Assembly: GCA_005799495.1 (NCBI GenBank)
Contig: SYGP01000021.1
Span: 1-50,054 of the forward strand
DNA: 50,054 nt
Source of the DNA: Planctomycetia bacterium
GTDB taxonomy: Bacteria > Planctomycetota > Phycisphaerae > Phycisphaerales > SM1A02
Direction: 5' to 3'
Below are positions 1 through 50,054 of the stretch, one piece after another. Position 1 is the first letter of the stretch; the number at the start of each line of letters is the position of its first letter. The translations under genes were made by a program, and so were the position numbers. The notes under the pieces were generated by a model, which saw only the letters and a program-made list of their open reading frames with translations, made no database searches and was not told the DNA's origin.

Positions 1-1
1 C

Positions 2-745
2 GGCGGTGGCGGTCCAGGCATGGGACCGATCGGTGTTGCCGAACACCTGCGCGACTTCCTGCCTGGGCATCCTGTGGTTCGTCCCGAATCAGCGGGTCGC
101 CATGCGATCGGCCCGATCTCCGCGGCACCGTACGGCAGCGCATCGATCCTCGTGATCTCGTGGATGTACATCGCGATGATGGGCGCGCGCGGACTTCGCC
201 GCGCCACCGAAGTGGCGATCCTGAACGCCAACTACATGGCTGCTCGGCTCGCACCGCACTACACGATCCTGTACACGAACGCGCACGGTCGGTGCGCCCA
301 TGAGTTCATCGTGGACTGCAGGCCATTCGAGAAGTCCGCTGGCATCCGCATCGATGATGTGGCAAAGCGCCTGATGGACTTTGGCTTCCACGCGCCCACG
401 ATGAGTTGGCCGGTGCCCGGCACGCTGATGATCGAACCGACGGAGTCGGAGTCGCGTGCCGAGCTGGATCGATTCTGCGATGCGTTGATCGCGATCCGAG
501 GAGAGATCAAGGCCATCGAGGAAGGTCGATCGGACCGCAACGACAACCCTCTGCGACACGCGCCGCACACCGCCGCCGCGGTGAGCACCGACGCTTGGAC
601 GCACGGCTATTCGCGTGAGCAGGCCGCCTACCCGGCGCCCTGGCTGCGCGAGGCGAAGTTCTGGCCCTCGGTGGGTCGCGTCGACAATCCCTACGGTGAC
701 CGCAATCTCGTGTGCACCTGCGATGGGATGGATGCCCACCGCTGA
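2..745 (+). CDS. gcvP: Glycine dehydrogenase (decarboxylating) P-protein, C-terminal part (5'-truncated by window edge)
   Basis: This PLP enzyme of the glycine cleavage system decarboxylates glycine and loads the aminomethyl group onto the GcvH lipoyl arm. The reading frame is already open at base 2 and starts inside the Gly-rich loop [12 protein letters not shown], which lies just after the PLP-binding region of P-proteins. Downstream are [14 protein letters not shown], the AILNANYMA helix, and [15 protein letters not shown], all typical of the P-protein C-terminal domain. The PLP lysine and the N-terminal half lie outside the window. From the end alone I cannot tell a single-chain GcvP from the two-subunit GcvPB form. 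The gene ends 6 bp from the convergent barrel gene. Confidence 0.93.
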
Positions 746-751
746 AGGTGA

Positions 752-1999
752 TCAGAACGCGAACACCAGTTGAAGGTCAAAGACATATTGCCCCTGCTTG
801 TTCGGTTGACCTGTCGGCGGCGGGCCTGATTCGTCCGTGTAGCTGAACTGCGTCTTGACCGTCAGCGTTCGGTCGAGGCGCCACCCCACGCACGCATCGA
901 TGCGCCAGACGTCGTTGTCCCACGATTCACTGCTGCCGGGTGCATCGCCGTAGAGCTGCTGATTCCAACGCCCCGCCAACCACCACTGCGCATCGAAGCG
1001 CCAGCGCGTTTCCATGAAGTAGCTCACGACACCGACTGTTCCAGCCGGCGACAGCGGACCAGATCGCACGTTGAAGTTCGACCAGTGCGCCTCGCCCCAC
1101 AACTCGAGGTCGCCATGCGCCCAGGACACATCGACCCCAACATTGTTCTGCAGGTAATTCTGCCAGCCCTGAAACGAGTTCGGCACGACATACGAACCCG
1201 TGCTCCCGCTTGCGCCGATGTTCCATTCCGTGGTCGGGCGCCACCCGAGGCGACCCGTGTAGGTCAGCGCGCTCCCATCCAACGGGTTCTCCCACAGTTG
1301 CCAGTAAGGCACCGCAGAACTGAGCGCATCATTCTTGAACTCGAACGCCCAGTCGATGCGATCCATCGTCCCGTTGAACTGTCCACCACTGGTGTAGCTC
1401 GGTCCCCAGATGATCGGGAGCCATGTGCTGCGGTTCGCGGGCGCCGTCTTCGGCGTGATTCGCGCCGTATCGCCACGAATGCCCATGAACCACTCATAGG
1501 CAAGCGGGGCGTTCACCAGCGGATTCTGCCAACTGAAGTGGCGGTTCACCCATTGACCGTAGCTCGTCGGAATGGCGCCAAACTTGCCCTGCAGGATGCC
1601 GCCGAACGGACTGATCTTGGCGTAGTACACATCGGGTCGAATCTGGATGGACTCATCGGTCGGATCGAATCCGCGGTCGACATCGCCGAGTGCAAAGATG
1701 GAGAGCCACTCCTGCACCTGCAGCGTGCCGAGCATGCTGAGTCGCGGCGAATTGAGGTAGTTCTGCCCGGTCACCATGATGCCCGGCGGTGGTTGTGAGA
1801 TGACCCAGTTGTCGACCGTTGCGTAGAAGTCGAAATCAAGCGACACATCGCCCTTCTCGTTCTGGAAGGAAGTCATGTCACGAATCTGGTCGACCACATC
1901 GTCGAGCGGGTCTCCTGCACACGCAGCAGAGCACACGAGCCACGCGGCGCACGCGCGCAGCAGCGGGTACCCGAGTGCGGGACCGATCGCTGGGCTCAT
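752..1999 (-). CDS. Outer-membrane beta-barrel (porin-like) protein
   Basis: The 415-residue protein has a hydrophobic N-terminal signal region (residues about 10-29, ending near ACAG). The rest alternates polar and aromatic residues in strand-like stretches, for example WNIGASGSTGSYVV and ELWGEAHWSNFNV. It ends in Phe (VFDLQLVFAF), the usual recognition signal for the BAM barrel-insertion machinery. I recognise no specific porin family. The ATG overlaps the stop of the upstream cyclase gene by 4 bp (ATGA), so the two are translationally coupled. It is the last gene of the cupredoxin-cyclase-barrel unit. A role as the uptake or export channel for whatever that unit senses is inference. Confidence 0.7.
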   Translation of the reverse strand: MSPAIGPALGYPLLRACAAWLVCSAACAGDPLDDVVDQIRDMTSFQNEKGDVSLDFDFYATVDNWVISQPPPGIMVTGQNYLNSPRLSMLGTLQVQEWLSIFALGDVDRGFDPTDESIQIRPDVYYAKISPFGGILQGKFGAIPTSYGQWVNRHFSWQNPLVNAPLAYEWFMGIRGDTARITPKTAPANRSTWLPIIWGPSYTSGGQFNGTMDRIDWAFEFKNDALSSAVPYWQLWENPLDGSALTYTGRLGWRPTTEWNIGASGSTGSYVVPNSFQGWQNYLQNNVGVDVSWAHGDLELWGEAHWSNFNVRSGPLSPAGTVGVVSYFMETRWRFDAQWWLAGRWNQQLYGDAPGSSESWDNDVWRIDACVGWRLDRTLTVKTQFSYTDESGPPPTGQPNKQGQYVFDLQLVFAF

Positions 2000-3702
2000 C
2001 CGTGGCCTCGCGCCACTTGCAGCGCCTGCAGATCACCGATTGCCATCAACTCGAAAGCGCGGATCTGCTCTGAGAAACCCTTCGCCTCGAGCGGGGGCAA
2101 CTCCTGCACGGATGCTGACTCGATTCGATCCATCACGCCGGCATCAATGTAAACGGACATCGCCGGTGCCTTGGAACACAGGCGTGCGGCCAGATTGACG
2201 CGCGCGCCGAGCACCGTGTAATCGAGCCGCTGCGTGCTGCCCATGCAGCCTGCGACGACGGTGCCGAACGCGCAGCCAATCCCGATTCGGATCGGGCGCG
2301 CCGAGCCCTCATTCGCCGCCGCGCGCGCGCGCACCATCGCGAGAGCGCAGTGCGCCAGACGCTGCGCATCATCGGACGCACCCCTCGGCGCGCCGAACGT
2401 CACCATGATGAGGTCGCCGACAAACTTGTCGACCACACCGCCGTGGTCATAGGCAACCTTCGTCAGCAGCGTCATGTGCTCGTTCAGCATCGCGATGACC
2501 TGCGGCGGGTCCATGTGCTCCGTGAGCGATGTGAACCCCCGAATGTCGCAGAAGAGGACGCCGACATCCTTGCTGGTGCCGCCGAGATCGAGCTTGCCGG
2601 CAAGCAGTTCCTCGGCAACCTCCGGATCGGTGACCACATCGAGCACGCGTCGGTACTGGTCGCGCAGTGCCAGCCCTGCACCCATCTCGTTGAACCGCGT
2701 CGCGAGCTGGCCGAGTTCTCCGCGATCGCGCACGGGAACGCGCACCGTATAGTCGCCCTTTTCGATTGCACGCGCCGCACTGCTCATGTCCGCCACGGGA
2801 CGCGAGAGGCTCCGAGCAATCGCCGCCGCAATCACGAGACCTGCGCCAAGCGCGACGGCGCCCGCGATCAGCAGCCGAACCATCAGCGATTGCACGGCGC
2901 GCGATGTTCCCGCCAAGCTGGCCACAGCCACATACTGCGCGAGCGGCTTCTCGGCGATCGTCTGCGCATAGGCAATCATCGGCTCACCCGCCACGACACA
3001 CTCGATGTCCGAGCGACTTCCTGCTCCCCCCGCTGCAAGGAACGCCGACGCGACCGCGCTCCGCATGGAATCGGGCATGTCACCGCCGAACACCTGATCG
3101 CCGACCCGCAGCCCCACGCGGAGCACCGAATTGTCCGGCAGCTCGAGCGGCTTCGGCGCTGCGAAAGGAACACACAGCGCGAGAAAGCCAAGTTGCTCGT
3201 CGACACCGATGTCCACCACCGGCGCGACCACCGCTTCAGTGACCAGACCATTCACCGCGAGATAGAGCAACGCCGTCTTGTCACTTCCACGGACGAGCGG
3301 ACCAAGCGCATCCGCGATGGGTCGGGTCGCATCCTCTGCACCTCGTCGAAGCGCAATGACCCCACCCTCGAGATCAAGAAACACGAATGTGGATCCATTG
3401 CCGCCCGTTTGCAGCGCAAACCGCAGCTCATCTTCTGCCGTCTTCGCGACCACAGCGCCATCGCTCGAACCCATCGCCGCAACGACACGCGGTGAGCGTG
3501 CAAGGCGTTCCACCTCTTCTCGGACGGCGTCCACGCGGAGTCGCTGCGCAGACATCGCACCGTCGACCTGCGCGGCAAGCGTGTTCTCGAGTGCCATCAC
3601 ATAGGACGCGCGTGCTGCAGGTCCACCCACAAGTGCAGCAACGCTCAATGCAACGACCACGACAAGCGTGATCGCGAGGGAGAGCCTTGCCGAAAAGGTC
3701 AC
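1996..3702 (-). CDS. Membrane-bound class III adenylate/guanylate cyclase with extracytoplasmic sensor and HAMP domain
   Basis: The predicted product (568 aa) has a TM helix at about residues 8-28, a periplasmic sensor region of about 240 residues (30-270), a second TM at about 275-297, a HAMP segment (300-345) and a C-terminal class III cyclase domain (375-545). Catalytic residues are visible: metal-binding D386 (FCDIRGFTS) and D430 (KFVGD), K426 and T496 at the substrate-specifying positions, and N503 and R507 (VNLAARL) for the transition state. A Lys/Thr pair favours ATP, so a cAMP product is likely. I chose the GTG start at 3702 because it overlaps the cupredoxin stop (GTGA) and has GAGGG upstream; the open frame runs 59 codons further up. 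It is coupled to genes on both sides. Confidence 0.88.
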   Translation of the reverse strand: MTFSARLSLAITLVVVVALSVAALVGGPAARASYVMALENTLAAQVDGAMSAQRLRVDAVREEVERLARSPRVVAAMGSSDGAVVAKTAEDELRFALQTGGNGSTFVFLDLEGGVIALRRGAEDATRPIADALGPLVRGSDKTALLYLAVNGLVTEAVVAPVVDIGVDEQLGFLALCVPFAAPKPLELPDNSVLRVGLRVGDQVFGGDMPDSMRSAVASAFLAAGGAGSRSDIECVVAGEPMIAYAQTIAEKPLAQYVAVASLAGTSRAVQSLMVRLLIAGAVALGAGLVIAAAIARSLSRPVADMSSAARAIEKGDYTVRVPVRDRGELGQLATRFNEMGAGLALRDQYRRVLDVVTDPEVAEELLAGKLDLGGTSKDVGVLFCDIRGFTSLTEHMDPPQVIAMLNEHMTLLTKVAYDHGGVVDKFVGDLIMVTFGAPRGASDDAQRLAHCALAMVRARAAANEGSARPIRIGIGCAFGTVVAGCMGSTQRLDYTVLGARVNLAARLCSKAPAMSVYIDAGVMDRIESASVQELPPLEAKGFSEQIRAFELMAIGDLQALQVARGHG

Positions 3703-4487
3703 TTGCCCGGCGATCCCTCGGTGGATGACCAGTCCACTTCGAGGAACTGCCCCTCCTGCACTTCCACTTCCTTCTCGATCAGTTTGCGCCTCGGGCCGAC
3801 CCAAATGCGCACCGAGTGCTTTCCAGGTGCGATCCCCGCGATCTCGAACTTGCCCGCCGAATCGCTTCGCGCGAACCACGGCGTGTCCGCAACGATGATG
3901 TGCCCACGCATGTGGTCATGCACATCGCAGAACAGATCGACCACGCCGGGAGTCATGAACGCCTTCGCCTCGGGTTCTTCGCCCTTCACAAATCGGCCAA
4001 CATCGAACTTCTGGCTTTCCGAGAGGCTGAACACGCTGTGATAGTTCTCGTCGTTGTTGGGAAACGAAACGCGGGTTCCCGACTGGATCACCGTCACCTC
4101 GGGGCGGAACTGATACCCAGACTGGATGATCTTCTGCACGGGCACGCTGCTGCCATCGATGGGCGCGAAGCCCGAACCAATCCAGACAACGCTCATCGCC
4201 GCATCCGGCGCTTCCACCGTGATTGCGGGCTGCGCACCATACTCCTTCACCTGAGGTCGCTTGCGCGAAACAATCGGCAGCGTGCCGCGAATGGTCGCGC
4301 CGGACTTGGTCGCGGGGGTTTCCTGCGCGGGCGTTGCCTGCGCGGGCGTTGCTGGTGCCGGCGAAGTCTGCTCAGGCGCAGCGTGCCCCTGTGGTCGACC
4401 AGCAGCGGCTGCGCCACACAGCAGGGTGAAGAGGGCGATCCCCCGCGCAGACCTTCGCGTGAAGAATGGCTTCCACACCGAGCACAT
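3699..4487 (-). CDS. Secreted cupredoxin-domain (plastocyanin-like) protein
   Basis: The protein has 262 residues: an N-terminal signal or anchor (about 14-30), a Pro/Ala/Thr-rich linker (about 38-60), then a blue-copper-like domain. The type 1 copper ligands are apparent as H150 (NDENYHSVF), C187 and H190 (LFCDVHDHM) and M193. A carboxypeptidase-regulatory-like beta domain follows (ARSDSAGKFEIAGIAPGKHSV). Proteins of this type are often annotated as methylamine utilisation proteins, but no mau genes are nearby. It heads the coupled triad with the cyclase and barrel, so copper binding, electron transfer or copper presentation to the cyclase sensor is plausible but inferred. A TTG three codons upstream is an alternative start. 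Confidence 0.82.
   Translation of the reverse strand: MCSVWKPFFTRRSARGIALFTLLCGAAAAGRPQGHAAPEQTSPAPATPAQATPAQETPATKSGATIRGTLPIVSRKRPQVKEYGAQPAITVEAPDAAMSVVWIGSGFAPIDGSSVPVQKIIQSGYQFRPEVTVIQSGTRVSFPNNDENYHSVFSLSESQKFDVGRFVKGEEPEAKAFMTPGVVDLFCDVHDHMRGHIIVADTPWFARSDSAGKFEIAGIAPGKHSVRIWVGPRRKLIEKEVEVQEGQFLEVDWSSTEGSPGK
4323..4352. repeat. Tandem 15-bp repeat in the cupredoxin linker
   Basis: CTGCGCGGGCGTTGC occurs twice head to tail and encodes (minus strand) the ATPAQ repeats of the Pro/Ala/Thr-rich linker. Such in-frame repeats can change linker length by slippage. Confidence 0.8.
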
Positions 4488-4497
4488 GCAGTGCAAT

Positions 4498-5046
4498 CTA
4501 CCGAGTCACCATTGCGGCAACGAAGATGAGATGCACGATGAACGACCCGCCACCGAGAATGATCGCAATCCACGCGTGCACCGCCCCGCGGATCGCCGGC
4601 TGCCGGGCACGCCGAATCAGACCCATGATGCCAAGGACCAGCGCGATGGGGCCCGTCACGAATCCGAGTACAGGGATCAAACTTGCGATGCCCGTGTAGT
4701 AGCCAATCAGCGCCAGTGGATTCTTGTAAGGAATGAGCCCGCCAGTCGCGTCACCGGTCACGCTTGGAGCACCCGAGTGCATCACGGGTTGAGAGAACTC
4801 TGGTGGTGTCAGCAGCACATGCACTCCAGGGACGCGATCGAGCGCCACCCATTCGCGCAGACCTGGATACCAAGCCATGATGCCCAGCGACGGCAACTCG
4901 CCCGTTCGCAGCTTCGCATTCACTTCAAGGATGTCGAACGATCCGAGTTGTTGCCCGCCCAGTGCAAGATGGATGCGCGTGTGTGCAGCGCCATGCACAC
5001 CCGATGCGGCCGTTGGGATCGGAGGTTGCTCGGCGGGTTCCGACAT
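4498..5046 (-). CDS. GYF_2 plus DUF4190-like membrane protein
   Basis: The protein has 182 residues. An N-terminal segment (about 22-75) looks like a GYF_2 domain (HLALGGQQLGSFDILEV ... MAWYPGLREWVALDRVP). A linker follows, then two TM helices (about 113-138 and 153-178) of DUF4190 type (GYYTGIASLIPVLGFVTGP; AWIAIILGGGSF). Proteins with this layout are common in planctomycetes, and no enzymatic role is known to me. The ATG at 5046 is well supported by GAGGAG six bases upstream. The gene sits 22 bp downstream of tspO and 10 bp before the cupredoxin start, within the minus-strand run. Confidence 0.75.
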   Translation of the reverse strand: MSEPAEQPPIPTAASGVHGAAHTRIHLALGGQQLGSFDILEVNAKLRTGELPSLGIMAWYPGLREWVALDRVPGVHVLLTPPEFSQPVMHSGAPSVTGDATGGLIPYKNPLALIGYYTGIASLIPVLGFVTGPIALVLGIMGLIRRARQPAIRGAVHAWIAIILGGGSFIVHLIFVAAMVTR

Positions 5047-5068
5047 CGAAGCTCCTCGCGATTGCAGT

Positions 5069-5476
5069 TTACAGTCCCGCGGAGTCTCCACGGTTGAGCC
5101 ACCAGAACGCGCCGTTGAGAACCGAAGCGAACGACACCCACACGAAGGAGGGCAACAGCAGCAATGCGCTGCCGAAGGACACTCGCCAACAGAGCACGAT
5201 GGTCATGCCGAGCGCCGCCCACAAGAGCAGGATGTCCACAAACGCCCATCCAATGGCGTGCCGCGAAAAGAAGATCCATGGCCAAAGGAAGTTGAGCACC
5301 AAATGAAGCGCGAAGAGGATGATCGCCCAGCGTCCTCGTGACCAACCCGCGTCCTGCAGCAGCCGAAACGCGGCGATCGCGATCAGGATGTACAGCATCG
5401 TCCAGACTGGCCCGAAGACCCACGCGGGCGGGTTCCAAGAGGGCTTCACCAGTCCATCGAACCATGCGTCGGGCAT
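5069..5476 (-). CDS. tspO: TspO/MBR family protein (tryptophan-rich sensory protein)
   Basis: This 135-residue membrane protein carries the family hallmark KPSWNPPAWVFGPVW at its N-terminus, then five hydrophobic helices rich in Trp (FLWPWIFF, GAFWWLNRG). Bacterial TspO proteins bind porphyrins and other tetrapyrroles and have been linked to oxidative stress and outer-membrane export; the function here is not known. The ATG at 5476 shares its A with the mgtE stop (TGATG), indicating coupling. An in-frame ATG 15 bases upstream (5491) is an alternative that would overlap mgtE by 16 bp. Confidence 0.92.
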   Translation of the reverse strand: MPDAWFDGLVKPSWNPPAWVFGPVWTMLYILIAIAAFRLLQDAGWSRGRWAIILFALHLVLNFLWPWIFFSRHAIGWAFVDILLLWAALGMTIVLCWRVSFGSALLLLPSFVWVSFASVLNGAFWWLNRGDSAGL

Positions 5477-6891
5477 CACGGCATGATCCATGCGCTGAAG
5501 AGGCTGGCAAGACCGAGAAACACGAAGAAACTCATGCTGTCGGTCACCATCGTCAGGAAGATGGTGGACGCCGTGGCTGGGTCAAACCCAAGTCGCCGCA
5601 CGATGATCGGCATCGCGCTGCCCGTCGCGCAACCGATCATGAGCGTCACACTCATGCTTGCCGCGATCACGGCGCCAAGATGCCACGATGACCCCGTTGC
5701 CATTCGGATCGCGGCGACCGCACCACCCACGAGCAGTCCACAGAAGACGCCGTTCAGCAGCCCCGCCGTGAGCTCACGCCGAACATGTGTGAACGCCCTC
5801 CCGCTTGAAATCTCATCGAGCACGATGCCGCGCAGTGTGACGGCGAGTGACTGCTGCCCTGCGTTGCCCGACTGATTGGCGATGATCGGCATCAGCACGG
5901 CAAGCAGTGCGATCTCGGCGATCATCCCCTCGAACTGAAACACGACGATGGCGGCAACCGCGCTGGTGAACAGGTTGACGATGAGCCATGGAAAACGGCC
6001 TCGGAGCTTCTGGCGCACCGTGGAGTACACGCCTTCCTCCTTGCCAGCACCCACCATGCGCTGCGCGTCCTCGGTCCCCTCGGCTCGGATGATGTCGATC
6101 ACATCGTCCACCGTCACGATGCCGAGCAGACGCTGCGACGAGTCCACCACCGGCAGCTCGAGATAGTCGTATCGCTCGAACTCGCGCGCGACCAATTCAC
6201 GGTCCATCTCAGGGTGCACCGCATCCACACGGCGTTCACAGATGTCGCCGATTCGCTCGTGACTGCGCGAGACCAGCAGCCGCCGCAGACCGATCGTGCC
6301 CAGCAACCTCCCCTTTCGGTCCGTCACGAATGCCTGCTGCGCACTCTCCACGGGCTCGCCGCGGCGAATGTGCTCGATCGCCTCACTGACGGTCTCTTGC
6401 TCGCGCACCGAGAGGTACTGCGTGGTCATCATGCCACCCGCGCTCTCCTTCGGATAGATCATCAACTCGCGAATGCGAGATGCCGTTTCGGACCCCATCA
6501 GCGACAGCAGGCGATCGCGGTCTGGCTTGGGCATCGACTGCAACAGATCGGTCGCATCATCGGGCGCCATCTCCGCCAACACACGCCCCGCATAACTGGG
6601 GTCATCATCAATCAGATCCTCCAGAACGCTGACTGCCAGCGGCGTGACCATGTGACTCAGTGCATCCGCCGCAGCATCGACATCCATCTCGCTCACGACA
6701 TCGGATGCCTCGTCCTTCGGCAGCGTCTCCAGCGTGTCCGCTGCGTCCGCTGCTTCCTGCGCCTCCACTGCCTCGGCGATCTGCTCGGCTGGCGCGTCCG
6801 CACCGATCAGGTCATCGACGCGAACATCCTCCGCACTCTCCACGGTCGGATCGACGATGCCGTGGTCGCCTGGCTTCTCTTCGGGTGACAT
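5476..6891 (-). CDS. mgtE: MgtE family magnesium transporter
   Basis: The protein has 471 residues and the classic MgtE order. An acidic N-terminal superhelical domain comes first (about 30-150; MAPDDATDLLQSMP). A CBS pair follows (about 155-290; FVTDRKGRLLGTIGLRRLL, ELPVVDSSQRLLGIVTVDDV). The C-terminal membrane domain of five helices contains ANQSGNAGQQSLAV, corresponding to the conserved pore loop. Known family members form Mg2+ channels gated by cytosolic Mg2+ binding to the N and CBS domains. The ATG begins 2 bp after the stop of the phosphatase gene. A start further upstream exists but would overlap that gene. Confidence 0.95.
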   Translation of the reverse strand: MSPEEKPGDHGIVDPTVESAEDVRVDDLIGADAPAEQIAEAVEAQEAADAADTLETLPKDEASDVVSEMDVDAAADALSHMVTPLAVSVLEDLIDDDPSYAGRVLAEMAPDDATDLLQSMPKPDRDRLLSLMGSETASRIRELMIYPKESAGGMMTTQYLSVREQETVSEAIEHIRRGEPVESAQQAFVTDRKGRLLGTIGLRRLLVSRSHERIGDICERRVDAVHPEMDRELVAREFERYDYLELPVVDSSQRLLGIVTVDDVIDIIRAEGTEDAQRMVGAGKEEGVYSTVRQKLRGRFPWLIVNLFTSAVAAIVVFQFEGMIAEIALLAVLMPIIANQSGNAGQQSLAVTLRGIVLDEISSGRAFTHVRRELTAGLLNGVFCGLLVGGAVAAIRMATGSSWHLGAVIAASMSVTLMIGCATGSAMPIIVRRLGFDPATASTIFLTMVTDSMSFFVFLGLASLFSAWIMP

Positions 6892-6893
6892 GG

Positions 6894-7487
6894 TCAATGC
6901 CCTTCGAACGCCTGGACGCGGTCCCACTGCCAAATCACACGGTTCTCATGCTCGAATCCCAGCACACTGATCGACCCCGCCTTCAATCCGAAACTGCGTC
7001 CCCGTGTTGGTGCCAGCTCAAGCCACACGGCAGCGAGCATGCGCGTGAAGTGCCCGTGGGAAAAAAGCAGTGCGTTCCCGGATGTCGCGAGGCAGCGCCT
7101 GATCACGCGTTCGGCGCGCGCAGCGACCGCGTCGATTCCTTCGCCACCGGGGCAGCCAACACGCCAGAGATCCCAGCCTGGGCTGCGCGCATCAATCTCG
7201 GCCGATGTCAGTCCCTCATATGCACCGTAGTCCCACTCCGCGAGTGCCTCGTCCACCTCGACCGTTCCGCCGAACCCAGCGTGCCGCGCCGTCTCGATCG
7301 CACGGCTGCGCGGACTCGACAGCACCAAATCGAAGTGCACGGCGGCCAAGGCAGGTGCAAGTTCGTTGGCTTTCGCGATGCCGGCCTGCGTCAGCGGAAT
7401 ATCACTTCGACCGGTATGACGCCCAGAGACGCTCCACTCCGTCTCCGCGTGACGCACCAACCAGATCTGTTTCGCTCGCGAGGGCAT
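6894..7487 (-). CDS. Histidine phosphatase family protein (phosphoglycerate-mutase-like)
   Basis: The product (197 aa) has the RHG-type motif LVRHAETEW (catalytic His) at the N-terminus, the acid/base region EWDYGAYEGLT, and LLFSHGHFTRM with the second active-site His near the C-terminus. The EWDYG...YEGL and WDLWRVGCPGG segments resemble the SHB17 and broad-specificity sugar phosphatase branch more than true glycolytic mutases, so the substrate is uncertain. It is the first gene of the minus-strand run. A -10-like TAATGT lies 15 bp upstream and overlaps the divergent promoter of the first crotonase gene. Confidence 0.88.
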   Translation of the reverse strand: MPSRAKQIWLVRHAETEWSVSGRHTGRSDIPLTQAGIAKANELAPALAAVHFDLVLSSPRSRAIETARHAGFGGTVEVDEALAEWDYGAYEGLTSAEIDARSPGWDLWRVGCPGGEGIDAVAARAERVIRRCLATSGNALLFSHGHFTRMLAAVWLELAPTRGRSFGLKAGSISVLGFEHENRVIWQWDRVQAFEGH

Positions 7488-7502
7488 AGGGGTTCACTGC
7501 GA

Positions 7503-7512
7503 ACATTACCCT
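7503..7512. promoter_or_regulatory. Overlapping divergent -10-like elements
   Basis: On the plus strand TACCCT (7507-7512) lies 34 bp before the first crotonase ATG. On the minus strand TAATGT (7508-7503) lies 15 bp before the histidine phosphatase ATG. The two hexamers share two bases, an arrangement typical of bidirectional bacterial promoters. No good -35 is visible for either, so this is a prediction. Confidence 0.45.
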
Positions 7513-7546
7513 GCACCCACCGCGAGCGTCTCGCACATCAGGCCCC

Positions 7547-8344
7547 ATGACAACCGACCACCAACCGCAGATCATCTCGCAGCGCGCCGGTCGGCTGCTG
7601 ACCATCACCCTGAACGATCCCGCACGCAGGAACGCCCTCGGCGTCGCGCTCTTCGATCAACTCGAGAACGCACTCGAGGCGGCGGCCGCGACGAACGCCG
7701 ACGATGCACCATCGGTCATCGTTCTGGCTGCACATGGCAGTGCATTCTGTGCCGGCTTCGATCTCGAAGCGTGTGTGCAAGACACTGCGCTGCTGCCGAC
7801 CTTCGTCGATCGGCTCGGACGGCTCACCGCGCGGATCCGTGCGCTGCCGGCGGTCGTCATTGCGCAGGTGCAGGGTGCGGCACTCGCCGGCGGATGCGCG
7901 CTCGTGATGTCCTGCGACATCGTTCACGCCGCCGCGGACGCGACCTTCGGCTATCCCGTTCACCGCATCGGTGTCTCGCCTGCGGTCAATGTTCCGGTGC
8001 TCCTTGCCACGGCGGGCGGCGGCGGTGCTCGTCGCATCGCACTCTCGGGCGAACTCATCTCCGCACGGCTTGCCGAATCGCTCTGCATGGTGCAGCGCGT
8101 GCATGCCGATGAACGCGCGCTGCAGGGCGCGGTAGCTGACTTGGCCGAGTCGCTCTGCGCGAAGAGCCCGCACGCCTTGCGCGCCACGAAAGCGTGGCTC
8201 AACCAAGTCGACGGTACGGATCCGTCTGGTCCGCTCGGCTCGGCGGCTGCTCGCGCAGCGCAAGCGACAATCGATGCATGCCGAACCGACGAGTCGCGCC
8301 GCATGCTGGAGTCGTTCTGGCAGCAGCGGCGTTCCCGTCCATGA
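7547..8344 (+). CDS. Enoyl-CoA hydratase/isomerase family protein (crotonase 1, catalytic Glu residues missing)
   Basis: The protein has 265 residues with the crotonase fold: oxyanion-hole region AHGSAFCAGFDL and the GAALAGGCALVMSCDI loop. At the positions of the two catalytic glutamates of classical enoyl-CoA hydratase it has Ala (GGCAL) and Val (GYPVHRIG), so ordinary hydratase chemistry is unlikely. It is otherwise closest to the next gene (shared SPAV...P pattern), suggesting a tandem duplicate that diverged or became a partner subunit. It heads the plus-strand acyl-CoA island, with a TACCCT -10-like hexamer upstream. Confidence 0.85.
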   Translation: MTTDHQPQIISQRAGRLLTITLNDPARRNALGVALFDQLENALEAAAATNADDAPSVIVLAAHGSAFCAGFDLEACVQDTALLPTFVDRLGRLTARIRALPAVVIAQVQGAALAGGCALVMSCDIVHAAADATFGYPVHRIGVSPAVNVPVLLATAGGGGARRIALSGELISARLAESLCMVQRVHADERALQGAVADLAESLCAKSPHALRATKAWLNQVDGTDPSGPLGSAAARAAQATIDACRTDESRRMLESFWQQRRSRP

Positions 8345-8369
8345 TTCGCTCCGCCTCGCAGTGCTCCAC

Positions 8370-8375
8370 TACCCT
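8370..8375 (+). promoter_or_regulatory. -10-like hexamer TACCCT, 10 nt before crotonase 2 start
   Basis: TACCCT lies between crotonase 1 and 2 and ends 10 nt before the ATG at 8386, which has no Shine-Dalgarno sequence. It fits the window-wide pattern of start-proximal -10 elements. Confidence 0.35.
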
Positions 8376-8385
8376 TGAACGCACC

Positions 8386-9189
8386 ATGAACGAGCGCGCT
8401 TCCCTCACGATTTCCGATGGCTGCGCCACGATTCTGCTCCGCCGATCCGAAGCACGAAACGCGCTCGACTGCGACACCATCGATGCACTGCGGCGATGTA
8501 TCGATGCGGCGACTGTCGAGTGCAACACCAAGCGAGGCATCGTGCGATCGCTCGTGCTCGCTGGTGAAGGCAAGAGTTTCTGTGCAGGCATGGATCTCAA
8601 AGGCGTCCTGCACGATCCCGTCCGCATGGGCGACATGCTGCGCGGGCTCTCCTCAGCGTTGCTGGCGCTTCGACGACTGCCGGTACCGACCATCGCGCGC
8701 GTGCAAGGTGCGGCCGTCGGTGGCGGCTGCGGACTCGCCGTCGTGTGCGACTTCGCGATCACGCATCCCGAGGCGAAGCTCGGATATCCCGAAGTCGATC
8801 TCGGCGTCTGCCCCGCCGTCGTTGCGCCGTGGCTTGTGCGCCGCATCGGTGCCGGTCCCGCGCGTGCGATGCTGCTCGCGGGTGGAACGATGGGCGGCGA
8901 TGAAGCTGCCGCGCGCGGACTGGTGACGCGATGCGTTCCGGCAACCGAACTCGACGCCGAGGTTGCCGCGCTCGCTGCTCGGCTCGCGACAGGCGGCGCG
9001 GAGGCGCTCGCATGCACCAAGCGCATGTTGAACGAACTCGACGGATCGCTCGACGAGAAGATCGCGGCCGAAGCGGCGGAACTCTCGGCGCGCGTCATCG
9101 CTGGGCCCGAGGCCCAGGCCTCGCTGACACGCCTCTTCGCACCGAAGCCGCAGGGCGGTCCTGCGGGCGCAGGGAATCCCGCTCGCTGA
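8386..9189 (+). CDS. Enoyl-CoA hydratase family protein, methylglutaconyl-CoA hydratase-like (crotonase 2)
   Basis: The protein has 267 residues. The motifs are LAGEGKSFCAGMDLKG (oxyanion hole), GAAVGGGCGLAVVCDF and LGYPEVDLGVCPAVVAPWLV. The first catalytic Glu of classical hydratases is Gly, while the second (GYPEVDLG) is kept. That pattern, with PAVV.P after it, is typical of the LiuC/methylglutaconyl-CoA hydratase branch of leucine breakdown, which fits the branched-chain context. An in-frame ATG at 8341 overlapping the crotonase 1 stop (ATGA) is an alternative start. I preferred 8386 because the homologous region begins there. Confidence 0.88.
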   Translation: MNERASLTISDGCATILLRRSEARNALDCDTIDALRRCIDAATVECNTKRGIVRSLVLAGEGKSFCAGMDLKGVLHDPVRMGDMLRGLSSALLALRRLPVPTIARVQGAAVGGGCGLAVVCDFAITHPEAKLGYPEVDLGVCPAVVAPWLVRRIGAGPARAMLLAGGTMGGDEAAARGLVTRCVPATELDAEVAALAARLATGGAEALACTKRMLNELDGSLDEKIAAEAAELSARVIAGPEAQASLTRLFAPKPQGGPAGAGNPAR

Positions 9190-9220
9190 CCGCGCGCCAA
9201 CGCACCACGGATCATTCACG

Positions 9221-10087
9221 ATGCTCCCCACTGAAACCACGACTGACGGCATCGCCATCGTCACGCTCACGCCCAATCCCTCCAAGCCACGCGGTGGCGT
9301 GGTCGTGCTCGACAGTTGGCTCATCGCACAGATGGCCCAGACGCTCGATGCAGTCGCGGCATCGGGACCCCGAGGATTGATACTGCGTTCATCGAGCGAG
9401 CGAGTCTTCATTGCGGGCGCCGACCTCGCCGAGATTGACGCACTCGATGACTCCGCGCTGGACACGTATCTGCGAGCAGGCTCCGCAGCGTTCGCCAAGT
9501 TGCATGCCATGCACTGTCCGTCGATTGCCATCGTCCACAAGGCTGCACTCGGCGGCGGACTCGAAGTCGCCATGCACTGCGATGGTGTGCTTGGCGTTCT
9601 TCCAAGCGCATCGGAGAAACCATGGCGCATCGGACTGCCCGAATGCGGCCTTGGCATTTGTCCCGGGTGGGGCGGCACGCAGATGCTCCCCGCTCGCATC
9701 GATCCTGCCACAGCGATCGCCGCAACAGCGAGTGGCACGACCTCTCCGGTGAGCGAGGCGCCGCATGGACTGCTCGATGGCACCGTGAACGCCCTCGCCG
9801 ATGCGCTGCCCGCCGCGACTGCGTGGCTCGCCTCACATCCAAGAACCCAACCACTCGCACATCCGCGCTCGATCGCGCCGGCCGATGCCGCGCGCATCCG
9901 CGCAGCCCTGACGCAGGCGCGCGGATCCGTGCCCGCATCCGATGCCGCGAACGCCGTGTTTGACTGCATCGAAGCGGGCTGCACATCGGGGTGGAACGCC
10001 GCCCTTGCGCTCGAGCGCGCCCGACTTATCGCCCTTCGCCATACCCCATTTGCGCGGGGAAAGCTCGAGCAGTTCCTCCGCGGCTGA
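9221..10087 (+). CDS. Enoyl-CoA hydratase/isomerase family protein (crotonase 3)
   Basis: The protein has 288 residues. Unlike the two preceding paralogues, it keeps both catalytic glutamates: KAALGGGLEVAMHCDG and GLPECGLGICPGWGGTQ. The GWGGTQ segment matches true hydratases and the N-terminal domain of multifunctional fatty-acid oxidation enzymes. The C-terminal region (about 180-288) carries an extra helical part (AADAARIRAALTQA ... LERARLIALRHTPFARGKLEQFL) like the tails of those enzymes, but no dehydrogenase domain. It lies 31 bp after crotonase 2 in the same direction. Hydration of a 2-enoyl-CoA in beta-oxidation or valine/isoleucine breakdown is the likely role. Confidence 0.88.
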   Translation: MLPTETTTDGIAIVTLTPNPSKPRGGVVVLDSWLIAQMAQTLDAVAASGPRGLILRSSSERVFIAGADLAEIDALDDSALDTYLRAGSAAFAKLHAMHCPSIAIVHKAALGGGLEVAMHCDGVLGVLPSASEKPWRIGLPECGLGICPGWGGTQMLPARIDPATAIAATASGTTSPVSEAPHGLLDGTVNALADALPAATAWLASHPRTQPLAHPRSIAPADAARIRAALTQARGSVPASDAANAVFDCIEAGCTSGWNAALALERARLIALRHTPFARGKLEQFLRG

Positions 10088-10242
10088 CGTCCCCGTTCCC
10101 GACCGCGCCCCGACCGCGCATGGATCGCTCGCGCCGCGCGGGCAGCGCCCCCGCTTGGGTGCCGCGATCCAACAACGCAGTTGGACTATCGTTGGGGGTT
10201 CGAACAGGCGTCGGACACTCCTCGCACCCATCGACCACAGTC

Positions 10243-12189
10243 ATGACCACTCATCAAGGACCATCGTCACTCTCGAGCGACCTCAAGAACATCTCTGCAA
10301 AGGACCGCAAGCAGATCGAGGCGGCGCAGGAGATGCTTGGCCCTGATCCGGAAACGATGGGCCTCGTCAAGAACTACTTCTGGGGCAACTTCCGCCAGGA
10401 TCTCGTTCTCCCCTATCCGACTCTCGCGCGCGAAGAGACGGAGCGCTGCAACGAATTGCTGGCTCGACTCGATCACTACATGCTCACGGAGCACCCAACC
10501 CACCACATCGATCAGGAACAGAACATTCCTGAGTGGGTCGTGCAGAAACTCTTTGACCTCGGCGTGCTCGGCATGACGATCAGCCGCGAGTTCGGCGGCG
10601 GCGGTTTTGGCATCACCAGTTACAACCGCGTCCTCGAGCGCATCGGGCGCACCTGCGGCTCGACGGCAGTGCTGGTCTCCGCGCACCAGTCGATCGGCTG
10701 CAAGGCGCTCATGCTGTTCGGTACCCCCGATCAGAAGCAGCGGTTCCTGCCGCGATTGGCGAAGGACACGCTGAGCGCGTTCTGCCTCAGTGAGCCGAAT
10801 GTCGGCTGTGATGCGGGCGGACAGGAAACGCACTGCGAAGTCAGCGAAGATGGCCAGCACTTCGTGCTGAACGGCGAAAAGAAGTGGGCGACCTCCGGCG
10901 CACTCAGCGGACTCTTTACGGTGATGGCAAAGCAGCGCGTCACCGATCCAAAGACCGGCAAGACGAAGGAAGCGGTCAGCGCGCTGATCTGCACGCCGGA
11001 CATGGAAGGGATCGACATCTTCAGCCGAAACCGCTCGAAGTGCGGCATCCGCGGCACCTGGCAGGCGCGCATCAAGTTCACCAATGTCCGCGTGCCACGC
11101 GCCAACCTGCTGCACAAGGAGGGGCGCGGACTGAATGTGGCGCTCACCTGTCTCAACTATGGACGCTGCACGCTCTCCGCAGGCATGCTTGGCGGTGCGC
11201 GTTATGCCTTCGAGCAAGCGACCAAGTGGGCGAAGTACCGCCACCAGTTCGACCGCTCGCTCGGCGAGTTCGATCTCGTGAAGGAACGACTCGCCCGCTG
11301 CGCGGCCTATGTCTACGCCATGGATGCCATGCTCTACATGACCACCGGCTTCCTCGACCGCGGGGACAGCGACATCATGCTCGAGACGGCGATGTGCAAG
11401 GTGTTCTGCAGCGAGTACGGCTACCAGACCGTGAACGATGCCTTGCAGATCATGGGCGGCGAGTCATACATGACGGAGAATCATGTCGAGCGCATCTGGC
11501 GTGACTCACGCATCAACACGATCGTGGAAGGCGCGAACGAGGTCATGCACACCTTCCTCTGGGCATGGGGATCGAAACAACTCGGCGAGTGGATGCTCAG
11601 CATCAAGAAGAACCCGATCCGCCAGCTCGGTGCGGCCGCACGACTCGGCGGCGAGCTCTTCATGTCCATGCGGCGTTCCGTACCCAAGTGCACCCAGTTG
11701 CATCCGAAACTGCAGCGGCACGCACAGGAACTGATGTTCCGCATCCGTGACCACTCCTACAACACCAAGATGATGAATCTGGAGCATCAGGAGTCGCTCA
11801 TCAACAATCAGTTCATCCAGGCGCGGCTGTCCAATTGTGCGCTGTGGATTCATGCCATGACTTGCACCCTCAGCCGCTGCGATGCGAATATCCGTGCGGG
11901 GCTGCAGGGGGCCGACCTCGTTCATGAACTCAAGGTCGTCGACCAACTATGCGCCATCGCGACGACCCGCATCGACGAAGAAACCCGTGCCCTCCGCTGG
12001 AACCACGACGCGATTGCGCGGAGCTGCGCGGAATCGGTCATGGACCGTGCGGACCTGATGAGCAACGCGGAATACTCGATCCCCGAGCGCACGCCCGTCA
12101 TGGCCGCCCGCGGCACGGGTCGGCCTGTGCCCACCGAGGGCATTCGGCAGTTTGGGAGCGGATCTGCGTTCCACGGCAGCAAGGTCTGA
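10243..12189 (+). CDS. Acyl-CoA dehydrogenase family protein (long form)
   Basis: The product (648 aa) is an FAD flavoprotein oxidising acyl-CoA to 2-enoyl-CoA and passing electrons to ETF. The substrate and FAD loops are clear: AFCLSEPNVGCDAGGQET, GEKKWATSG and the C-terminal IWRDSRINTIVEGANEV, where the Glu of VEGANE is at the usual catalytic-base position. An extra C-terminal region of about 190 residues (about 455-648) resembles the VLCAD/ACAD9 layout rather than four-helix short-chain enzymes. The ATG at 10243 was chosen because homology starts soon after; the frame is open further upstream. A 155-bp leader with TATCGT at 10187 precedes it. The next gene encodes a leucine-dehydrogenase-type enzyme. 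Confidence 0.92.
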   Translation: MTTHQGPSSLSSDLKNISAKDRKQIEAAQEMLGPDPETMGLVKNYFWGNFRQDLVLPYPTLAREETERCNELLARLDHYMLTEHPTHHIDQEQNIPEWVVQKLFDLGVLGMTISREFGGGGFGITSYNRVLERIGRTCGSTAVLVSAHQSIGCKALMLFGTPDQKQRFLPRLAKDTLSAFCLSEPNVGCDAGGQETHCEVSEDGQHFVLNGEKKWATSGALSGLFTVMAKQRVTDPKTGKTKEAVSALICTPDMEGIDIFSRNRSKCGIRGTWQARIKFTNVRVPRANLLHKEGRGLNVALTCLNYGRCTLSAGMLGGARYAFEQATKWAKYRHQFDRSLGEFDLVKERLARCAAYVYAMDAMLYMTTGFLDRGDSDIMLETAMCKVFCSEYGYQTVNDALQIMGGESYMTENHVERIWRDSRINTIVEGANEVMHTFLWAWGSKQLGEWMLSIKKNPIRQLGAAARLGGELFMSMRRSVPKCTQLHPKLQRHAQELMFRIRDHSYNTKMMNLEHQESLINNQFIQARLSNCALWIHAMTCTLSRCDANIRAGLQGADLVHELKVVDQLCAIATTRIDEETRALRWNHDAIARSCAESVMDRADLMSNAEYSIPERTPVMAARGTGRPVPTEGIRQFGSGSAFHGSKV

Positions 12190-12349
12190 TCTGCAAGTCG
12201 CTTCGCCCACAAGAGTTGACGCGAAACGAGCACGTCCGGTTTGGTGCCGACCGCCGGCACCCGCTACCCTACCGTCCCTTGCGGCTCAACATCCGCACGG
12301 TCTCGCCTGATCACTGGATTCCTCTTTCACCCCTCACTTGGAGCTTCGC

Positions 12350-13432
12350 ATGCACATTCTTGAGAGCATGGTTCAGCACGGTCACGAGCGCGTCGCCATC
12401 TGCAATGATCCAACCACTGGCTTGCGCGCCATCATCGCCGTCCACTCGACAGTGCTCGGCAATGCGCTCGGTGGAACCCGCCGCTTTTTTTATTCGAATG
12501 ACAACGATGCGATCTTTGATGTCCTGCGTCTCTCCGAGGGAATGACCTTCAAGAACGCCGCCGCGGATCTCGCGCTCGGCGGCGGAAAGAGCGTGATCCT
12601 GTTGAAGAAGCAGGGTGAACAACCAACGGAAGCTCAGGGGCGGGCCATGGGTCGCTTCGTCGAGAGCTTCAACGGCTCGTACATCGCCGCGGAGGATGTC
12701 GGCGTGAGTCCACAGTTCTGCGACTGGATGGCGCAAGAGTCACGCCACATCATGGGCGGAGAGGCCGTCTCGCATGGCGGCGACCCCTCGCCGTGGACAG
12801 CGCTCGGCTGCTTCAACTCGATGAAGGCATGTTTGCGCCACCTCGGCAGGAAGGTCGACTTCTCGAATCTGTCGGTGGGCGTTCAAGGGTGCGGCGCGAC
12901 CGGCTACAAGCTCGCGAAACTCCTGCGCGCCGCTGGGGCCGCCGTCATGGTGACGGATGTGCATATTCCCACGATGAAGCGCGCGGTCGAGGAACTCGGC
13001 TGTGTGGCACTCGGCAACGACCGCAATCTCTTCCATGAGAAGCTCGACATCCTCGCTCCATGTGCCATGGGTGGCGTCCTCGATCACAACACGGTCGCCC
13101 AATTGCACTGCGAAATCGTGTGCGGCACCGCCAACAACCAATTGCTCAACCCACAACAAGAGGGCGCAGACCTGAAGAAGCGCGGCATTCTCTATTCGCC
13201 GGACTTCATCGCCAACGCAGGTGGAGTGATTCGCCTCGGCGGGCTTCACCTTGGCCTCACGGAAGCGGAGATTGACCGCAAGGTTGCGGCCATCGAAGAC
13301 ACGACGCTCACCGTGCTTCATGAATCTGCCCATGCGCAGAGCACTTCCGATGCCGCAATCACCTACGCCCGCCGCAAGATTGACGCGGCACGCGCTGGCA
13401 AGAGTGCGGCGACGGTCGGCGCCGCGCGCTGA
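12350..13432 (+). CDS. Leucine/branched-chain amino acid dehydrogenase (Glu/Leu/Phe/Val family)
   Basis: This 360-residue NAD-dependent oxidative deaminase converts a branched-chain amino acid to its 2-oxo acid. Conserved features are LGNALGGTRR, LRLSEGMTFKNA (K68), LALGGGKSVI (K80, catalytic Lys region), the hinge AAEDVGVSP, and the Rossmann motif VGVQGCGATGYKLAKLL. NQLL...LYSPDFIANAGGVI is the C-terminal substrate-side region. The ATG at 12350 is preceded by GGAG seven bases upstream; a TTG at 12338 is possible. Its product would feed the E1/E2 complex encoded downstream. The exact substrate (Leu, Val or Phe) cannot be fixed by eye. Confidence 0.92.
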   Translation: MHILESMVQHGHERVAICNDPTTGLRAIIAVHSTVLGNALGGTRRFFYSNDNDAIFDVLRLSEGMTFKNAAADLALGGGKSVILLKKQGEQPTEAQGRAMGRFVESFNGSYIAAEDVGVSPQFCDWMAQESRHIMGGEAVSHGGDPSPWTALGCFNSMKACLRHLGRKVDFSNLSVGVQGCGATGYKLAKLLRAAGAAVMVTDVHIPTMKRAVEELGCVALGNDRNLFHEKLDILAPCAMGGVLDHNTVAQLHCEIVCGTANNQLLNPQQEGADLKKRGILYSPDFIANAGGVIRLGGLHLGLTEAEIDRKVAAIEDTTLTVLHESAHAQSTSDAAITYARRKIDAARAGKSAATVGAAR

Positions 13433-13444
13433 GCGTTCGACTGC

Positions 13445-14191
13445 ATGGCGACCGCACGAACCAGAGGCGGCGGCTGCTGCGGCTGTACAGGTGTCACGGC
13501 GTTGGTGCTTCTGGTCGTGTTGGTGGTCTTTGCCGTCCGCTGCGATCTCCTCGGTGCAGCGGAACGCTTCCGAACGCTCGTTCGCGACGCATTCACATTC
13601 AACCTGATCCAGACCTCGGTGCAGCAGTCGCTCACCACCGCACTTGGTGATCTGCGGCCGGATGGCGGGCTTGTGGTCGGCTGGCGCGAAGTTCAAGCAC
13701 GGGTCGTCTCGGATCGCACGACATCCATTGGCGCATTCGGCATCCAAGTCCCCATCGGATCCGTCCGCATCGAACTGGATGTTCCAGGGAATCGCGTCCA
13801 GTATCTGCTGCCCGCAGGTGACGGCTGGAGTGTGCGCGCGCTCGATGCGAAGACCGTTCTGCTGACAGTGCCGCCGCCTGTGGTGAATGATCGTGTCGTC
13901 GAGGTGCAGTCTGATCCTTCGCGCCTGCGCGTCACCATCGACAACGACTGGATGGAGCACATGATTCCAAGCGGCGGCGATATCGACAAGGCAAAGGCGC
14001 TCATTCGCGCGGCAGTCATCGAGGAGGGTGGGTCGCGCCCGGCACTTGCCGAGGTGCGCCTGGAAGCGCGGAACGCAGCGCGCGTGTTTTTTGGCGGGCT
14101 CTTTTCCCAGACGCTCGGCTCTGAGGTGAATGTGATCGTGCAGTTCTCCGATGAAGCAGAGGGCGTTCAGCCCCCACCGCCACAACCATGA
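13445..14191 (+). CDS. Membrane-anchored protein of unknown function (DUF4230-like)
   Basis: The protein has 248 residues. A Cys/Gly-rich start (GGGCCGC) leads into one TM helix (about 16-31), followed by a soluble region with beta-rich character (VGSVRIELDVP, VNDRVVEVQSDPSRLRVTIDNDW). The C-terminus has an amphipathic helix (LAEVRLEARNAARVFF), a polar segment and a Pro run. The overall pattern is reminiscent of DUF4230 proteins, but I am not certain. It starts 12 bp after the dehydrogenase stop and overlaps the next gene by 4 bp (ATGA), so it is co-translated with the gamma-glutamyltransferase. Confidence 0.6.
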   Translation: MATARTRGGGCCGCTGVTALVLLVVLVVFAVRCDLLGAAERFRTLVRDAFTFNLIQTSVQQSLTTALGDLRPDGGLVVGWREVQARVVSDRTTSIGAFGIQVPIGSVRIELDVPGNRVQYLLPAGDGWSVRALDAKTVLLTVPPPVVNDRVVEVQSDPSRLRVTIDNDWMEHMIPSGGDIDKAKALIRAAVIEEGGSRPALAEVRLEARNAARVFFGGLFSQTLGSEVNVIVQFSDEAEGVQPPPPQP

Positions 14192-15834
14192 GTGATGGAA
14201 CGCCGACGGATGCGATTGTTGGCGCTGGCATCGACTGCTCTGGAGCGCTCACCTATCCATCCCAGCGACAGTTGGTGTTCGGTCGCGAGATGGTTGCCAC
14301 GAGCCAACCGCTCGCGTCGGAAGCGGGACTCGCCGTCCTTCGTGCAGGCGGATCTGCCGCCGATGCGGCGATCGCGGCGGCAGCAACGCTCACCGTGACG
14401 GAGCCGACCACCAACGGTCTTGGCGGCGATGCGTTCGCGATCCTGTGGGATGGTTCTCGACTGCATGCCGTGAATGGCAGCGGGCATTCGCCAGCAGCGT
14501 TCTCACGCGCATCCATTGGGGGCACTCGAATGCCAACCGAGGGATGGGTTCCCATCACGGTTCCAGGGCAGATCGCGCTCTGGGCGGACATGCATGCCCG
14601 CTTTGGACGGATCGCCTTCACCGAAGTCCTCCGGCCCGCCATCGAAATCGCGCGCGAGGGATTTCATGTGGCGCCTCTGACCGCGAAACTCTGGTCGCGT
14701 GCGGCGGCGACCTATGCCAAGCGCGCCAACATGGAGGCGTGGCGATCGACATTCCTCGTGAACGATGCTCCGCCGTTCGCGGGCCAGCGCGTGCGAATGC
14801 CCGACCATGCGCGCTCGCTCGAGGCAATCGCCGCCTCGAGCGGGGCGGACTTCTACCGAGGCGATCTTGCTGCACGGATGGACCGCGCGTCGTCGGATGC
14901 AGGCGGCTTCCTGCGCCTGGGCGATCTCGCTTCGCACGCCACGGCATGGGGTGACACCATTTCGATCCCCTACCGAGGATTCCGCCTCCACGAGGTCGGC
15001 GGCAACAATCAGGGGATTGCAGCGCTCATCGCCATCGGAATCCTTGCTCACCTCGATCTTTCCGCCGCGGATCCTGACTGCGCGGACAATGTTCACGCAT
15101 CGCTGGAGGCGGTGAAACTTGGATTCGCCGATGCGCACGCGCATGTCGCCGATCCTCGCTTCATGCGCATATCCGCGTCGAATCTCTTGGCACCGGATCG
15201 GCTTCGTGAACTTGCTGCCCGCATCTCGCCGAGTCGCGCGCAGGACTTCTGCGCCGATGCGCCGCGACCGGGCGGAACCGTCTACCTCTGCGCGGCCGAC
15301 TCGCGCGGACAGATGGTTTCGCTCATCCAGAGCAACTACACGGGGTTCGGGTCTGGCGTCGTCATTCCCGGAACGGGCATTGCAATGCAGAACCGCGGAG
15401 CCTGCTTCACCCTTTCCGCTGGTCATCCCAATGAGGCCGCGCCAGCGAAGCGTCCCTATCACACGATCATGCCAGGGTTCGTCACGCGAAGTGGTGCAAG
15501 CGGTGAAGTCCCCGTCTTGGCATTTGGTGTCATGGGCGGCTTCATGCAGCCGCAAGGACATGTCCAAGTGCTGACGCGGATGGCGGATCACAGACAGAAT
15601 CCGCAAACCGCGCTCGATGCGCCTCGCTGGCAGTGGATGCGCGGACTCGATGTGCACATGGAACCACATTGGCCAGAGGCGACCATTCAATCCCTCCGCC
15701 AGCGCGGGCACCGCATCACGATCGCAGAAGAACGCAGCGTTGCATTCGGTCGCGGGCAGGCGATTCTCGCGGTCGGCGATGGCTTTGCCGGTGCAAGCGA
15801 TCTCCGCGCGGACGGATGTGTGTGCGCGCGCTGA
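14188..15834 (+). CDS. Gamma-glutamyltransferase family protein
   Basis: This N-terminal-nucleophile hydrolase precursor has 548 residues. The large-subunit region has REMVATSQPLASEAGL, AGGSAADAAIAAA and NGLGGDAFAI. The autocleavage/nucleophile Thr is T364 (PRPGGTVYLCAAD), followed by small-subunit motifs (SNYTGFGSGVVIPGTGI, LNRGACF-like QNRGACFTL, GVMGGFMQPQGHVQVL). No signal peptide is visible, unlike the periplasmic glutathione-cleaving enzymes, so it may act on a gamma-glutamyl or acyl-amide substrate in the cytoplasm. Its ATG overlaps the upstream stop. The placement between amino acid deamination and oxoacid dehydrogenase genes hints at amino acid catabolism. Confidence 0.92.
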   Translation: MSDGTPTDAIVGAGIDCSGALTYPSQRQLVFGREMVATSQPLASEAGLAVLRAGGSAADAAIAAAATLTVTEPTTNGLGGDAFAILWDGSRLHAVNGSGHSPAAFSRASIGGTRMPTEGWVPITVPGQIALWADMHARFGRIAFTEVLRPAIEIAREGFHVAPLTAKLWSRAAATYAKRANMEAWRSTFLVNDAPPFAGQRVRMPDHARSLEAIAASSGADFYRGDLAARMDRASSDAGGFLRLGDLASHATAWGDTISIPYRGFRLHEVGGNNQGIAALIAIGILAHLDLSAADPDCADNVHASLEAVKLGFADAHAHVADPRFMRISASNLLAPDRLRELAARISPSRAQDFCADAPRPGGTVYLCAADSRGQMVSLIQSNYTGFGSGVVIPGTGIAMQNRGACFTLSAGHPNEAAPAKRPYHTIMPGFVTRSGASGEVPVLAFGVMGGFMQPQGHVQVLTRMADHRQNPQTALDAPRWQWMRGLDVHMEPHWPEATIQSLRQRGHRITIAEERSVAFGRGQAILAVGDGFAGASDLRADGCVCAR

Positions 15835-15845
15835 ACGCCCCGCGC

Positions 15846-15851
15846 TACACT
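15846..15851 (+). promoter_or_regulatory. -10-like hexamer TACACT, 6 nt before E1alpha start
   Basis: TACACT ends 6 nt before the E1alpha ATG, which has no Shine-Dalgarno sequence. This suggests a leaderless or near-leaderless start for the oxoacid dehydrogenase genes. Confidence 0.4.
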
Positions 15852-15857
15852 TCCGTA

Positions 15858-16964
15858 ATGCCCATTCAGACGGTTTTCAAGGCGGAAATCGAGCGCATCT
15901 CGATCCTCGACGAGCACTGCCAGTTCGATGAGAAGCTCGGTGCGGGGCTGATCCCCGACGAGGATCTCGTGCGACTGTATGAGGCGATGTCCTCCTGTCG
16001 TTATCTCGACGAAGTCGCCTTCAAGTTGCAGCGCTCGGGTCGCATGGGCACCTACCCACAGAACATGGGGCAAGAAGCCACCAGCCTCGGCGCCGCCTAT
16101 GCACTGCGCGGCGATGATTGGCTCGTGACCTGCTACCGAGAGAACTGCGGACTTTTCTGGCGCGGCGTTCCCATGGAATCGATCCTTCTGCATTGGATGG
16201 GTGATGAGCGCGGCAATGCGATGCCTGCAGCGCACTACGCGACCCCGATCGCCGTGCCGATCGGCACGCAGATGCTGCATGCGACAGGCCTCGCGTGGGC
16301 GAGCAAGTACCGCGGTGAATCGCGCATTGCATGCACCTTCTTCGGCGATGGCGCATCGAGCGAAGGCGACTTCCATGAGGCGGCAAACTTCGCTGCAAAC
16401 CTCGATATTCCCGTGGTCTTCTGCTGCCAGAGCAATTCCTGGGCGATCAGCGTTCCGCAGCGCATCCAGTGCAGCGCACCGACCGTCGCGCAGCGCGGTA
16501 TCGCGTACGGCATGCCGTGCATGCAGGTCGATGGGAACGACATCTTCGCATGCGTCTATGCGGTCAAGAACGCCGCTGCGCGCGCGCGCGAATCATCGCG
16601 ACCCACCTTCATCGAAATGGTCACCTACCGTCTGGGCGATCACACCACAGCCGATGATGCGCGACGCTACCGCGATCAGGCGGAAGTCGATCTCTGGAAA
16701 CTTCGCGATCCGCTGCTGCGAACCCGAAAGTTGCTGGAAGCCAAGCGGCTCTGGGATTCGTCCAAGGAAGATGCGATGCGCCAACGCATCGAGGTCACCG
16801 TGAACGCCGCCGTCGCGCGCGCGGAGGAGATTGCCGCGCCGCCCACGAGCGATGTCTTCGATCACACCTTTGCGCAGCTTCCACCCGATCTGGTGCGCCA
16901 GCGCGATTCGCTGCAGACGCATTCGCTCGCCGGCGAACAGGCCGTGCACACGGAAGGACACTGA
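15858..16964 (+). CDS. 2-oxoacid dehydrogenase E1 component, alpha subunit (branched-chain type)
   Basis: The protein has 368 residues. The thiamine-diphosphate motif is clear: FFGDGASSEGDFHEA (GDG at 163-165) through N193 (CCQSNSWAIS). Also visible are the substrate entry region YRENCGLFWRGVP and the phosphorylation-loop-like YRLGDHTTADDARRYR. The E1alpha/E1beta/E2 arrangement together with the leucine-dehydrogenase-type gene upstream favours branched-chain 2-oxoacid rather than pyruvate. No E3 (lipoamide dehydrogenase) is in the window. The open frame extends about 75 codons upstream into the previous gene; I used the ATG at 15858. Confidence 0.93.
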   Translation: MPIQTVFKAEIERISILDEHCQFDEKLGAGLIPDEDLVRLYEAMSSCRYLDEVAFKLQRSGRMGTYPQNMGQEATSLGAAYALRGDDWLVTCYRENCGLFWRGVPMESILLHWMGDERGNAMPAAHYATPIAVPIGTQMLHATGLAWASKYRGESRIACTFFGDGASSEGDFHEAANFAANLDIPVVFCCQSNSWAISVPQRIQCSAPTVAQRGIAYGMPCMQVDGNDIFACVYAVKNAAARARESSRPTFIEMVTYRLGDHTTADDARRYRDQAEVDLWKLRDPLLRTRKLLEAKRLWDSSKEDAMRQRIEVTVNAAVARAEEIAAPPTSDVFDHTFAQLPPDLVRQRDSLQTHSLAGEQAVHTEGH

Positions 16965-16967
16965 CCC

Positions 16968-17936
16968 ATGGCGAACCTGAACCTTGTGCAAGCGATCAAT
17001 CTCGCGCTCATCCAGGAGATGGAGCGGGACGAACGCGTCCTCCTGCTCGGCGAGGATGTCGGCATCAATGGCGGCGTGTTCCGTGTGACGGAGGGACTCC
17101 AGGCGCGATTCGGTGCTCGCCGCGTGGTCGACACTCCGCTTGCCGAGAGCGGCATCATCGGTACTTCGATCGGCCTGGCGATGGGAGGCCTGCGTCCCGT
17201 CCCGGAGATCCAATTCGAGGGCTTCCTCGGACCCGCCTACGACCAGATCTGCAGCCATGCTGCGCGCATGCGAACACGCACGCGCAGTGCGTTCACGGTG
17301 CCACTCACCATCCGCGTGCCTGTTGGTGGCGGCATTCACGCGCCCGAACTGCACAGCGACTCGCCCGAGGCGATCTATGCGCATCAGCCAGGCATCAAGG
17401 TTGTCATGCCGAGTTCCCCCTACGACGCGAAGGGTTTGCTCATCAGCGCCATCCGTGATCCCGACCCCGTGATCTACTTTGAACCCAAGCGCATTTACCG
17501 TGCCTTCCGCGAGGAAGTGCCGGAAGATGAGTACACGATCCCCATCGGCAAGGCGCGCCTGGTGTGCGAGGGCACCGACCTGACGATCGTCAGTTGGGGG
17601 TCGAGCGTGATTCAGTGCATGCAGGCAATCGAAAAGTCCAATCGATCGATCGAACTGATCGACCTGCGCACGATCTATCCGATGGATATCGATGCCGTCA
17701 CCGAAAGTGTCCGCAAGACGGGTCGCTGCGTGGTCGTGCATGAGGCACCTCGCACATGCGGTCTTGGCGCGGAGGTTGCCGCCACGATCATGGAACACTG
17801 CTTCCTGCATCTCGAAGCGCCTGTGCAGCGTGTCAGCGGATTCGACACGATCATGCCTTACTACAAGCTGGAACTGTCGTACATGCCGGACGCATCGCGC
17901 ATCGGCGGTGCCATCGAAGACGCGCTGACTTTCTGA
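16968..17936 (+). CDS. 2-oxoacid dehydrogenase E1 component, beta subunit
   Basis: The protein has 322 residues. The E1beta hallmarks are all visible: LLLGEDVGINGGVFRVT, the TPLAESGIIGTSIG segment, QFEGFLGPAYDQI, RVPVGGGIHAPELHSDSPEA, and the C-terminal transketolase domain (LIDLRTIYPMDIDAV; VVVHEAPRTCGLGAEVAA). It completes the thiamine-dependent decarboxylase with E1alpha, whose stop lies 3 bp upstream. E2 follows after an 80-bp gap that contains a TATCCT hexamer at 17957. Confidence 0.94.
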   Translation: MANLNLVQAINLALIQEMERDERVLLLGEDVGINGGVFRVTEGLQARFGARRVVDTPLAESGIIGTSIGLAMGGLRPVPEIQFEGFLGPAYDQICSHAARMRTRTRSAFTVPLTIRVPVGGGIHAPELHSDSPEAIYAHQPGIKVVMPSSPYDAKGLLISAIRDPDPVIYFEPKRIYRAFREEVPEDEYTIPIGKARLVCEGTDLTIVSWGSSVIQCMQAIEKSNRSIELIDLRTIYPMDIDAVTESVRKTGRCVVVHEAPRTCGLGAEVAATIMEHCFLHLEAPVQRVSGFDTIMPYYKLELSYMPDASRIGGAIEDALTF

Positions 17937-18016
17937 ATCAGCACCTCCCCTGCGCGTATCCTCCTCATCCCATCCCACTCGCACGCTTCGCGCTCCTCAA
18001 CCCTCGCACATCCAAC

Positions 18017-19363
18017 ATGGCTGGACTCAAGCAACCTGCAGACAAGAGCCACTTCCTCCTGCCCGACCTTGGTGAAGGTCTGGTGGAGGCAGAGCTGATT
18101 CGCTGGCTCGTGCGTGAGGGCGATCAGGTGAAGGAGTCGCAGCCGATCGCCGAGATGCAGACGGACAAGGCGCTTGTGGAAGTACCCAGCCCCTGGGCGG
18201 GAACGATCAGCGAACTCTGCGGCAAGGAAGGGGAGATCATCAAGGTCGCGAGCGTCCTCGTTCGCTACGGCACGTCGGGTGCAAAGGCCCCGGCGAACGC
18301 AGCAGCTGCGACTTCCCCTCCCTGCATGTCGGCGCAGGTTGCCGCGGGCGCGAGCGGTGAAGATCAAGGAACGGTGGTCGGCAGCGTGCAGGGAACGCTC
18401 GATGTATCAAGCCGATTCACGCGCCGCAGCGCCGAGCATCTGGTCCCGCAGCAGAATGGGAAGTCGCTCGCCACGCCCGCCGTGCGCCGCATCGCGCGCG
18501 AACTGTCGATCGACATCAACCATGTGCAGGGAACGGGCCGCGGTGGTCGCGTGACAGCCAGCGATGTCGAAGGGTTCGCACGCAGCGCCAAGGATGGAAC
18601 ACCCGCCGTCGCATCACTCGCCGTCTCCGCCCGCGCCGTTCCCGTCCCGACGGCCGCGCCCCCCGTCGACCGTGATGGGATCGCGCAGCGCATTCCCTTC
18701 CGCGGTGTCCGCCGAAAGATCGCCGAAGCGCTCGCCCGTTCTGTGCAGACCGCGGTGCACTTCACTGCGACGGATGAAGCGGATGTCACCGCACTCGAGG
18801 CAAAGAAGCGGGAGTATTCGCGGGTGACGGGCGAGAAGCTGTCGCTGCTTCCCTTCGTGATCATGGCGACATGTCGCGCGCTGCGGACTTTCCCTGCGCT
18901 GAATGCGAATGTGGATGATGCCGCGAGCGAGATTCTGTTGAAAGGCGTGATCAACATGGGTCTCGCCGTCGACACCGATGTCGGACTCATGGTCCCGGTC
19001 ATTCGCGATGCCGATCGCAAGTCACTTCTTGAACTGCGTCGCAGCATCTCCGATCTTGCCGCCCGCTGCCGCGATCGTTCCATCACGCGCGAGGAGTCGC
19101 TCGGCGGCACCTTCACGATCTCGAATGTCGGATCGCACGGCGGGCTCTTCGCCACGCCCATCATCAACTACCCAGAGGTCGGCATCCTCGCCGTGGGACG
19201 CGGGCGCGAGCGCGTTCTCGTGAAGGACGGCAAGTTCTATGCGGGGGTCATTCTGCCCCTTTCGATCTCCTGCGATCACCGTGTCGTGGATGGAGCAACG
19301 GCCGTTCGCTTCCTTGGCGAAGTGGTGCGACTGCTCGAGCACCCGGACGAGTTCATCTCCTGA
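18017..19363 (+). CDS. 2-oxoacid dehydrogenase E2 component (dihydrolipoamide acyltransferase)
   Basis: The product (448 aa) has three domains. The N-terminal lipoyl domain (about 10-88) carries the lipoylated K51 in QTDKALVEV. The peripheral subunit-binding domain (about 152-190) reads ATPAVRRIARELSI ... GTGRGGRVTASDV. The C-terminal catalytic domain (about 220-448) has the active site SCDHRVVDGATA (H421, D425). It transfers the acyl group from lipoamide to CoA. There is one lipoyl domain, as in branched-chain complexes. The ATG at 18017 lies where the lipoyl domain begins; the frame is open further upstream but that part is not domain-like. Confidence 0.94.
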   Translation: MAGLKQPADKSHFLLPDLGEGLVEAELIRWLVREGDQVKESQPIAEMQTDKALVEVPSPWAGTISELCGKEGEIIKVASVLVRYGTSGAKAPANAAAATSPPCMSAQVAAGASGEDQGTVVGSVQGTLDVSSRFTRRSAEHLVPQQNGKSLATPAVRRIARELSIDINHVQGTGRGGRVTASDVEGFARSAKDGTPAVASLAVSARAVPVPTAAPPVDRDGIAQRIPFRGVRRKIAEALARSVQTAVHFTATDEADVTALEAKKREYSRVTGEKLSLLPFVIMATCRALRTFPALNANVDDAASEILLKGVINMGLAVDTDVGLMVPVIRDADRKSLLELRRSISDLAARCRDRSITREESLGGTFTISNVGSHGGLFATPIINYPEVGILAVGRGRERVLVKDGKFYAGVILPLSISCDHRVVDGATAVRFLGEVVRLLEHPDEFIS

Positions 19364-19402
19364 CGCGGCACGGGCCTGCAGTCGGAGGCGCCACGGCAAC
19401 GC

Positions 19403-20269
19403 ATGAGCAGCGGCACAGGCGAACACATCGCTGACCTGAGCGATCCCCGACTCGATGACTATCGGTTCCTGCGTGATCGCGATCTCAGTGGGGCGCGCCG
19501 AGCAGAAGGCCTGCTCGTCGGCGAGACGCTTCCCATCATCGACATCATGCTGCGCGTTCCAAGACTCACCCGCAGCGTGCTTACTTCTCCTCGCCTTGCT
19601 GCGCGTGCGGCCGAGATGATCGCGGCATCCGCGAACCCCACCACGCCGCACTTCGTCGCCGAAGAGTCCACGCTCGCTTCCCTGACGGGGTTCCATGTGC
19701 ACCGCGGCGCACTCGCCATCGGCGTACGGAGTGCTGTCGAGTGTCATCACTCCCAGAGTGATCCCTTCCGCCACGGGATGCTGCTCGTCGCACTCGATGA
19801 GGTGAGCAACATGGACAATGTCGGCTCGATCTTCCGAAGTTGTGCGGCCTTCGGCGTGGATGGTGTCCTGCTCTCCCGCCACTCGCATGATCCTCTCTAT
19901 CGCAAGGCGCTTCGCGTCTCGATGGGACACGCGTTGACCGTGCCCTTCGCATGGTGCGACGACTTGGCGAGATCGCTGCTCGCGTTGCGCGCTGCGCGTC
20001 CGACGCTTCGGATCCTTGCTGCCGATGCGAGTACAGATTCGGCATCGATCGATGATGCATGTGCTCACCGTGGCGCCGATGGACAGCGCAGCGATCCGCC
20101 GCCAACCATCTTGGTGATCGGCGCGGAGTTCGCTGGAGTTTCCGCTGCCGTGCGCGCTGTGGCGAACGCAAGTGTTCGAATCCCAATGGCTTTGGGCATC
20201 GATTCCTTGAACGCAGGCGTTGCCGCGGGCATCTGCCTGCACAGACTCTCTAGATTCGCCGCTGGTTGA
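19403..20269 (+). CDS. SpoU/TrmH family RNA 2'-O-methyltransferase
   Basis: The protein has 288 residues. The SPOUT knot motifs are present: DEVSNMDNVGSIFRSCAAFG (motif 1), ILVIGAEFAGVSA (motif 2, diverged from the usual GNEG form) and IPMALGIDSLNAGVAAGI (motif 3). An N-terminal substrate-binding region (about 1-120) precedes the domain, as in rRNA and tRNA SpoU enzymes. These enzymes transfer a methyl group from SAM to ribose 2'-OH in RNA; which RNA is unknown. GGAGG lies 14 bases upstream of the ATG, a wide spacing. It is not functionally related to the upstream oxidation genes. Confidence 0.9.
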   Translation: MSSGTGEHIADLSDPRLDDYRFLRDRDLSGARRAEGLLVGETLPIIDIMLRVPRLTRSVLTSPRLAARAAEMIAASANPTTPHFVAEESTLASLTGFHVHRGALAIGVRSAVECHHSQSDPFRHGMLLVALDEVSNMDNVGSIFRSCAAFGVDGVLLSRHSHDPLYRKALRVSMGHALTVPFAWCDDLARSLLALRAARPTLRILAADASTDSASIDDACAHRGADGQRSDPPPTILVIGAEFAGVSAAVRAVANASVRIPMALGIDSLNAGVAAGICLHRLSRFAAG

Positions 20270-20333
20270 CTGGCTTTTTCTCCGAACCGCCCTCGGCGCC
20301 GCGGCGTACTGATGAGGTTGAAAGGAGAAGGTC

Positions 20334-21896
20334 ATGCGAGTCGAGGGCGATGAGGCGACAGGAGCGAGAGGGATGGATAATTCCATGCCGTGGCAAGCCA
20401 CAAGTGGGCTGATGGGCTGGTTGATCCATCGACGACTTCGCACACCGTGGAAACGCTCGCTCGCACCAGCACTCCTCCTCACATGCTTCTTCACCTCCGC
20501 GCAGCCGCCTCGGGCGGCGGCAGCCGAGAGTCCCGATACAGACACAACAAATGCAGCCAATGTCCGCGGGGATCTGCAGCATGCACGAAATCTGTCGCGT
20601 GCGTTCCGCGAAGTGGCGCGCACGGCTCAGGCAAGCGTCGTGTCCATCACTTGCATCGACCGCCCTCCCTTCTCTGCGAACTTTGGACGCAGCACTGGGC
20701 AGCCACGAATGCCCTCACCGCTCGTGCCGCAGCGCGCACCGCGCAGCGGTCAGGGAACCGGCGTCATCTACTCGGCGGATGGCCTGATCGTCACCAACCA
20801 CCATGTGATCGATGGTGCCGATGAGGTGCTGGTGCGCCTCGAGAATGGCCGCGAACTCGTCGCGCGGATCGTGGGAACCGATCCTGAAACGGACCTTGCA
20901 GTCGTGCGTGTCGACGAAGCGGGGCTGAATGCGGCGCCGTTTGACGCGAGCGACTCGATCGATACCGGCGATTGGGTTCTCGCCATCGGATGCCCGTTCG
21001 GACTGCGGCAGACGGTGACCGCAGGCATCGTGAGCGCGAAGGGGCGTGACGGCGTCGGGCTGTCGACGCTGGAGGAGTACATCCAAACGGACGCTGCGAT
21101 CAATCCAGGCAACTCGGGTGGTCCGCTCGTCAACCTCGACGGCAAGGTTGTCGGCATCAACAGCGGCATCGCTTCGCGCGATGGCGGCAACATGGGAGTC
21201 GGGTTTGCGATCCCCGCACATGTCGTGCAGCGGGTCGCATCAGCACTCGCCGCGGGAACGCAAGTCCGTCGTGGGTGGCTCGGCGTGTCGATGCAGGAAC
21301 TCGACCGCGATCTTGCGGCAAGCTTTGGGCATGGATCGAACAGCGGTGTGCTTGTTGCGGCAGTGATGCCGGATACTCCTGCCGCGCGCGCAGGCATCGA
21401 AAGTGGCGACATCATCCTCGCGGTCGACGGCGCCACCGCAGCGACGCCATCGACGATGATGCGGATGATCGCAACGCGCGAACCGCAGGATCGAGTCACG
21501 CTCGCGCTCCTGCGCGCAGGTGAGCGTGTGGAGGTGCAGGCTGTGCTTGGCGAGCGGCCCAATCAGGGTCGTGTGGAGGCTGCCGATGAACCGACGCCCA
21601 TCTCGACCGCCACGGACAACATGGGCATCGAAGTGCTCGATCTGGATGCGGAGACAGCTGCCGCACTGCAGGTGCGACAGCCTGGTGTGGTGATTGCGTC
21701 CACACTCGATGGCGGTCCCGCGGCGCAGGCTGGCTTGCAGCCTGGTGATGTCATCCGTGAGGTGAACGGTTCGGCGGTGCGCAGCGTGAAAGAGCTGCGG
21801 TCGATGCTCGAGCGCGCCGGTTCGCGTGGCATGGTTCGGATTCTCATCGAAAGGGAGGGCAGCACACGCTTCACCATGGTGAAGCCCATGCCCTGA
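20334..21896 (+). CDS. HtrA/Deg-type serine protease with two PDZ domains
   Basis: The product (520 aa) has a long N-region before a signal or anchor helix (about 40-56, ALLLTCFF), then a trypsin-like domain with H157 (VTNHHVIDG), D187 (ETDLAVVRVD) and S261 (GNSGGPLV). Two PDZ domains follow (about 285-375 and 415-510; GWLGVSMQEL, GVVIASTLDGGPAAQAGLQPGDVI). The domain layout matches the DegP/DegQ/MucD group, periplasmic quality-control proteases and chaperones. The start is set by an excellent AGGAGAAGG ribosome site. The transcript end downstream is rich in hairpins. Confidence 0.95.
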   Translation: MRVEGDEATGARGMDNSMPWQATSGLMGWLIHRRLRTPWKRSLAPALLLTCFFTSAQPPRAAAAESPDTDTTNAANVRGDLQHARNLSRAFREVARTAQASVVSITCIDRPPFSANFGRSTGQPRMPSPLVPQRAPRSGQGTGVIYSADGLIVTNHHVIDGADEVLVRLENGRELVARIVGTDPETDLAVVRVDEAGLNAAPFDASDSIDTGDWVLAIGCPFGLRQTVTAGIVSAKGRDGVGLSTLEEYIQTDAAINPGNSGGPLVNLDGKVVGINSGIASRDGGNMGVGFAIPAHVVQRVASALAAGTQVRRGWLGVSMQELDRDLAASFGHGSNSGVLVAAVMPDTPAARAGIESGDIILAVDGATAATPSTMMRMIATREPQDRVTLALLRAGERVEVQAVLGERPNQGRVEAADEPTPISTATDNMGIEVLDLDAETAAALQVRQPGVVIASTLDGGPAAQAGLQPGDVIREVNGSAVRSVKELRSMLERAGSRGMVRILIEREGSTRFTMVKPMP

Positions 21897-21911
21897 CAAC
21901 GAACAACTTTC

Positions 21912-21933
21912 CCCCGCTTCACACGAAGCGGGG
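21912..21933 (+). terminator. Hairpin after the HtrA gene (possible terminator)
   Basis: A perfect 9-bp stem CCCCGCTTC / GAAGCGGGG with loop ACAC begins 15 bp after the stop codon. There is no U-tract after it, so termination would be Rho-assisted or the hairpin may stabilise the 3' end. Confidence 0.5.
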
Positions 21934-21961
21934 AACCTGCGAAGCGTTTTCGCGGGCACCA

Positions 21962-22016
21962 GCCACGGCAGAACGCCCTCTGCCGTGGCCTTCTCCATGG
22001 AGACTCTCCATGGAGA
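21962..22016. repeat. Second 11-bp hairpin plus duplicated 12-bp palindrome
   Basis: GCCACGGCAGA (21962-21972) pairs with TCTGCCGTGGC (21979-21989). Immediately after, the palindrome TCTCCATGGAGA occurs twice (21992-22003 and 22005-22016), one base apart. These lie between htrA and eboD, just before the predicted eboD promoter hexamer at 22043. They could be a protein-binding site or part of the htrA 3' end. Confidence 0.6.
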
Positions 22017-22042
22017 CGGGCGACGCGGCGCGTTCATCGACC

Positions 22043-22048
22043 TATCCT
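22043..22048 (+). promoter_or_regulatory. -10-like hexamer TATCCT, 10 nt before eboD start
   Basis: TATCCT ends 10 nt upstream of the eboD ATG, with no Shine-Dalgarno sequence in between. It is a likely near-leaderless promoter for eboD and the two genes after it. Confidence 0.4.
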
Positions 22049-22058
22049 TCGGGGTCCG

Positions 22059-23192
22059 ATGCGGTTTGACGAGTCCTTCCAACTCTCTCTTCAGCACCGC
22101 GTGATCTTTTCCGCAGCGCTGCTGGATCCCAACAATGGCGTCCTGCGAGATGTGATTGCCCACAGCGGTGCACGGCGAGCGATCGCGTTCGTGGATGCTG
22201 GAGTGGAGAGCGCACATCCGCAAGGTGCGCGCGCACTGCAGTCATGGTTCAACGCGCAGGCATCCGCCGGGCACTCGCTGCCGGACCTCTGCAGCATCGA
22301 CGTCGTTGCTGGTGGTGAGGCGGCCAAGAACGACTCCACCGTCGTCGACCAGGTCATTGCCGCGACGGAGCGACACTCCATCGATCGTCGAAGCTTCGTG
22401 ATCGCCATCGGTGGCGGTGCGATGCTGGATGCGGTCGGCCTCGGTGCGACACTCGCGCACCGCGGCGTGCGCCTTGTTCGCATCCCGACCACGACGCTGG
22501 CCATGGACGACGCGGCAATGGGCGTGAAGAACGGCATCAATCGCTTTGGAAAGAAGAACTATGTCGGTGCCTTCGCCGTTCCGTGGGCTGTGCTCTGCGA
22601 CGAGACCTATCTGACCACGCTCGACAGCCGGCACTTCCGTGCTGGAATCAGTGAGGCGGTCAAGATCGCCTGCCTTCGCGATCCGTCCCTGCTGATGCAG
22701 TTGGAACGCGACGCGGCCGGGATTGCTGCGCGCGACATGCAGCTCTCCATGCCGATCATCATTCGCTGCGCGCAGCTGCATCTGGAGCACATCACGCGTG
22801 GAGGCGATCCATTCGAACTGCGTGAAGCACGACCGCTCGACTTTGGGCACTGGTCCGCACACAAGCTGGAGTCCATGAGCGGATTCACGCTGCCTCACGG
22901 CGAGGCGGTTGCCATCGGCATCGCACTCGACTGCGCCTATGCGCAGCGTGCTGGCCTCCTCGGGCAGGATCACGCGGCGCGGGTTACGGCATGCCTTCGC
23001 GCGCTGCACCTGCCCACCTGGCATCCCCTGCTCGAGGACTTGGATGCACTGCTCCGTGGACTGCAGGAGTTCCGTGAACACCTCGGTGGCGTTCTCACGA
23101 TCACGCAGCTCACGGCGATCGGTTCGTCCATCGATGTGCATGAGATGGATGTGGATGCCCTCCGCGCCGCGGTGCGTTCGCTCGCTCCGTAG
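22059..23192 (+). CDS. eboD: EboD, 3-dehydroquinate synthase-like protein
   Basis: The protein has 377 residues of the dehydroquinate synthase/sugar-phosphate cyclase superfamily. NAD-binding features are AIGGGAMLDAVGLGATL and PTTTLAMDDAAMGVKNGIN. The metal ligands are preserved as E199 (ISEAVKIA), H264 (DFGHWSAHKLE) and H280 (LPHGEAVAIG). The K-NGIN-FGKKNYVG pattern and the eboB, eboE, eboC and eboF genes nearby identify the EboD branch rather than AroB. The ebo cluster is known from scytonemin-making cyanobacteria, where it helps move a precursor to the periplasm, and from other bacteria and algae. The reaction catalysed by EboD is unknown to me. Confidence 0.88.
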   Translation: MRFDESFQLSLQHRVIFSAALLDPNNGVLRDVIAHSGARRAIAFVDAGVESAHPQGARALQSWFNAQASAGHSLPDLCSIDVVAGGEAAKNDSTVVDQVIAATERHSIDRRSFVIAIGGGAMLDAVGLGATLAHRGVRLVRIPTTTLAMDDAAMGVKNGINRFGKKNYVGAFAVPWAVLCDETYLTTLDSRHFRAGISEAVKIACLRDPSLLMQLERDAAGIAARDMQLSMPIIIRCAQLHLEHITRGGDPFELREARPLDFGHWSAHKLESMSGFTLPHGEAVAIGIALDCAYAQRAGLLGQDHAARVTACLRALHLPTWHPLLEDLDALLRGLQEFREHLGGVLTITQLTAIGSSIDVHEMDVDALRAAVRSLAP

Positions 23193-23202
23193 GATGGGTG
23201 GC

Positions 23203-23511
23203 ATGTCGATCCCGCTGAAAGCACGCGAAGTGGCAGATCGCTACTTCCTCGAGCACCGAGCGAAGGTGCTGGATCTTGCGGCGTTTCTCGATCGCTACGA
23301 CCGAGCCGCGCAGGCAGATGGGCAACCTGCCTCCGATCGCAGCGACGATGTTCGTCTGCGTGCCATGACAGCAGCCCTCCGCCTCCTCATCGATGGCAAG
23401 CCTGAACGCGCTCGTCGCGTGCTCGAACTGTGGAGCGATCACTCGACAGAACCGATCGAGCGCGCTCCGATGAAGGGTGCCATCGGAGCTGCCCCGCTTC
23501 AGGATCGCTGA
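23203..23511 (+). CDS. Small helical protein of unknown function between eboD and eboB
   Basis: The protein has 102 residues, is charged and probably all-helical (REVADRYFLEHRAKVLDLAA; VRLRAMTAALRLLIDGKPER), and has no signal peptide or TM helix. The ATG at 23203 has AGGA eight bases upstream; ATG 23194 is an alternative. It begins 10 bp after eboD and ends 3 bp before eboB, so it is surely part of that operon. EboA occupies a similar position in some clusters, but this protein is much shorter and I see none of the EboA features I know. I do not recognise a family. Confidence 0.7.
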   Translation: MSIPLKAREVADRYFLEHRAKVLDLAAFLDRYDRAAQADGQPASDRSDDVRLRAMTAALRLLIDGKPERARRVLELWSDHSTEPIERAPMKGAIGAAPLQDR

Positions 23512-23514
23512 TCC

Positions 23515-24315
23515 ATGTACATCGACCCGCACATCCACATGGTCTCGCGCACCACCGACGACTACCGCCAGATGGCGCTCGCCGGTTGCGTGGCGATCAC
23601 AGAGCCCGCCTTCTGGGCCGGCTACGACCGTTCCAGCGCGCAGGGATTCGTCGACTACTTCCGCCTGCTCACGGATACCGAACCGCGCCGCGCCGCGCAG
23701 TTCGGCATCCGCCATCACACCTGGCTCTGCATCAACCCGAAGGAAAGCGAAGACATCGGGCTCGCGCGCGAAGTGCTCGCGGAGATCCCTTCTTTCCTCG
23801 ATCGCCCCAATGTGCTTGGCATCGGCGAGATCGGACTGAACAAGAACTCGCGCAACGAACTGATTGTGCTGCATGAACACATCGCGCTCGCGGCGAAGCA
23901 TCAGCTGATGATCCTCGTTCATACACCGCATCTCGAGGACAAGTTGAAGGGAACGCGCCTCATCATGGATGCGATCCGCGAACATGGGATCGATCCTGGT
24001 CGTGTGCTCATCGATCATGTCGAGGAACACACGGTCGGCGAAGTGCTGCGGCGCGAGTTCTGGGCGGGCATGACGCTGTACCCGGACACGAAATGCACTC
24101 CACAGCGCGCCGTCGACATCTTTGAGATGCATGGGACCGACCGGCTCTGGATCAACTCGGCGGCCGATTGGGGGGTGAGCGATCCACTCGCTGTTCCCAA
24201 GTGCCAACAGGAAATGCGTGGGCGCGGACATCTCGAAGTGGCAGTCCGCAAGGTTTCGTTCGAAAACCCCCTTCGATTCCTCTCACAGTCGGGTCGCTTC
24301 TCGACGGGCCGCTGA
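23515..24315 (+). CDS. eboB: EboB, TatD-family metal-dependent hydrolase
   Basis: The product (266 aa) has the TIM-barrel amidohydrolase/TatD fold. The metal motif is at the extreme N-terminus (MYIDPHIHMVSRTTDDY; H6 and H8). Further ligands are likely in GIGEIGLNK (Glu), LVHTPH (His) and LIDHVEEHT (His), with a late Asp in NSAADWG. The DPHIHM-SRTTDDY start and AITEPAFWAGYDR segment are typical of EboB, whose substrate is unknown. It starts 3 bp after the small gene. The convergent FAD oxidoreductase gene ends 41 bp downstream. Confidence 0.9.
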   Translation: MYIDPHIHMVSRTTDDYRQMALAGCVAITEPAFWAGYDRSSAQGFVDYFRLLTDTEPRRAAQFGIRHHTWLCINPKESEDIGLAREVLAEIPSFLDRPNVLGIGEIGLNKNSRNELIVLHEHIALAAKHQLMILVHTPHLEDKLKGTRLIMDAIREHGIDPGRVLIDHVEEHTVGEVLRREFWAGMTLYPDTKCTPQRAVDIFEMHGTDRLWINSAADWGVSDPLAVPKCQQEMRGRGHLEVAVRKVSFENPLRFLSQSGRFSTGR

Positions 24316-24356
24316 CGCCGGATCGCCGGCTCGACCGCCGCGGTGACCCGCCGCAT

Positions 24357-25913
24357 TCAGCGCACGCCGAGATCTTTCAGGACACGCACGGCGCAGTTGT
24401 GCCCCGCCGCCCCGATCACGGACCCAGCGGGATGGCAACCGGCGCTGCACGCGTAGAGCCCCTGCACGCCAACGGAGTAGGGCATGCGCCGATCGAACCC
24501 AAAGGTGTTGTCGACATGATGGATGTGCCCGTGCGTGATGCCGATCTCCCGCTCGATCTTCGGCGGAGTCAACACGGCAGTGTCCACAACCTGCGACGAG
24601 AATCCCGGACAGAATCGCTCGGCGACAGAGATCAGGTGGCGCACATAGGAATCCTCTTGATCCTCCCACGATCCGCTTCGCAACCGATTGGGAACCCACT
24701 GGATGAAGAACGCGGCGTTGTGATGCCCCTCTGCATCACGCAGCGACGGATCAACCTGTGTGTGGATGTACCACTCGATGGTCGGGAACTCAGGCAGTTC
24801 TCCGCGCATCGCCTGATCGAACCCGGCACGGATCTCCCCAATCGGATCGCTGCCCTGCGGCAGCAGATGCATGGTGCCATGGTGCTGACCGCGTTCCTCC
24901 GGAAGGCAGCGGAACACCGGCAGACCACGCAGCGCCATGTTGATCTTCATGGTCGTGCCAGGTCGCTCGAATCCATCGATGCGCACGTTCATCGCGTCGG
25001 GCAGTGAGCCCCTGCCGACGAGCGACCGCAACTGAAACGGATCTGCGCCACTGATCACGCAGCGCGCCCGAATGTGCCGACCATCCGCCAGTGCAACGCC
25101 ATCGACGCGGTCGCCTGTTCGCGTGATGCGCTCCACTGCCGTACCGCTCTCAATCGTCGCGCCATGCGCTCGCGCTGCCGCTGCGAACGCGTGCGCAATG
25201 GCGCCCATGCCGCCGCGCGCCACCATCCATGTTCCATCACTCCCTGGCCATCGGCACATGTTGTGGACCAGGAAGTTCATTCCCGTACCCGCGGTACCGA
25301 AACTTCCGCATAAACCAGAGAAGCCATCGGTGACGGCATACATCGCCAGCAGCAACTGGCTTTGGAACCCAAAGCGAGCGAGGTAATCCTCCACCTTTCC
25401 ATGCACGAGGTCCAAGAACACCTGCTGCAGCGATGGCCGGATCCAACGGGACGCCGTTGCTTCCGCCGACAGCGGTTCTTCCAGCCAGCTTGGTGCGAGG
25501 TCGTCGCGCAACTGGCTGATCTCCTCGGCGAGCGCACGGTTTGCACGCCAATCCGCTTCCGAGAACATCGCAAGAAACTGGCTGCGCAGCGCATCGTGAT
25601 CCGTGCCGAGCAGCAGATATCGGCCATCGAGCATGGGAAGGAAGTAGTGCGGATCGCGCCGAATGACCTCCAGTTTCACTCCCGTGCGCTGCTCGATTTC
25701 GGGAGGCATCAGTCCGAGCAGATAGGACGCCGTGGATGTTGCAAGCCCTGGCGCCTTCCGAAAGGGGCGCTCCGTTCGTGTGGCCCCGCCGATGATCGCG
25801 CGACCTTCCACCACATGAACGCGCAGTCCAGCACGCGCGAGCATCGTTGCGGCCACCAATCCATTGTGTCCAGCACCGACGATCACCACATCTGCTTGAG
25901 GTGGATCGTTCAT
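24357..25913 (-). CDS. FAD-dependent oxidoreductase of the phytoene desaturase/PYROXD2 type
   Basis: The product (518 aa) has an N-terminal dinucleotide-binding motif VVIVGAGHNGLVAATMLARAG, then GGATRTERPF, and the C-terminal flavin motif GLYACSAGCHPAGSVIGAAG. It belongs to the COG1233 group (carotenoid desaturases, retinol saturases, PYROXD2-like proteins). The FHWP-like middle (GMNFLVHNMCRWP, GGMGAIAHAFAAAA) is closest to PYROXD2-type enzymes. The substrate is unknown. It is on the strand opposite to the ebo genes but inside the cluster; its ATG overlaps the stop of the upstream membrane gene (ATGA). Confidence 0.85.
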   Translation of the reverse strand: MNDPPQADVVIVGAGHNGLVAATMLARAGLRVHVVEGRAIIGGATRTERPFRKAPGLATSTASYLLGLMPPEIEQRTGVKLEVIRRDPHYFLPMLDGRYLLLGTDHDALRSQFLAMFSEADWRANRALAEEISQLRDDLAPSWLEEPLSAEATASRWIRPSLQQVFLDLVHGKVEDYLARFGFQSQLLLAMYAVTDGFSGLCGSFGTAGTGMNFLVHNMCRWPGSDGTWMVARGGMGAIAHAFAAAARAHGATIESGTAVERITRTGDRVDGVALADGRHIRARCVISGADPFQLRSLVGRGSLPDAMNVRIDGFERPGTTMKINMALRGLPVFRCLPEERGQHHGTMHLLPQGSDPIGEIRAGFDQAMRGELPEFPTIEWYIHTQVDPSLRDAEGHHNAAFFIQWVPNRLRSGSWEDQEDSYVRHLISVAERFCPGFSSQVVDTAVLTPPKIEREIGITHGHIHHVDNTFGFDRRMPYSVGVQGLYACSAGCHPAGSVIGAAGHNCAVRVLKDLGVR

Positions 25914-26398
25914 GCGGACTCCGCGCGAGCATGATCCGTGGGGGCAGTGCGTCGGTGCACGGCGCGCGGCGAGTGCGTTCCAATGACAGCGGTCGCAGCA
26001 CTGACGATGGGAACGACGGCCACGATCCAAAGCGGAGCCGCGCTCAGGGCACCACTTGCGCGTGCCGAAAGCAGTGCGGCGACACTGATCACGAGCAGAA
26101 GCGCAGCGAGGAGATAACCACAGACACGACCGCCGCCCCACCATGCGGCCGCGAATCCGCCGCACCATGCGCTCGCCGCCGCGATCAGGAGAACAACGGC
26201 GGACTGTGCGAGAGACCAAGTGTCGGCCGTGCGTGCGTCCAAGAACCTTTGTCCAAGCGTGAGTGACACGATCGCCGTGAACAACATCGCCGTCACAACG
26301 ACCGCCGCGTAGCCGAGCGCAACGCCAAGGAAAAGTCGAAAAAGCCGCACGATGCCACTGTACAAGCGCGAAGTGATCCGTAGCCTCGCCCCCATCAA
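25910..26398 (-). CDS. Four-helix membrane protein of unknown function
   Basis: The protein has 162 residues with hydrophobic segments at about 18-48, 66-84, 92-110 and 118-140, joined by short loops (WCGGFAAAWWGGGRV in the middle) and a basic C-terminal tail. I recognise no family. It is co-translated with the FAD oxidoreductase, so it may anchor or assist it. The start could be the first or second of two adjacent ATGs. Its start region faces the divergent SIMPL gene across 67 bp. Confidence 0.6.
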   Translation of the reverse strand: MMGARLRITSRLYSGIVRLFRLFLGVALGYAAVVVTAMLFTAIVSLTLGQRFLDARTADTWSLAQSAVVLLIAAASAWCGGFAAAWWGGGRVCGYLLAALLLVISVAALLSARASGALSAAPLWIVAVVPIVSAATAVIGTHSPRAVHRRTAPTDHARAESA

Positions 26399-26465
26399 CG
26401 CGGCGCACGGAAGCCCGCGTCATTCGCACACGCGGCAGAATGAACCTGCAGCACGGAGGCTCACC

Positions 26466-27263
26466 ATGACATCACTCTCTTCATCCTCATCGTCGTCCCC
26501 CCGCTTTTCGAACGCTCCACGGAGTTCGGTTGACATCGGGTGGGCCATGTTCATGCTCGGTGGATCGCTCGCTGTCGGACTCGTCCTTGCATCACAGTCA
26601 CTCGGCAATGCCATCGCCCACTTCAACGACAGCGCGGCACCGATCGACGTGCGTGGTGTCGCGACTCGTGCCGTGACTTCCGATCGAGCATCATGGTCCG
26701 CAACGATTGTTGCTCGCGCTGCAACGCTTCCAGAAGCCTTTGAGATCCAGCAGCGATCCACCGCTGCGCTGACCAAGATGCTCGCAGCGTCGGCACTTGC
26801 CAAGGACACGATCGAGATCTCCGAGATCGACTCGACGCAAATCCACGCAAAGACTCCAGACGGAAAGGACACGAACACGGTCGAGTCCTATGTGCTGAAT
26901 CAACGGGTGCGTGTCCTGAGCGACAATGTGAAAGCCGTCGCGGAGATGTCTCGCGGTTGCACGAACCTCATCAAGGAGGGCATCGAGATCCACTCCCAGT
27001 CGCCTTCGTTCCAGGTCTCATCCCTCGAACAACTCAAACTCCAACTGCTCCGCGAGGCAACGGAGAACGCCGCTGAGCGAGCGCGGTTGTTGGCCGTGGG
27101 GTCGAGCAAAGGCGTTGGCCACCTGCTCAGTGCCTCCCAGGGCGTGTTCCAGATTGTCCCGGAGGGTTCGACGGATGTCAGTGACTATGGGTACAACGAC
27201 ACTTCTGCGATCCGAAAGAGCGTTCGAGCCACCGTCTCCCTGCGCTACGCGATCGCCCAGTGA
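26466..27263 (+). CDS. SIMPL-domain (DUF541) protein
   Basis: The product (265 aa) has a Ser-rich N-terminus (seven serines in a row), one TM or signal helix (about 28-47, FMLGGSLAVGLVLAS) and a periplasmic SIMPL domain (about 60-262). The domain begins IDVRGVATRAVTSDRASW, continues through TVESYVLNQRVRVLSDNV and ends SVRATVSLRYAI. Members of the family are secreted or outer-membrane-associated, and their function is poorly known. GGAGG eight bases upstream fixes the ATG at 26466. Confidence 0.85.
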   Translation: MTSLSSSSSSSPRFSNAPRSSVDIGWAMFMLGGSLAVGLVLASQSLGNAIAHFNDSAAPIDVRGVATRAVTSDRASWSATIVARAATLPEAFEIQQRSTAALTKMLAASALAKDTIEISEIDSTQIHAKTPDGKDTNTVESYVLNQRVRVLSDNVKAVAEMSRGCTNLIKEGIEIHSQSPSFQVSSLEQLKLQLLREATENAAERARLLAVGSSKGVGHLLSASQGVFQIVPEGSTDVSDYGYNDTSAIRKSVRATVSLRYAIAQ

Positions 27264-27311
27264 TTCCCCCTTCAGCCGATGACAGGCTCGGTGCGGTGGG
27301 CAATGATCGAC

Positions 27312-27317
27312 CATAAT
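27312..27317 (+). promoter_or_regulatory. -10-like hexamer CATAAT, 6 nt before the C26 hydrolase start
   Basis: CATAAT (5 of 6 matches to TATAAT) ends 6 nt before the chosen ATG, in the 60-bp gap after the SIMPL gene. It may drive the hydrolase, eboE and eboC as a leaderless transcript. Confidence 0.4.
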
Positions 27318-27323
27318 GGTCGG

Positions 27324-28010
27324 ATGCACCTTCCTGTCATCGGAATCACAGCCAATCTCGTACGCGATCCACAGGGACGATTGCGCCATGAAGTGAAGCA
27401 GAGCTATCTCGATGCGGTCATCCGAGCGGGCGGGGTTCCCATCCTGCTTCCCGCGATCGCGGAGACCCGCGCAGCACTCCTCGAGCGCTGCGATGGGATC
27501 GTGATCACAGGCGGTGATGACATCGATGTCCGCCCCTTCGGAATCGCACTTCACCCTGAGGCGCAGGTGATGGAGCCTGCTCGACAGGCTGCGGAGTTTG
27601 CCTTGCTTCGCGCGCTCGATGCGCAGCCGGAACTTCCCGTGCTCGGTATCTGTCTGGGCATGCAGCTCATGGGTGTGTATGCGGGCTGTCCGCTCATTCA
27701 GCACTTGCACGATCTCAAGCCTGATGCCGATCGGCACAGATTCGACCATGTGCATGCGGTCGAGAGCGCGATGGGCAGCGGACCCGTCGCGAGCTGGCAT
27801 CACCAGGCTCTCGCCGAACCAGGATCGTTCGATGCGATCGGGTGGAGTGACGATGGCATCCTCGAAGCCATTCGATCGCCCAAGCGCCACTTCTATGTGG
27901 GCGTGCAGTGGCATCCGGAACGCACGACGGATGCCACGATGGGCGATGGGATCCTGGCGCGGTTGGTACATGCTGCGCGTGAGTACTCGAACGCCTCGGT
28001 CACACGATGA
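27324..28010 (+). CDS. Peptidase C26 / gamma-glutamyl-GABA hydrolase-like class I amidotransferase
   Basis: The protein has 228 residues. Motifs are VIGITAN at the start, IVITGGDDIDVRPFG, the nucleophile elbow LGICLGMQLM (C110) and the catalytic His in VGVQWHPERT. These match the PuuD-like C26 family, which cleaves gamma-glutamyl amides. The stop overlaps the eboE start (ATGA), so the two are co-translated and probably act in one pathway. In-frame starts at 27303 and 27279 are possible, but family members normally begin at MxLPVIGIT. Its coupling to eboE makes it a candidate accessory gene of this ebo cluster. Confidence 0.88.
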   Translation: MHLPVIGITANLVRDPQGRLRHEVKQSYLDAVIRAGGVPILLPAIAETRAALLERCDGIVITGGDDIDVRPFGIALHPEAQVMEPARQAAEFALLRALDAQPELPVLGICLGMQLMGVYAGCPLIQHLHDLKPDADRHRFDHVHAVESAMGSGPVASWHHQALAEPGSFDAIGWSDDGILEAIRSPKRHFYVGVQWHPERTTDATMGDGILARLVHAAREYSNASVTR

Positions 28011-29188
28011 CTGCGCCGATACTCGGCTACTGCACGAATGTGCATGGCGGTCCGTCGCTTGCACAGACGCTCGATGGACTGGAACGCCATGCGGTCGCGG
28101 TGCGCAGATTGCGCGGCGGTGCTTCACCGCTCCCGATCGGACTGTGGCTGAGCGCCCAGGCTGCGCAGGAGGTTCTTGCTGAACACGATGGCGCAGCGCG
28201 ACTGCGTGATTGGCTTGGCGAGCGGGCGCTCTCCGTCTTCACGCTCAACGGCTTCCCCTTTGGCGACTTTCGTGCCGCGACCGTCAAGAAGTCCGTCTAC
28301 CAACCGGACTGGCGCGATCCACGGCGCGCGAAGTACACGACTGCGCTCGCGGACATTCTCGCCGTGCTCTGCGGTGACGGCAGTCTCGGCGCATCGGGCG
28401 CAACACCCGTGCGCGAAGCGTCGATCTCCACATTGCCGATCGCATGGCGCGGTGGATTCCAGCACGACGGCTGTGGACAGGATGCCGCGATTGCTGCCGC
28501 ACACATCGATCAGGTGGCGCGTCATCTCCGAGCAATCGAAGATCGCACGGGCCTCTGCATTCACCTCGACATCGAACCAGAGCCGGGATGTGTCCTCCAA
28601 CGATCACAGGATGTCATCGATTTCTTCTCCCAGGCGATTCGCCCCAGTGCCGACCTGCCCGATCCAATGCGCCATGTGCGTCTCTGCCATGATGTGTGTC
28701 ATGCCGCAGTGATGTTCGAGTCACAAGCGGATGTGCTGGCGAACTATCGCCGCGCTGGAGTCCGAATCGGCAAGATCCAGGTGTCGAGCGCGCTCGCATG
28801 CGATGCATCCGAACGCGCGTTCCGAGCGCTGCGCAACTTCGATGAACCGCGATTCCTTCACCAGACCTGCGTGCTCGATGGGGCAGCCAAGGTTCACTTC
28901 TTCGAAGACCTCGGGGACGCATTCGAGAATGCGCCCGACGGCGTCTGGCGCGTCCACTTCCATGTCCCAGTCGACTGCGAGTTCATCGGTCCGCTCAGCA
29001 CGACTCACCGCGACATCGATGCGTGCTTGGAGGCGATCGAACCAAGTGATGGCGTGCGCCTCTTTGAAGTGGAGACGTATGCTTGGGATGCGCTGCCCAT
29101 TGATCTCCGCCGCGACAGTTTGGCCCACGGCATTGCCGATGAACTGACATGGACCCAGCAACGGTTGAACGCACTTCTCCGATCATGA
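28007..29188 (+). CDS. eboE: EboE, xylose-isomerase-like TIM-barrel protein
   Basis: The protein has 393 residues. The family start LGYCTNVHGGPSLAQTL is clear, followed by LSVFTLNGFPFGDF, CIHLDIEPEPGC, VRLCHDVCHAAVMFE (likely metal-binding Asp/His), IGKIQVSSAL and WRVHFHVPV. These belong to the EboE metabolite-traffic group within the sugar-phosphate-isomerase/epimerase superfamily. The reaction is unknown. It is coupled to both neighbours: ATGA overlap with the C26 hydrolase upstream and ATGA overlap with eboC downstream. Confidence 0.9.
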   Translation: MTAPILGYCTNVHGGPSLAQTLDGLERHAVAVRRLRGGASPLPIGLWLSAQAAQEVLAEHDGAARLRDWLGERALSVFTLNGFPFGDFRAATVKKSVYQPDWRDPRRAKYTTALADILAVLCGDGSLGASGATPVREASISTLPIAWRGGFQHDGCGQDAAIAAAHIDQVARHLRAIEDRTGLCIHLDIEPEPGCVLQRSQDVIDFFSQAIRPSADLPDPMRHVRLCHDVCHAAVMFESQADVLANYRRAGVRIGKIQVSSALACDASERAFRALRNFDEPRFLHQTCVLDGAAKVHFFEDLGDAFENAPDGVWRVHFHVPVDCEFIGPLSTTHRDIDACLEAIEPSDGVRLFEVETYAWDALPIDLRRDSLAHGIADELTWTQQRLNALLRS

Positions 29189-30504
29189 GTTCCCAGCCGA
29201 ACACGACCAGAGGTGCGCTTGGGGAGTGGATGGCACTCCTGCGCGCATCCAACACGCCGACGGTGTTGGCGGACTGCTTGGTCGGCCTTGCGATGGCCGG
29301 TGCCGTTCGTGCCCAGCTTTCCTATCCCGGGCTGATCTTTGAAGGATGGATGGATGTCGTGTGCTCGATGTGTGCGATCTACTTCGCCGGCATGGTCTTG
29401 AACGCCATCGTCGACCGCGATGTCGATGCCATCGAACGGCCCATGCGCCCCGTGGCGAGTGGGCGAATCAGGCTCGCGGCTGCGTGGACGGCGTTCATCA
29501 CACTGCTCACCATCGGTCTGTCATTTGGCGTCGGCATGACAAGCGGCATCGTTCCGCTCGCTGTTGCCGCACTCATCGGCGTCTGGACCCTCGAAAGGGC
29601 GAAACGATCGCACTCGACCGTACTGCATCAGATCGGACGAGTCTGGGTCGCGGTTTCACTCATCGGAATGGCGGTGTGGATCGCCGTGATGCTGCTGAGG
29701 GATCCATTCGACCTCACTGGCTTCGAGCCTGACCGCGCGGAGCAGATTCGGATCGGCTGGCGCGCCACGACCATCCCCGTGCTCCTCTTGGCGATGGCCG
29801 CCACCGCCTACAACCTGTTGCATCGACGGACTGGCTGGTCGGTGCTCCTGCTCGCGGCATGCCGACTGCTGGTTCCCGTGTGCGTGTGCGCTGCAGTCCT
29901 TGCGCGGGCAGGCTCACTCGATACAAGACTTCTCTCCCTGAAGGCGGCGGCAATCACTCCGATCCTGGTGCTGCCCCCACTCGCGATTGCGCTGCACACG
30001 CTCATGCTGTCCATCGTGGCGCGCCGCGAAGTGGATGCACATTTCACCGAAGCGCGATGCGCACGCTGCAATCACCAGCTGCATGATGTCGCGGCGGGGC
30101 GTTGCAGCGAGTGTGGCTGCGATCTCGCGGTGCATGCTCCCGTGTGCAGCCGTCCGATTCCCGAGGCGCTTCGGCGAAGGCTGCCGTTCATGGCGGCGAT
30201 TGGGCTGCTCCCGGCCATCGTTCTGCTGATGCTGTCCATCGGCAGGTTGGGAGGAGGAGTCATCTTCATCAGCGCCCTTGCGGTCGTGACGGCCGCGGGC
30301 TTCGTGTGGATCTCGATGCGCGGACTCGCCGCTGCCATCAACCATCCTTCGCGTCGACCCGCTGGCGTGGGCGCGCTCATCGCAGCGCTTGCGATCCTTG
30401 ACGGCTGTCTCTGCACCGTGCTGGGACAACCGCTGCTGCTGCCGGTCTGCGTCGGACTGTGGTTCACCACGCGAAGACTGCAGCGCAAGTCCGAAGGCAG
30501 CTGA
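29185..30504 (+). CDS. eboC: EboC, UbiA-like membrane prenyltransferase with embedded zinc ribbon
   Basis: The protein has 439 residues. The first Asp-rich motif of UbiA enzymes is present: N73, D77, D81 and R85-P86 (NAIVDRDVDAIERPMRP). The second motif region reads AYNLLHRRTGW, lacking the usual Asp-rich form, as I would expect for EboC. The UbiA body of about eight helices reaches about residue 280. A CxxC...CxxC zinc-ribbon-like insert (C292, C295, C307, C310) follows, then three or four more TM helices (about 333-430). That C-terminal extension is not part of standard UbiA. The start at 29185 overlaps the eboE stop. Confidence 0.87.
   Translation: MSSQPNTTRGALGEWMALLRASNTPTVLADCLVGLAMAGAVRAQLSYPGLIFEGWMDVVCSMCAIYFAGMVLNAIVDRDVDAIERPMRPVASGRIRLAAAWTAFITLLTIGLSFGVGMTSGIVPLAVAALIGVWTLERAKRSHSTVLHQIGRVWVAVSLIGMAVWIAVMLLRDPFDLTGFEPDRAEQIRIGWRATTIPVLLLAMAATAYNLLHRRTGWSVLLLAACRLLVPVCVCAAVLARAGSLDTRLLSLKAAAITPILVLPPLAIALHTLMLSIVARREVDAHFTEARCARCNHQLHDVAAGRCSECGCDLAVHAPVCSRPIPEALRRRLPFMAAIGLLPAIVLLMLSIGRLGGGVIFISALAVVTAAGFVWISMRGLAAAINHPSRRPAGVGALIAALAILDGCLCTVLGQPLLLPVCVGLWFTTRRLQRKSEGS
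30058..30114 (+). other. Zinc-ribbon-coding segment inside eboC
   Basis: This segment codes for CARCNHQLHDVAAGRCSEC, two CxxC knuckles 11 residues apart, within a cytoplasmic or periplasmic loop between TM helices of EboC. Spacing and residues match short zinc ribbons found at the ends of many planctomycete membrane proteins. Confidence 0.75.
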
Positions 30505-30525
30505 CCACGCGACGGTCGCCCGCCC

Positions 30526-30531
30526 TACCCT
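30526..30531 (+). promoter_or_regulatory. -10-like hexamer TACCCT, 9 nt before eboF start
   Basis: TACCCT ends 9 nt before the GTG start of eboF, which lacks a Shine-Dalgarno sequence. It lies in the 36-bp gap after eboC and could provide a separate, near-leaderless eboF transcript. Confidence 0.4.
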
Positions 30532-30540
30532 CTCACCGCC

Positions 30541-31932
30541 GTGGCACAGCGCCTTGCGATCCTCAATGTGGTCGGTCTGACGCCGCATCTGCTTGGAACA
30601 TGCACCCCGAATCTCGTCGCATTCGCGCGCCGCTGTGGCGGGATCCGATCCTTGGTACCCGACTTGCCTGCTGTCACGAGCACCGTTCAAGCAAGCATCC
30701 TGACGGGCACGCGCCCTTGCGAACATGGAATCGTGGGAAATGGATGGTTCGACCGTGATTTGAATGAGGTGCACTTCTGGAAGCAGTCCGCCGCTCTGGT
30801 CCAGCGTCCGCGGCTTTGGGAAATCGCGCGGCGCCGCGATCCGCGGGTCTCGACGGCGAATCTCTTCTGGTGGAACGCGATGCACTCTGGCGCGGACATC
30901 ACTGTGACACCGCGCCCCGTCTATTGCGCGGATGGTCGAAAGGTGCCCGACATCTGGACGACACCCTCCCAGTGGCGCGATGAGTTGCAAACGGAACTCG
31001 GTGCATTCCCCCTCTTCCACTTCTGGGGTCCCGCCGCGGACATCCGATCGACGCAGTGGATCGCGCGCGCCACCATGCTGACCGTTGCGCGTCATGAACC
31101 GACCATCACGCTTGTCTACCTCCCCCACCTGGACTACCCGCTGCAGCGGCTCGGTGGCGATGCGGCAAACCCACACCTCCGCGCTGATCTCCGCGAGATC
31201 GACGAAGTCTTTGGTGTCCTGCTGCGCTTCTTCGATGACCGCGGCATTCGAGTCATGGTGTTGAGCGAGTACGGGATCGCATCGGTCCAACGCCCCGTGC
31301 ATCTCAATCGAGTGCTTCGGGGCGCAGGCTTTCTCTCGGTACGCAGCGAACTCGGGCGCGAACATGCCGATGTCGGCGCATCACGGGCGTTTGCCGTATG
31401 CGATCATCAGGTCGCGCACATTCATCTGGCACACGCCGAGGACAGAGGCGCGGTGGCCGAACTCCTGCGGGGTACGCCAGGCGTGTCAGAGGTCCTCGAC
31501 GAAGGATCGAAACAGTCGGCGGGCATCGCGCACCGCCGCGCCGGAGATCTTGTCGCTATCGCCGCAAGCGACAGTTGGTTTGCCTATCCCTGGTGGAACG
31601 ATGATGCACTCGCGCCCGACTACGCGCGGACTGTCGACATCCACCGCAAGCCGGGCTACGACCCGTGCGAGCTCTTCCTGGATCCGCAACTCACGCTTCC
31701 GAAGGCGCGAATCGCGCTGCGGCTTCTGCAGAGACGGCTCGGCCAGCGTGCGCTCCTGGATGTCATCCCGCTCGATGCATCACTGGTGCGCGGATCGCAT
31801 GGACGGATCGAGGGTGCTCACGCACTCCGCCCCGTCCTGATGGTCGACGACACGGACTCCGATGAACTCGAAGTGCCTGCCCATCAGGTATTGCCGTTCA
31901 TCCTGCGCCAGGTGTTCGGTCGGGACGGATGA
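30541..31932 (+). CDS. eboF: EboF, alkaline phosphatase superfamily (nucleotide pyrophosphatase-like) protein
   Basis: The protein has 463 residues and starts at GTG. It keeps the phosphodiesterase nucleophile region PAVTSTVQASILTGTRP, then YLPHLDYPLQRLG, VLSEYGI, AVCDHQVAHIHL and IHRKPGYDPCELFLDP. SEYG replaces the usual DHG metal motif, as I recall for EboF-type proteins. The superfamily acts on phosphate esters and diphosphates; the substrate here is unknown. There is no obvious signal peptide. The 3' end overlaps the convergent cysN-cysC gene by 35 bp. Confidence 0.88.
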   Translation: MAQRLAILNVVGLTPHLLGTCTPNLVAFARRCGGIRSLVPDLPAVTSTVQASILTGTRPCEHGIVGNGWFDRDLNEVHFWKQSAALVQRPRLWEIARRRDPRVSTANLFWWNAMHSGADITVTPRPVYCADGRKVPDIWTTPSQWRDELQTELGAFPLFHFWGPAADIRSTQWIARATMLTVARHEPTITLVYLPHLDYPLQRLGGDAANPHLRADLREIDEVFGVLLRFFDDRGIRVMVLSEYGIASVQRPVHLNRVLRGAGFLSVRSELGREHADVGASRAFAVCDHQVAHIHLAHAEDRGAVAELLRGTPGVSEVLDEGSKQSAGIAHRRAGDLVAIAASDSWFAYPWWNDDALAPDYARTVDIHRKPGYDPCELFLDPQLTLPKARIALRLLQRRLGQRALLDVIPLDASLVRGSHGRIEGAHALRPVLMVDDTDSDELEVPAHQVLPFILRQVFGRDG

Positions 31933-33730
31933 ACGATTCCACCTCTTGGAACAGCGCCGCATCATCTTCGCCCGCTCCGGAGCAGTCAATGGCGAGAAAA
32001 CGATCTGATCCGATGAGATCGCGCGCCAGTTCTCGCGCCGCCGACTGCGGTGCGACCATGCTGAGGATGACGACCATCCCTTGATCGAGCAGGAGTCGTG
32101 CAACCTCCGCAGCCCGACGAAGGTTTTCACTGCGGTCCTCGTCGCTGAAGGTGAGATCGCGGCTGAGCCCCCCACGAAGCGCCTGTCCATCGAGCACCAT
32201 CGCCGCGTGGCTCTGCTGCCACAAGTGGCGTTCGAGCGCGAAGGCGCGGCGCGTCTTCCCTGACTTTGGCGGGCCAAACAGCAGGATCGCGGCGGGTCGC
32301 TGCCGCCACCGTGACGCGCGTTCCACCGCTTCGATTGCGTTCCGACTCGCGGGCGGTTCGATCGTGGGCGCTGGATGCGTCGCCCAGTGCGCACGGCGCG
32401 GACTGGGTTCATGGGGATCGCCGCTCCGCACCATGCCTGCGGCGGCTGTGGCATGCGTCACGCGATCGATCAGGATGAGCGCGCCGAGTGATCGCATCTG
32501 TCGATACGGCTCCACCATGATCGGCTGCTGCGTGACGATGTCCACGCGTCCGATCTCGTTCCACTCCAGCGAATCGCGCATGTGCTGCGCAAGGGTGTCG
32601 ACATCCACGACATGCCGAATGCGAACGACCGTCGCCGGCACAGTGCGCGTTCCAATGCGCATCAGGAACGATGCGCCTGCCACGAGCGGCGTTTCATCCA
32701 TCCAAACCAGATCCGCCTCGATCGAAGTGCATGCGACGGGTTGCTGGGCGCCGCCCACACACGCAATCACATCGCCTCGGCTGCAGTCCACCTCATCGGC
32801 AAGCGTGACGACGATGCTGCGCGGTGCTGCCGCCGACTGCAGATCGCCACCATCGGATGGATCGCGCGCAATGCGTGCAATGCGCGTCTGCCGACCGGAC
32901 GGCAAGATCTGCACGCGGTCACCCACGGCCATGCTGCCCGACTCGATGCGCCCGGCAAAGCCGCGGAAGTCCAGCGAAGGGCGGATCACCTGCTGAACGG
33001 GAAGGCGCAGCGGCGCATCGGCCGATGGCTTCATCACGGGCACGCCCTCGAGCAACTGAAGAATCGTCGGTCCGCGATACCAGGGTGCATGGGCACCAGG
33101 ATGCACGATGAAGTCCCCATGCAGCGCGCTGATCGGCACCACCGTTGGCTCGGGAGTCCCAAGCCGCGCACACCACGCGAAAAAGTCCCGCTCCACGGCG
33201 CGGAAACACGCTTCATCCCACCCAACGAGATCCATCTTGTTGACCGCGGCAACCATCTGCGGCAGTCCGAGGAGTGCAGCGATGAACGCATGGCGCCGCG
33301 TCTGCCGCGTCATGCCATGACGCGCATCGATGAGCGTGATCGCCAACTGGCAGTGGCTCGCGCCCGTCGCCATGTTGCGCGTGTACTGCTCATGCCCCGG
33401 ACAATCCGCGATGATGAAACTACGCCGCGCCGTCGAGAAGTAGCGCCACGCCACATCGATCGTGATGCCCTGTTCGCGTTCCGCCTTGAGACCGTCGACC
33501 AGCAGCGCAAGATCCACCTTGCCCCCCTGTGTGCCGTGGATCTTGCTGTCCTCCTCCAACGCCTTGCGATGATCGTCGTACACACGGTCCGTGTCGTGCA
33601 AGAGGCGACCGATCAGGGTGCTCTTCCCGTCATCGACGGATCCGCATGTGAGAAAACGCAGCAACTCCATCGATTGGTATCGATCGAGGAATCCACCGAG
33701 TGTCTCGCCCTCGTTCAACAGCGACGACAT
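31898..33730 (-). CDS. cysN: Sulfate adenylyltransferase subunit 1 fused to an incomplete adenylylsulfate kinase domain (CysNC)
   Basis: The product (610 aa) has an N-terminal EF-Tu-like GTPase (FLTCGSVDDGKSTLIGRLL; DCPGHEQY; NKMDLVGW), two beta-barrel domains to about 430, a linker, and from about 480 a CysC-like kinase domain (P-loop GPPKSGKT at 486-493; VLDGQALRGGLSRDLTF). CysN with CysD makes adenosine 5'-phosphosulfate, and CysC phosphorylates it to PAPS. The kinase part is only about 130 residues. It lacks the C-terminal RDPKG...ARAG / TG...PYE region of active CysC enzymes and ends inside the eboF overlap. The start at 33730 shares a base with the cysD stop (TGATG). Confidence 0.93.
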   Translation of the reverse strand: MSSLLNEGETLGGFLDRYQSMELLRFLTCGSVDDGKSTLIGRLLHDTDRVYDDHRKALEEDSKIHGTQGGKVDLALLVDGLKAEREQGITIDVAWRYFSTARRSFIIADCPGHEQYTRNMATGASHCQLAITLIDARHGMTRQTRRHAFIAALLGLPQMVAAVNKMDLVGWDEACFRAVERDFFAWCARLGTPEPTVVPISALHGDFIVHPGAHAPWYRGPTILQLLEGVPVMKPSADAPLRLPVQQVIRPSLDFRGFAGRIESGSMAVGDRVQILPSGRQTRIARIARDPSDGGDLQSAAAPRSIVVTLADEVDCSRGDVIACVGGAQQPVACTSIEADLVWMDETPLVAGASFLMRIGTRTVPATVVRIRHVVDVDTLAQHMRDSLEWNEIGRVDIVTQQPIMVEPYRQMRSLGALILIDRVTHATAAAGMVRSGDPHEPSPRRAHWATHPAPTIEPPASRNAIEAVERASRWRQRPAAILLFGPPKSGKTRRAFALERHLWQQSHAAMVLDGQALRGGLSRDLTFSDEDRSENLRRAAEVARLLLDQGMVVILSMVAPQSAARELARDLIGSDRFLAIDCSGAGEDDAALFQEVESFIRPDRTPGAG

Positions 33731-34638
33731 CAGAAGTAGCCCTCGCGTTTCTTCTCCTCCATGCTGCCAGACTGATCGTGGTCGATCAGCCGACCCTGCC
33801 GCTCGCTCGTGCGTGCGCGCAACATCTCTTCGACAACCCTTTCGAGCGTGTCTGCACTGCTTTCCACGGCGCCGCTCAGCGGATAGCACCCAAGTGTTCG
33901 GAAGCGAACAACGCGCTCCTGAACGCGCTCGCCCGCGCGCAACTCGAGCCGATCATCATCGCGCATGATGAGCAGCCCATCGCGCTCGACCACAGGACGC
34001 GGCTTCGCAAAGTACAGAGGCACGACCGGCAACCGGTGCTGCAGGATGTACAGCCACACATCCAACTCCGTCCAGTTCGACAGTGGGAACACGCGCATGC
34101 TCTCTCCCTCATGCACGCGAGTGTTGGGAATGTTCCACAACTCTGGACGCTGCCGCCTCGGATCCCAGCGATGATTGCGATCGCGAAAACTGAAGATGCG
34201 TTCTTTCGCCCGACTGCGTTCCTCGTCGCGCCGCGCGCCGCCGAGGGCCGCGTCGTAGCGTCCCGCTTCGAGCGCTTGGCGCAGCGCCTGCGTCTTCATG
34301 ACATCGGTATGGACGCGGCTCCCATGCGTGATCGGTGAAATGCCTTGTCGCAGCCCCTCCGCATTCGTATGGACACGAAGATCGAGCTGGTGCTTGCGAG
34401 CCATCTCGTCGCGGAACGAAATCATCTCGCGGAACTTCCATGTCGTGTCGATGTGCAGCAGGGGAAATGGAAGCTTCGCCGGCCAGAAAGCCTTGAGCGC
34501 CAGATGCAGCAGCACGGTCGAATCCTTCCCGATGGAATACATCAGGACGGGGCGCTCGAAGCCCGCTGCCGCTTCACGAAAAATGTGAATCGCCTCTGCT
34601 TCGAGATCTTCGAGATGGGTCCAACGCCGATCAAGCAT
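33730..34638 (-). CDS. cysD: Sulfate adenylyltransferase subunit 2
   Basis: The product (302 aa) belongs to the PAPS-reductase/ATP-pyrophosphatase fold. Motifs are [20 protein letters not shown] (PP-loop SxGKDS), [35 protein letters not shown] and the C-terminal [13 protein letters not shown]. It catalyses adenylation of sulfate, driven by the CysN GTPase. The ATG at 34638 begins the family homology ([19 protein letters not shown]). The longer open frame upstream is antisense to cysC and not coding. A TAGGCT -10-like hexamer lies 8 nt upstream. Confidence 0.96.
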
Positions 34639-34646
34639 CTGTGAGA

Positions 34647-34652
34647 AGCCTA
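34647..34652 (-). promoter_or_regulatory. -10-like hexamer TAGGCT, 8 nt before cysD start
   Basis: Read on the minus strand, TAGGCT ends 8 nt before the cysD ATG, which has no Shine-Dalgarno sequence. On the plus strand a TACGCT hexamer at 34663-34668 could serve the divergent cysC. The whole divergent promoter region is only 72 bp. Confidence 0.35.
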
Positions 34653-34710
34653 GCAATTGGACTACGCTCCATGCTTCGTCGGCTCCACTCGAAATCGCGC
34701 AGAGATCACC

Positions 34711-35310
34711 GTGAACGCTCCACGCCCAACTCCGAATGCCGTGCCGCATGCAAAACTCGCGGCAGCGCATCGTTTTGCTCGACTTGGGCGACGAGGCTGC
34801 ACGATCTGGCTGACGGGCATCCCCGCTTCGGGCAAGACCACCATCGCCCTCGCACTCGAAGGCGCGCTTCTCGCCGACGGTACGCCCTGCATCGTGCTCG
34901 ATGGCGACACGCTCCGACATGGATTGAACGCAGGACTTGATTTCTCCGCCAGTGGTCGTGCCGAAGCGGTGCGGCGTGCCGGCGAGGCGGCGCTCCTGAT
35001 CGCCGAGAGTGGTTCCACTGCGGTCGTGAGCATGGTGAGCCCGATGGCCGATGACCGCGCGCTTGTCCGAAGCCGCCACGAGCATGCATCGGTGTTGTTC
35101 CACGAAGTCTTCATCGATGCGCCCGTGCAGATCGCTGAGTCGCGTGATCCCAAGGGGCACTACGCGCGCGCGCGCAGCGGTGATCTGCCCTCATTCACCG
35201 GCGTAAGTGCGCCGTATGAACCGCCGACCGCTCCTGCCCTTCATCTGCGAACGGATCAATCGAGCGTGCATGCGTGTGTCGAAGCGATTCGCGCACTTCT
35301 GAAGGCGTAG
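34711..35310 (+). CDS. cysC: Adenylylsulfate kinase, stand-alone
   Basis: The product (199 aa) has P-loop GIPASGKTT (36-44), the substrate region [25 protein letters not shown], and the complete C-terminal part: [25 protein letters not shown] with [12 protein letters not shown]. It therefore has the elements that the CysN-fused kinase domain lacks, and probably supplies the APS kinase activity. The GTG at 34711 gives the normal family length. A TTG at 34657 would add an unlikely leader. It is divergent from cysD, with the DUF3299-like gene 9 bp downstream. Confidence 0.9.
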
Positions 35311-35319
35311 GAAAGCCGC

Positions 35320-35853
35320 GTGCGACGATTCTGGATGCCCGTTCTCCTGCTGATCGCTGCAGCCGCTTGGCTGCTTCCGGCGCGCAAGCCAACCGTGGAT
35401 GCGCCGCCAAGCGATGTCCGGAGCACGGAGACGATCGAAACACATGGCACGGGATCCGAGCGCGATCCTTACCGACTGAACTGGGCGCTGCTGATGGAAG
35501 CTGAGCGAGGGGCGAGTGCCGATGGCACGATCACGGTTCCAGCCGAGATCGCGAGGTATGACGGAACACATGTGGAAATCAGCGGCTATCTCGCGCCGCC
35601 CGTGGCGGTCGATCGCACTTCGGAACTGCTCGTGATGCGAAACAGATGGGACGGCTGCTGCATTGGCACGCCACCCACGGCGTTCGACTGCATCGAGGCG
35701 ACACTCGTTCAGTCCATTCCCATTCGCGGGCGACACCTCATCTCCTTCGGCACCATCCGAGGCAGATTGCGGATCGAACCCTTCCGGGTTGGGCGATTTC
35801 TGCTGGGGCTTTACCGCATTGAAGAGGGGATCGTCGACGGCTTGGGCCACTGA
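35320..35853 (+). CDS. Secreted DUF3299-like protein
   Basis: The protein has 177 residues. One N-terminal hydrophobic segment (about 6-20) acts as signal or anchor. The domain at about 75-177 (YDGTHVEISGYLAPP; LLVMRNRWDGCCIGTPPTAFDCIEATL; GRLRIEPFRVGRFLLGLYRIE) resembles DUF3299, a family of small periplasmic proteins often found near ABC transporters in gamma-proteobacteria. No function is assigned. The start is GTG with GGAAAG just upstream. It begins 9 bp after cysC and may be co-transcribed. Confidence 0.65.
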   Translation: MRRFWMPVLLLIAAAAWLLPARKPTVDAPPSDVRSTETIETHGTGSERDPYRLNWALLMEAERGASADGTITVPAEIARYDGTHVEISGYLAPPVAVDRTSELLVMRNRWDGCCIGTPPTAFDCIEATLVQSIPIRGRHLISFGTIRGRLRIEPFRVGRFLLGLYRIEEGIVDGLGH

Positions 35854-35877
35854 TGTACTTTCCCTCGCTTCCCTGCA

Positions 35878-36897
35878 ATGAGCATTTCTCCCCAACACCT
35901 CACGCCGCGTACGACAGACCGTCAGCCGATCAGTGATCTCGGTTCGTTCGAGATTGTTCGGCGACTTCCAGTCACGACATGGGCGCTTCGACCGCACATG
36001 GAGTTGCCGCAGATCGCCCCCTGCCACGAGTCCGCGAGTGCGCTGCTTGCGGTGGGGCGTCTCGCTGGATGGATCGATGCGGCGGAGTGGCGCGCTGCCG
36101 CAAAGGCGAGGCTTCTGCTTCGTTACTCACTCCACGGATCCAGTCCTTCGATTCGCACGACGCAGGCGTGGCTCGGTGCTGCTTCGGGTGGTGAGACTGG
36201 CATCGCACATGTGCCTGCTCCGCCAGCGTGGCTCGCCACAATCATGCCGAAGTGGGAGCGAGCTCTTCGAGAGAGTACGACGGGCCATACACACGGCGAC
36301 AGCGATGACGGAGCTCTCCTCCATCGCACATTGTGCGGCGCGTCGTGGACGATCTGGCTCTTCACCCTGCTGCAGCCTTTCGGCGAATCGTCCCTCACTG
36401 TCGCGCACACGCATGCTGCATCCATGGTGAGCGCTGCGGCGGCGACTGCGGTCCCGATGGTTGCGGGCACTCCCACATGCAACGACTCTCGCGCAGAGCA
36501 CCGACGCCTCCTCAGCATCGCACTCGACCGCGAGCGATTCGCCATGTGGCATCGATTCTGGCTCAGGCTTGTTGCAGACGAGGCCCATCAACTGCAGGCT
36601 TTGCTGCTCCGCTTCGATGCCGCGCGCACGCAACTCATCCATGTTGCGGAAGCCATGCGCGCGCCGCGACACTGCGTTCTTCTCGCGCACACCCTCGTTG
36701 AACGCCCGCAGGTCACCGTCAGCGATGCGGCCCGTACGCTCGACATCACATTCCGCGCGGCTCAGGCGATCATCGAAAAGTTCGTCTCACGCGGCTCGCT
36801 GCGGGAAGTCACGGGGCGCAAGCGGGACCGCGTCTTCGCCTGCGACTCGCTCATCGACCCGATGCTTCCTTGGTCGCAGCCGTCGAGTCTTCCGTGA
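35878..36897 (+). CDS. Fic-like protein with degenerate active site and C-terminal winged helix
   Basis: The protein has 339 residues and follows the layout of long Fic-family AMPylators: ELPQIAPCHESASALLAVGRL (44-62), an inhibitory-like region, HVPAPPAWLATIMPKWERALRE (111-132, the usual VPPPP...M..LE.F site) and a late winged-helix domain (about 263-325, VSDAARTLDITFRAAQAIIEK). The Fic motif HPFxDGNGR is replaced by LLQPFGESSLTVAH (164-177). The catalytic His and the phosphate-binding loop are lost, so AMP transfer is not expected. It may act as a DNA-binding or scaffolding remnant. A TACTTT hexamer lies 16 nt upstream of the ATG. Confidence 0.6.
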   Translation: MSISPQHLTPRTTDRQPISDLGSFEIVRRLPVTTWALRPHMELPQIAPCHESASALLAVGRLAGWIDAAEWRAAAKARLLLRYSLHGSSPSIRTTQAWLGAASGGETGIAHVPAPPAWLATIMPKWERALRESTTGHTHGDSDDGALLHRTLCGASWTIWLFTLLQPFGESSLTVAHTHAASMVSAAAATAVPMVAGTPTCNDSRAEHRRLLSIALDRERFAMWHRFWLRLVADEAHQLQALLLRFDAARTQLIHVAEAMRAPRHCVLLAHTLVERPQVTVSDAARTLDITFRAAQAIIEKFVSRGSLREVTGRKRDRVFACDSLIDPMLPWSQPSSLP

Positions 36898-37360
36898 ACT
36901 GACTCGCGTCGCCATGCTTTGGCACATCTTCGATCGGTGTCGCTCTTGGCGAATTGGGAACGCCCGCGCGATAAAAGCGTGCGACGTAGCGGTAGAGCTG
37001 TCCGCCCGGCTGCGCGGGTGACCACGACGAAGTCGGGGGCATGGGTGTCAGAGAGGAGGACACCGTTCCCTCGCCCGCTGGTCGTCGTCCGTCGTCGAGC
37101 CCCTTCCCCCACTGCACACTGTTTGCCCCGACTGCACACGCAGCTGCAATCGCCTCAGGTTCACCAAAGCCTGCACCCGCAGAAAAGGAGGATGTTCCAA
37201 TCAGCCCACTGCCTGCGGGCTGCGCGGCGACGACCTGTACGGTTTCCGTGGCCGGGAACCGATCGCCTTGATAACAGCTCAGGAACTGGTTGGAGCAGCC
37301 TCCGAGAAGCGGCGCAACGACGCCACAAAGGAGGATTCCCAGACGAAAGAGGGTTGGCAT
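36851..37360 (-). CDS. Small lipoprotein of unknown function
   Basis: The protein has 169 residues. A clear lipobox ends the signal peptide (GVVAPLLGGC, lipidated C22), followed by Gly/Ala-rich and polar sequence with little recognisable structure (VGANSVQWGKGL). I know no family. The 3' end overlaps the convergent Fic-like gene by 47 bp. The start region faces the dihydrouridine synthase gene across 27 bp. A TACGAT hexamer on the minus strand ends 6 nt before the ATG. Confidence 0.6.
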   Translation of the reverse strand: MPTLFRLGILLCGVVAPLLGGCSNQFLSCYQGDRFPATETVQVVAAQPAGSGLIGTSSFSAGAGFGEPEAIAAACAVGANSVQWGKGLDDGRRPAGEGTVSSSLTPMPPTSSWSPAQPGGQLYRYVARFYRAGVPNSPRATPIEDVPKHGDASQFTEDSTAATKEASGR

Positions 37361-37366
37361 GGGCGC

Positions 37367-37381
37367 ATCGTAGAGGACAAT
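37367..37381. promoter_or_regulatory. Divergent -10-like hexamers between the lipoprotein and dihydrouridine synthase genes
   Basis: On the minus strand TACGAT (37372-37367) ends 6 nt before the lipoprotein ATG. On the plus strand GACAAT (37376-37381) ends 6 nt before the chosen GTG of the dus gene. The gap between the two start codons is only 27 bp, so both transcripts would be leaderless or nearly so. Confidence 0.35.
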
Positions 37382-37387
37382 GCTCCG

Positions 37388-38443
37388 GTGCTTCGCATCG
37401 GACCGCTCACACTGAAGACTCCGCTGCTGCTCGCGCCGATAGCGGGGCACTGCGACCTTCCGTTTCGCCTGCTCTGCCGAGAACAGGGTGGCGTTGGGCT
37501 CGCCAGCACGGATCTGCTGAACTCGCGCGCCATTCTCAACGGATCAGCAAAGACCCTTGAACTTGCGGCGACTTGCCCCGCCGACGATCCCTGCGGCATG
37601 CAACTCTACGGCAATGGCGATGATCCGCTGCCGCAGGCTGCCTGCTGGGCAGTCGATCATGGCGCGCGCCTCATCGACATCAACATGGGCTGCCCCGTGG
37701 ACAAGGTTGCGAAGAAGCACGGCGGATCATTGTTGCTGCGTGACTGCAGTGCGACAACGCTTCTCGCCGAGAGAATCGTGAAGGCAGTGGAACGCCACTC
37801 TGGAGGGCGCGTTCCCGTGACGGCAAAGATGCGACTCGGTTGGGATCCAGAACATTTCGTGGCGCCTCGGCTCGCGCGCGATCTCGAGTCCATCGGCATT
37901 CAAGCGGTCACTGTGCACGGTCGGTGGACGATTCAGTTCTTTTCTGGACATGCCGACTGGGCGCGAATCGGCGAGGTGGTCAGCGCCGTCCGCGGCATTC
38001 CCGTCATTGGAAACGGTGACATCACCGAACCGATGCATGTCCTCTCGATGCTGCGCCAAACAGGTTGCCAGGGCGTGATGATCGGGCGCGCCGCACTGCG
38101 CACCCCGTGGATCTTTCGCCATGCGTGGGAGTTGCTGCAGATGCCGAAGCCAGATCCGTCACTCCTGCAGGAGCCATCTGTGTCCGATAAAATATCGATG
38201 ATTGGTCGGCACCTGGAGCTTCTCAGTGCCCAGAACTACTCAGAACGCCATGCGCTCCACATGATGAAGCTCCGAATGGCCTGGTATGGAAAGACCATTC
38301 AGAACGGGAAGGCGCTTCGAGAGTCATTTCGAACTGCCGTTTCGGTTCGCGAAATGGGTTCTGCTCTGACCGCATTTGCACAGTCGCAGGCTGCTCATGC
38401 AGCACCCAATCGCGCCTTGCCTTCCGCATCGACTTCAGTCTGA
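37388..38443 (+). CDS. tRNA-dihydrouridine synthase, DusB-like
   Basis: This 351-residue flavin enzyme reduces uridine to dihydrouridine in tRNA. Motifs are TPLLLAPIAGHCDLPFR, DINMGCPVDKVAKKHGGSLLL (C102, the usual catalytic Cys position), VTAKMRLGWD, VTVHGRW, VIGNGDI and GVMIGRAALRTPWIF. A C-terminal helical domain (about 255-330) contains MMKLRMAWYGKTI. There is no in-frame ATG in the plausible start zone. I chose GTG 37388, where homology begins and which clears the divergent lipoprotein; the frame is open to a TTG at 37268. Confidence 0.9.
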   Translation: MLRIGPLTLKTPLLLAPIAGHCDLPFRLLCREQGGVGLASTDLLNSRAILNGSAKTLELAATCPADDPCGMQLYGNGDDPLPQAACWAVDHGARLIDINMGCPVDKVAKKHGGSLLLRDCSATTLLAERIVKAVERHSGGRVPVTAKMRLGWDPEHFVAPRLARDLESIGIQAVTVHGRWTIQFFSGHADWARIGEVVSAVRGIPVIGNGDITEPMHVLSMLRQTGCQGVMIGRAALRTPWIFRHAWELLQMPKPDPSLLQEPSVSDKISMIGRHLELLSAQNYSERHALHMMKLRMAWYGKTIQNGKALRESFRTAVSVREMGSALTAFAQSQAAHAAPNRALPSASTSV

Positions 38444-38450
38444 ACGCCTT

Positions 38451-38481
38451 GCGCGTGCTGATTTTCATGAAAATCACGCGC
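38451..38481. promoter_or_regulatory. Inverted repeat downstream of dus / upstream of the first sorting-tail protein
   Basis: A perfect 16-bp palindrome GATTTTCATGAAAATC (38460-38475) is flanked by GCGCGT on the left (3-base offset) and its complement ACGCGC on the right. There is no T-run after it, so it fits an operator at least as well as a terminator. Confidence 0.5.
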
Positions 38482-38575
38482 CTTGAACTAGCCAATGCGG
38501 CATTGCCGGTTTATCTTTGGGCGTCTAGGGGATAGTTCTGTTGCGCTTTGGATACGTCAAGAACAGGGAAAAGGC

Positions 38576-39343
38576 ATGCAATCCATCTATCACTTTAGCT
38601 ACGCCTCGGTTGGCGCTTCGCTTCTCTGCGCGGCTACCGCGCTGGGCACTGTGTCGGCACCCCCATTCGCCTTCTTGCTTTCATCAGAAGGTGTCGCGGG
38701 TGGCGGACTGGCCTCCGACTTCGGTTCGGTCGTGCAAGTTGCACCAACCGAGTGGCTGTATCAAGGCAGCTACCACGGCAACACCGGCACGACACTCTCA
38801 TGGATTTACTTGGTAGACCCCGATCCGTTTATCACAGGGACATTCACTGTGACCAATGAGTCGGATCTCGCGCGCGACTACCTCCTCGACTTTTCATTGT
38901 CCATCAGCCCACCCCTCGCGGCGAGCTTGCTCTCGGGACAGGTGAGCGGAACGCTCACAGATTCCAACGGATCTGGAAGCGCACTCCTGACTTCGATCAA
39001 CGGGGGCTCCGTCTACTCGGCCCTTGCTGATCAGTCGGTTGTCCAAGCACTGATGGCAAATGCGTTCCAACAGGTGACAGCCGCGAATGGAACGACCTCG
39101 TTCTCCGACGGATCCTTTGGATTCCCAGTTCCAGTCTCGGGCCCCGCAATCAACTCCACGATCGGAATTCGATTCGCATTCTCATTGAGTGCGGGCGATT
39201 CCGTTTCGTTCTCAAGCGTCTTTGTTGCCAACCCAATCCCCGCCCCAGCTGCCTTCATTGTGTGCGGCTTCCTGGGATTGGAATCACGGAAAAGAAGTCG
39301 GTGCGGCTCCTCGCGAGCCAATACATCATTGATGCGCAGATAG
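38576..39343 (+). CDS. Secreted protein with PEP-CTERM-like sorting tail (first of a tandem pair)
   Basis: The protein has 255 residues: an N-terminal signal peptide (about 8-27), a Ser/Thr/Gly-rich beta-type body (TGTFTVTNESDLARDY, SGTLTDSNGSGSALL), and a C-terminal segment NPIPAPAAFIVCGFLGLESRKRSR. That segment reads as Pro-Ala-Pro motif, short hydrophobic helix and basic cluster, like PEP-CTERM-type sorting signals in planctomycetes. About 14 further residues follow the basic cluster, which is unusual. The ATG at 38576 has GGGAAAAGG immediately upstream. The frame is open further up. Confidence 0.7.
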   Translation: MQSIYHFSYASVGASLLCAATALGTVSAPPFAFLLSSEGVAGGGLASDFGSVVQVAPTEWLYQGSYHGNTGTTLSWIYLVDPDPFITGTFTVTNESDLARDYLLDFSLSISPPLAASLLSGQVSGTLTDSNGSGSALLTSINGGSVYSALADQSVVQALMANAFQQVTAANGTTSFSDGSFGFPVPVSGPAINSTIGIRFAFSLSAGDSVSFSSVFVANPIPAPAAFIVCGFLGLESRKRSRCGSSRANTSLMRR

Positions 39344-39359
39344 TGCGCCAGTCAAGTCG

Positions 39360-40097
39360 ATGGGAAGGAAAAGGTTGATCCAGACCCCAATGTCAACTTT
39401 GCTACCCAGAGCAGCACTGCTCTCGGGTTTGCTCATCAGCGGACCAGCTCTCGGCGGATTTTCCCTTGAGGGCTTTACCGCCTCGGTGCTATCCACTGCT
39501 GGCAGTTCAACACCGACCAACACAGTCACTCCAGTTTCGAGCACCACATGGTCGGCCACCGGTGCGTGGACGGCGGGCGGCGCTTCGGTCAGCTGGACCG
39601 ACAACACGCAAGGATGGAATCCTGTCACGAACAGTGGGTTCACCAACGGCAACTTTGTTGTCCGAAACCAAAGCGCGTCTGCCCAGGACTTCTCGATCAC
39701 AATCGGAATGACCGGCTCTGCCGCAGGCCCACTGACAATCAGCGGCTCCGTCGGCGGTCAGTTCCTGAACGCCTCAACTGCGCTCGGCAGCCTGACAAGC
39801 ACCGTACCTCTGTGGGCTGCGCTCGTGGATGGCACGCCCGCGCGAAGCGAGTTCAACAACACACTCGTCTTTGCACAGCCTTTCCAGATCATTTCACTGG
39901 GCAACGCCAACTTCTCTGGAGTTGTGGTGCCCACATCAGCAGCCTCCAACATCTCGATCCGCCTGAACTTCAGGATGTCCGCGGGGTCCGAGGCGAGTTT
40001 TTCAAGCACCGTCGCCTTCCAAGCGGTTCCCAACCCTGGCGCCGTGGCACTGATCGCCCTCGCGGGAGCATTCGGACGGCGGCGACGGCGGCGCTGA
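39360..40097 (+). CDS. Secreted protein with PEP-CTERM-like sorting tail (second of a tandem pair)
   Basis: The protein has 245 residues: a signal peptide (hydrophobic about 16-31), a Ser/Thr/Asn-rich repetitive body (GNFVVRNQSASAQDFSITIGM) and a textbook tail VPNPGAVALIALAGAFGRRRRRR. Its last 60 residues resemble the preceding protein (MSAGSEASFSS versus LSAGDSVSFSS), so the two are paralogues. The start may instead be the ATG at 39390. A strong terminator follows 43 bp downstream. No exosortase or other sorting enzyme gene lies in the window. Confidence 0.75.
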   Translation: MGRKRLIQTPMSTLLPRAALLSGLLISGPALGGFSLEGFTASVLSTAGSSTPTNTVTPVSSTTWSATGAWTAGGASVSWTDNTQGWNPVTNSGFTNGNFVVRNQSASAQDFSITIGMTGSAAGPLTISGSVGGQFLNASTALGSLTSTVPLWAALVDGTPARSEFNNTLVFAQPFQIISLGNANFSGVVVPTSAASNISIRLNFRMSAGSEASFSSTVAFQAVPNPGAVALIALAGAFGRRRRRR

Positions 40098-40140
40098 AAC
40101 AGCCGAGCCGCTGATCGACAGAAGCAGATTTCGTGTGCAG

Positions 40141-40173
40141 CCCCCGACGCTTCCAAGCGGTCGGGGGTTTTTT
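40141..40173 (+). terminator. Rho-independent terminator
   Basis: CCCCCGAC...GTCGGGGG forms an 8-bp outer stem, with GCTT/AAGC pairing inside it around a CC loop and one bulged G. It is followed directly by six T. It terminates the tandem sorting-tail genes, 25 bp before the end of the convergent scpB. Confidence 0.93.
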
Positions 40174-40198
40174 CACCCCATCTGCCGCTGGAAGGGAT

Positions 40199-40843
40199 TC
40201 AGGCCTTGAGTTCGCGAGACTGCGGCAGGTCTGCCAGCGTGCCCAGTCCGAACACCTTCAGGAACTCGTTCGTCGTGCCATACAGCATCGGACGACCGAG
40301 CTCTTCCGCGCGCCCGGCAATCCGCACCAAGCGCCGCTCGAGCAGCCCGCGGAGCACTTCGCCACATGCAACGCCACGGATTGCCTCGATCTCCGAGCGC
40401 TGGATCGGTTGGCGATAGGCGATGATGGCGAGTGTTTCAATAGCAGGTTGGGTCAATCGCGCTTGCTGCCGCTCTCCGCGAAGGCGAGCCACCACGGGCG
40501 CGAAGTTCGGCTGCGTAAGCACCTGCCTGCCGCCCGCGACCTGTTCTATTCGAAACGCATTCGCCGATGCTGCATATCCAGCATTCAGCGTCTCGATCGC
40601 CTCGCGGATCGCTGCACCGACTTTCGACTGCTCCGCGATACCAAGCAGGTCCGCGATGCGCGCATCGGGGAGTGGACGATCTGCCGCGAAGACAAGCGCT
40701 TCAATGCGCCGCGCAAGAGGCTGATCGGCACACGGAACCTCGGGCTGCAGCGCAACATTCTCTTGTGAACCATCCACCTGCGCCGGGCTGTCCCCCCGCG
40801 CAGCGGGCTGCGGCGGCTCCGCGGACTTCCCTGGTCCAACCAT
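40199..40843 (-). CDS. scpB: Segregation and condensation protein B
   Basis: The product (214 aa) is the winged-helix kleisin-partner subunit of the SMC-ScpAB condensin. Motifs are RIEALVFAADRPLPDARIADLL, QLTQP-type RLTQPAIETLAIIAYRQPIQRSEIEAIRGV, LLERRLVRIAGR and PMLYGTTNEFLKVFGLGTLADLP. A polar extension of about 40 residues (SAEPPQPAARGDSP) precedes the domain. The ATG at 40843 starts 2 bp after the atpC stop. The open frame further upstream is antiparallel noise within atpC. scpA and smc are not in the window. Confidence 0.93.
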   Translation of the reverse strand: MVGPGKSAEPPQPAARGDSPAQVDGSQENVALQPEVPCADQPLARRIEALVFAADRPLPDARIADLLGIAEQSKVGAAIREAIETLNAGYAASANAFRIEQVAGGRQVLTQPNFAPVVARLRGERQQARLTQPAIETLAIIAYRQPIQRSEIEAIRGVACGEVLRGLLERRLVRIAGRAEELGRPMLYGTTNEFLKVFGLGTLADLPQSRELKA

Positions 40844-40845
40844 GA

Positions 40846-41259
40846 TCACGCCCGGCGCACAGCCGCGACACGCGCACGCGCGAGCGACTGCTCCGACTCG
40901 ATCTTCTCCCGCTGCGACAATGTCAGCGGCTTGTCGTTCTGCGCCGTCACCTTCGCGTCGGCATCGGACACGCGCTTCGTTGCCTCCTCGAACTTGATCG
41001 AATCCACATCTTCCGCGCCATCGGCGAGCAACACGAGCGTGTTGGCGTTCATCTGTGCGAATCCGCCATTCAGGACATACCGCTTCGTGCCGGACGCGGT
41101 ATCGATTCGGCACTGCCCTCCACCGAGCTTGGCGAGAAACGGCGAAGCACCGCGCATGACGCCGCGCTGTCCGTCGAATGCCTGGAAGGTCACATACTTC
41201 GCTTCCTCATCAAGCACTGAGTCGGCGGGCGTCACGATCTTGCACTGGAACATGGTCAT
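40846..41259 (-). CDS. atpC: ATP synthase F1 epsilon subunit, outside an atp operon
   Basis: The protein has 137 residues: a beta-sandwich N-terminal domain (FQCKIVTPADSVLDEEAKYV; FDGQRGVMRGASPFLAKL; RYVLNGGFAQMNANTLVLLAD) and a C-terminal helical hairpin (about 90-137), matching AtpC in length and motifs. GGAAG seven bases upstream supports the ATG at 41259; ATG 41253 is an alternative. It stands alone between a CYTH gene and scpB, with no other ATP synthase genes in the window, so it is detached from the usual atpBEFHAGDC order. Confidence 0.88.
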   Translation of the reverse strand: MTMFQCKIVTPADSVLDEEAKYVTFQAFDGQRGVMRGASPFLAKLGGGQCRIDTASGTKRYVLNGGFAQMNANTLVLLADGAEDVDSIKFEEATKRVSDADAKVTAQNDKPLTLSQREKIESEQSLARARVAAVRRA

Positions 41260-41284
41260 GGGGGTTCTTCCGAGGCCGCAGAGT

Positions 41285-41782
41285 CTATCGCGTTCCCAAC
41301 TCATCGGGCAGTCCGTGAACGGCCAACATGAAATTGCGATATCGCCCGTCGTCTGTCACCTCGCGGCGGATCACGCGCTCCAACCACGATGGAATCTGCA
41401 GCGCATGGTGTTCATCCGGCAGTTCCACCTCCGCCAACACCAGCGGCAGCTCCGTGAACTGATCGATTTCCCAGAGCAATCCGTCGCTCGGCACGCGGTG
41501 ACGGATCTTGCTCACTCGCCTGCCAAGAGTGTCGCCCCACTGCGCAGCAAAGACATCGCTGCCGATCTGCGTCTCCCGTTCAATCCGAACGAGACCAACC
41601 CCCTGCTTCTGCGTGTGGTGATGCACCACTGACCCGTCGGGCATCGTGGTTCGGCGAAGTCGTCCACCCATCGGCTCCGCGCCGCCGAGATACCCCTGCT
41701 CGATCCGCCAGCGTTCCACCACACCGATGTCCGGCATTCCGCTCAAGAGGAACACACGCTCCACTTCGAGCGACTCGCTCAT
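41285..41782 (-). CDS. CYTH-domain protein (triphosphate-binding tunnel fold)
   Basis: The product (165 aa) has the CYTH pattern: EVERVFLLSG at the N-terminus, GYLGG, RLRRTTMPDG, VRIERETQIG, KIRHRVPSD, WEIDQFTELPLVLAEVELP and the C-terminal REVTDDGRYRNFMLAVHG. CYTH enzymes bind triphosphate compounds and include thiamine triphosphatases, tripolyphosphatases and class IV adenylate cyclases. The opening signature ExExK is ExExV here, which could weaken catalysis. The ATG overlaps the holB stop by 4 bp (ATGA). Confidence 0.85.
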   Translation of the reverse strand: MSESLEVERVFLLSGMPDIGVVERWRIEQGYLGGAEPMGGRLRRTTMPDGSVVHHHTQKQGVGLVRIERETQIGSDVFAAQWGDTLGRRVSKIRHRVPSDGLLWEIDQFTELPLVLAEVELPDEHHALQIPSWLERVIRREVTDDGRYRNFMLAVHGLPDELGTR

Positions 41783-43008
41783 GCACGGTGCCCCCGCGCC
41801 ACGCCGCCGCTGGGTTCGCCGAGCGAAGGACCCAGCGCAGCCCATGCCGATACGAACTCTGCCAACGCCAGCTTCTGATTGACATTCGCCTGCAGCATTC
41901 GCTCGGTCTCTGCGATCACCATCGGCACGCGCGCCCAATATCGAAGTCGCTGCGGCTGCGTCCGGGCAGCATGCATGCGGCGCCGAACCTCTGCACCGAT
42001 CACCGAGAACACGATGGCGGCAGCGCGACGATTTGCCGCCTCCTTGCTTGCATGCTCATTCGTCTTCACCACCGCCTCTGCAGCCTCGGAAGCGAAGTCA
42101 TTCATGAGGTCCGCCAACTCCAGCGGACACCCGCCACGCTCGAATCGTTCCATCATGGGAACGATCTTGTCATGCAGGGACTGCAAGTCCATCGCAACGG
42201 CGGTCACGGCCGCACCCGGTGAACCCGCCGCATATTGCTCGACGAATGCGCGGTGCGACCCCGTCACTTCACCGAGGCGGGCGTCGAGCCACTGCTTCAT
42301 CTGCTCAGAGCGCAAGGGGGAGAAGCCGATCGACTGGCAGCGCGAGCGAATCGTCGGCAAGAGACGATCCAGGCTGCTCGTGACCAGCACGATGAATGTG
42401 CCCGGTGGCGGCTCCTCCAGAACCTTCAACAGGACATTCTGCCCATCTGCTTCGAGCCGTTCGGCCTCGTCGATGATGAACACCTTGCCCGCGCCCAACA
42501 CGCTGGACTTGAAGACGGCTCCCTCCATCTGTCCGCCCGAACTGTTGGTGCCGCCGATCATGTGCTCGCGCAGCAGTTGCACCGGGATGTTCACCTGCTT
42601 TCGATCGCGGAGTTCCCTGTCTGCGCTCGATCCTGCCAGTTCAGCGCGAATGAGATGCACATCGGGATGCGTTCCCGCTCGAAGGAGATCGGCACTGCGC
42701 GACTGCCGCAGGGGTGCACAGGCCGCGCGTTCGGCGCTGCCGGACTGCGGGTCGACGAGCACGGCCGCGAAGCGCATGGCCGAAGTGCATTTGCCGATCC
42801 CGCTCGGACCGTGAAAGATCCATGCATGAGGGCAGTGACCCGATGCAAGGGCTGATCCGAGCGTGCCGAACACGCGTTCCATGCCAAGCAGTGGATGATC
42901 GATCGCTGTGCTGGCCATCGCCGCAACACACGCATCGCCGCCTGTGGGCAGCGGCTCCTCTGCCGATCGCGGTCGCGTTCCCTTCTTGGACGGCTGTCGC
43001 GTTGCCAT
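41779..43008 (-). CDS. holB: DNA polymerase III delta'-like clamp-loader ATPase
   Basis: The protein has 409 residues and an AAA+ fold: ACPHAWIFHGPSGIGKCTSA-type Walker A (GPSGIGKCT), FIIDEAERLEADGQNVLLKVLEEPP (Walker B and the family-specific segment) and the SRC motif (TIRSRCQ). A C-terminal helical region reaches the end. The zinc-module region is reduced (AACAPLRQSRSADLL, with few Cys). The N-terminal 30 residues are basic and Ser/Pro-rich. It is coupled at both ends: TGATG with the SPOR-like lipoprotein gene upstream and ATGA with CYTH downstream. A specialised DnaX/HolB-like paralogue cannot be excluded. Confidence 0.87.
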   Translation of the reverse strand: MATRQPSKKGTRPRSAEEPLPTGGDACVAAMASTAIDHPLLGMERVFGTLGSALASGHCPHAWIFHGPSGIGKCTSAMRFAAVLVDPQSGSAERAACAPLRQSRSADLLRAGTHPDVHLIRAELAGSSADRELRDRKQVNIPVQLLREHMIGGTNSSGGQMEGAVFKSSVLGAGKVFIIDEAERLEADGQNVLLKVLEEPPPGTFIVLVTSSLDRLLPTIRSRCQSIGFSPLRSEQMKQWLDARLGEVTGSHRAFVEQYAAGSPGAAVTAVAMDLQSLHDKIVPMMERFERGGCPLELADLMNDFASEAAEAVVKTNEHASKEAANRRAAAIVFSVIGAEVRRRMHAARTQPQRLRYWARVPMVIAETERMLQANVNQKLALAEFVSAWAALGPSLGEPSGGVARGHRA

Positions 43009-44102
43009 CAGTTGGGCACCAGAATCAAGATGGGTCGCTCGGGCGTCACTTCCTTCGATCCACGCATCACGGGACGCAGCAGTTCCTCGCCATTCACGAG
43101 CAACTTCGAGAAATTCTTGCGGATCGCCTCGACTTCATCGGAGTACACCATCGTCTTCGCGTCATAGGCGTCCTTGCCAAATGCTCCGACCGTGACCATG
43201 CTCATGCGCTTGTCATCGTCATGTTGGTAGAACGCCATGTAGCCCTGCGCGCGCAACTTCTTCGTGTACGCCTCCGCTTGACGCCGAATCTCATCTAGCG
43301 AGATTTCCCCAGAACCAAAGTCGCTCCAGACGGCGACCTCGAGGGAATACAGCTCGCGGACATCGGGGTTCTCCTCTCGCAGTCGACGCAGTTCGAGCGC
43401 ACCGCTCGACCCGCGCTTCGCTGGCTCGACCCTTGTCAGGAATGCACGGGCAAATGGACGCTCGTCACCATCCTGCAAGGCCTGCACCTGCCTGGCAAGC
43501 GGCTTCGCTGCAGGATCATCGACCGCCGTGAAACGCCCGACCAGCACCACGGATCCATTGGACTTCTCGCGAACGTAGGAATCCTTGAGAAGCGGATAGC
43601 GCTGCCGAAGCTGTCGGCATGCGGCCTTCGCCGACTCGAGATGCTCTTCGCCAGTGAAACTCAGCAGAAGAACGCCCCAGCGACCACCCTTGTCATCGCC
43701 AACGACGGTGTCGCTGCTCCCTGCACTGGTCGCACCTGCTGGTCTCGCTCGATCCACTGCGGACCCGGCCCCGCGGCGGTCGGCACTCGATGCGCCCGCC
43801 CCTCCTGGGCTCCCCGGGATCGAAAAGGACCCCTTCGCCCCCGATCCATCGCTCGGATCCACCTTGGCGGTTCCACTGCGAGACCCGTCGGTACTGCCCA
43901 AGGGTGACTTGGTGACGGGCGGCTCATCGAGATCAAGATCACCATCGAAAGCAAGAGACTGGGGATCCTGCTCTTTGGTTGCGTCCTTGCTGGTTTTTGT
44001 GCCTGCGGAGTTGCATCCTCCTGCAAAAAATGCGATCGCCAGCAGCAGAGCCGTCCAATGCGCGGGCGATGATCCGACCCGAGATGCCTGGGAGGCTTCC
44101 AT
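43008..44102 (-). CDS. Lipoprotein with two SPOR-like repeats
   Basis: The product (364 aa) has a signal peptide with lipobox AFFAGGC (lipidated C30). A low-complexity Ser/Gly/Asp/Pro linker (about 35-155) follows. Then come two related domains: GRWGVLLLSFTGEEHLESAKAACRQLRQ ... VVLVGRF and LYSLEVAVWSDFG...IRRQAEAYTKKLRAQGY ... MVTVGAF. Each has the beta-alpha-beta rhythm of SPOR/Sel-type peptidoglycan-binding repeats (end VxVGxF). Septal or cell-wall binding is inferred. The ATG at 44102 follows a TATGAT -10 hexamer; a longer TTG start at 44165 is unlikely. Confidence 0.7.
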   Translation of the reverse strand: MEASQASRVGSSPAHWTALLLAIAFFAGGCNSAGTKTSKDATKEQDPQSLAFDGDLDLDEPPVTKSPLGSTDGSRSGTAKVDPSDGSGAKGSFSIPGSPGGAGASSADRRGAGSAVDRARPAGATSAGSSDTVVGDDKGGRWGVLLLSFTGEEHLESAKAACRQLRQRYPLLKDSYVREKSNGSVVLVGRFTAVDDPAAKPLARQVQALQDGDERPFARAFLTRVEPAKRGSSGALELRRLREENPDVRELYSLEVAVWSDFGSGEISLDEIRRQAEAYTKKLRAQGYMAFYQHDDDKRMSMVTVGAFGKDAYDAKTMVYSDEVEAIRKNFSKLLVNGEELLRPVMRGSKEVTPERPILILVPN

Positions 44103-44111
44103 GACGACAGG

Positions 44112-44117
44112 ATCATA
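44112..44117 (-). promoter_or_regulatory. -10 element TATGAT of the holB-scpB run
   Basis: On the minus strand TATGAT (5 of 6 matches to TATAAT) ends 9 nt before the ATG of the SPOR-like lipoprotein. The start has no Shine-Dalgarno sequence, so a leaderless mRNA for the five-gene run is likely. Confidence 0.5.
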
Positions 44118-44153
44118 ACTCGCCGCAGCATCGATCTTTGAATTGTTGAAGTC

Positions 44154-44182
44154 TTGGAACGACAAGTGACGATCCCTATAGT
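44154..44182 (+). promoter_or_regulatory. Sigma-70-type promoter of the FlgM-like gene
   Basis: TTGGAA (44154-44159), a 17-bp spacer, then TATAGT (44177-44182). This is the best two-box promoter in the window. Predicted transcription start is near 44189, giving a leader of about 85 nt that ends in a good ribosome-binding site. Confidence 0.65.
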
Positions 44183-44274
44183 TGAGTTCGTTACGGGCTC
44201 ACCACACGGAAGTCGCGGAACAGTTGGGCCGATGCTGAAGATGGACCTGAAGCGGCGGTCGAAGGAGTTGCGTC

Positions 44275-44541
44275 ATGTCCAAGCACACTCAGGCGCCCAA
44301 GCGAGGCATCGGCGATCCCGCCGAAACACCGATCGATTCCGTCACGGCCACTCCCTCGAGTCTTGATCGCCTCGCCGACGGCACAGTCGCGAAGCATGTT
44401 GCGGCGATCAAGGCGCTGCCCGATGTGCGAGCGGATCGTGTGGCGGAGATGAAGAAACTGATCGCAGAGGGGCGGTGTGACACGCCCGAACGATTGAACG
44501 CAGCTCTTGAGAAAATGCTGGGTGAACTGCGCGAGTATTGA
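44275..44541 (+). CDS. flgM: FlgM-like anti-sigma factor
   Basis: The protein has 88 residues: a disordered, Pro/Thr-rich N-terminal half, then an amphipathic C-terminal helical half DVRADRVAEMKKLIAEGRCDTPERLNAALEKMLGEL. That pattern matches FlgM, which inhibits the flagellar sigma factor sigma-28 until it is secreted. In planctomycetes DTPE-type FlgM-like proteins also occur apart from flagellar operons, as here. AGGAG eight bases upstream fixes the start. It has its own sigma-70-like promoter. Confidence 0.75.
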   Translation: MSKHTQAPKRGIGDPAETPIDSVTATPSSLDRLADGTVAKHVAAIKALPDVRADRVAEMKKLIAEGRCDTPERLNAALEKMLGELREY

Positions 44542-44602
44542 CGGCCGCAGACACTGAGATCGCCGCGCGGATGCGCGCGTCTGCCCTGTCCTCCGCGACC
44601 CC

Positions 44603-44608
44603 TACACT
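44603..44608 (+). promoter_or_regulatory. -10-like hexamer TACACT, 9 nt before the amidohydrolase start
   Basis: TACACT ends 9 nt before the GTG start of the long amidohydrolase gene, with no Shine-Dalgarno sequence. Spacing equals that at eboF. Confidence 0.4.
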
Positions 44609-44617
44609 CTCCATCCC

Positions 44618-47600
44618 GTGAGAAAGATGATCCTGCGCTGCAGTTTCGCGGCGTCGATCGTCTGCAGTTCGCAGGCGACCGCACAACTTGCGCCCGACAA
44701 TGGCATGCGACCCGCGGACATCCGATGGGATGCCATCACGCATGCGACGGCGTTCATCAACCCAAATCGGAAGGTGACCGACTGCACCATCGTGATGCGT
44801 GACGGCAAGATCGTCGCGGTCGGCCCCAGTGCATCCACGCCCGTCCCAGCCGGCGCAACGGAACACGATGGACGAGCGTGGACCATCACCGCTGGCCTCA
44901 TCGAGCCGTGCCTCATGATCGACTCGACCGCCGCCGCCAAGAGTGCGGCGAGCGAAGCCGCAGCGCACTGGAATCCCCAGGTCACCCCGCAGATTCGCGC
45001 ACAGGATCTTGCGCCGCCCACGAAAGAACTTGAGCGCGAGCTGCGTTCCCTTGGCTTCACCGTGGCCGCGCTCTATCCGAGTCATGGGATCTTTCGGGGC
45101 AGCGGCAGCGTCGTGCTGCTGGGCGAGGATCGGGATGCGATGCGCATCATCGGTGCTGGAGTCGGTCCCTTCGTCGGCATGAGCCGCGGGCGCGACGACA
45201 TGCCCGTTCGATGGGATGACGATCGCACGAGCATCTACCCGCAATCGCAGATGGGGGTCGTTGCCCTTCTTCGTCAGACGCTCCGTGACGCTCGATGGCG
45301 AAAGGAAAGCGCACGGGCATGGGAACGCCACCCGCAAGTGAATGCGCCCCCCACGGCTTCACCGGCACTCGATGCGTTGGCGCCTGCTGTGGACGGTGGC
45401 CGCGTCTTCTTTGACTGCGCGGGTTGGCTCGAACCCCTTCGCGCATGCGCAGTCGGGCGCGATTGCGGCGTTGGTGTGGTCGTACTCGCGAGCGGACAGG
45501 AGTTCCGACACCTCGATGAGTTCGCGGCGCACAAGGTTCCTGCCGTCGTACCGCTTCGCTTTCCAGCCCCCGTGGAAGTGCCGTCGGCGCGGCAGTCGGA
45601 GAGCCTGTCGTTCACGGAACTGGCGGCGTGGGCCATGGCGCCTTCGAACCCATCACGGCTCATTGCGGCAGGCGTTCCCGTGTCATTGACCACGGCTCGC
45701 CTTGATCGGCGCAGCGATTTCCCTGCGCGTGTGCGCGATGCGATGGTCGCTGGGTTGAGCGAGCCACAGCTGATCGCTGCACTCACCACGGAACCCGCTG
45801 CGCTCCTCGGTCTGGCAGACACGCTTGGAACGATCGAGGTTGGCAAGTCGGCGAACCTGACGATCAGCGAAGGACAGCTCTTCGCGCCCAAGTCGCGCAT
45901 CGTGCAGGTGTGGGTGGACGGACGACGGATCGACACCACGGGCGGATCGGATGGCGCTGCACCGCAGGAGTTCCTGGGCCCAACGCGTGCGTCGATCGTG
46001 CTCCCATCAGGTCAAACACGCTTGCTCGAAATCGACACGCGCAAACGGACACTCTGCGTCACCGCCCTGCTCGATGGCGGAAAGCGCGACACGCATTGCG
46101 CGCGGCAGGTGCTTCTCCAAGCCCTGTTGGGTTCCTGCATACTCGATGGGAAGGCGCTTGATCTGCAAGGTCTGCTGCGCTGCAATTTCCGCAGCGATGA
46201 ACGCGTGATCACGCTCGAAGCAGAGTGCGAGGACGGCAAGCGGGTGATCTTCTCGGCGGTGGCGGTGGCGCCCGAGAATGCCGCAAAGCCCGACGACACA
46301 AAGGCCGATGGGAACGGCGACCCGAAGGAGGACGACTGGCCAACGCCACGGCCGACACTCGCCGTCACCGCGCCCTTCGGCGACTTTGGTCAGCCAGCGC
46401 CGCCGCACGCCGAAGAGGTGCTCTTCAAGTCTGCCACTGTCTGGACAAGCGCCGCCGATGGCATCGTGCGCGAGTGCGATGTGCTCGTCCAGGGCGGACG
46501 GATTGCTGCAGTCGGAAAGGCTCTGAGCGCTCCCACGAACATTCGCACCATCGACTGCAGCGGCATGCATCTCACACCCGGCATGATCGACTGCCACAGC
46601 CACACGGGAGTGGAGGGATCGGTCAACGAGGCGACCGAGGCCTGCACGGCGGAGGTGCGTATCGCGGATGTTGTCGATCCCGATGATGTGAACTGGTACC
46701 GACAGCTCGCGGGCGGCGTGACTTGCGTGAATCAATTGCATGGCAGCGCGAACCCAATCGGTGGACAGAACAGCGTGGTGAAGCTGAAGTGGGGCTCCCC
46801 ACTTTCCTCGTGGCCCGCCCGCAGCGCAAAACCTGGAATCAAGTTTGCCCTCGGTGAGAATGTCGTGCGACCGCGCGGTCGGTACCCACAGACTCGGATG
46901 GGTGTCGAGGCTTATCTCCGCGACCGTTTCCAGGCGGCGCGTGAGTACCGAGCGGCACAGATGTCACTCCAGTCGAATCCCGATCGTGCGCGTCTCGCGC
47001 CCGTCCGAGAGGATCTCGAACTGGAGACGCTCGCCGAGATTTTGGAGGGCACGCGGATCATTCACTGCCACTCCTACAGACAAGATGAGATCCTCATGCT
47101 GTTGCGTCTGGCGGATGAGTTTGGATTCCGGGTGGGAACACTGCAGCATGTGCTCGAGGGATACAAGGTGGCCGATGCCATTGCTCGTCATGGCGCCGGT
47201 GCATCCTGCTTCAGTGACTGGTGGGCGTACAAGATGGAAGTGATGGACGCGATTCCGTGGGCGGGCGCGATCATGCATAGTGAAGATGTCGTCGTGTCGT
47301 TCAACTCGGATTCGAATGAACTGGCGCGTCGGCTCAATGTGGAGGCTGCCAAGGCGGTGAAGTACGGTGGGCTCGATCCTGCCACCGCACTTCGCTTCGT
47401 CACCATCCATCCCGCGCGCCAGATCGGCATGGGTGAACGCACGGGCAGCATTGAAGTGGGCAAGGATGCGGATCTCGCCCTGTGGTCGGGCGATCCACTG
47501 AGTCCGATGAGCGTGTGTCAGCAGACTTGGATCGATGGTGCACTTCACTTCGATCGCGCCACGGATCTGGCGCTTCGACCAAAGCGTGAGAAGGAACGGC

Positions 47601-47884
47601 GTGAACTCATTCTGGCGATGGCGGCCGAGCGCAAGCCGCGGCGTCCTTCGCGCGATGGCAGTCGGGGTGCAGCGCAGGCTTCCCCAGGCGATGCACCGAA
47701 CGGCGAGGAGGCGGAAGACGCACAGGATGACACCATGGATCCGCCGGGAGCTCCTCCGCAACGGTTGCTGGGTCGAATGATCGATGCACGCGAAACATTC
47801 CTCCTCGGTTGGTGGCGGAGTGGCCGCCCCATCGAGTCGATTTTCTCGCGTGGCGACTGTGGATGCGTGCAGGCTGCGCCATGA
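44618..47884 (+). CDS. Large secreted protein with two amidohydrolase modules
   Basis: The product (1088 aa) has a short signal-like N-terminus. The N-terminal module (about 30-450) keeps the amidohydrolase frame (VTDCTIVMRDGKIVAVGPSA; ITAGLIEPCLMIDS; GTIEVGKSANLTI) but has no HxH metal motif. A linker (about 455-590) follows. The C-terminal module (about 595-990) has H660 and H662 (GMIDCHSHTG), later His residues (IIHCHSYRQDE, TLQHVLEGY) and a late Asp (FNSDSNELA), so it is probably the active one. The last 90 residues are polar. Imidazolonepropionase-like or isoaspartyl/proline peptidase activity is possible. It overlaps the next gene by 4 bp. ATG 44627 is an alternative start. Confidence 0.85.
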   Translation: MRKMILRCSFAASIVCSSQATAQLAPDNGMRPADIRWDAITHATAFINPNRKVTDCTIVMRDGKIVAVGPSASTPVPAGATEHDGRAWTITAGLIEPCLMIDSTAAAKSAASEAAAHWNPQVTPQIRAQDLAPPTKELERELRSLGFTVAALYPSHGIFRGSGSVVLLGEDRDAMRIIGAGVGPFVGMSRGRDDMPVRWDDDRTSIYPQSQMGVVALLRQTLRDARWRKESARAWERHPQVNAPPTASPALDALAPAVDGGRVFFDCAGWLEPLRACAVGRDCGVGVVVLASGQEFRHLDEFAAHKVPAVVPLRFPAPVEVPSARQSESLSFTELAAWAMAPSNPSRLIAAGVPVSLTTARLDRRSDFPARVRDAMVAGLSEPQLIAALTTEPAALLGLADTLGTIEVGKSANLTISEGQLFAPKSRIVQVWVDGRRIDTTGGSDGAAPQEFLGPTRASIVLPSGQTRLLEIDTRKRTLCVTALLDGGKRDTHCARQVLLQALLGSCILDGKALDLQGLLRCNFRSDERVITLEAECEDGKRVIFSAVAVAPENAAKPDDTKADGNGDPKEDDWPTPRPTLAVTAPFGDFGQPAPPHAEEVLFKSATVWTSAADGIVRECDVLVQGGRIAAVGKALSAPTNIRTIDCSGMHLTPGMIDCHSHTGVEGSVNEATEACTAEVRIADVVDPDDVNWYRQLAGGVTCVNQLHGSANPIGGQNSVVKLKWGSPLSSWPARSAKPGIKFALGENVVRPRGRYPQTRMGVEAYLRDRFQAAREYRAAQMSLQSNPDRARLAPVREDLELETLAEILEGTRIIHCHSYRQDEILMLLRLADEFGFRVGTLQHVLEGYKVADAIARHGAGASCFSDWWAYKMEVMDAIPWAGAIMHSEDVVVSFNSDSNELARRLNVEAAKAVKYGGLDPATALRFVTIHPARQIGMGERTGSIEVGKDADLALWSGDPLSPMSVCQQTWIDGALHFDRATDLALRPKREKERRELILAMAAERKPRRPSRDGSRGAAQASPGDAPNGEEAEDAQDDTMDPPGAPPQRLLGRMIDARETFLLGWWRSGRPIESIFSRGDCGCVQAAP

Positions 47885-49287
47885 TCATGTGGACACCCAT
47901 GGCAGTGATTCCCCTCACGCTTGCGGCGACGCTGGCTCAGAGCACCATGCTGCCCGCGCCCGCTGCCACGCAGCGCCAGACGGTGATCGAACACGCCACG
48001 GTGCATACAGCCATTGCTGCACAGCCAGTACTGACTGATGGATTCGTGGTCCTGCAGGGTGACCGCATCGTGTGTGTGGGTCAAGGCGCAGCGCATGCGG
48101 CCGATGGTCAGTCGATTGCTGCGGACGCCGTTCGCATCGATGGCAGTGGAAAACACATCACGCCGGCGTTCATCTCGAGTGCCACAACGCTCGGACTTAT
48201 TGAAGTGCAGGCGGTTCGTGCCACGGATGACACGAGCGAGTTTGGACCGTTCCACCCTGAAGTGAGCGCGTGGGTTGCCGTCAATCCTGACAGCAGTCTG
48301 TTTCCCGTGGCGCGACTCGGCGGCGTTCTCCTCGCTTGGGTGTTCCCGCAAGGTGGGCAAGTCTCTGGTGAAACAAGCTTGCTCCGCCTGAACGGTTGGA
48401 CGAATGAGCAGATGACCATCGTGCCAGACGCAGGCACATTCATTCAGTGGCCCGCGACCGAGCCTGCGCCGAACTGGTACGCGAGCACGAGTGCGAAGGA
48501 ACAGGAGCGACAGCGCGTGACTTCGCTACGGAGATTCGATGATTTCTTCGATGCGGCGGCGGCTGCGATTCGCGCACGCGCCGCGGACCCATCACTACCG
48601 CTCGACGCGCGCTTCAGTCGACTCGCCGATGTGCTGACAGGTGAACGCCCACTGCTGATTTCAGCGGCGAGCACGGGGCAGATCGAGTCTGCCGTGCTCT
48701 GGGCAACCGCGCGAAAGCTTCGCCCCGTGATCGTGGGTGGCCAAGGTGCCGAAGCCGTTGCGGATTTGCTCGTACAGCATCAAGTTCCCGTGATCGTTCT
48801 CGGCACGCTTCAGCTGCCGCGATTCGCCCACCAATCGTATGACGAGGCGTACACGCTGCCTGCCCGCCTTGCTGCCCGTGGCATCCGCGTCGCAATCGCC
48901 TGCGGCGATGAACCGAGCAACGACCGCAACATCGCCCATCATGCAGCAATGGCTGCCGCATTTGGGATGCCGCGTGAAGAGGCGCTTGCTGCCATCACGC
49001 GGGTTCCCGCCGAACTGTGCGGCGCTGCCGACCGTTACGGCACGATCGCTCCCGCGCGGAGCGCTTCGCTGCTGCTTCACTCGGGCGATCCCTTGGAGGT
49101 GACATCATCCGTGACCGCCGCGTGGATCGACGGGAGCCCCGTGCAGCTCGAGAGTCATCAGACGCTGCTTCGCGATAAGTATGAACGCAAGTATCGAGTC
49201 GATGAAAATGCGGCACCGGCTGCTGCGCCGCAGAGGCCTGCGGTACTCACTGTGCCGGCACCGCGGCCAGCTGAACCGAGTCCGTGA
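47881..49287 (+). CDS. Amidohydrolase-family protein lacking metal ligands
   Basis: The product (468 aa) has a signal peptide (about 1-20, MAVIPLTLAATLAQ). The family frame is present at both ends: HATVHTAIAAQPVLTDGFVVLQGDRIVCVG and DRYGTIAPARSASLLLHSGDP ... AWIDGSPVQLESHQTLLRDKY. Where active enzymes have HxH it reads ITPAFISSATTLG. With the upstream protein it probably forms a complex or tandem system in which only one of three modules can bind metal. The ATG overlaps the upstream stop (ATGA). The 3' end overlaps the convergent lipoprotein gene by 41 bp. Confidence 0.82.
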   Translation: MIMWTPMAVIPLTLAATLAQSTMLPAPAATQRQTVIEHATVHTAIAAQPVLTDGFVVLQGDRIVCVGQGAAHAADGQSIAADAVRIDGSGKHITPAFISSATTLGLIEVQAVRATDDTSEFGPFHPEVSAWVAVNPDSSLFPVARLGGVLLAWVFPQGGQVSGETSLLRLNGWTNEQMTIVPDAGTFIQWPATEPAPNWYASTSAKEQERQRVTSLRRFDDFFDAAAAAIRARAADPSLPLDARFSRLADVLTGERPLLISAASTGQIESAVLWATARKLRPVIVGGQGAEAVADLLVQHQVPVIVLGTLQLPRFAHQSYDEAYTLPARLAARGIRVAIACGDEPSNDRNIAHHAAMAAAFGMPREEALAAITRVPAELCGAADRYGTIAPARSASLLLHSGDPLEVTSSVTAAWIDGSPVQLESHQTLLRDKYERKYRVDENAAPAAAPQRPAVLTVPAPRPAEPSP

Positions 49288-49741
49288 CAACGGGCTTCGT
49301 TCCGCATGTCCACTTCAGATCGGCTCGCACCGCGGTGGGACTGTCTGCCTTGAGCGGCGGATCGATCGTGAATGGCACCTCATACATTCGCACTGCGCGG
49401 TTCCACACCGCGATGTTTTCTCCAGTGTTGTCGAGCTGCAGCCGCTTGGAATACGGCTCGCGCCCTGATACCACCAGCGCAAGCTCCACCTCACCGACCC
49501 CACGACATGTTTCCCCATCCAGATCGCGGAACTCGATGAACACAACCGCGCCGTGAACGATGCCAGATCCATCCGATTGAAGGCGCGACAATGTGTGGAC
49601 TTCTGCCTTGTCGGGGCCATAGGGGTACATCTCCCCATCCTGAAGCCGATACTTCGGTGCTTGCGAACATGCTGCAATCGACAGCATCCCAGCCATCAGA
49701 GTGCATCGAAACGCGAGCGCACACCGTTCATCAAGTCCCAT
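49247..49741 (-). CDS. Lipoprotein of unknown function
   Basis: The protein has 164 residues: a signal peptide with lipobox MLSIAAC, then a beta-rich domain (HGAVVFIEFRDLDGETCRGVGEVELALVVSG; VRMYEVPFTID; VRADLKWTCG). I recognise no family. I chose the ATG at 49741 because a TAGCAT -10-like hexamer (49755-49750, minus) ends 8 nt upstream, in keeping with other genes here. An upstream in-frame ATG at 49768 with GAGG before it is the alternative (173 residues). Confidence 0.6.
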   Translation of the reverse strand: MGLDERCALAFRCTLMAGMLSIAACSQAPKYRLQDGEMYPYGPDKAEVHTLSRLQSDGSGIVHGAVVFIEFRDLDGETCRGVGEVELALVVSGREPYSKRLQLDNTGENIAVWNRAVRMYEVPFTIDPPLKADSPTAVRADLKWTCGTKPVVTDSVQLAAVPAQ

Positions 49742-49749
49742 CGTTCGTA

Positions 49750-49765
49750 ATGCTACGGGTAAGAT
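49750..49765. promoter_or_regulatory. Divergent -10-like hexamers between the two terminal lipoprotein genes
   Basis: TAGCAT on the minus strand (49755-49750) ends 8 nt before the 49741 ATG. TAAGAT on the plus strand (49760-49765) ends 11 nt before the 49777 ATG. Both starts lack Shine-Dalgarno sequences. Confidence 0.35.
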
Positions 49766-49776
49766 CATGCACCCTC

Positions 49777-50054
49777 ATGATCCTGCGCTTGGTCATCTCA
49801 GCGGGTACTGCAAGCCTGATTGCAGGTTGCGCGAACACTCAGGATGCGAAAGCGCCGCCGCCGCAGGAGAACGCGCCCGTTCCATTTGGCATGCGTGATC
49901 TGCCCGAAGACCAAGTGCCTGGACCTGAGCCGGGTGGTCTGACAATCCCGGTGGATGATGCGTCGCCTGAAACTGCAGAACCCGTTGTGGAACGCACACG
50001 CATCGCTCGCGTTCCGACTGCACAGATCGAGGTGCGAAAGGAGCCGGAACCAGA
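49777..50054 (+). CDS. Lipoprotein, 5' part (3' end beyond window)
   Basis: The frame is open from the ATG at 49777 to the window end (92 complete codons and two bases of a further one). The first 18 residues form a signal peptide with lipobox SLIAGC (MILRLVISAGTASLIAGCA). The mature part so far is Pro/Glu/Ala-rich and probably unstructured (AKAPPPQENAPVPFGM; DLPEDQVPGPEPGG; DASPETAEPVVERTR). The function is unknown. It is divergent from the preceding lipoprotein gene. Confidence 0.65.
   Translation, partial: MILRLVISAGTASLIAGCANTQDAKAPPPQENAPVPFGMRDLPEDQVPGPEPGGLTIPVDDASPETAEPVVERTRIARVPTAQIEVRKEPEP

Follow-up and report, generated by a model that had tools for sequence, protein, structure and literature searches.

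A blue-copper protein, a dCache-type sensor and a porin-like barrel encoded as one conserved unit: a candidate trans-envelope signalling cassette

Background

In the YfiBNR system, an inner-membrane cyclase has a periplasmic inhibitor, which an outer-membrane protein sequesters (PMC4887326). The components of this Pseudomonas system (YfiB in the outer membrane, YfiR in the periplasm and the diguanylate cyclase YfiN in the inner membrane) are encoded together and share their layout with the locus analyzed here. A second likeness is offered by LuxPQ, where a periplasmic partner also stands beside a two-lobed, PAS/Cache-like periplasmic sensor. In that system the periplasmic binding protein LuxP is the partner of the sensor kinase LuxQ; LuxP is of the sugar-binding type, however, and not a cupredoxin, no barrel takes part and the output is a kinase. 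Cupredoxins are electron carriers in the usual view, and dCache is a general ligand-binding fold.

Here we analyze a stretch of 50,054 nucleotides from a Planctomycetia bacterium (hereafter, the window), in which a cupredoxin, a membrane nucleotidyl cyclase and an outer-membrane barrel are encoded in succession. A previous sequence-only reading had treated the three genes as a coupled signalling unit belonging to no described pathway, and our literature search likewise found no description of such a cassette.

Results

The features of the locus are as follows.

4487-3699, minus strand: exported cupredoxin, start ATG at 4487, further in-frame TTG at 4496
within 3699..4487, minus strand: C-terminal carboxypeptidase-regulatory-like domain of the cupredoxin, "methylamine utilization protein" type
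4038..4040, minus strand: type 1 copper ligand His150, invariant in 15/15
3909..3929, minus strand: C-x2-H-x2-M segment with Cys187, His190 and Met193, invariant in 15/15
3699..3702, minus strand: GTGA overlap of cupredoxin stop and cyclase start, read from the sequence
3702-1996, minus strand: dCache-HAMP-class III nucleotidyl cyclase, predicted adenylate cyclase, 568 aa, GTG start
2917..3621, minus strand: predicted extracytoplasmic dCache sensor, residues about 28-262, model mean pLDDT 85.9
2677..2820, minus strand: HAMP domain, residues 295-342, Pfam PF00672, E 5.7e-15, above cut-off
2098..2574, minus strand: cyclase catalytic domain (Guanylate_cyc), residues 377-535, Pfam PF00211, E 3.8e-25
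1996..1999, minus strand: ATGA overlap of cyclase stop and barrel start, read from the sequence
1999-752, minus strand: porin-like beta-barrel, predicted outer-membrane, 415 aa, ATG start, C-terminal Phe

Both stop-to-start overlaps previously reported for the three genes are present in the window. They are kept in near relatives and not in all triads: in four loci (L077, L078, L080 and L083) a TAG stop precedes an ATG that does not overlap it, and a gap of 16 nt lies ahead of the barrel. The proposal that strict coupling implies fixed stoichiometry was abandoned for this reason, since short gaps replace the overlaps in loci that still hold the triad, and the overlaps suggest co-translation and no more. 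Upstream of the triad, on the same strand of the window, lie MgtE, TspO and GYF/DUF4190 genes. They were rejected as members of the unit because their matches among the scanned loci are confined to three loci of the same genus (MgtE and GYF in L061, L062 and L072; TspO in L061).

The four type 1 copper ligands attributed to the secreted cupredoxin form an intact site, with His150, Cys187, His190 and Met193 (counted from the ATG at 4487) unchanged in all 15 aligned homologues; the type 1 site of amicyanin has the same C-x2-H-x2-M arrangement. Read by eye, the N-terminus is signal-peptide-like and the linker rich in Pro/Ala. As a single sequence the protein scores 20.5 bits with the Pfam cupredoxin model, under the cut-off of 27, and 18 bits with the amicyanin equivalog TIGR02657, far under its cut-off of 110.2; the family profile matches chains of copper nitrite reductase (best E 1.2e-7) and amicyanin (E 3e-4). 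The four-ligand site and the family profile together place it in the type 1 blue-copper family, as predicted from sequence. Amicyanin and copper nitrite reductase serve methylamine and nitrite metabolism, whereas the window cupredoxin carries an extra regulatory-like domain and has a sensor gene as its neighbour. The His-Cys-His-Met set is retained in 54/54 linked cupredoxins checked and in 23/24 cupredoxins outside the cassette; because the site is almost equally conserved there, the presence of the ligands is evidence of a copper site and not of signalling.

The second gene was correctly described as a membrane cyclase with a large extracytoplasmic sensor. Its HAMP and catalytic domains score above the Pfam cut-offs (89 bits against 21.9 for PF00211), and the sensor is modelled as two stacked Cache modules behind a long helix, a predicted dCache fold whose matches include DctB (Z 14.2), PscC (14.1) and the periplasmic domain of LuxQ (13.4). 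No Pfam match to dCache_3 (PF14827) was obtained for the window cyclase at E 0.1; the sensors of L121, L036 and L039 pass the cut-off of that model. We know of no ligand for this dCache subfamily. Within the cyclase family, D386, K426, D430, N503 and R507 are invariant in 21/21 members, and the sixth catalytic position, 494, is Asp in 13 and Asn or Ser in 8; the catalytic roles of these aligned columns are those that we presume for the class. The catalytic domain, the ATP-type Lys and the catalytic residues are shared with class III adenylate cyclases of the CyaB/CyaC-like type, which differ from the window protein in that the latter has a dCache sensor, and a cupredoxin and a porin in its operon. 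On this sequence evidence, the product in the window cassette is most likely cAMP.

The third protein, previously read as a barrel, is predicted to be a porin-fold outer-membrane barrel. Its model takes the porin fold over residues about 37-415 (pLDDT 71, with 81 residues under 50) and matches OprP (2o4v, Z 26.2), OmpK36 (Z 23.6) and DcaP (Z 23.4), resembling the substrate-specific porins OprP/OprO most. While it appears to share its fold with the OprP/OprO-OmpC-DcaP porins, it differs from them in that its gene is tied to a cupredoxin and its sequence has no match among solved porins at E 1; Pfam gave no match for it either.

The three genes form one conserved unit. The full-length cyclase was found in 9 of 61 genomes (its own included), and all nine have the triad in order, as far as the contigs extend. 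A search with the barrel alone recovered 9/392 genomes of the window's phylum and 16/288 of the phylum of an Opitutales MAG, for a total of 26 loci in 25 genomes, a count that omits a 93-aa barrel fragment on G138 contig 2 and treats the two adjacent barrel matches of G061, and likewise two G554 rows, as one locus each. A cupredoxin adjoins the barrel in 23 of these 26 loci, of which 19 have a membrane signalling protein in the middle and 4 have no sensor; in the other 3 the barrel has no cupredoxin. The possibility that the triad is unique to this genome is thereby eliminated, its order being kept across two phyla. MAG titles that name, for instance, Akkermansia, Verrucomicrobium, Verrucomicrobiales or Bacteroidia (L064, L066, L069 and L080) were not relied on, because the rows in question group with Planctomycetota-titled rows on the cupredoxin tree. 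The 19 complete cassettes have a cyclase (10) or a histidine kinase (9) as output, so that cAMP, previously named as the output, is the likely product of the class III cyclase of the window and is too narrow for the barrel-linked cassettes as a group.

Related cupredoxins adjoin sensors with EAL output in Pseudomonadota, sampled through plasmid records, or with MCP output in Nitrospirota, without the window-type barrel; the outputs seen beside this cupredoxin family are thus cyclase, histidine kinase, GGDEF-EAL and MCP. All 13 plasmid records with a Pseudomonadota-type cupredoxin have an adjoining sensor gene, which encodes an EAL-domain protein in 12 (9 by annotation, 3 by search) and is truncated to its Cache part in one; dCache_3, GGDEF and EAL were detected by Pfam in both of the plasmid sensors tested. 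DUF3034 takes the place of the barrel family in 12 of the 13. Rhizobium or Sinorhizobium account for 9 of the 22 plasmid cupredoxin matches, at 30 to 31% identity among those listed, and were excluded from these counts; in the one inspected, L040, neither sensor nor barrel was found beside the cupredoxin. With a Nitrospirota sensor as query, the gene immediately upstream encodes a cupredoxin in 7 of 9 loci, a count that takes in the query itself and one near-copy; one of the seven has a cyclase output. The Nitrospirota stretches fetched, mostly short-flanked, gave no barrel-family or DUF3034 match. Chance adjacency is somewhat likelier in Nitrospirota genomes G433 and G434, given their 8 cupredoxin matches each.

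A profile of the cyclase sensor with HAMP excluded (A7) matches 16 of the 19 middle proteins of barrel-linked cassettes, including all nine kinases (E 1.9e-18 to 5.6e-29); 3 of the 10 barrel-linked cyclase loci gave no match (L116, L117 and L118). It barely detects the EAL sensors (best E 0.083), while profile-profile comparison of the window sensor family with them yields E 2.8e-7 and probability 93, as against probabilities of 20% for MCP-linked and 7.5% for L121 sensors; a distant homology between window-family and EAL-linked sensors is the probable reading. The cupredoxin tree comprises 78 rows, of which 54 are sensor-linked and 20, labelled "other", were taken for convenience from the best matches rather than at random, and it omits L079, L081, L059 (very long branch), L040, L123, L153, L196, L197 and L198 as copies or poor rows. 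Barrel-linked rows lie on one side of a branch (42 rows; 97/95), within which the nine barrel-linked kinase rows cluster (99/95), and the EAL group (100/99) also contains two cyclase-linked rows. Among the 54 sensor-linked rows, the output must have changed at least 5 times. Cassette linkage requires at least 3 changes on the same tree, so a single origin of the pairing is not established.

Discussion

We propose that the locus encodes a three-part trans-envelope signalling cassette in which the cupredoxin is the periplasmic input of a sensor whose output was swapped repeatedly, a reading to which we assign a probability of roughly 0.45. The porin-like barrel would be the passage by which a solute enters the periplasm, be it copper, a copper complex or some other small redox-active molecule, and the exported cupredoxin would bind copper there at its type 1 site. 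The metal or redox state of the cupredoxin, the putative signal, would alter its docking on the dCache domain of the sensor, a contact that we infer, and the sensor would relay the change via HAMP to whichever output is fused behind it: in this genome a class III cyclase, most likely making cAMP. The resemblance to YfiBNR stays at the level of layout, since the periplasmic part is here a type 1 copper protein and not of the YfiR family, the outer-membrane part is a 415-aa predicted porin fold, the sensor is of dCache type and the output is a class III cyclase here and a kinase, GGDEF-EAL or MCP at other loci. Membership in that system was rejected on the PF00211 output, a cupredoxin without YfiR-type Pfam match and a score of 15.3 against 325 for the DgcN/YfiN model.

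The cupredoxin need not be the input, because the dCache domains in our match lists mostly bind small ligands directly (PctA, Mlp24, McpH and DctB are small-ligand receptors among the fold matches). The sensor could then respond to a small molecule of its own, bound in the dCache pocket, and do no more than regulate a cupredoxin-porin pair acting in electron transfer or in the uptake of copper or a copper complex, with the cupredoxin as cargo or chaperone. The four barrel loci that have a cupredoxin and no sensor fit such a pair, as do the likeness of the barrel to OprP/OprO and L054, where the overlap is between another cupredoxin and a match to Porin_O_P at 24.5 bits (cut-off 20.9). The sensor, however, stays with the cupredoxin where the barrel family is not seen, in plasmid records (12/13 with DUF3034) and in the mostly short-flanked Nitrospirota stretches where neither was seen, and we consider this alternative unlikely.

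Distinctly less probable is that the cassette senses nitric oxide or peroxide, the type 1 site being a reactive centre that the sensor would monitor for oxidation or nitrosylation. In 12 of the 13 plasmid records, a gene for a group 1 truncated hemoglobin stands beside or inside the cassette; the single such sequence examined by eye (L037) begins with an N-terminus of the export type. L197, L198 and L199 (Nitrospirota) have an upstream gene with two CxxCH motifs, called cytochrome c peroxidase/MauG-like by eye from L085. Neither gene was seen, however, beside the Planctomycetota and Verrucomicrobiota cassettes, where only the hemoglobin was searched for. Ordinary hitch-hiking, in which the genes are co-transcribed without functional contact, could draw on the presence of MgtE, TspO and GYF/DUF4190 in the same run of window genes, but is made very improbable by the distribution of the triad, whose order is constant in two phyla and in many different gene neighbourhoods; among the loci scanned, the upstream genes were matched in a single genus only.

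The signalling reading can be extended to a dedicated blue-copper cassette, present in at least four phyla, that informs a dCache-type sensor of the extracytoplasmic copper or redox state and has repeatedly exchanged its output among cAMP cyclase, histidine kinase, c-di-GMP enzymes and chemoreceptor, the route in this genome leading from the copper protein by way of cAMP to a potassium channel of CNG type; we offer this wider version tentatively and regard it as doubtful. A CNG-like K+ channel is the sole cNMP-binding protein detected in this genome, which makes a change in K+ conductance a plausible, if weakly indicated, end point. Among genomes of the same genus, a full-length orthologue of the channel occurs in 5 of the 8 that have the cyclase, leaving 3 of the 8 without it, and in 0 of the 11 lacking the cyclase (one-sided Fisher about 0.005, calculated by hand on related genomes of varying completeness). 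With relatedness, uneven completeness and a frame in two pieces in one of the five (G009), the channel was reduced from a co-inherited receptor to a lead.

If the signalling reading is right, a copper protein of the cupredoxin family would have a new role, that of input to a transmembrane sensor, and the occurrence of "methylamine utilization protein" genes beside EAL-domain genes, and of related genes beside those for kinases, cyclases or chemoreceptors, would be explained. CNG-like channels would gain a concrete upstream pathway, and the swapped outputs, with four readouts for one input module, make the proposal directly testable.

The DUF3034 (PF11231) protein of the plasmid records was rejected as a relative of the window barrel (profile-profile E 0.12, no Pfam match for the barrel); judged by just its N-terminus and C-terminal aromatic residue, it may itself be an outer-membrane barrel.

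Genes of the cassette

The sequence-only reading had described three genes overlapping stop to start (GTGA, ATGA) and a cupredoxin carrying all four type 1 copper ligands. The gene arrangement was found as claimed on the minus strand of the window, a single contig (G000:C15) of a 2.36 Mb, 97.8% complete assembly, with GTGA joining cupredoxin to cyclase and ATGA joining cyclase to barrel, and His150, Cys187, His190 and Met193 appear as the predicted ligands in the cupredoxin domain.

4487-3699, minus strand: cupredoxin gene, first in transcription order
3702-1996, minus strand: cyclase gene, second in transcription order
1999-752, minus strand: barrel protein gene, third in transcription order
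5069-5491, minus strand: TspO/MBR gene, upstream of the cassette

By eye, the cupredoxin has a signal-like N-terminus and a Pro/Ala-rich linker; its tail gives a weak Pfam match to a carboxypeptidase-regulatory-like domain, a profile of its family finds matches in Cu nitrite reductase and amicyanin, and its closest relatives, from which the window's phylum was taken, come from MAGs titled Phycisphaerae or Planctomycetota. The outer part of the cyclase is modelled (pLDDT 85.9) as a long helix and two Cache modules resembling the DctB sensor in a fold comparison (VIA Z 14.2), and Pfam identifies a HAMP domain and a catalytic domain of class III type. Five catalytic residues are invariant in the cyclase family (21/21 members), and the Lys-Asp pair suggests ATP as substrate. 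The barrel, whose last residue is Phe, is modelled as a porin fold (pLDDT 71) matching OprP (Z 26.2). On the same strand 5′ of the cassette, Pfam identifies MgtE, TspO and a GYF/DUF4190 membrane protein, with TspO in the middle; among the loci scanned, these matches are confined to three same-genus loci, and that to TspO to L061.

Distribution of the cassette

Counting genomes with the three families adjacent, as the sequence-only reading had proposed, yielded a full-length cyclase in 9 of 61 genomes (own included), 8 of them within the 19 window-genus genomes, and all nine hold cupredoxin and barrel in order to the limits of their contigs (a break cuts the barrel in genome G001, and G016 is spread over two contigs). 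Cyclase matches at 1e-20 occur in 17/61 genomes, 8 of the 17 covering the HAMP-cyclase end only. Named genomes, some overlapping with the 61, were also scanned with a planctomycete cupredoxin alignment, returning 25 loci (23 window-type, 2 Nitrospirota). All three genes are present in 20 of the 23 window-type loci, among them L068 and L073, where the contig start cuts the cupredoxin; in the other three, the contig end cuts the barrel (L071) or the contig stops before that (L072, L081). The cupredoxin family is broad, with a member at 1e-15 in 166/392 genomes of the window's phylum, and several inspected wider-family members adjoin respiratory or unrelated genes.

A census was then based on the barrel alone, ignoring neighbours, in 392 genomes of the window's phylum and in 288 from the phylum that includes the Opitutales MAG G435, taken to be Verrucomicrobiota. 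The barrel was found in 9 and 16 genomes, respectively, and 26 loci were counted. Those of the window's phylum comprise seven cyclase triads, a cupredoxin-barrel pair that lies at the end of its contig (G138) and one barrel without cupredoxin (G186). The cyclase frame is split in two in the G302 triad, and in G082 (L119:5776-8808) cyclase and barrel share a single 1010-aa open frame, possibly through a lost stop or sequence error, since a fusion spanning two membranes seems odd. In G061 (L116:4997-7444), two adjacent barrel-family matches lie downstream of one cyclase. In G435's phylum, the intervening gene encodes a cyclase in three loci (L180, L182, L196) and a histidine kinase in nine (L181, L184, L186-L191, L194; eight called by Pfam, L190 by eye from the frame translation), with three cupredoxin-barrel pairs (L185, L192, L193) and two barrels without cupredoxin (L183, L195). 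L120, like the three pairs, has no sensor gene between cupredoxin and adjoining barrel. Altogether, cupredoxin adjoins barrel in 23/26 loci, with a signalling protein between them in 19 (10 cyclases, 9 kinases). The cyclase-sensor profile A7, which leaves out HAMP, matches 16 of these 19 proteins, including all nine kinases (E 1.9e-18 to 5.6e-29), and gives no match to the cyclases of L116, L117 and L118.

Related cassettes in other lineages

Two further cupredoxin lineages adjoin sensors.

L037:4536-8839, L153-L160: Pseudomonadota cluster, largely on Caballeronia plasmids; DUF3034, group 1 truncated hemoglobin, cupredoxin, EAL-domain sensor
L084:3080-4090, L085:6599-11514: Nitrospirota cluster; a gene resembling cytochrome c peroxidase/MauG, with two CxxCH motifs read by eye, then cupredoxin, an MCP bearing a Cache-like sensor, and an ankyrin-repeat protein

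The Pseudomonadota-type cupredoxin was detected at E 1e-10 in 13 of 72,556 plasmid records and adjoins a sensor gene in all 13, an EAL-domain protein in 12 (9 by annotation, 3 by search); the sensor gene of L153 (pSBC1_4) is truncated to its Cache part. Both plasmid sensors tested by Pfam contain dCache_3, HAMP, GGDEF and EAL. DUF3034 and the hemoglobin, which in L037 has an export-type N-terminus, adjoin 12/13 cassettes, that of Comamonas having neither. The Nitrospirota sensor query identified nine loci in 6/295 genomes, with cupredoxin directly 5′ of the sensor in seven (two being the query and a near-copy); in six of these seven, the sensor gives a match to the signalling (MCP) half of L084 (2 Pfam-checked), and L205 matches the cyclase profile.

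In the planctomycete locus L121, a cupredoxin lies beside the second kind of sensor, here paired with a cyclase and aligning with EAL-linked sensors at 37% identity (E 1e-26). L127 pairs a cupredoxin with a hybrid kinase, and an upstream, unassigned 456-aa protein bears only a weak resemblance to the window's barrel (probability 36, E 3.8e-4). G030, which belongs to the window's family, has another cupredoxin gene that overlaps a Porin_O_P match downstream of it (L054:5441-7703; 24.5 bits, cut-off 20.9), possibly a further cupredoxin-porin pair.

Cupredoxin phylogeny and sensor kinship

In a tree of 78 non-randomly sampled cupredoxins, one branch (97/95) has the barrel-linked rows on a single side (42 rows), and the nine barrel-linked kinase rows group together within that side (99/95). 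The EAL group contains two cyclase rows (100/99), and all six MCP rows form one group (100/98). The tree requires at least three changes in cassette linkage and at least five in output type (54 sensor-linked rows). The His-Cys-His-Met ligands are kept in 54/54 cassette cupredoxins (31 cyclase, 10 kinase, 7 EAL, 2 MCP, 4 pairs) and in 23/24 outside the cassette; the copper site is therefore general to the family.

Window-type sensors compare with EAL-linked sensors at probability 93 (E 2.8e-7), with the L127 sensor at 88 (E 2.8e-6), with MCP-linked sensors at 20 (E 1.2e-3) and with the L121 sensor at 7.5 (E 4.7e-3), cupredoxin or barrel decoys giving E 0.16 or worse. These values support common dCache ancestry as far as the EAL type, and fall short of proof for every sensor type. 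dCache domains are common outside cupredoxin-sensor cassettes.

Input, output and candidate receptor

The cassettes share an intact blue-copper site and a membrane sensor; the barrel is a fixed part inside one group, and the output can be exchanged. Read most simply, the cupredoxin would act as input to the membrane sensor, with the exchangeable output behind it. A serious rival holds that cupredoxin and porin take up copper and that the sensor is independent. The truncated hemoglobin and the peroxidase-like gene adjoining sister cassettes make NO or peroxide a possible real stimulus. For the cupredoxin as sensor input, the closest functional model is YfiBNR (PMC4887326, PMC4655355 and PMC4992967, the title of the last naming reductive stress). 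Open-access literature, with subscription journals mostly outside scope, returned no description of a cupredoxin cassette with cyclase, kinase/porin, diguanylate cyclase or second messenger, nor did searches on DUF3034, on methylamine utilization protein with EAL, on copper and dCache, or on plastocyanin-like protein with planctomycete cyclase. The iron-transporter operon with cupredoxin and PleD in PMC8832773 differs from the cupredoxin-sensor-barrel unit.

The window's genome has PF00211 matches at two places and a single PF00027 match, to a protein of 437 aa that combines an ion-channel domain, a TIGYG filter and a C-terminal cNMP-binding domain.

G000:C13:72210-73520 (L136:1447-2760), minus strand: CNG-like K+ channel, only PF00027 match in the genome

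Full-length channel orthologues occur in 5/8 same-genus genomes with the cyclase and 0/11 without it, a co-occurrence only suggestive of the channel as receptor. A bestrophin-like gene comes next after the channel.
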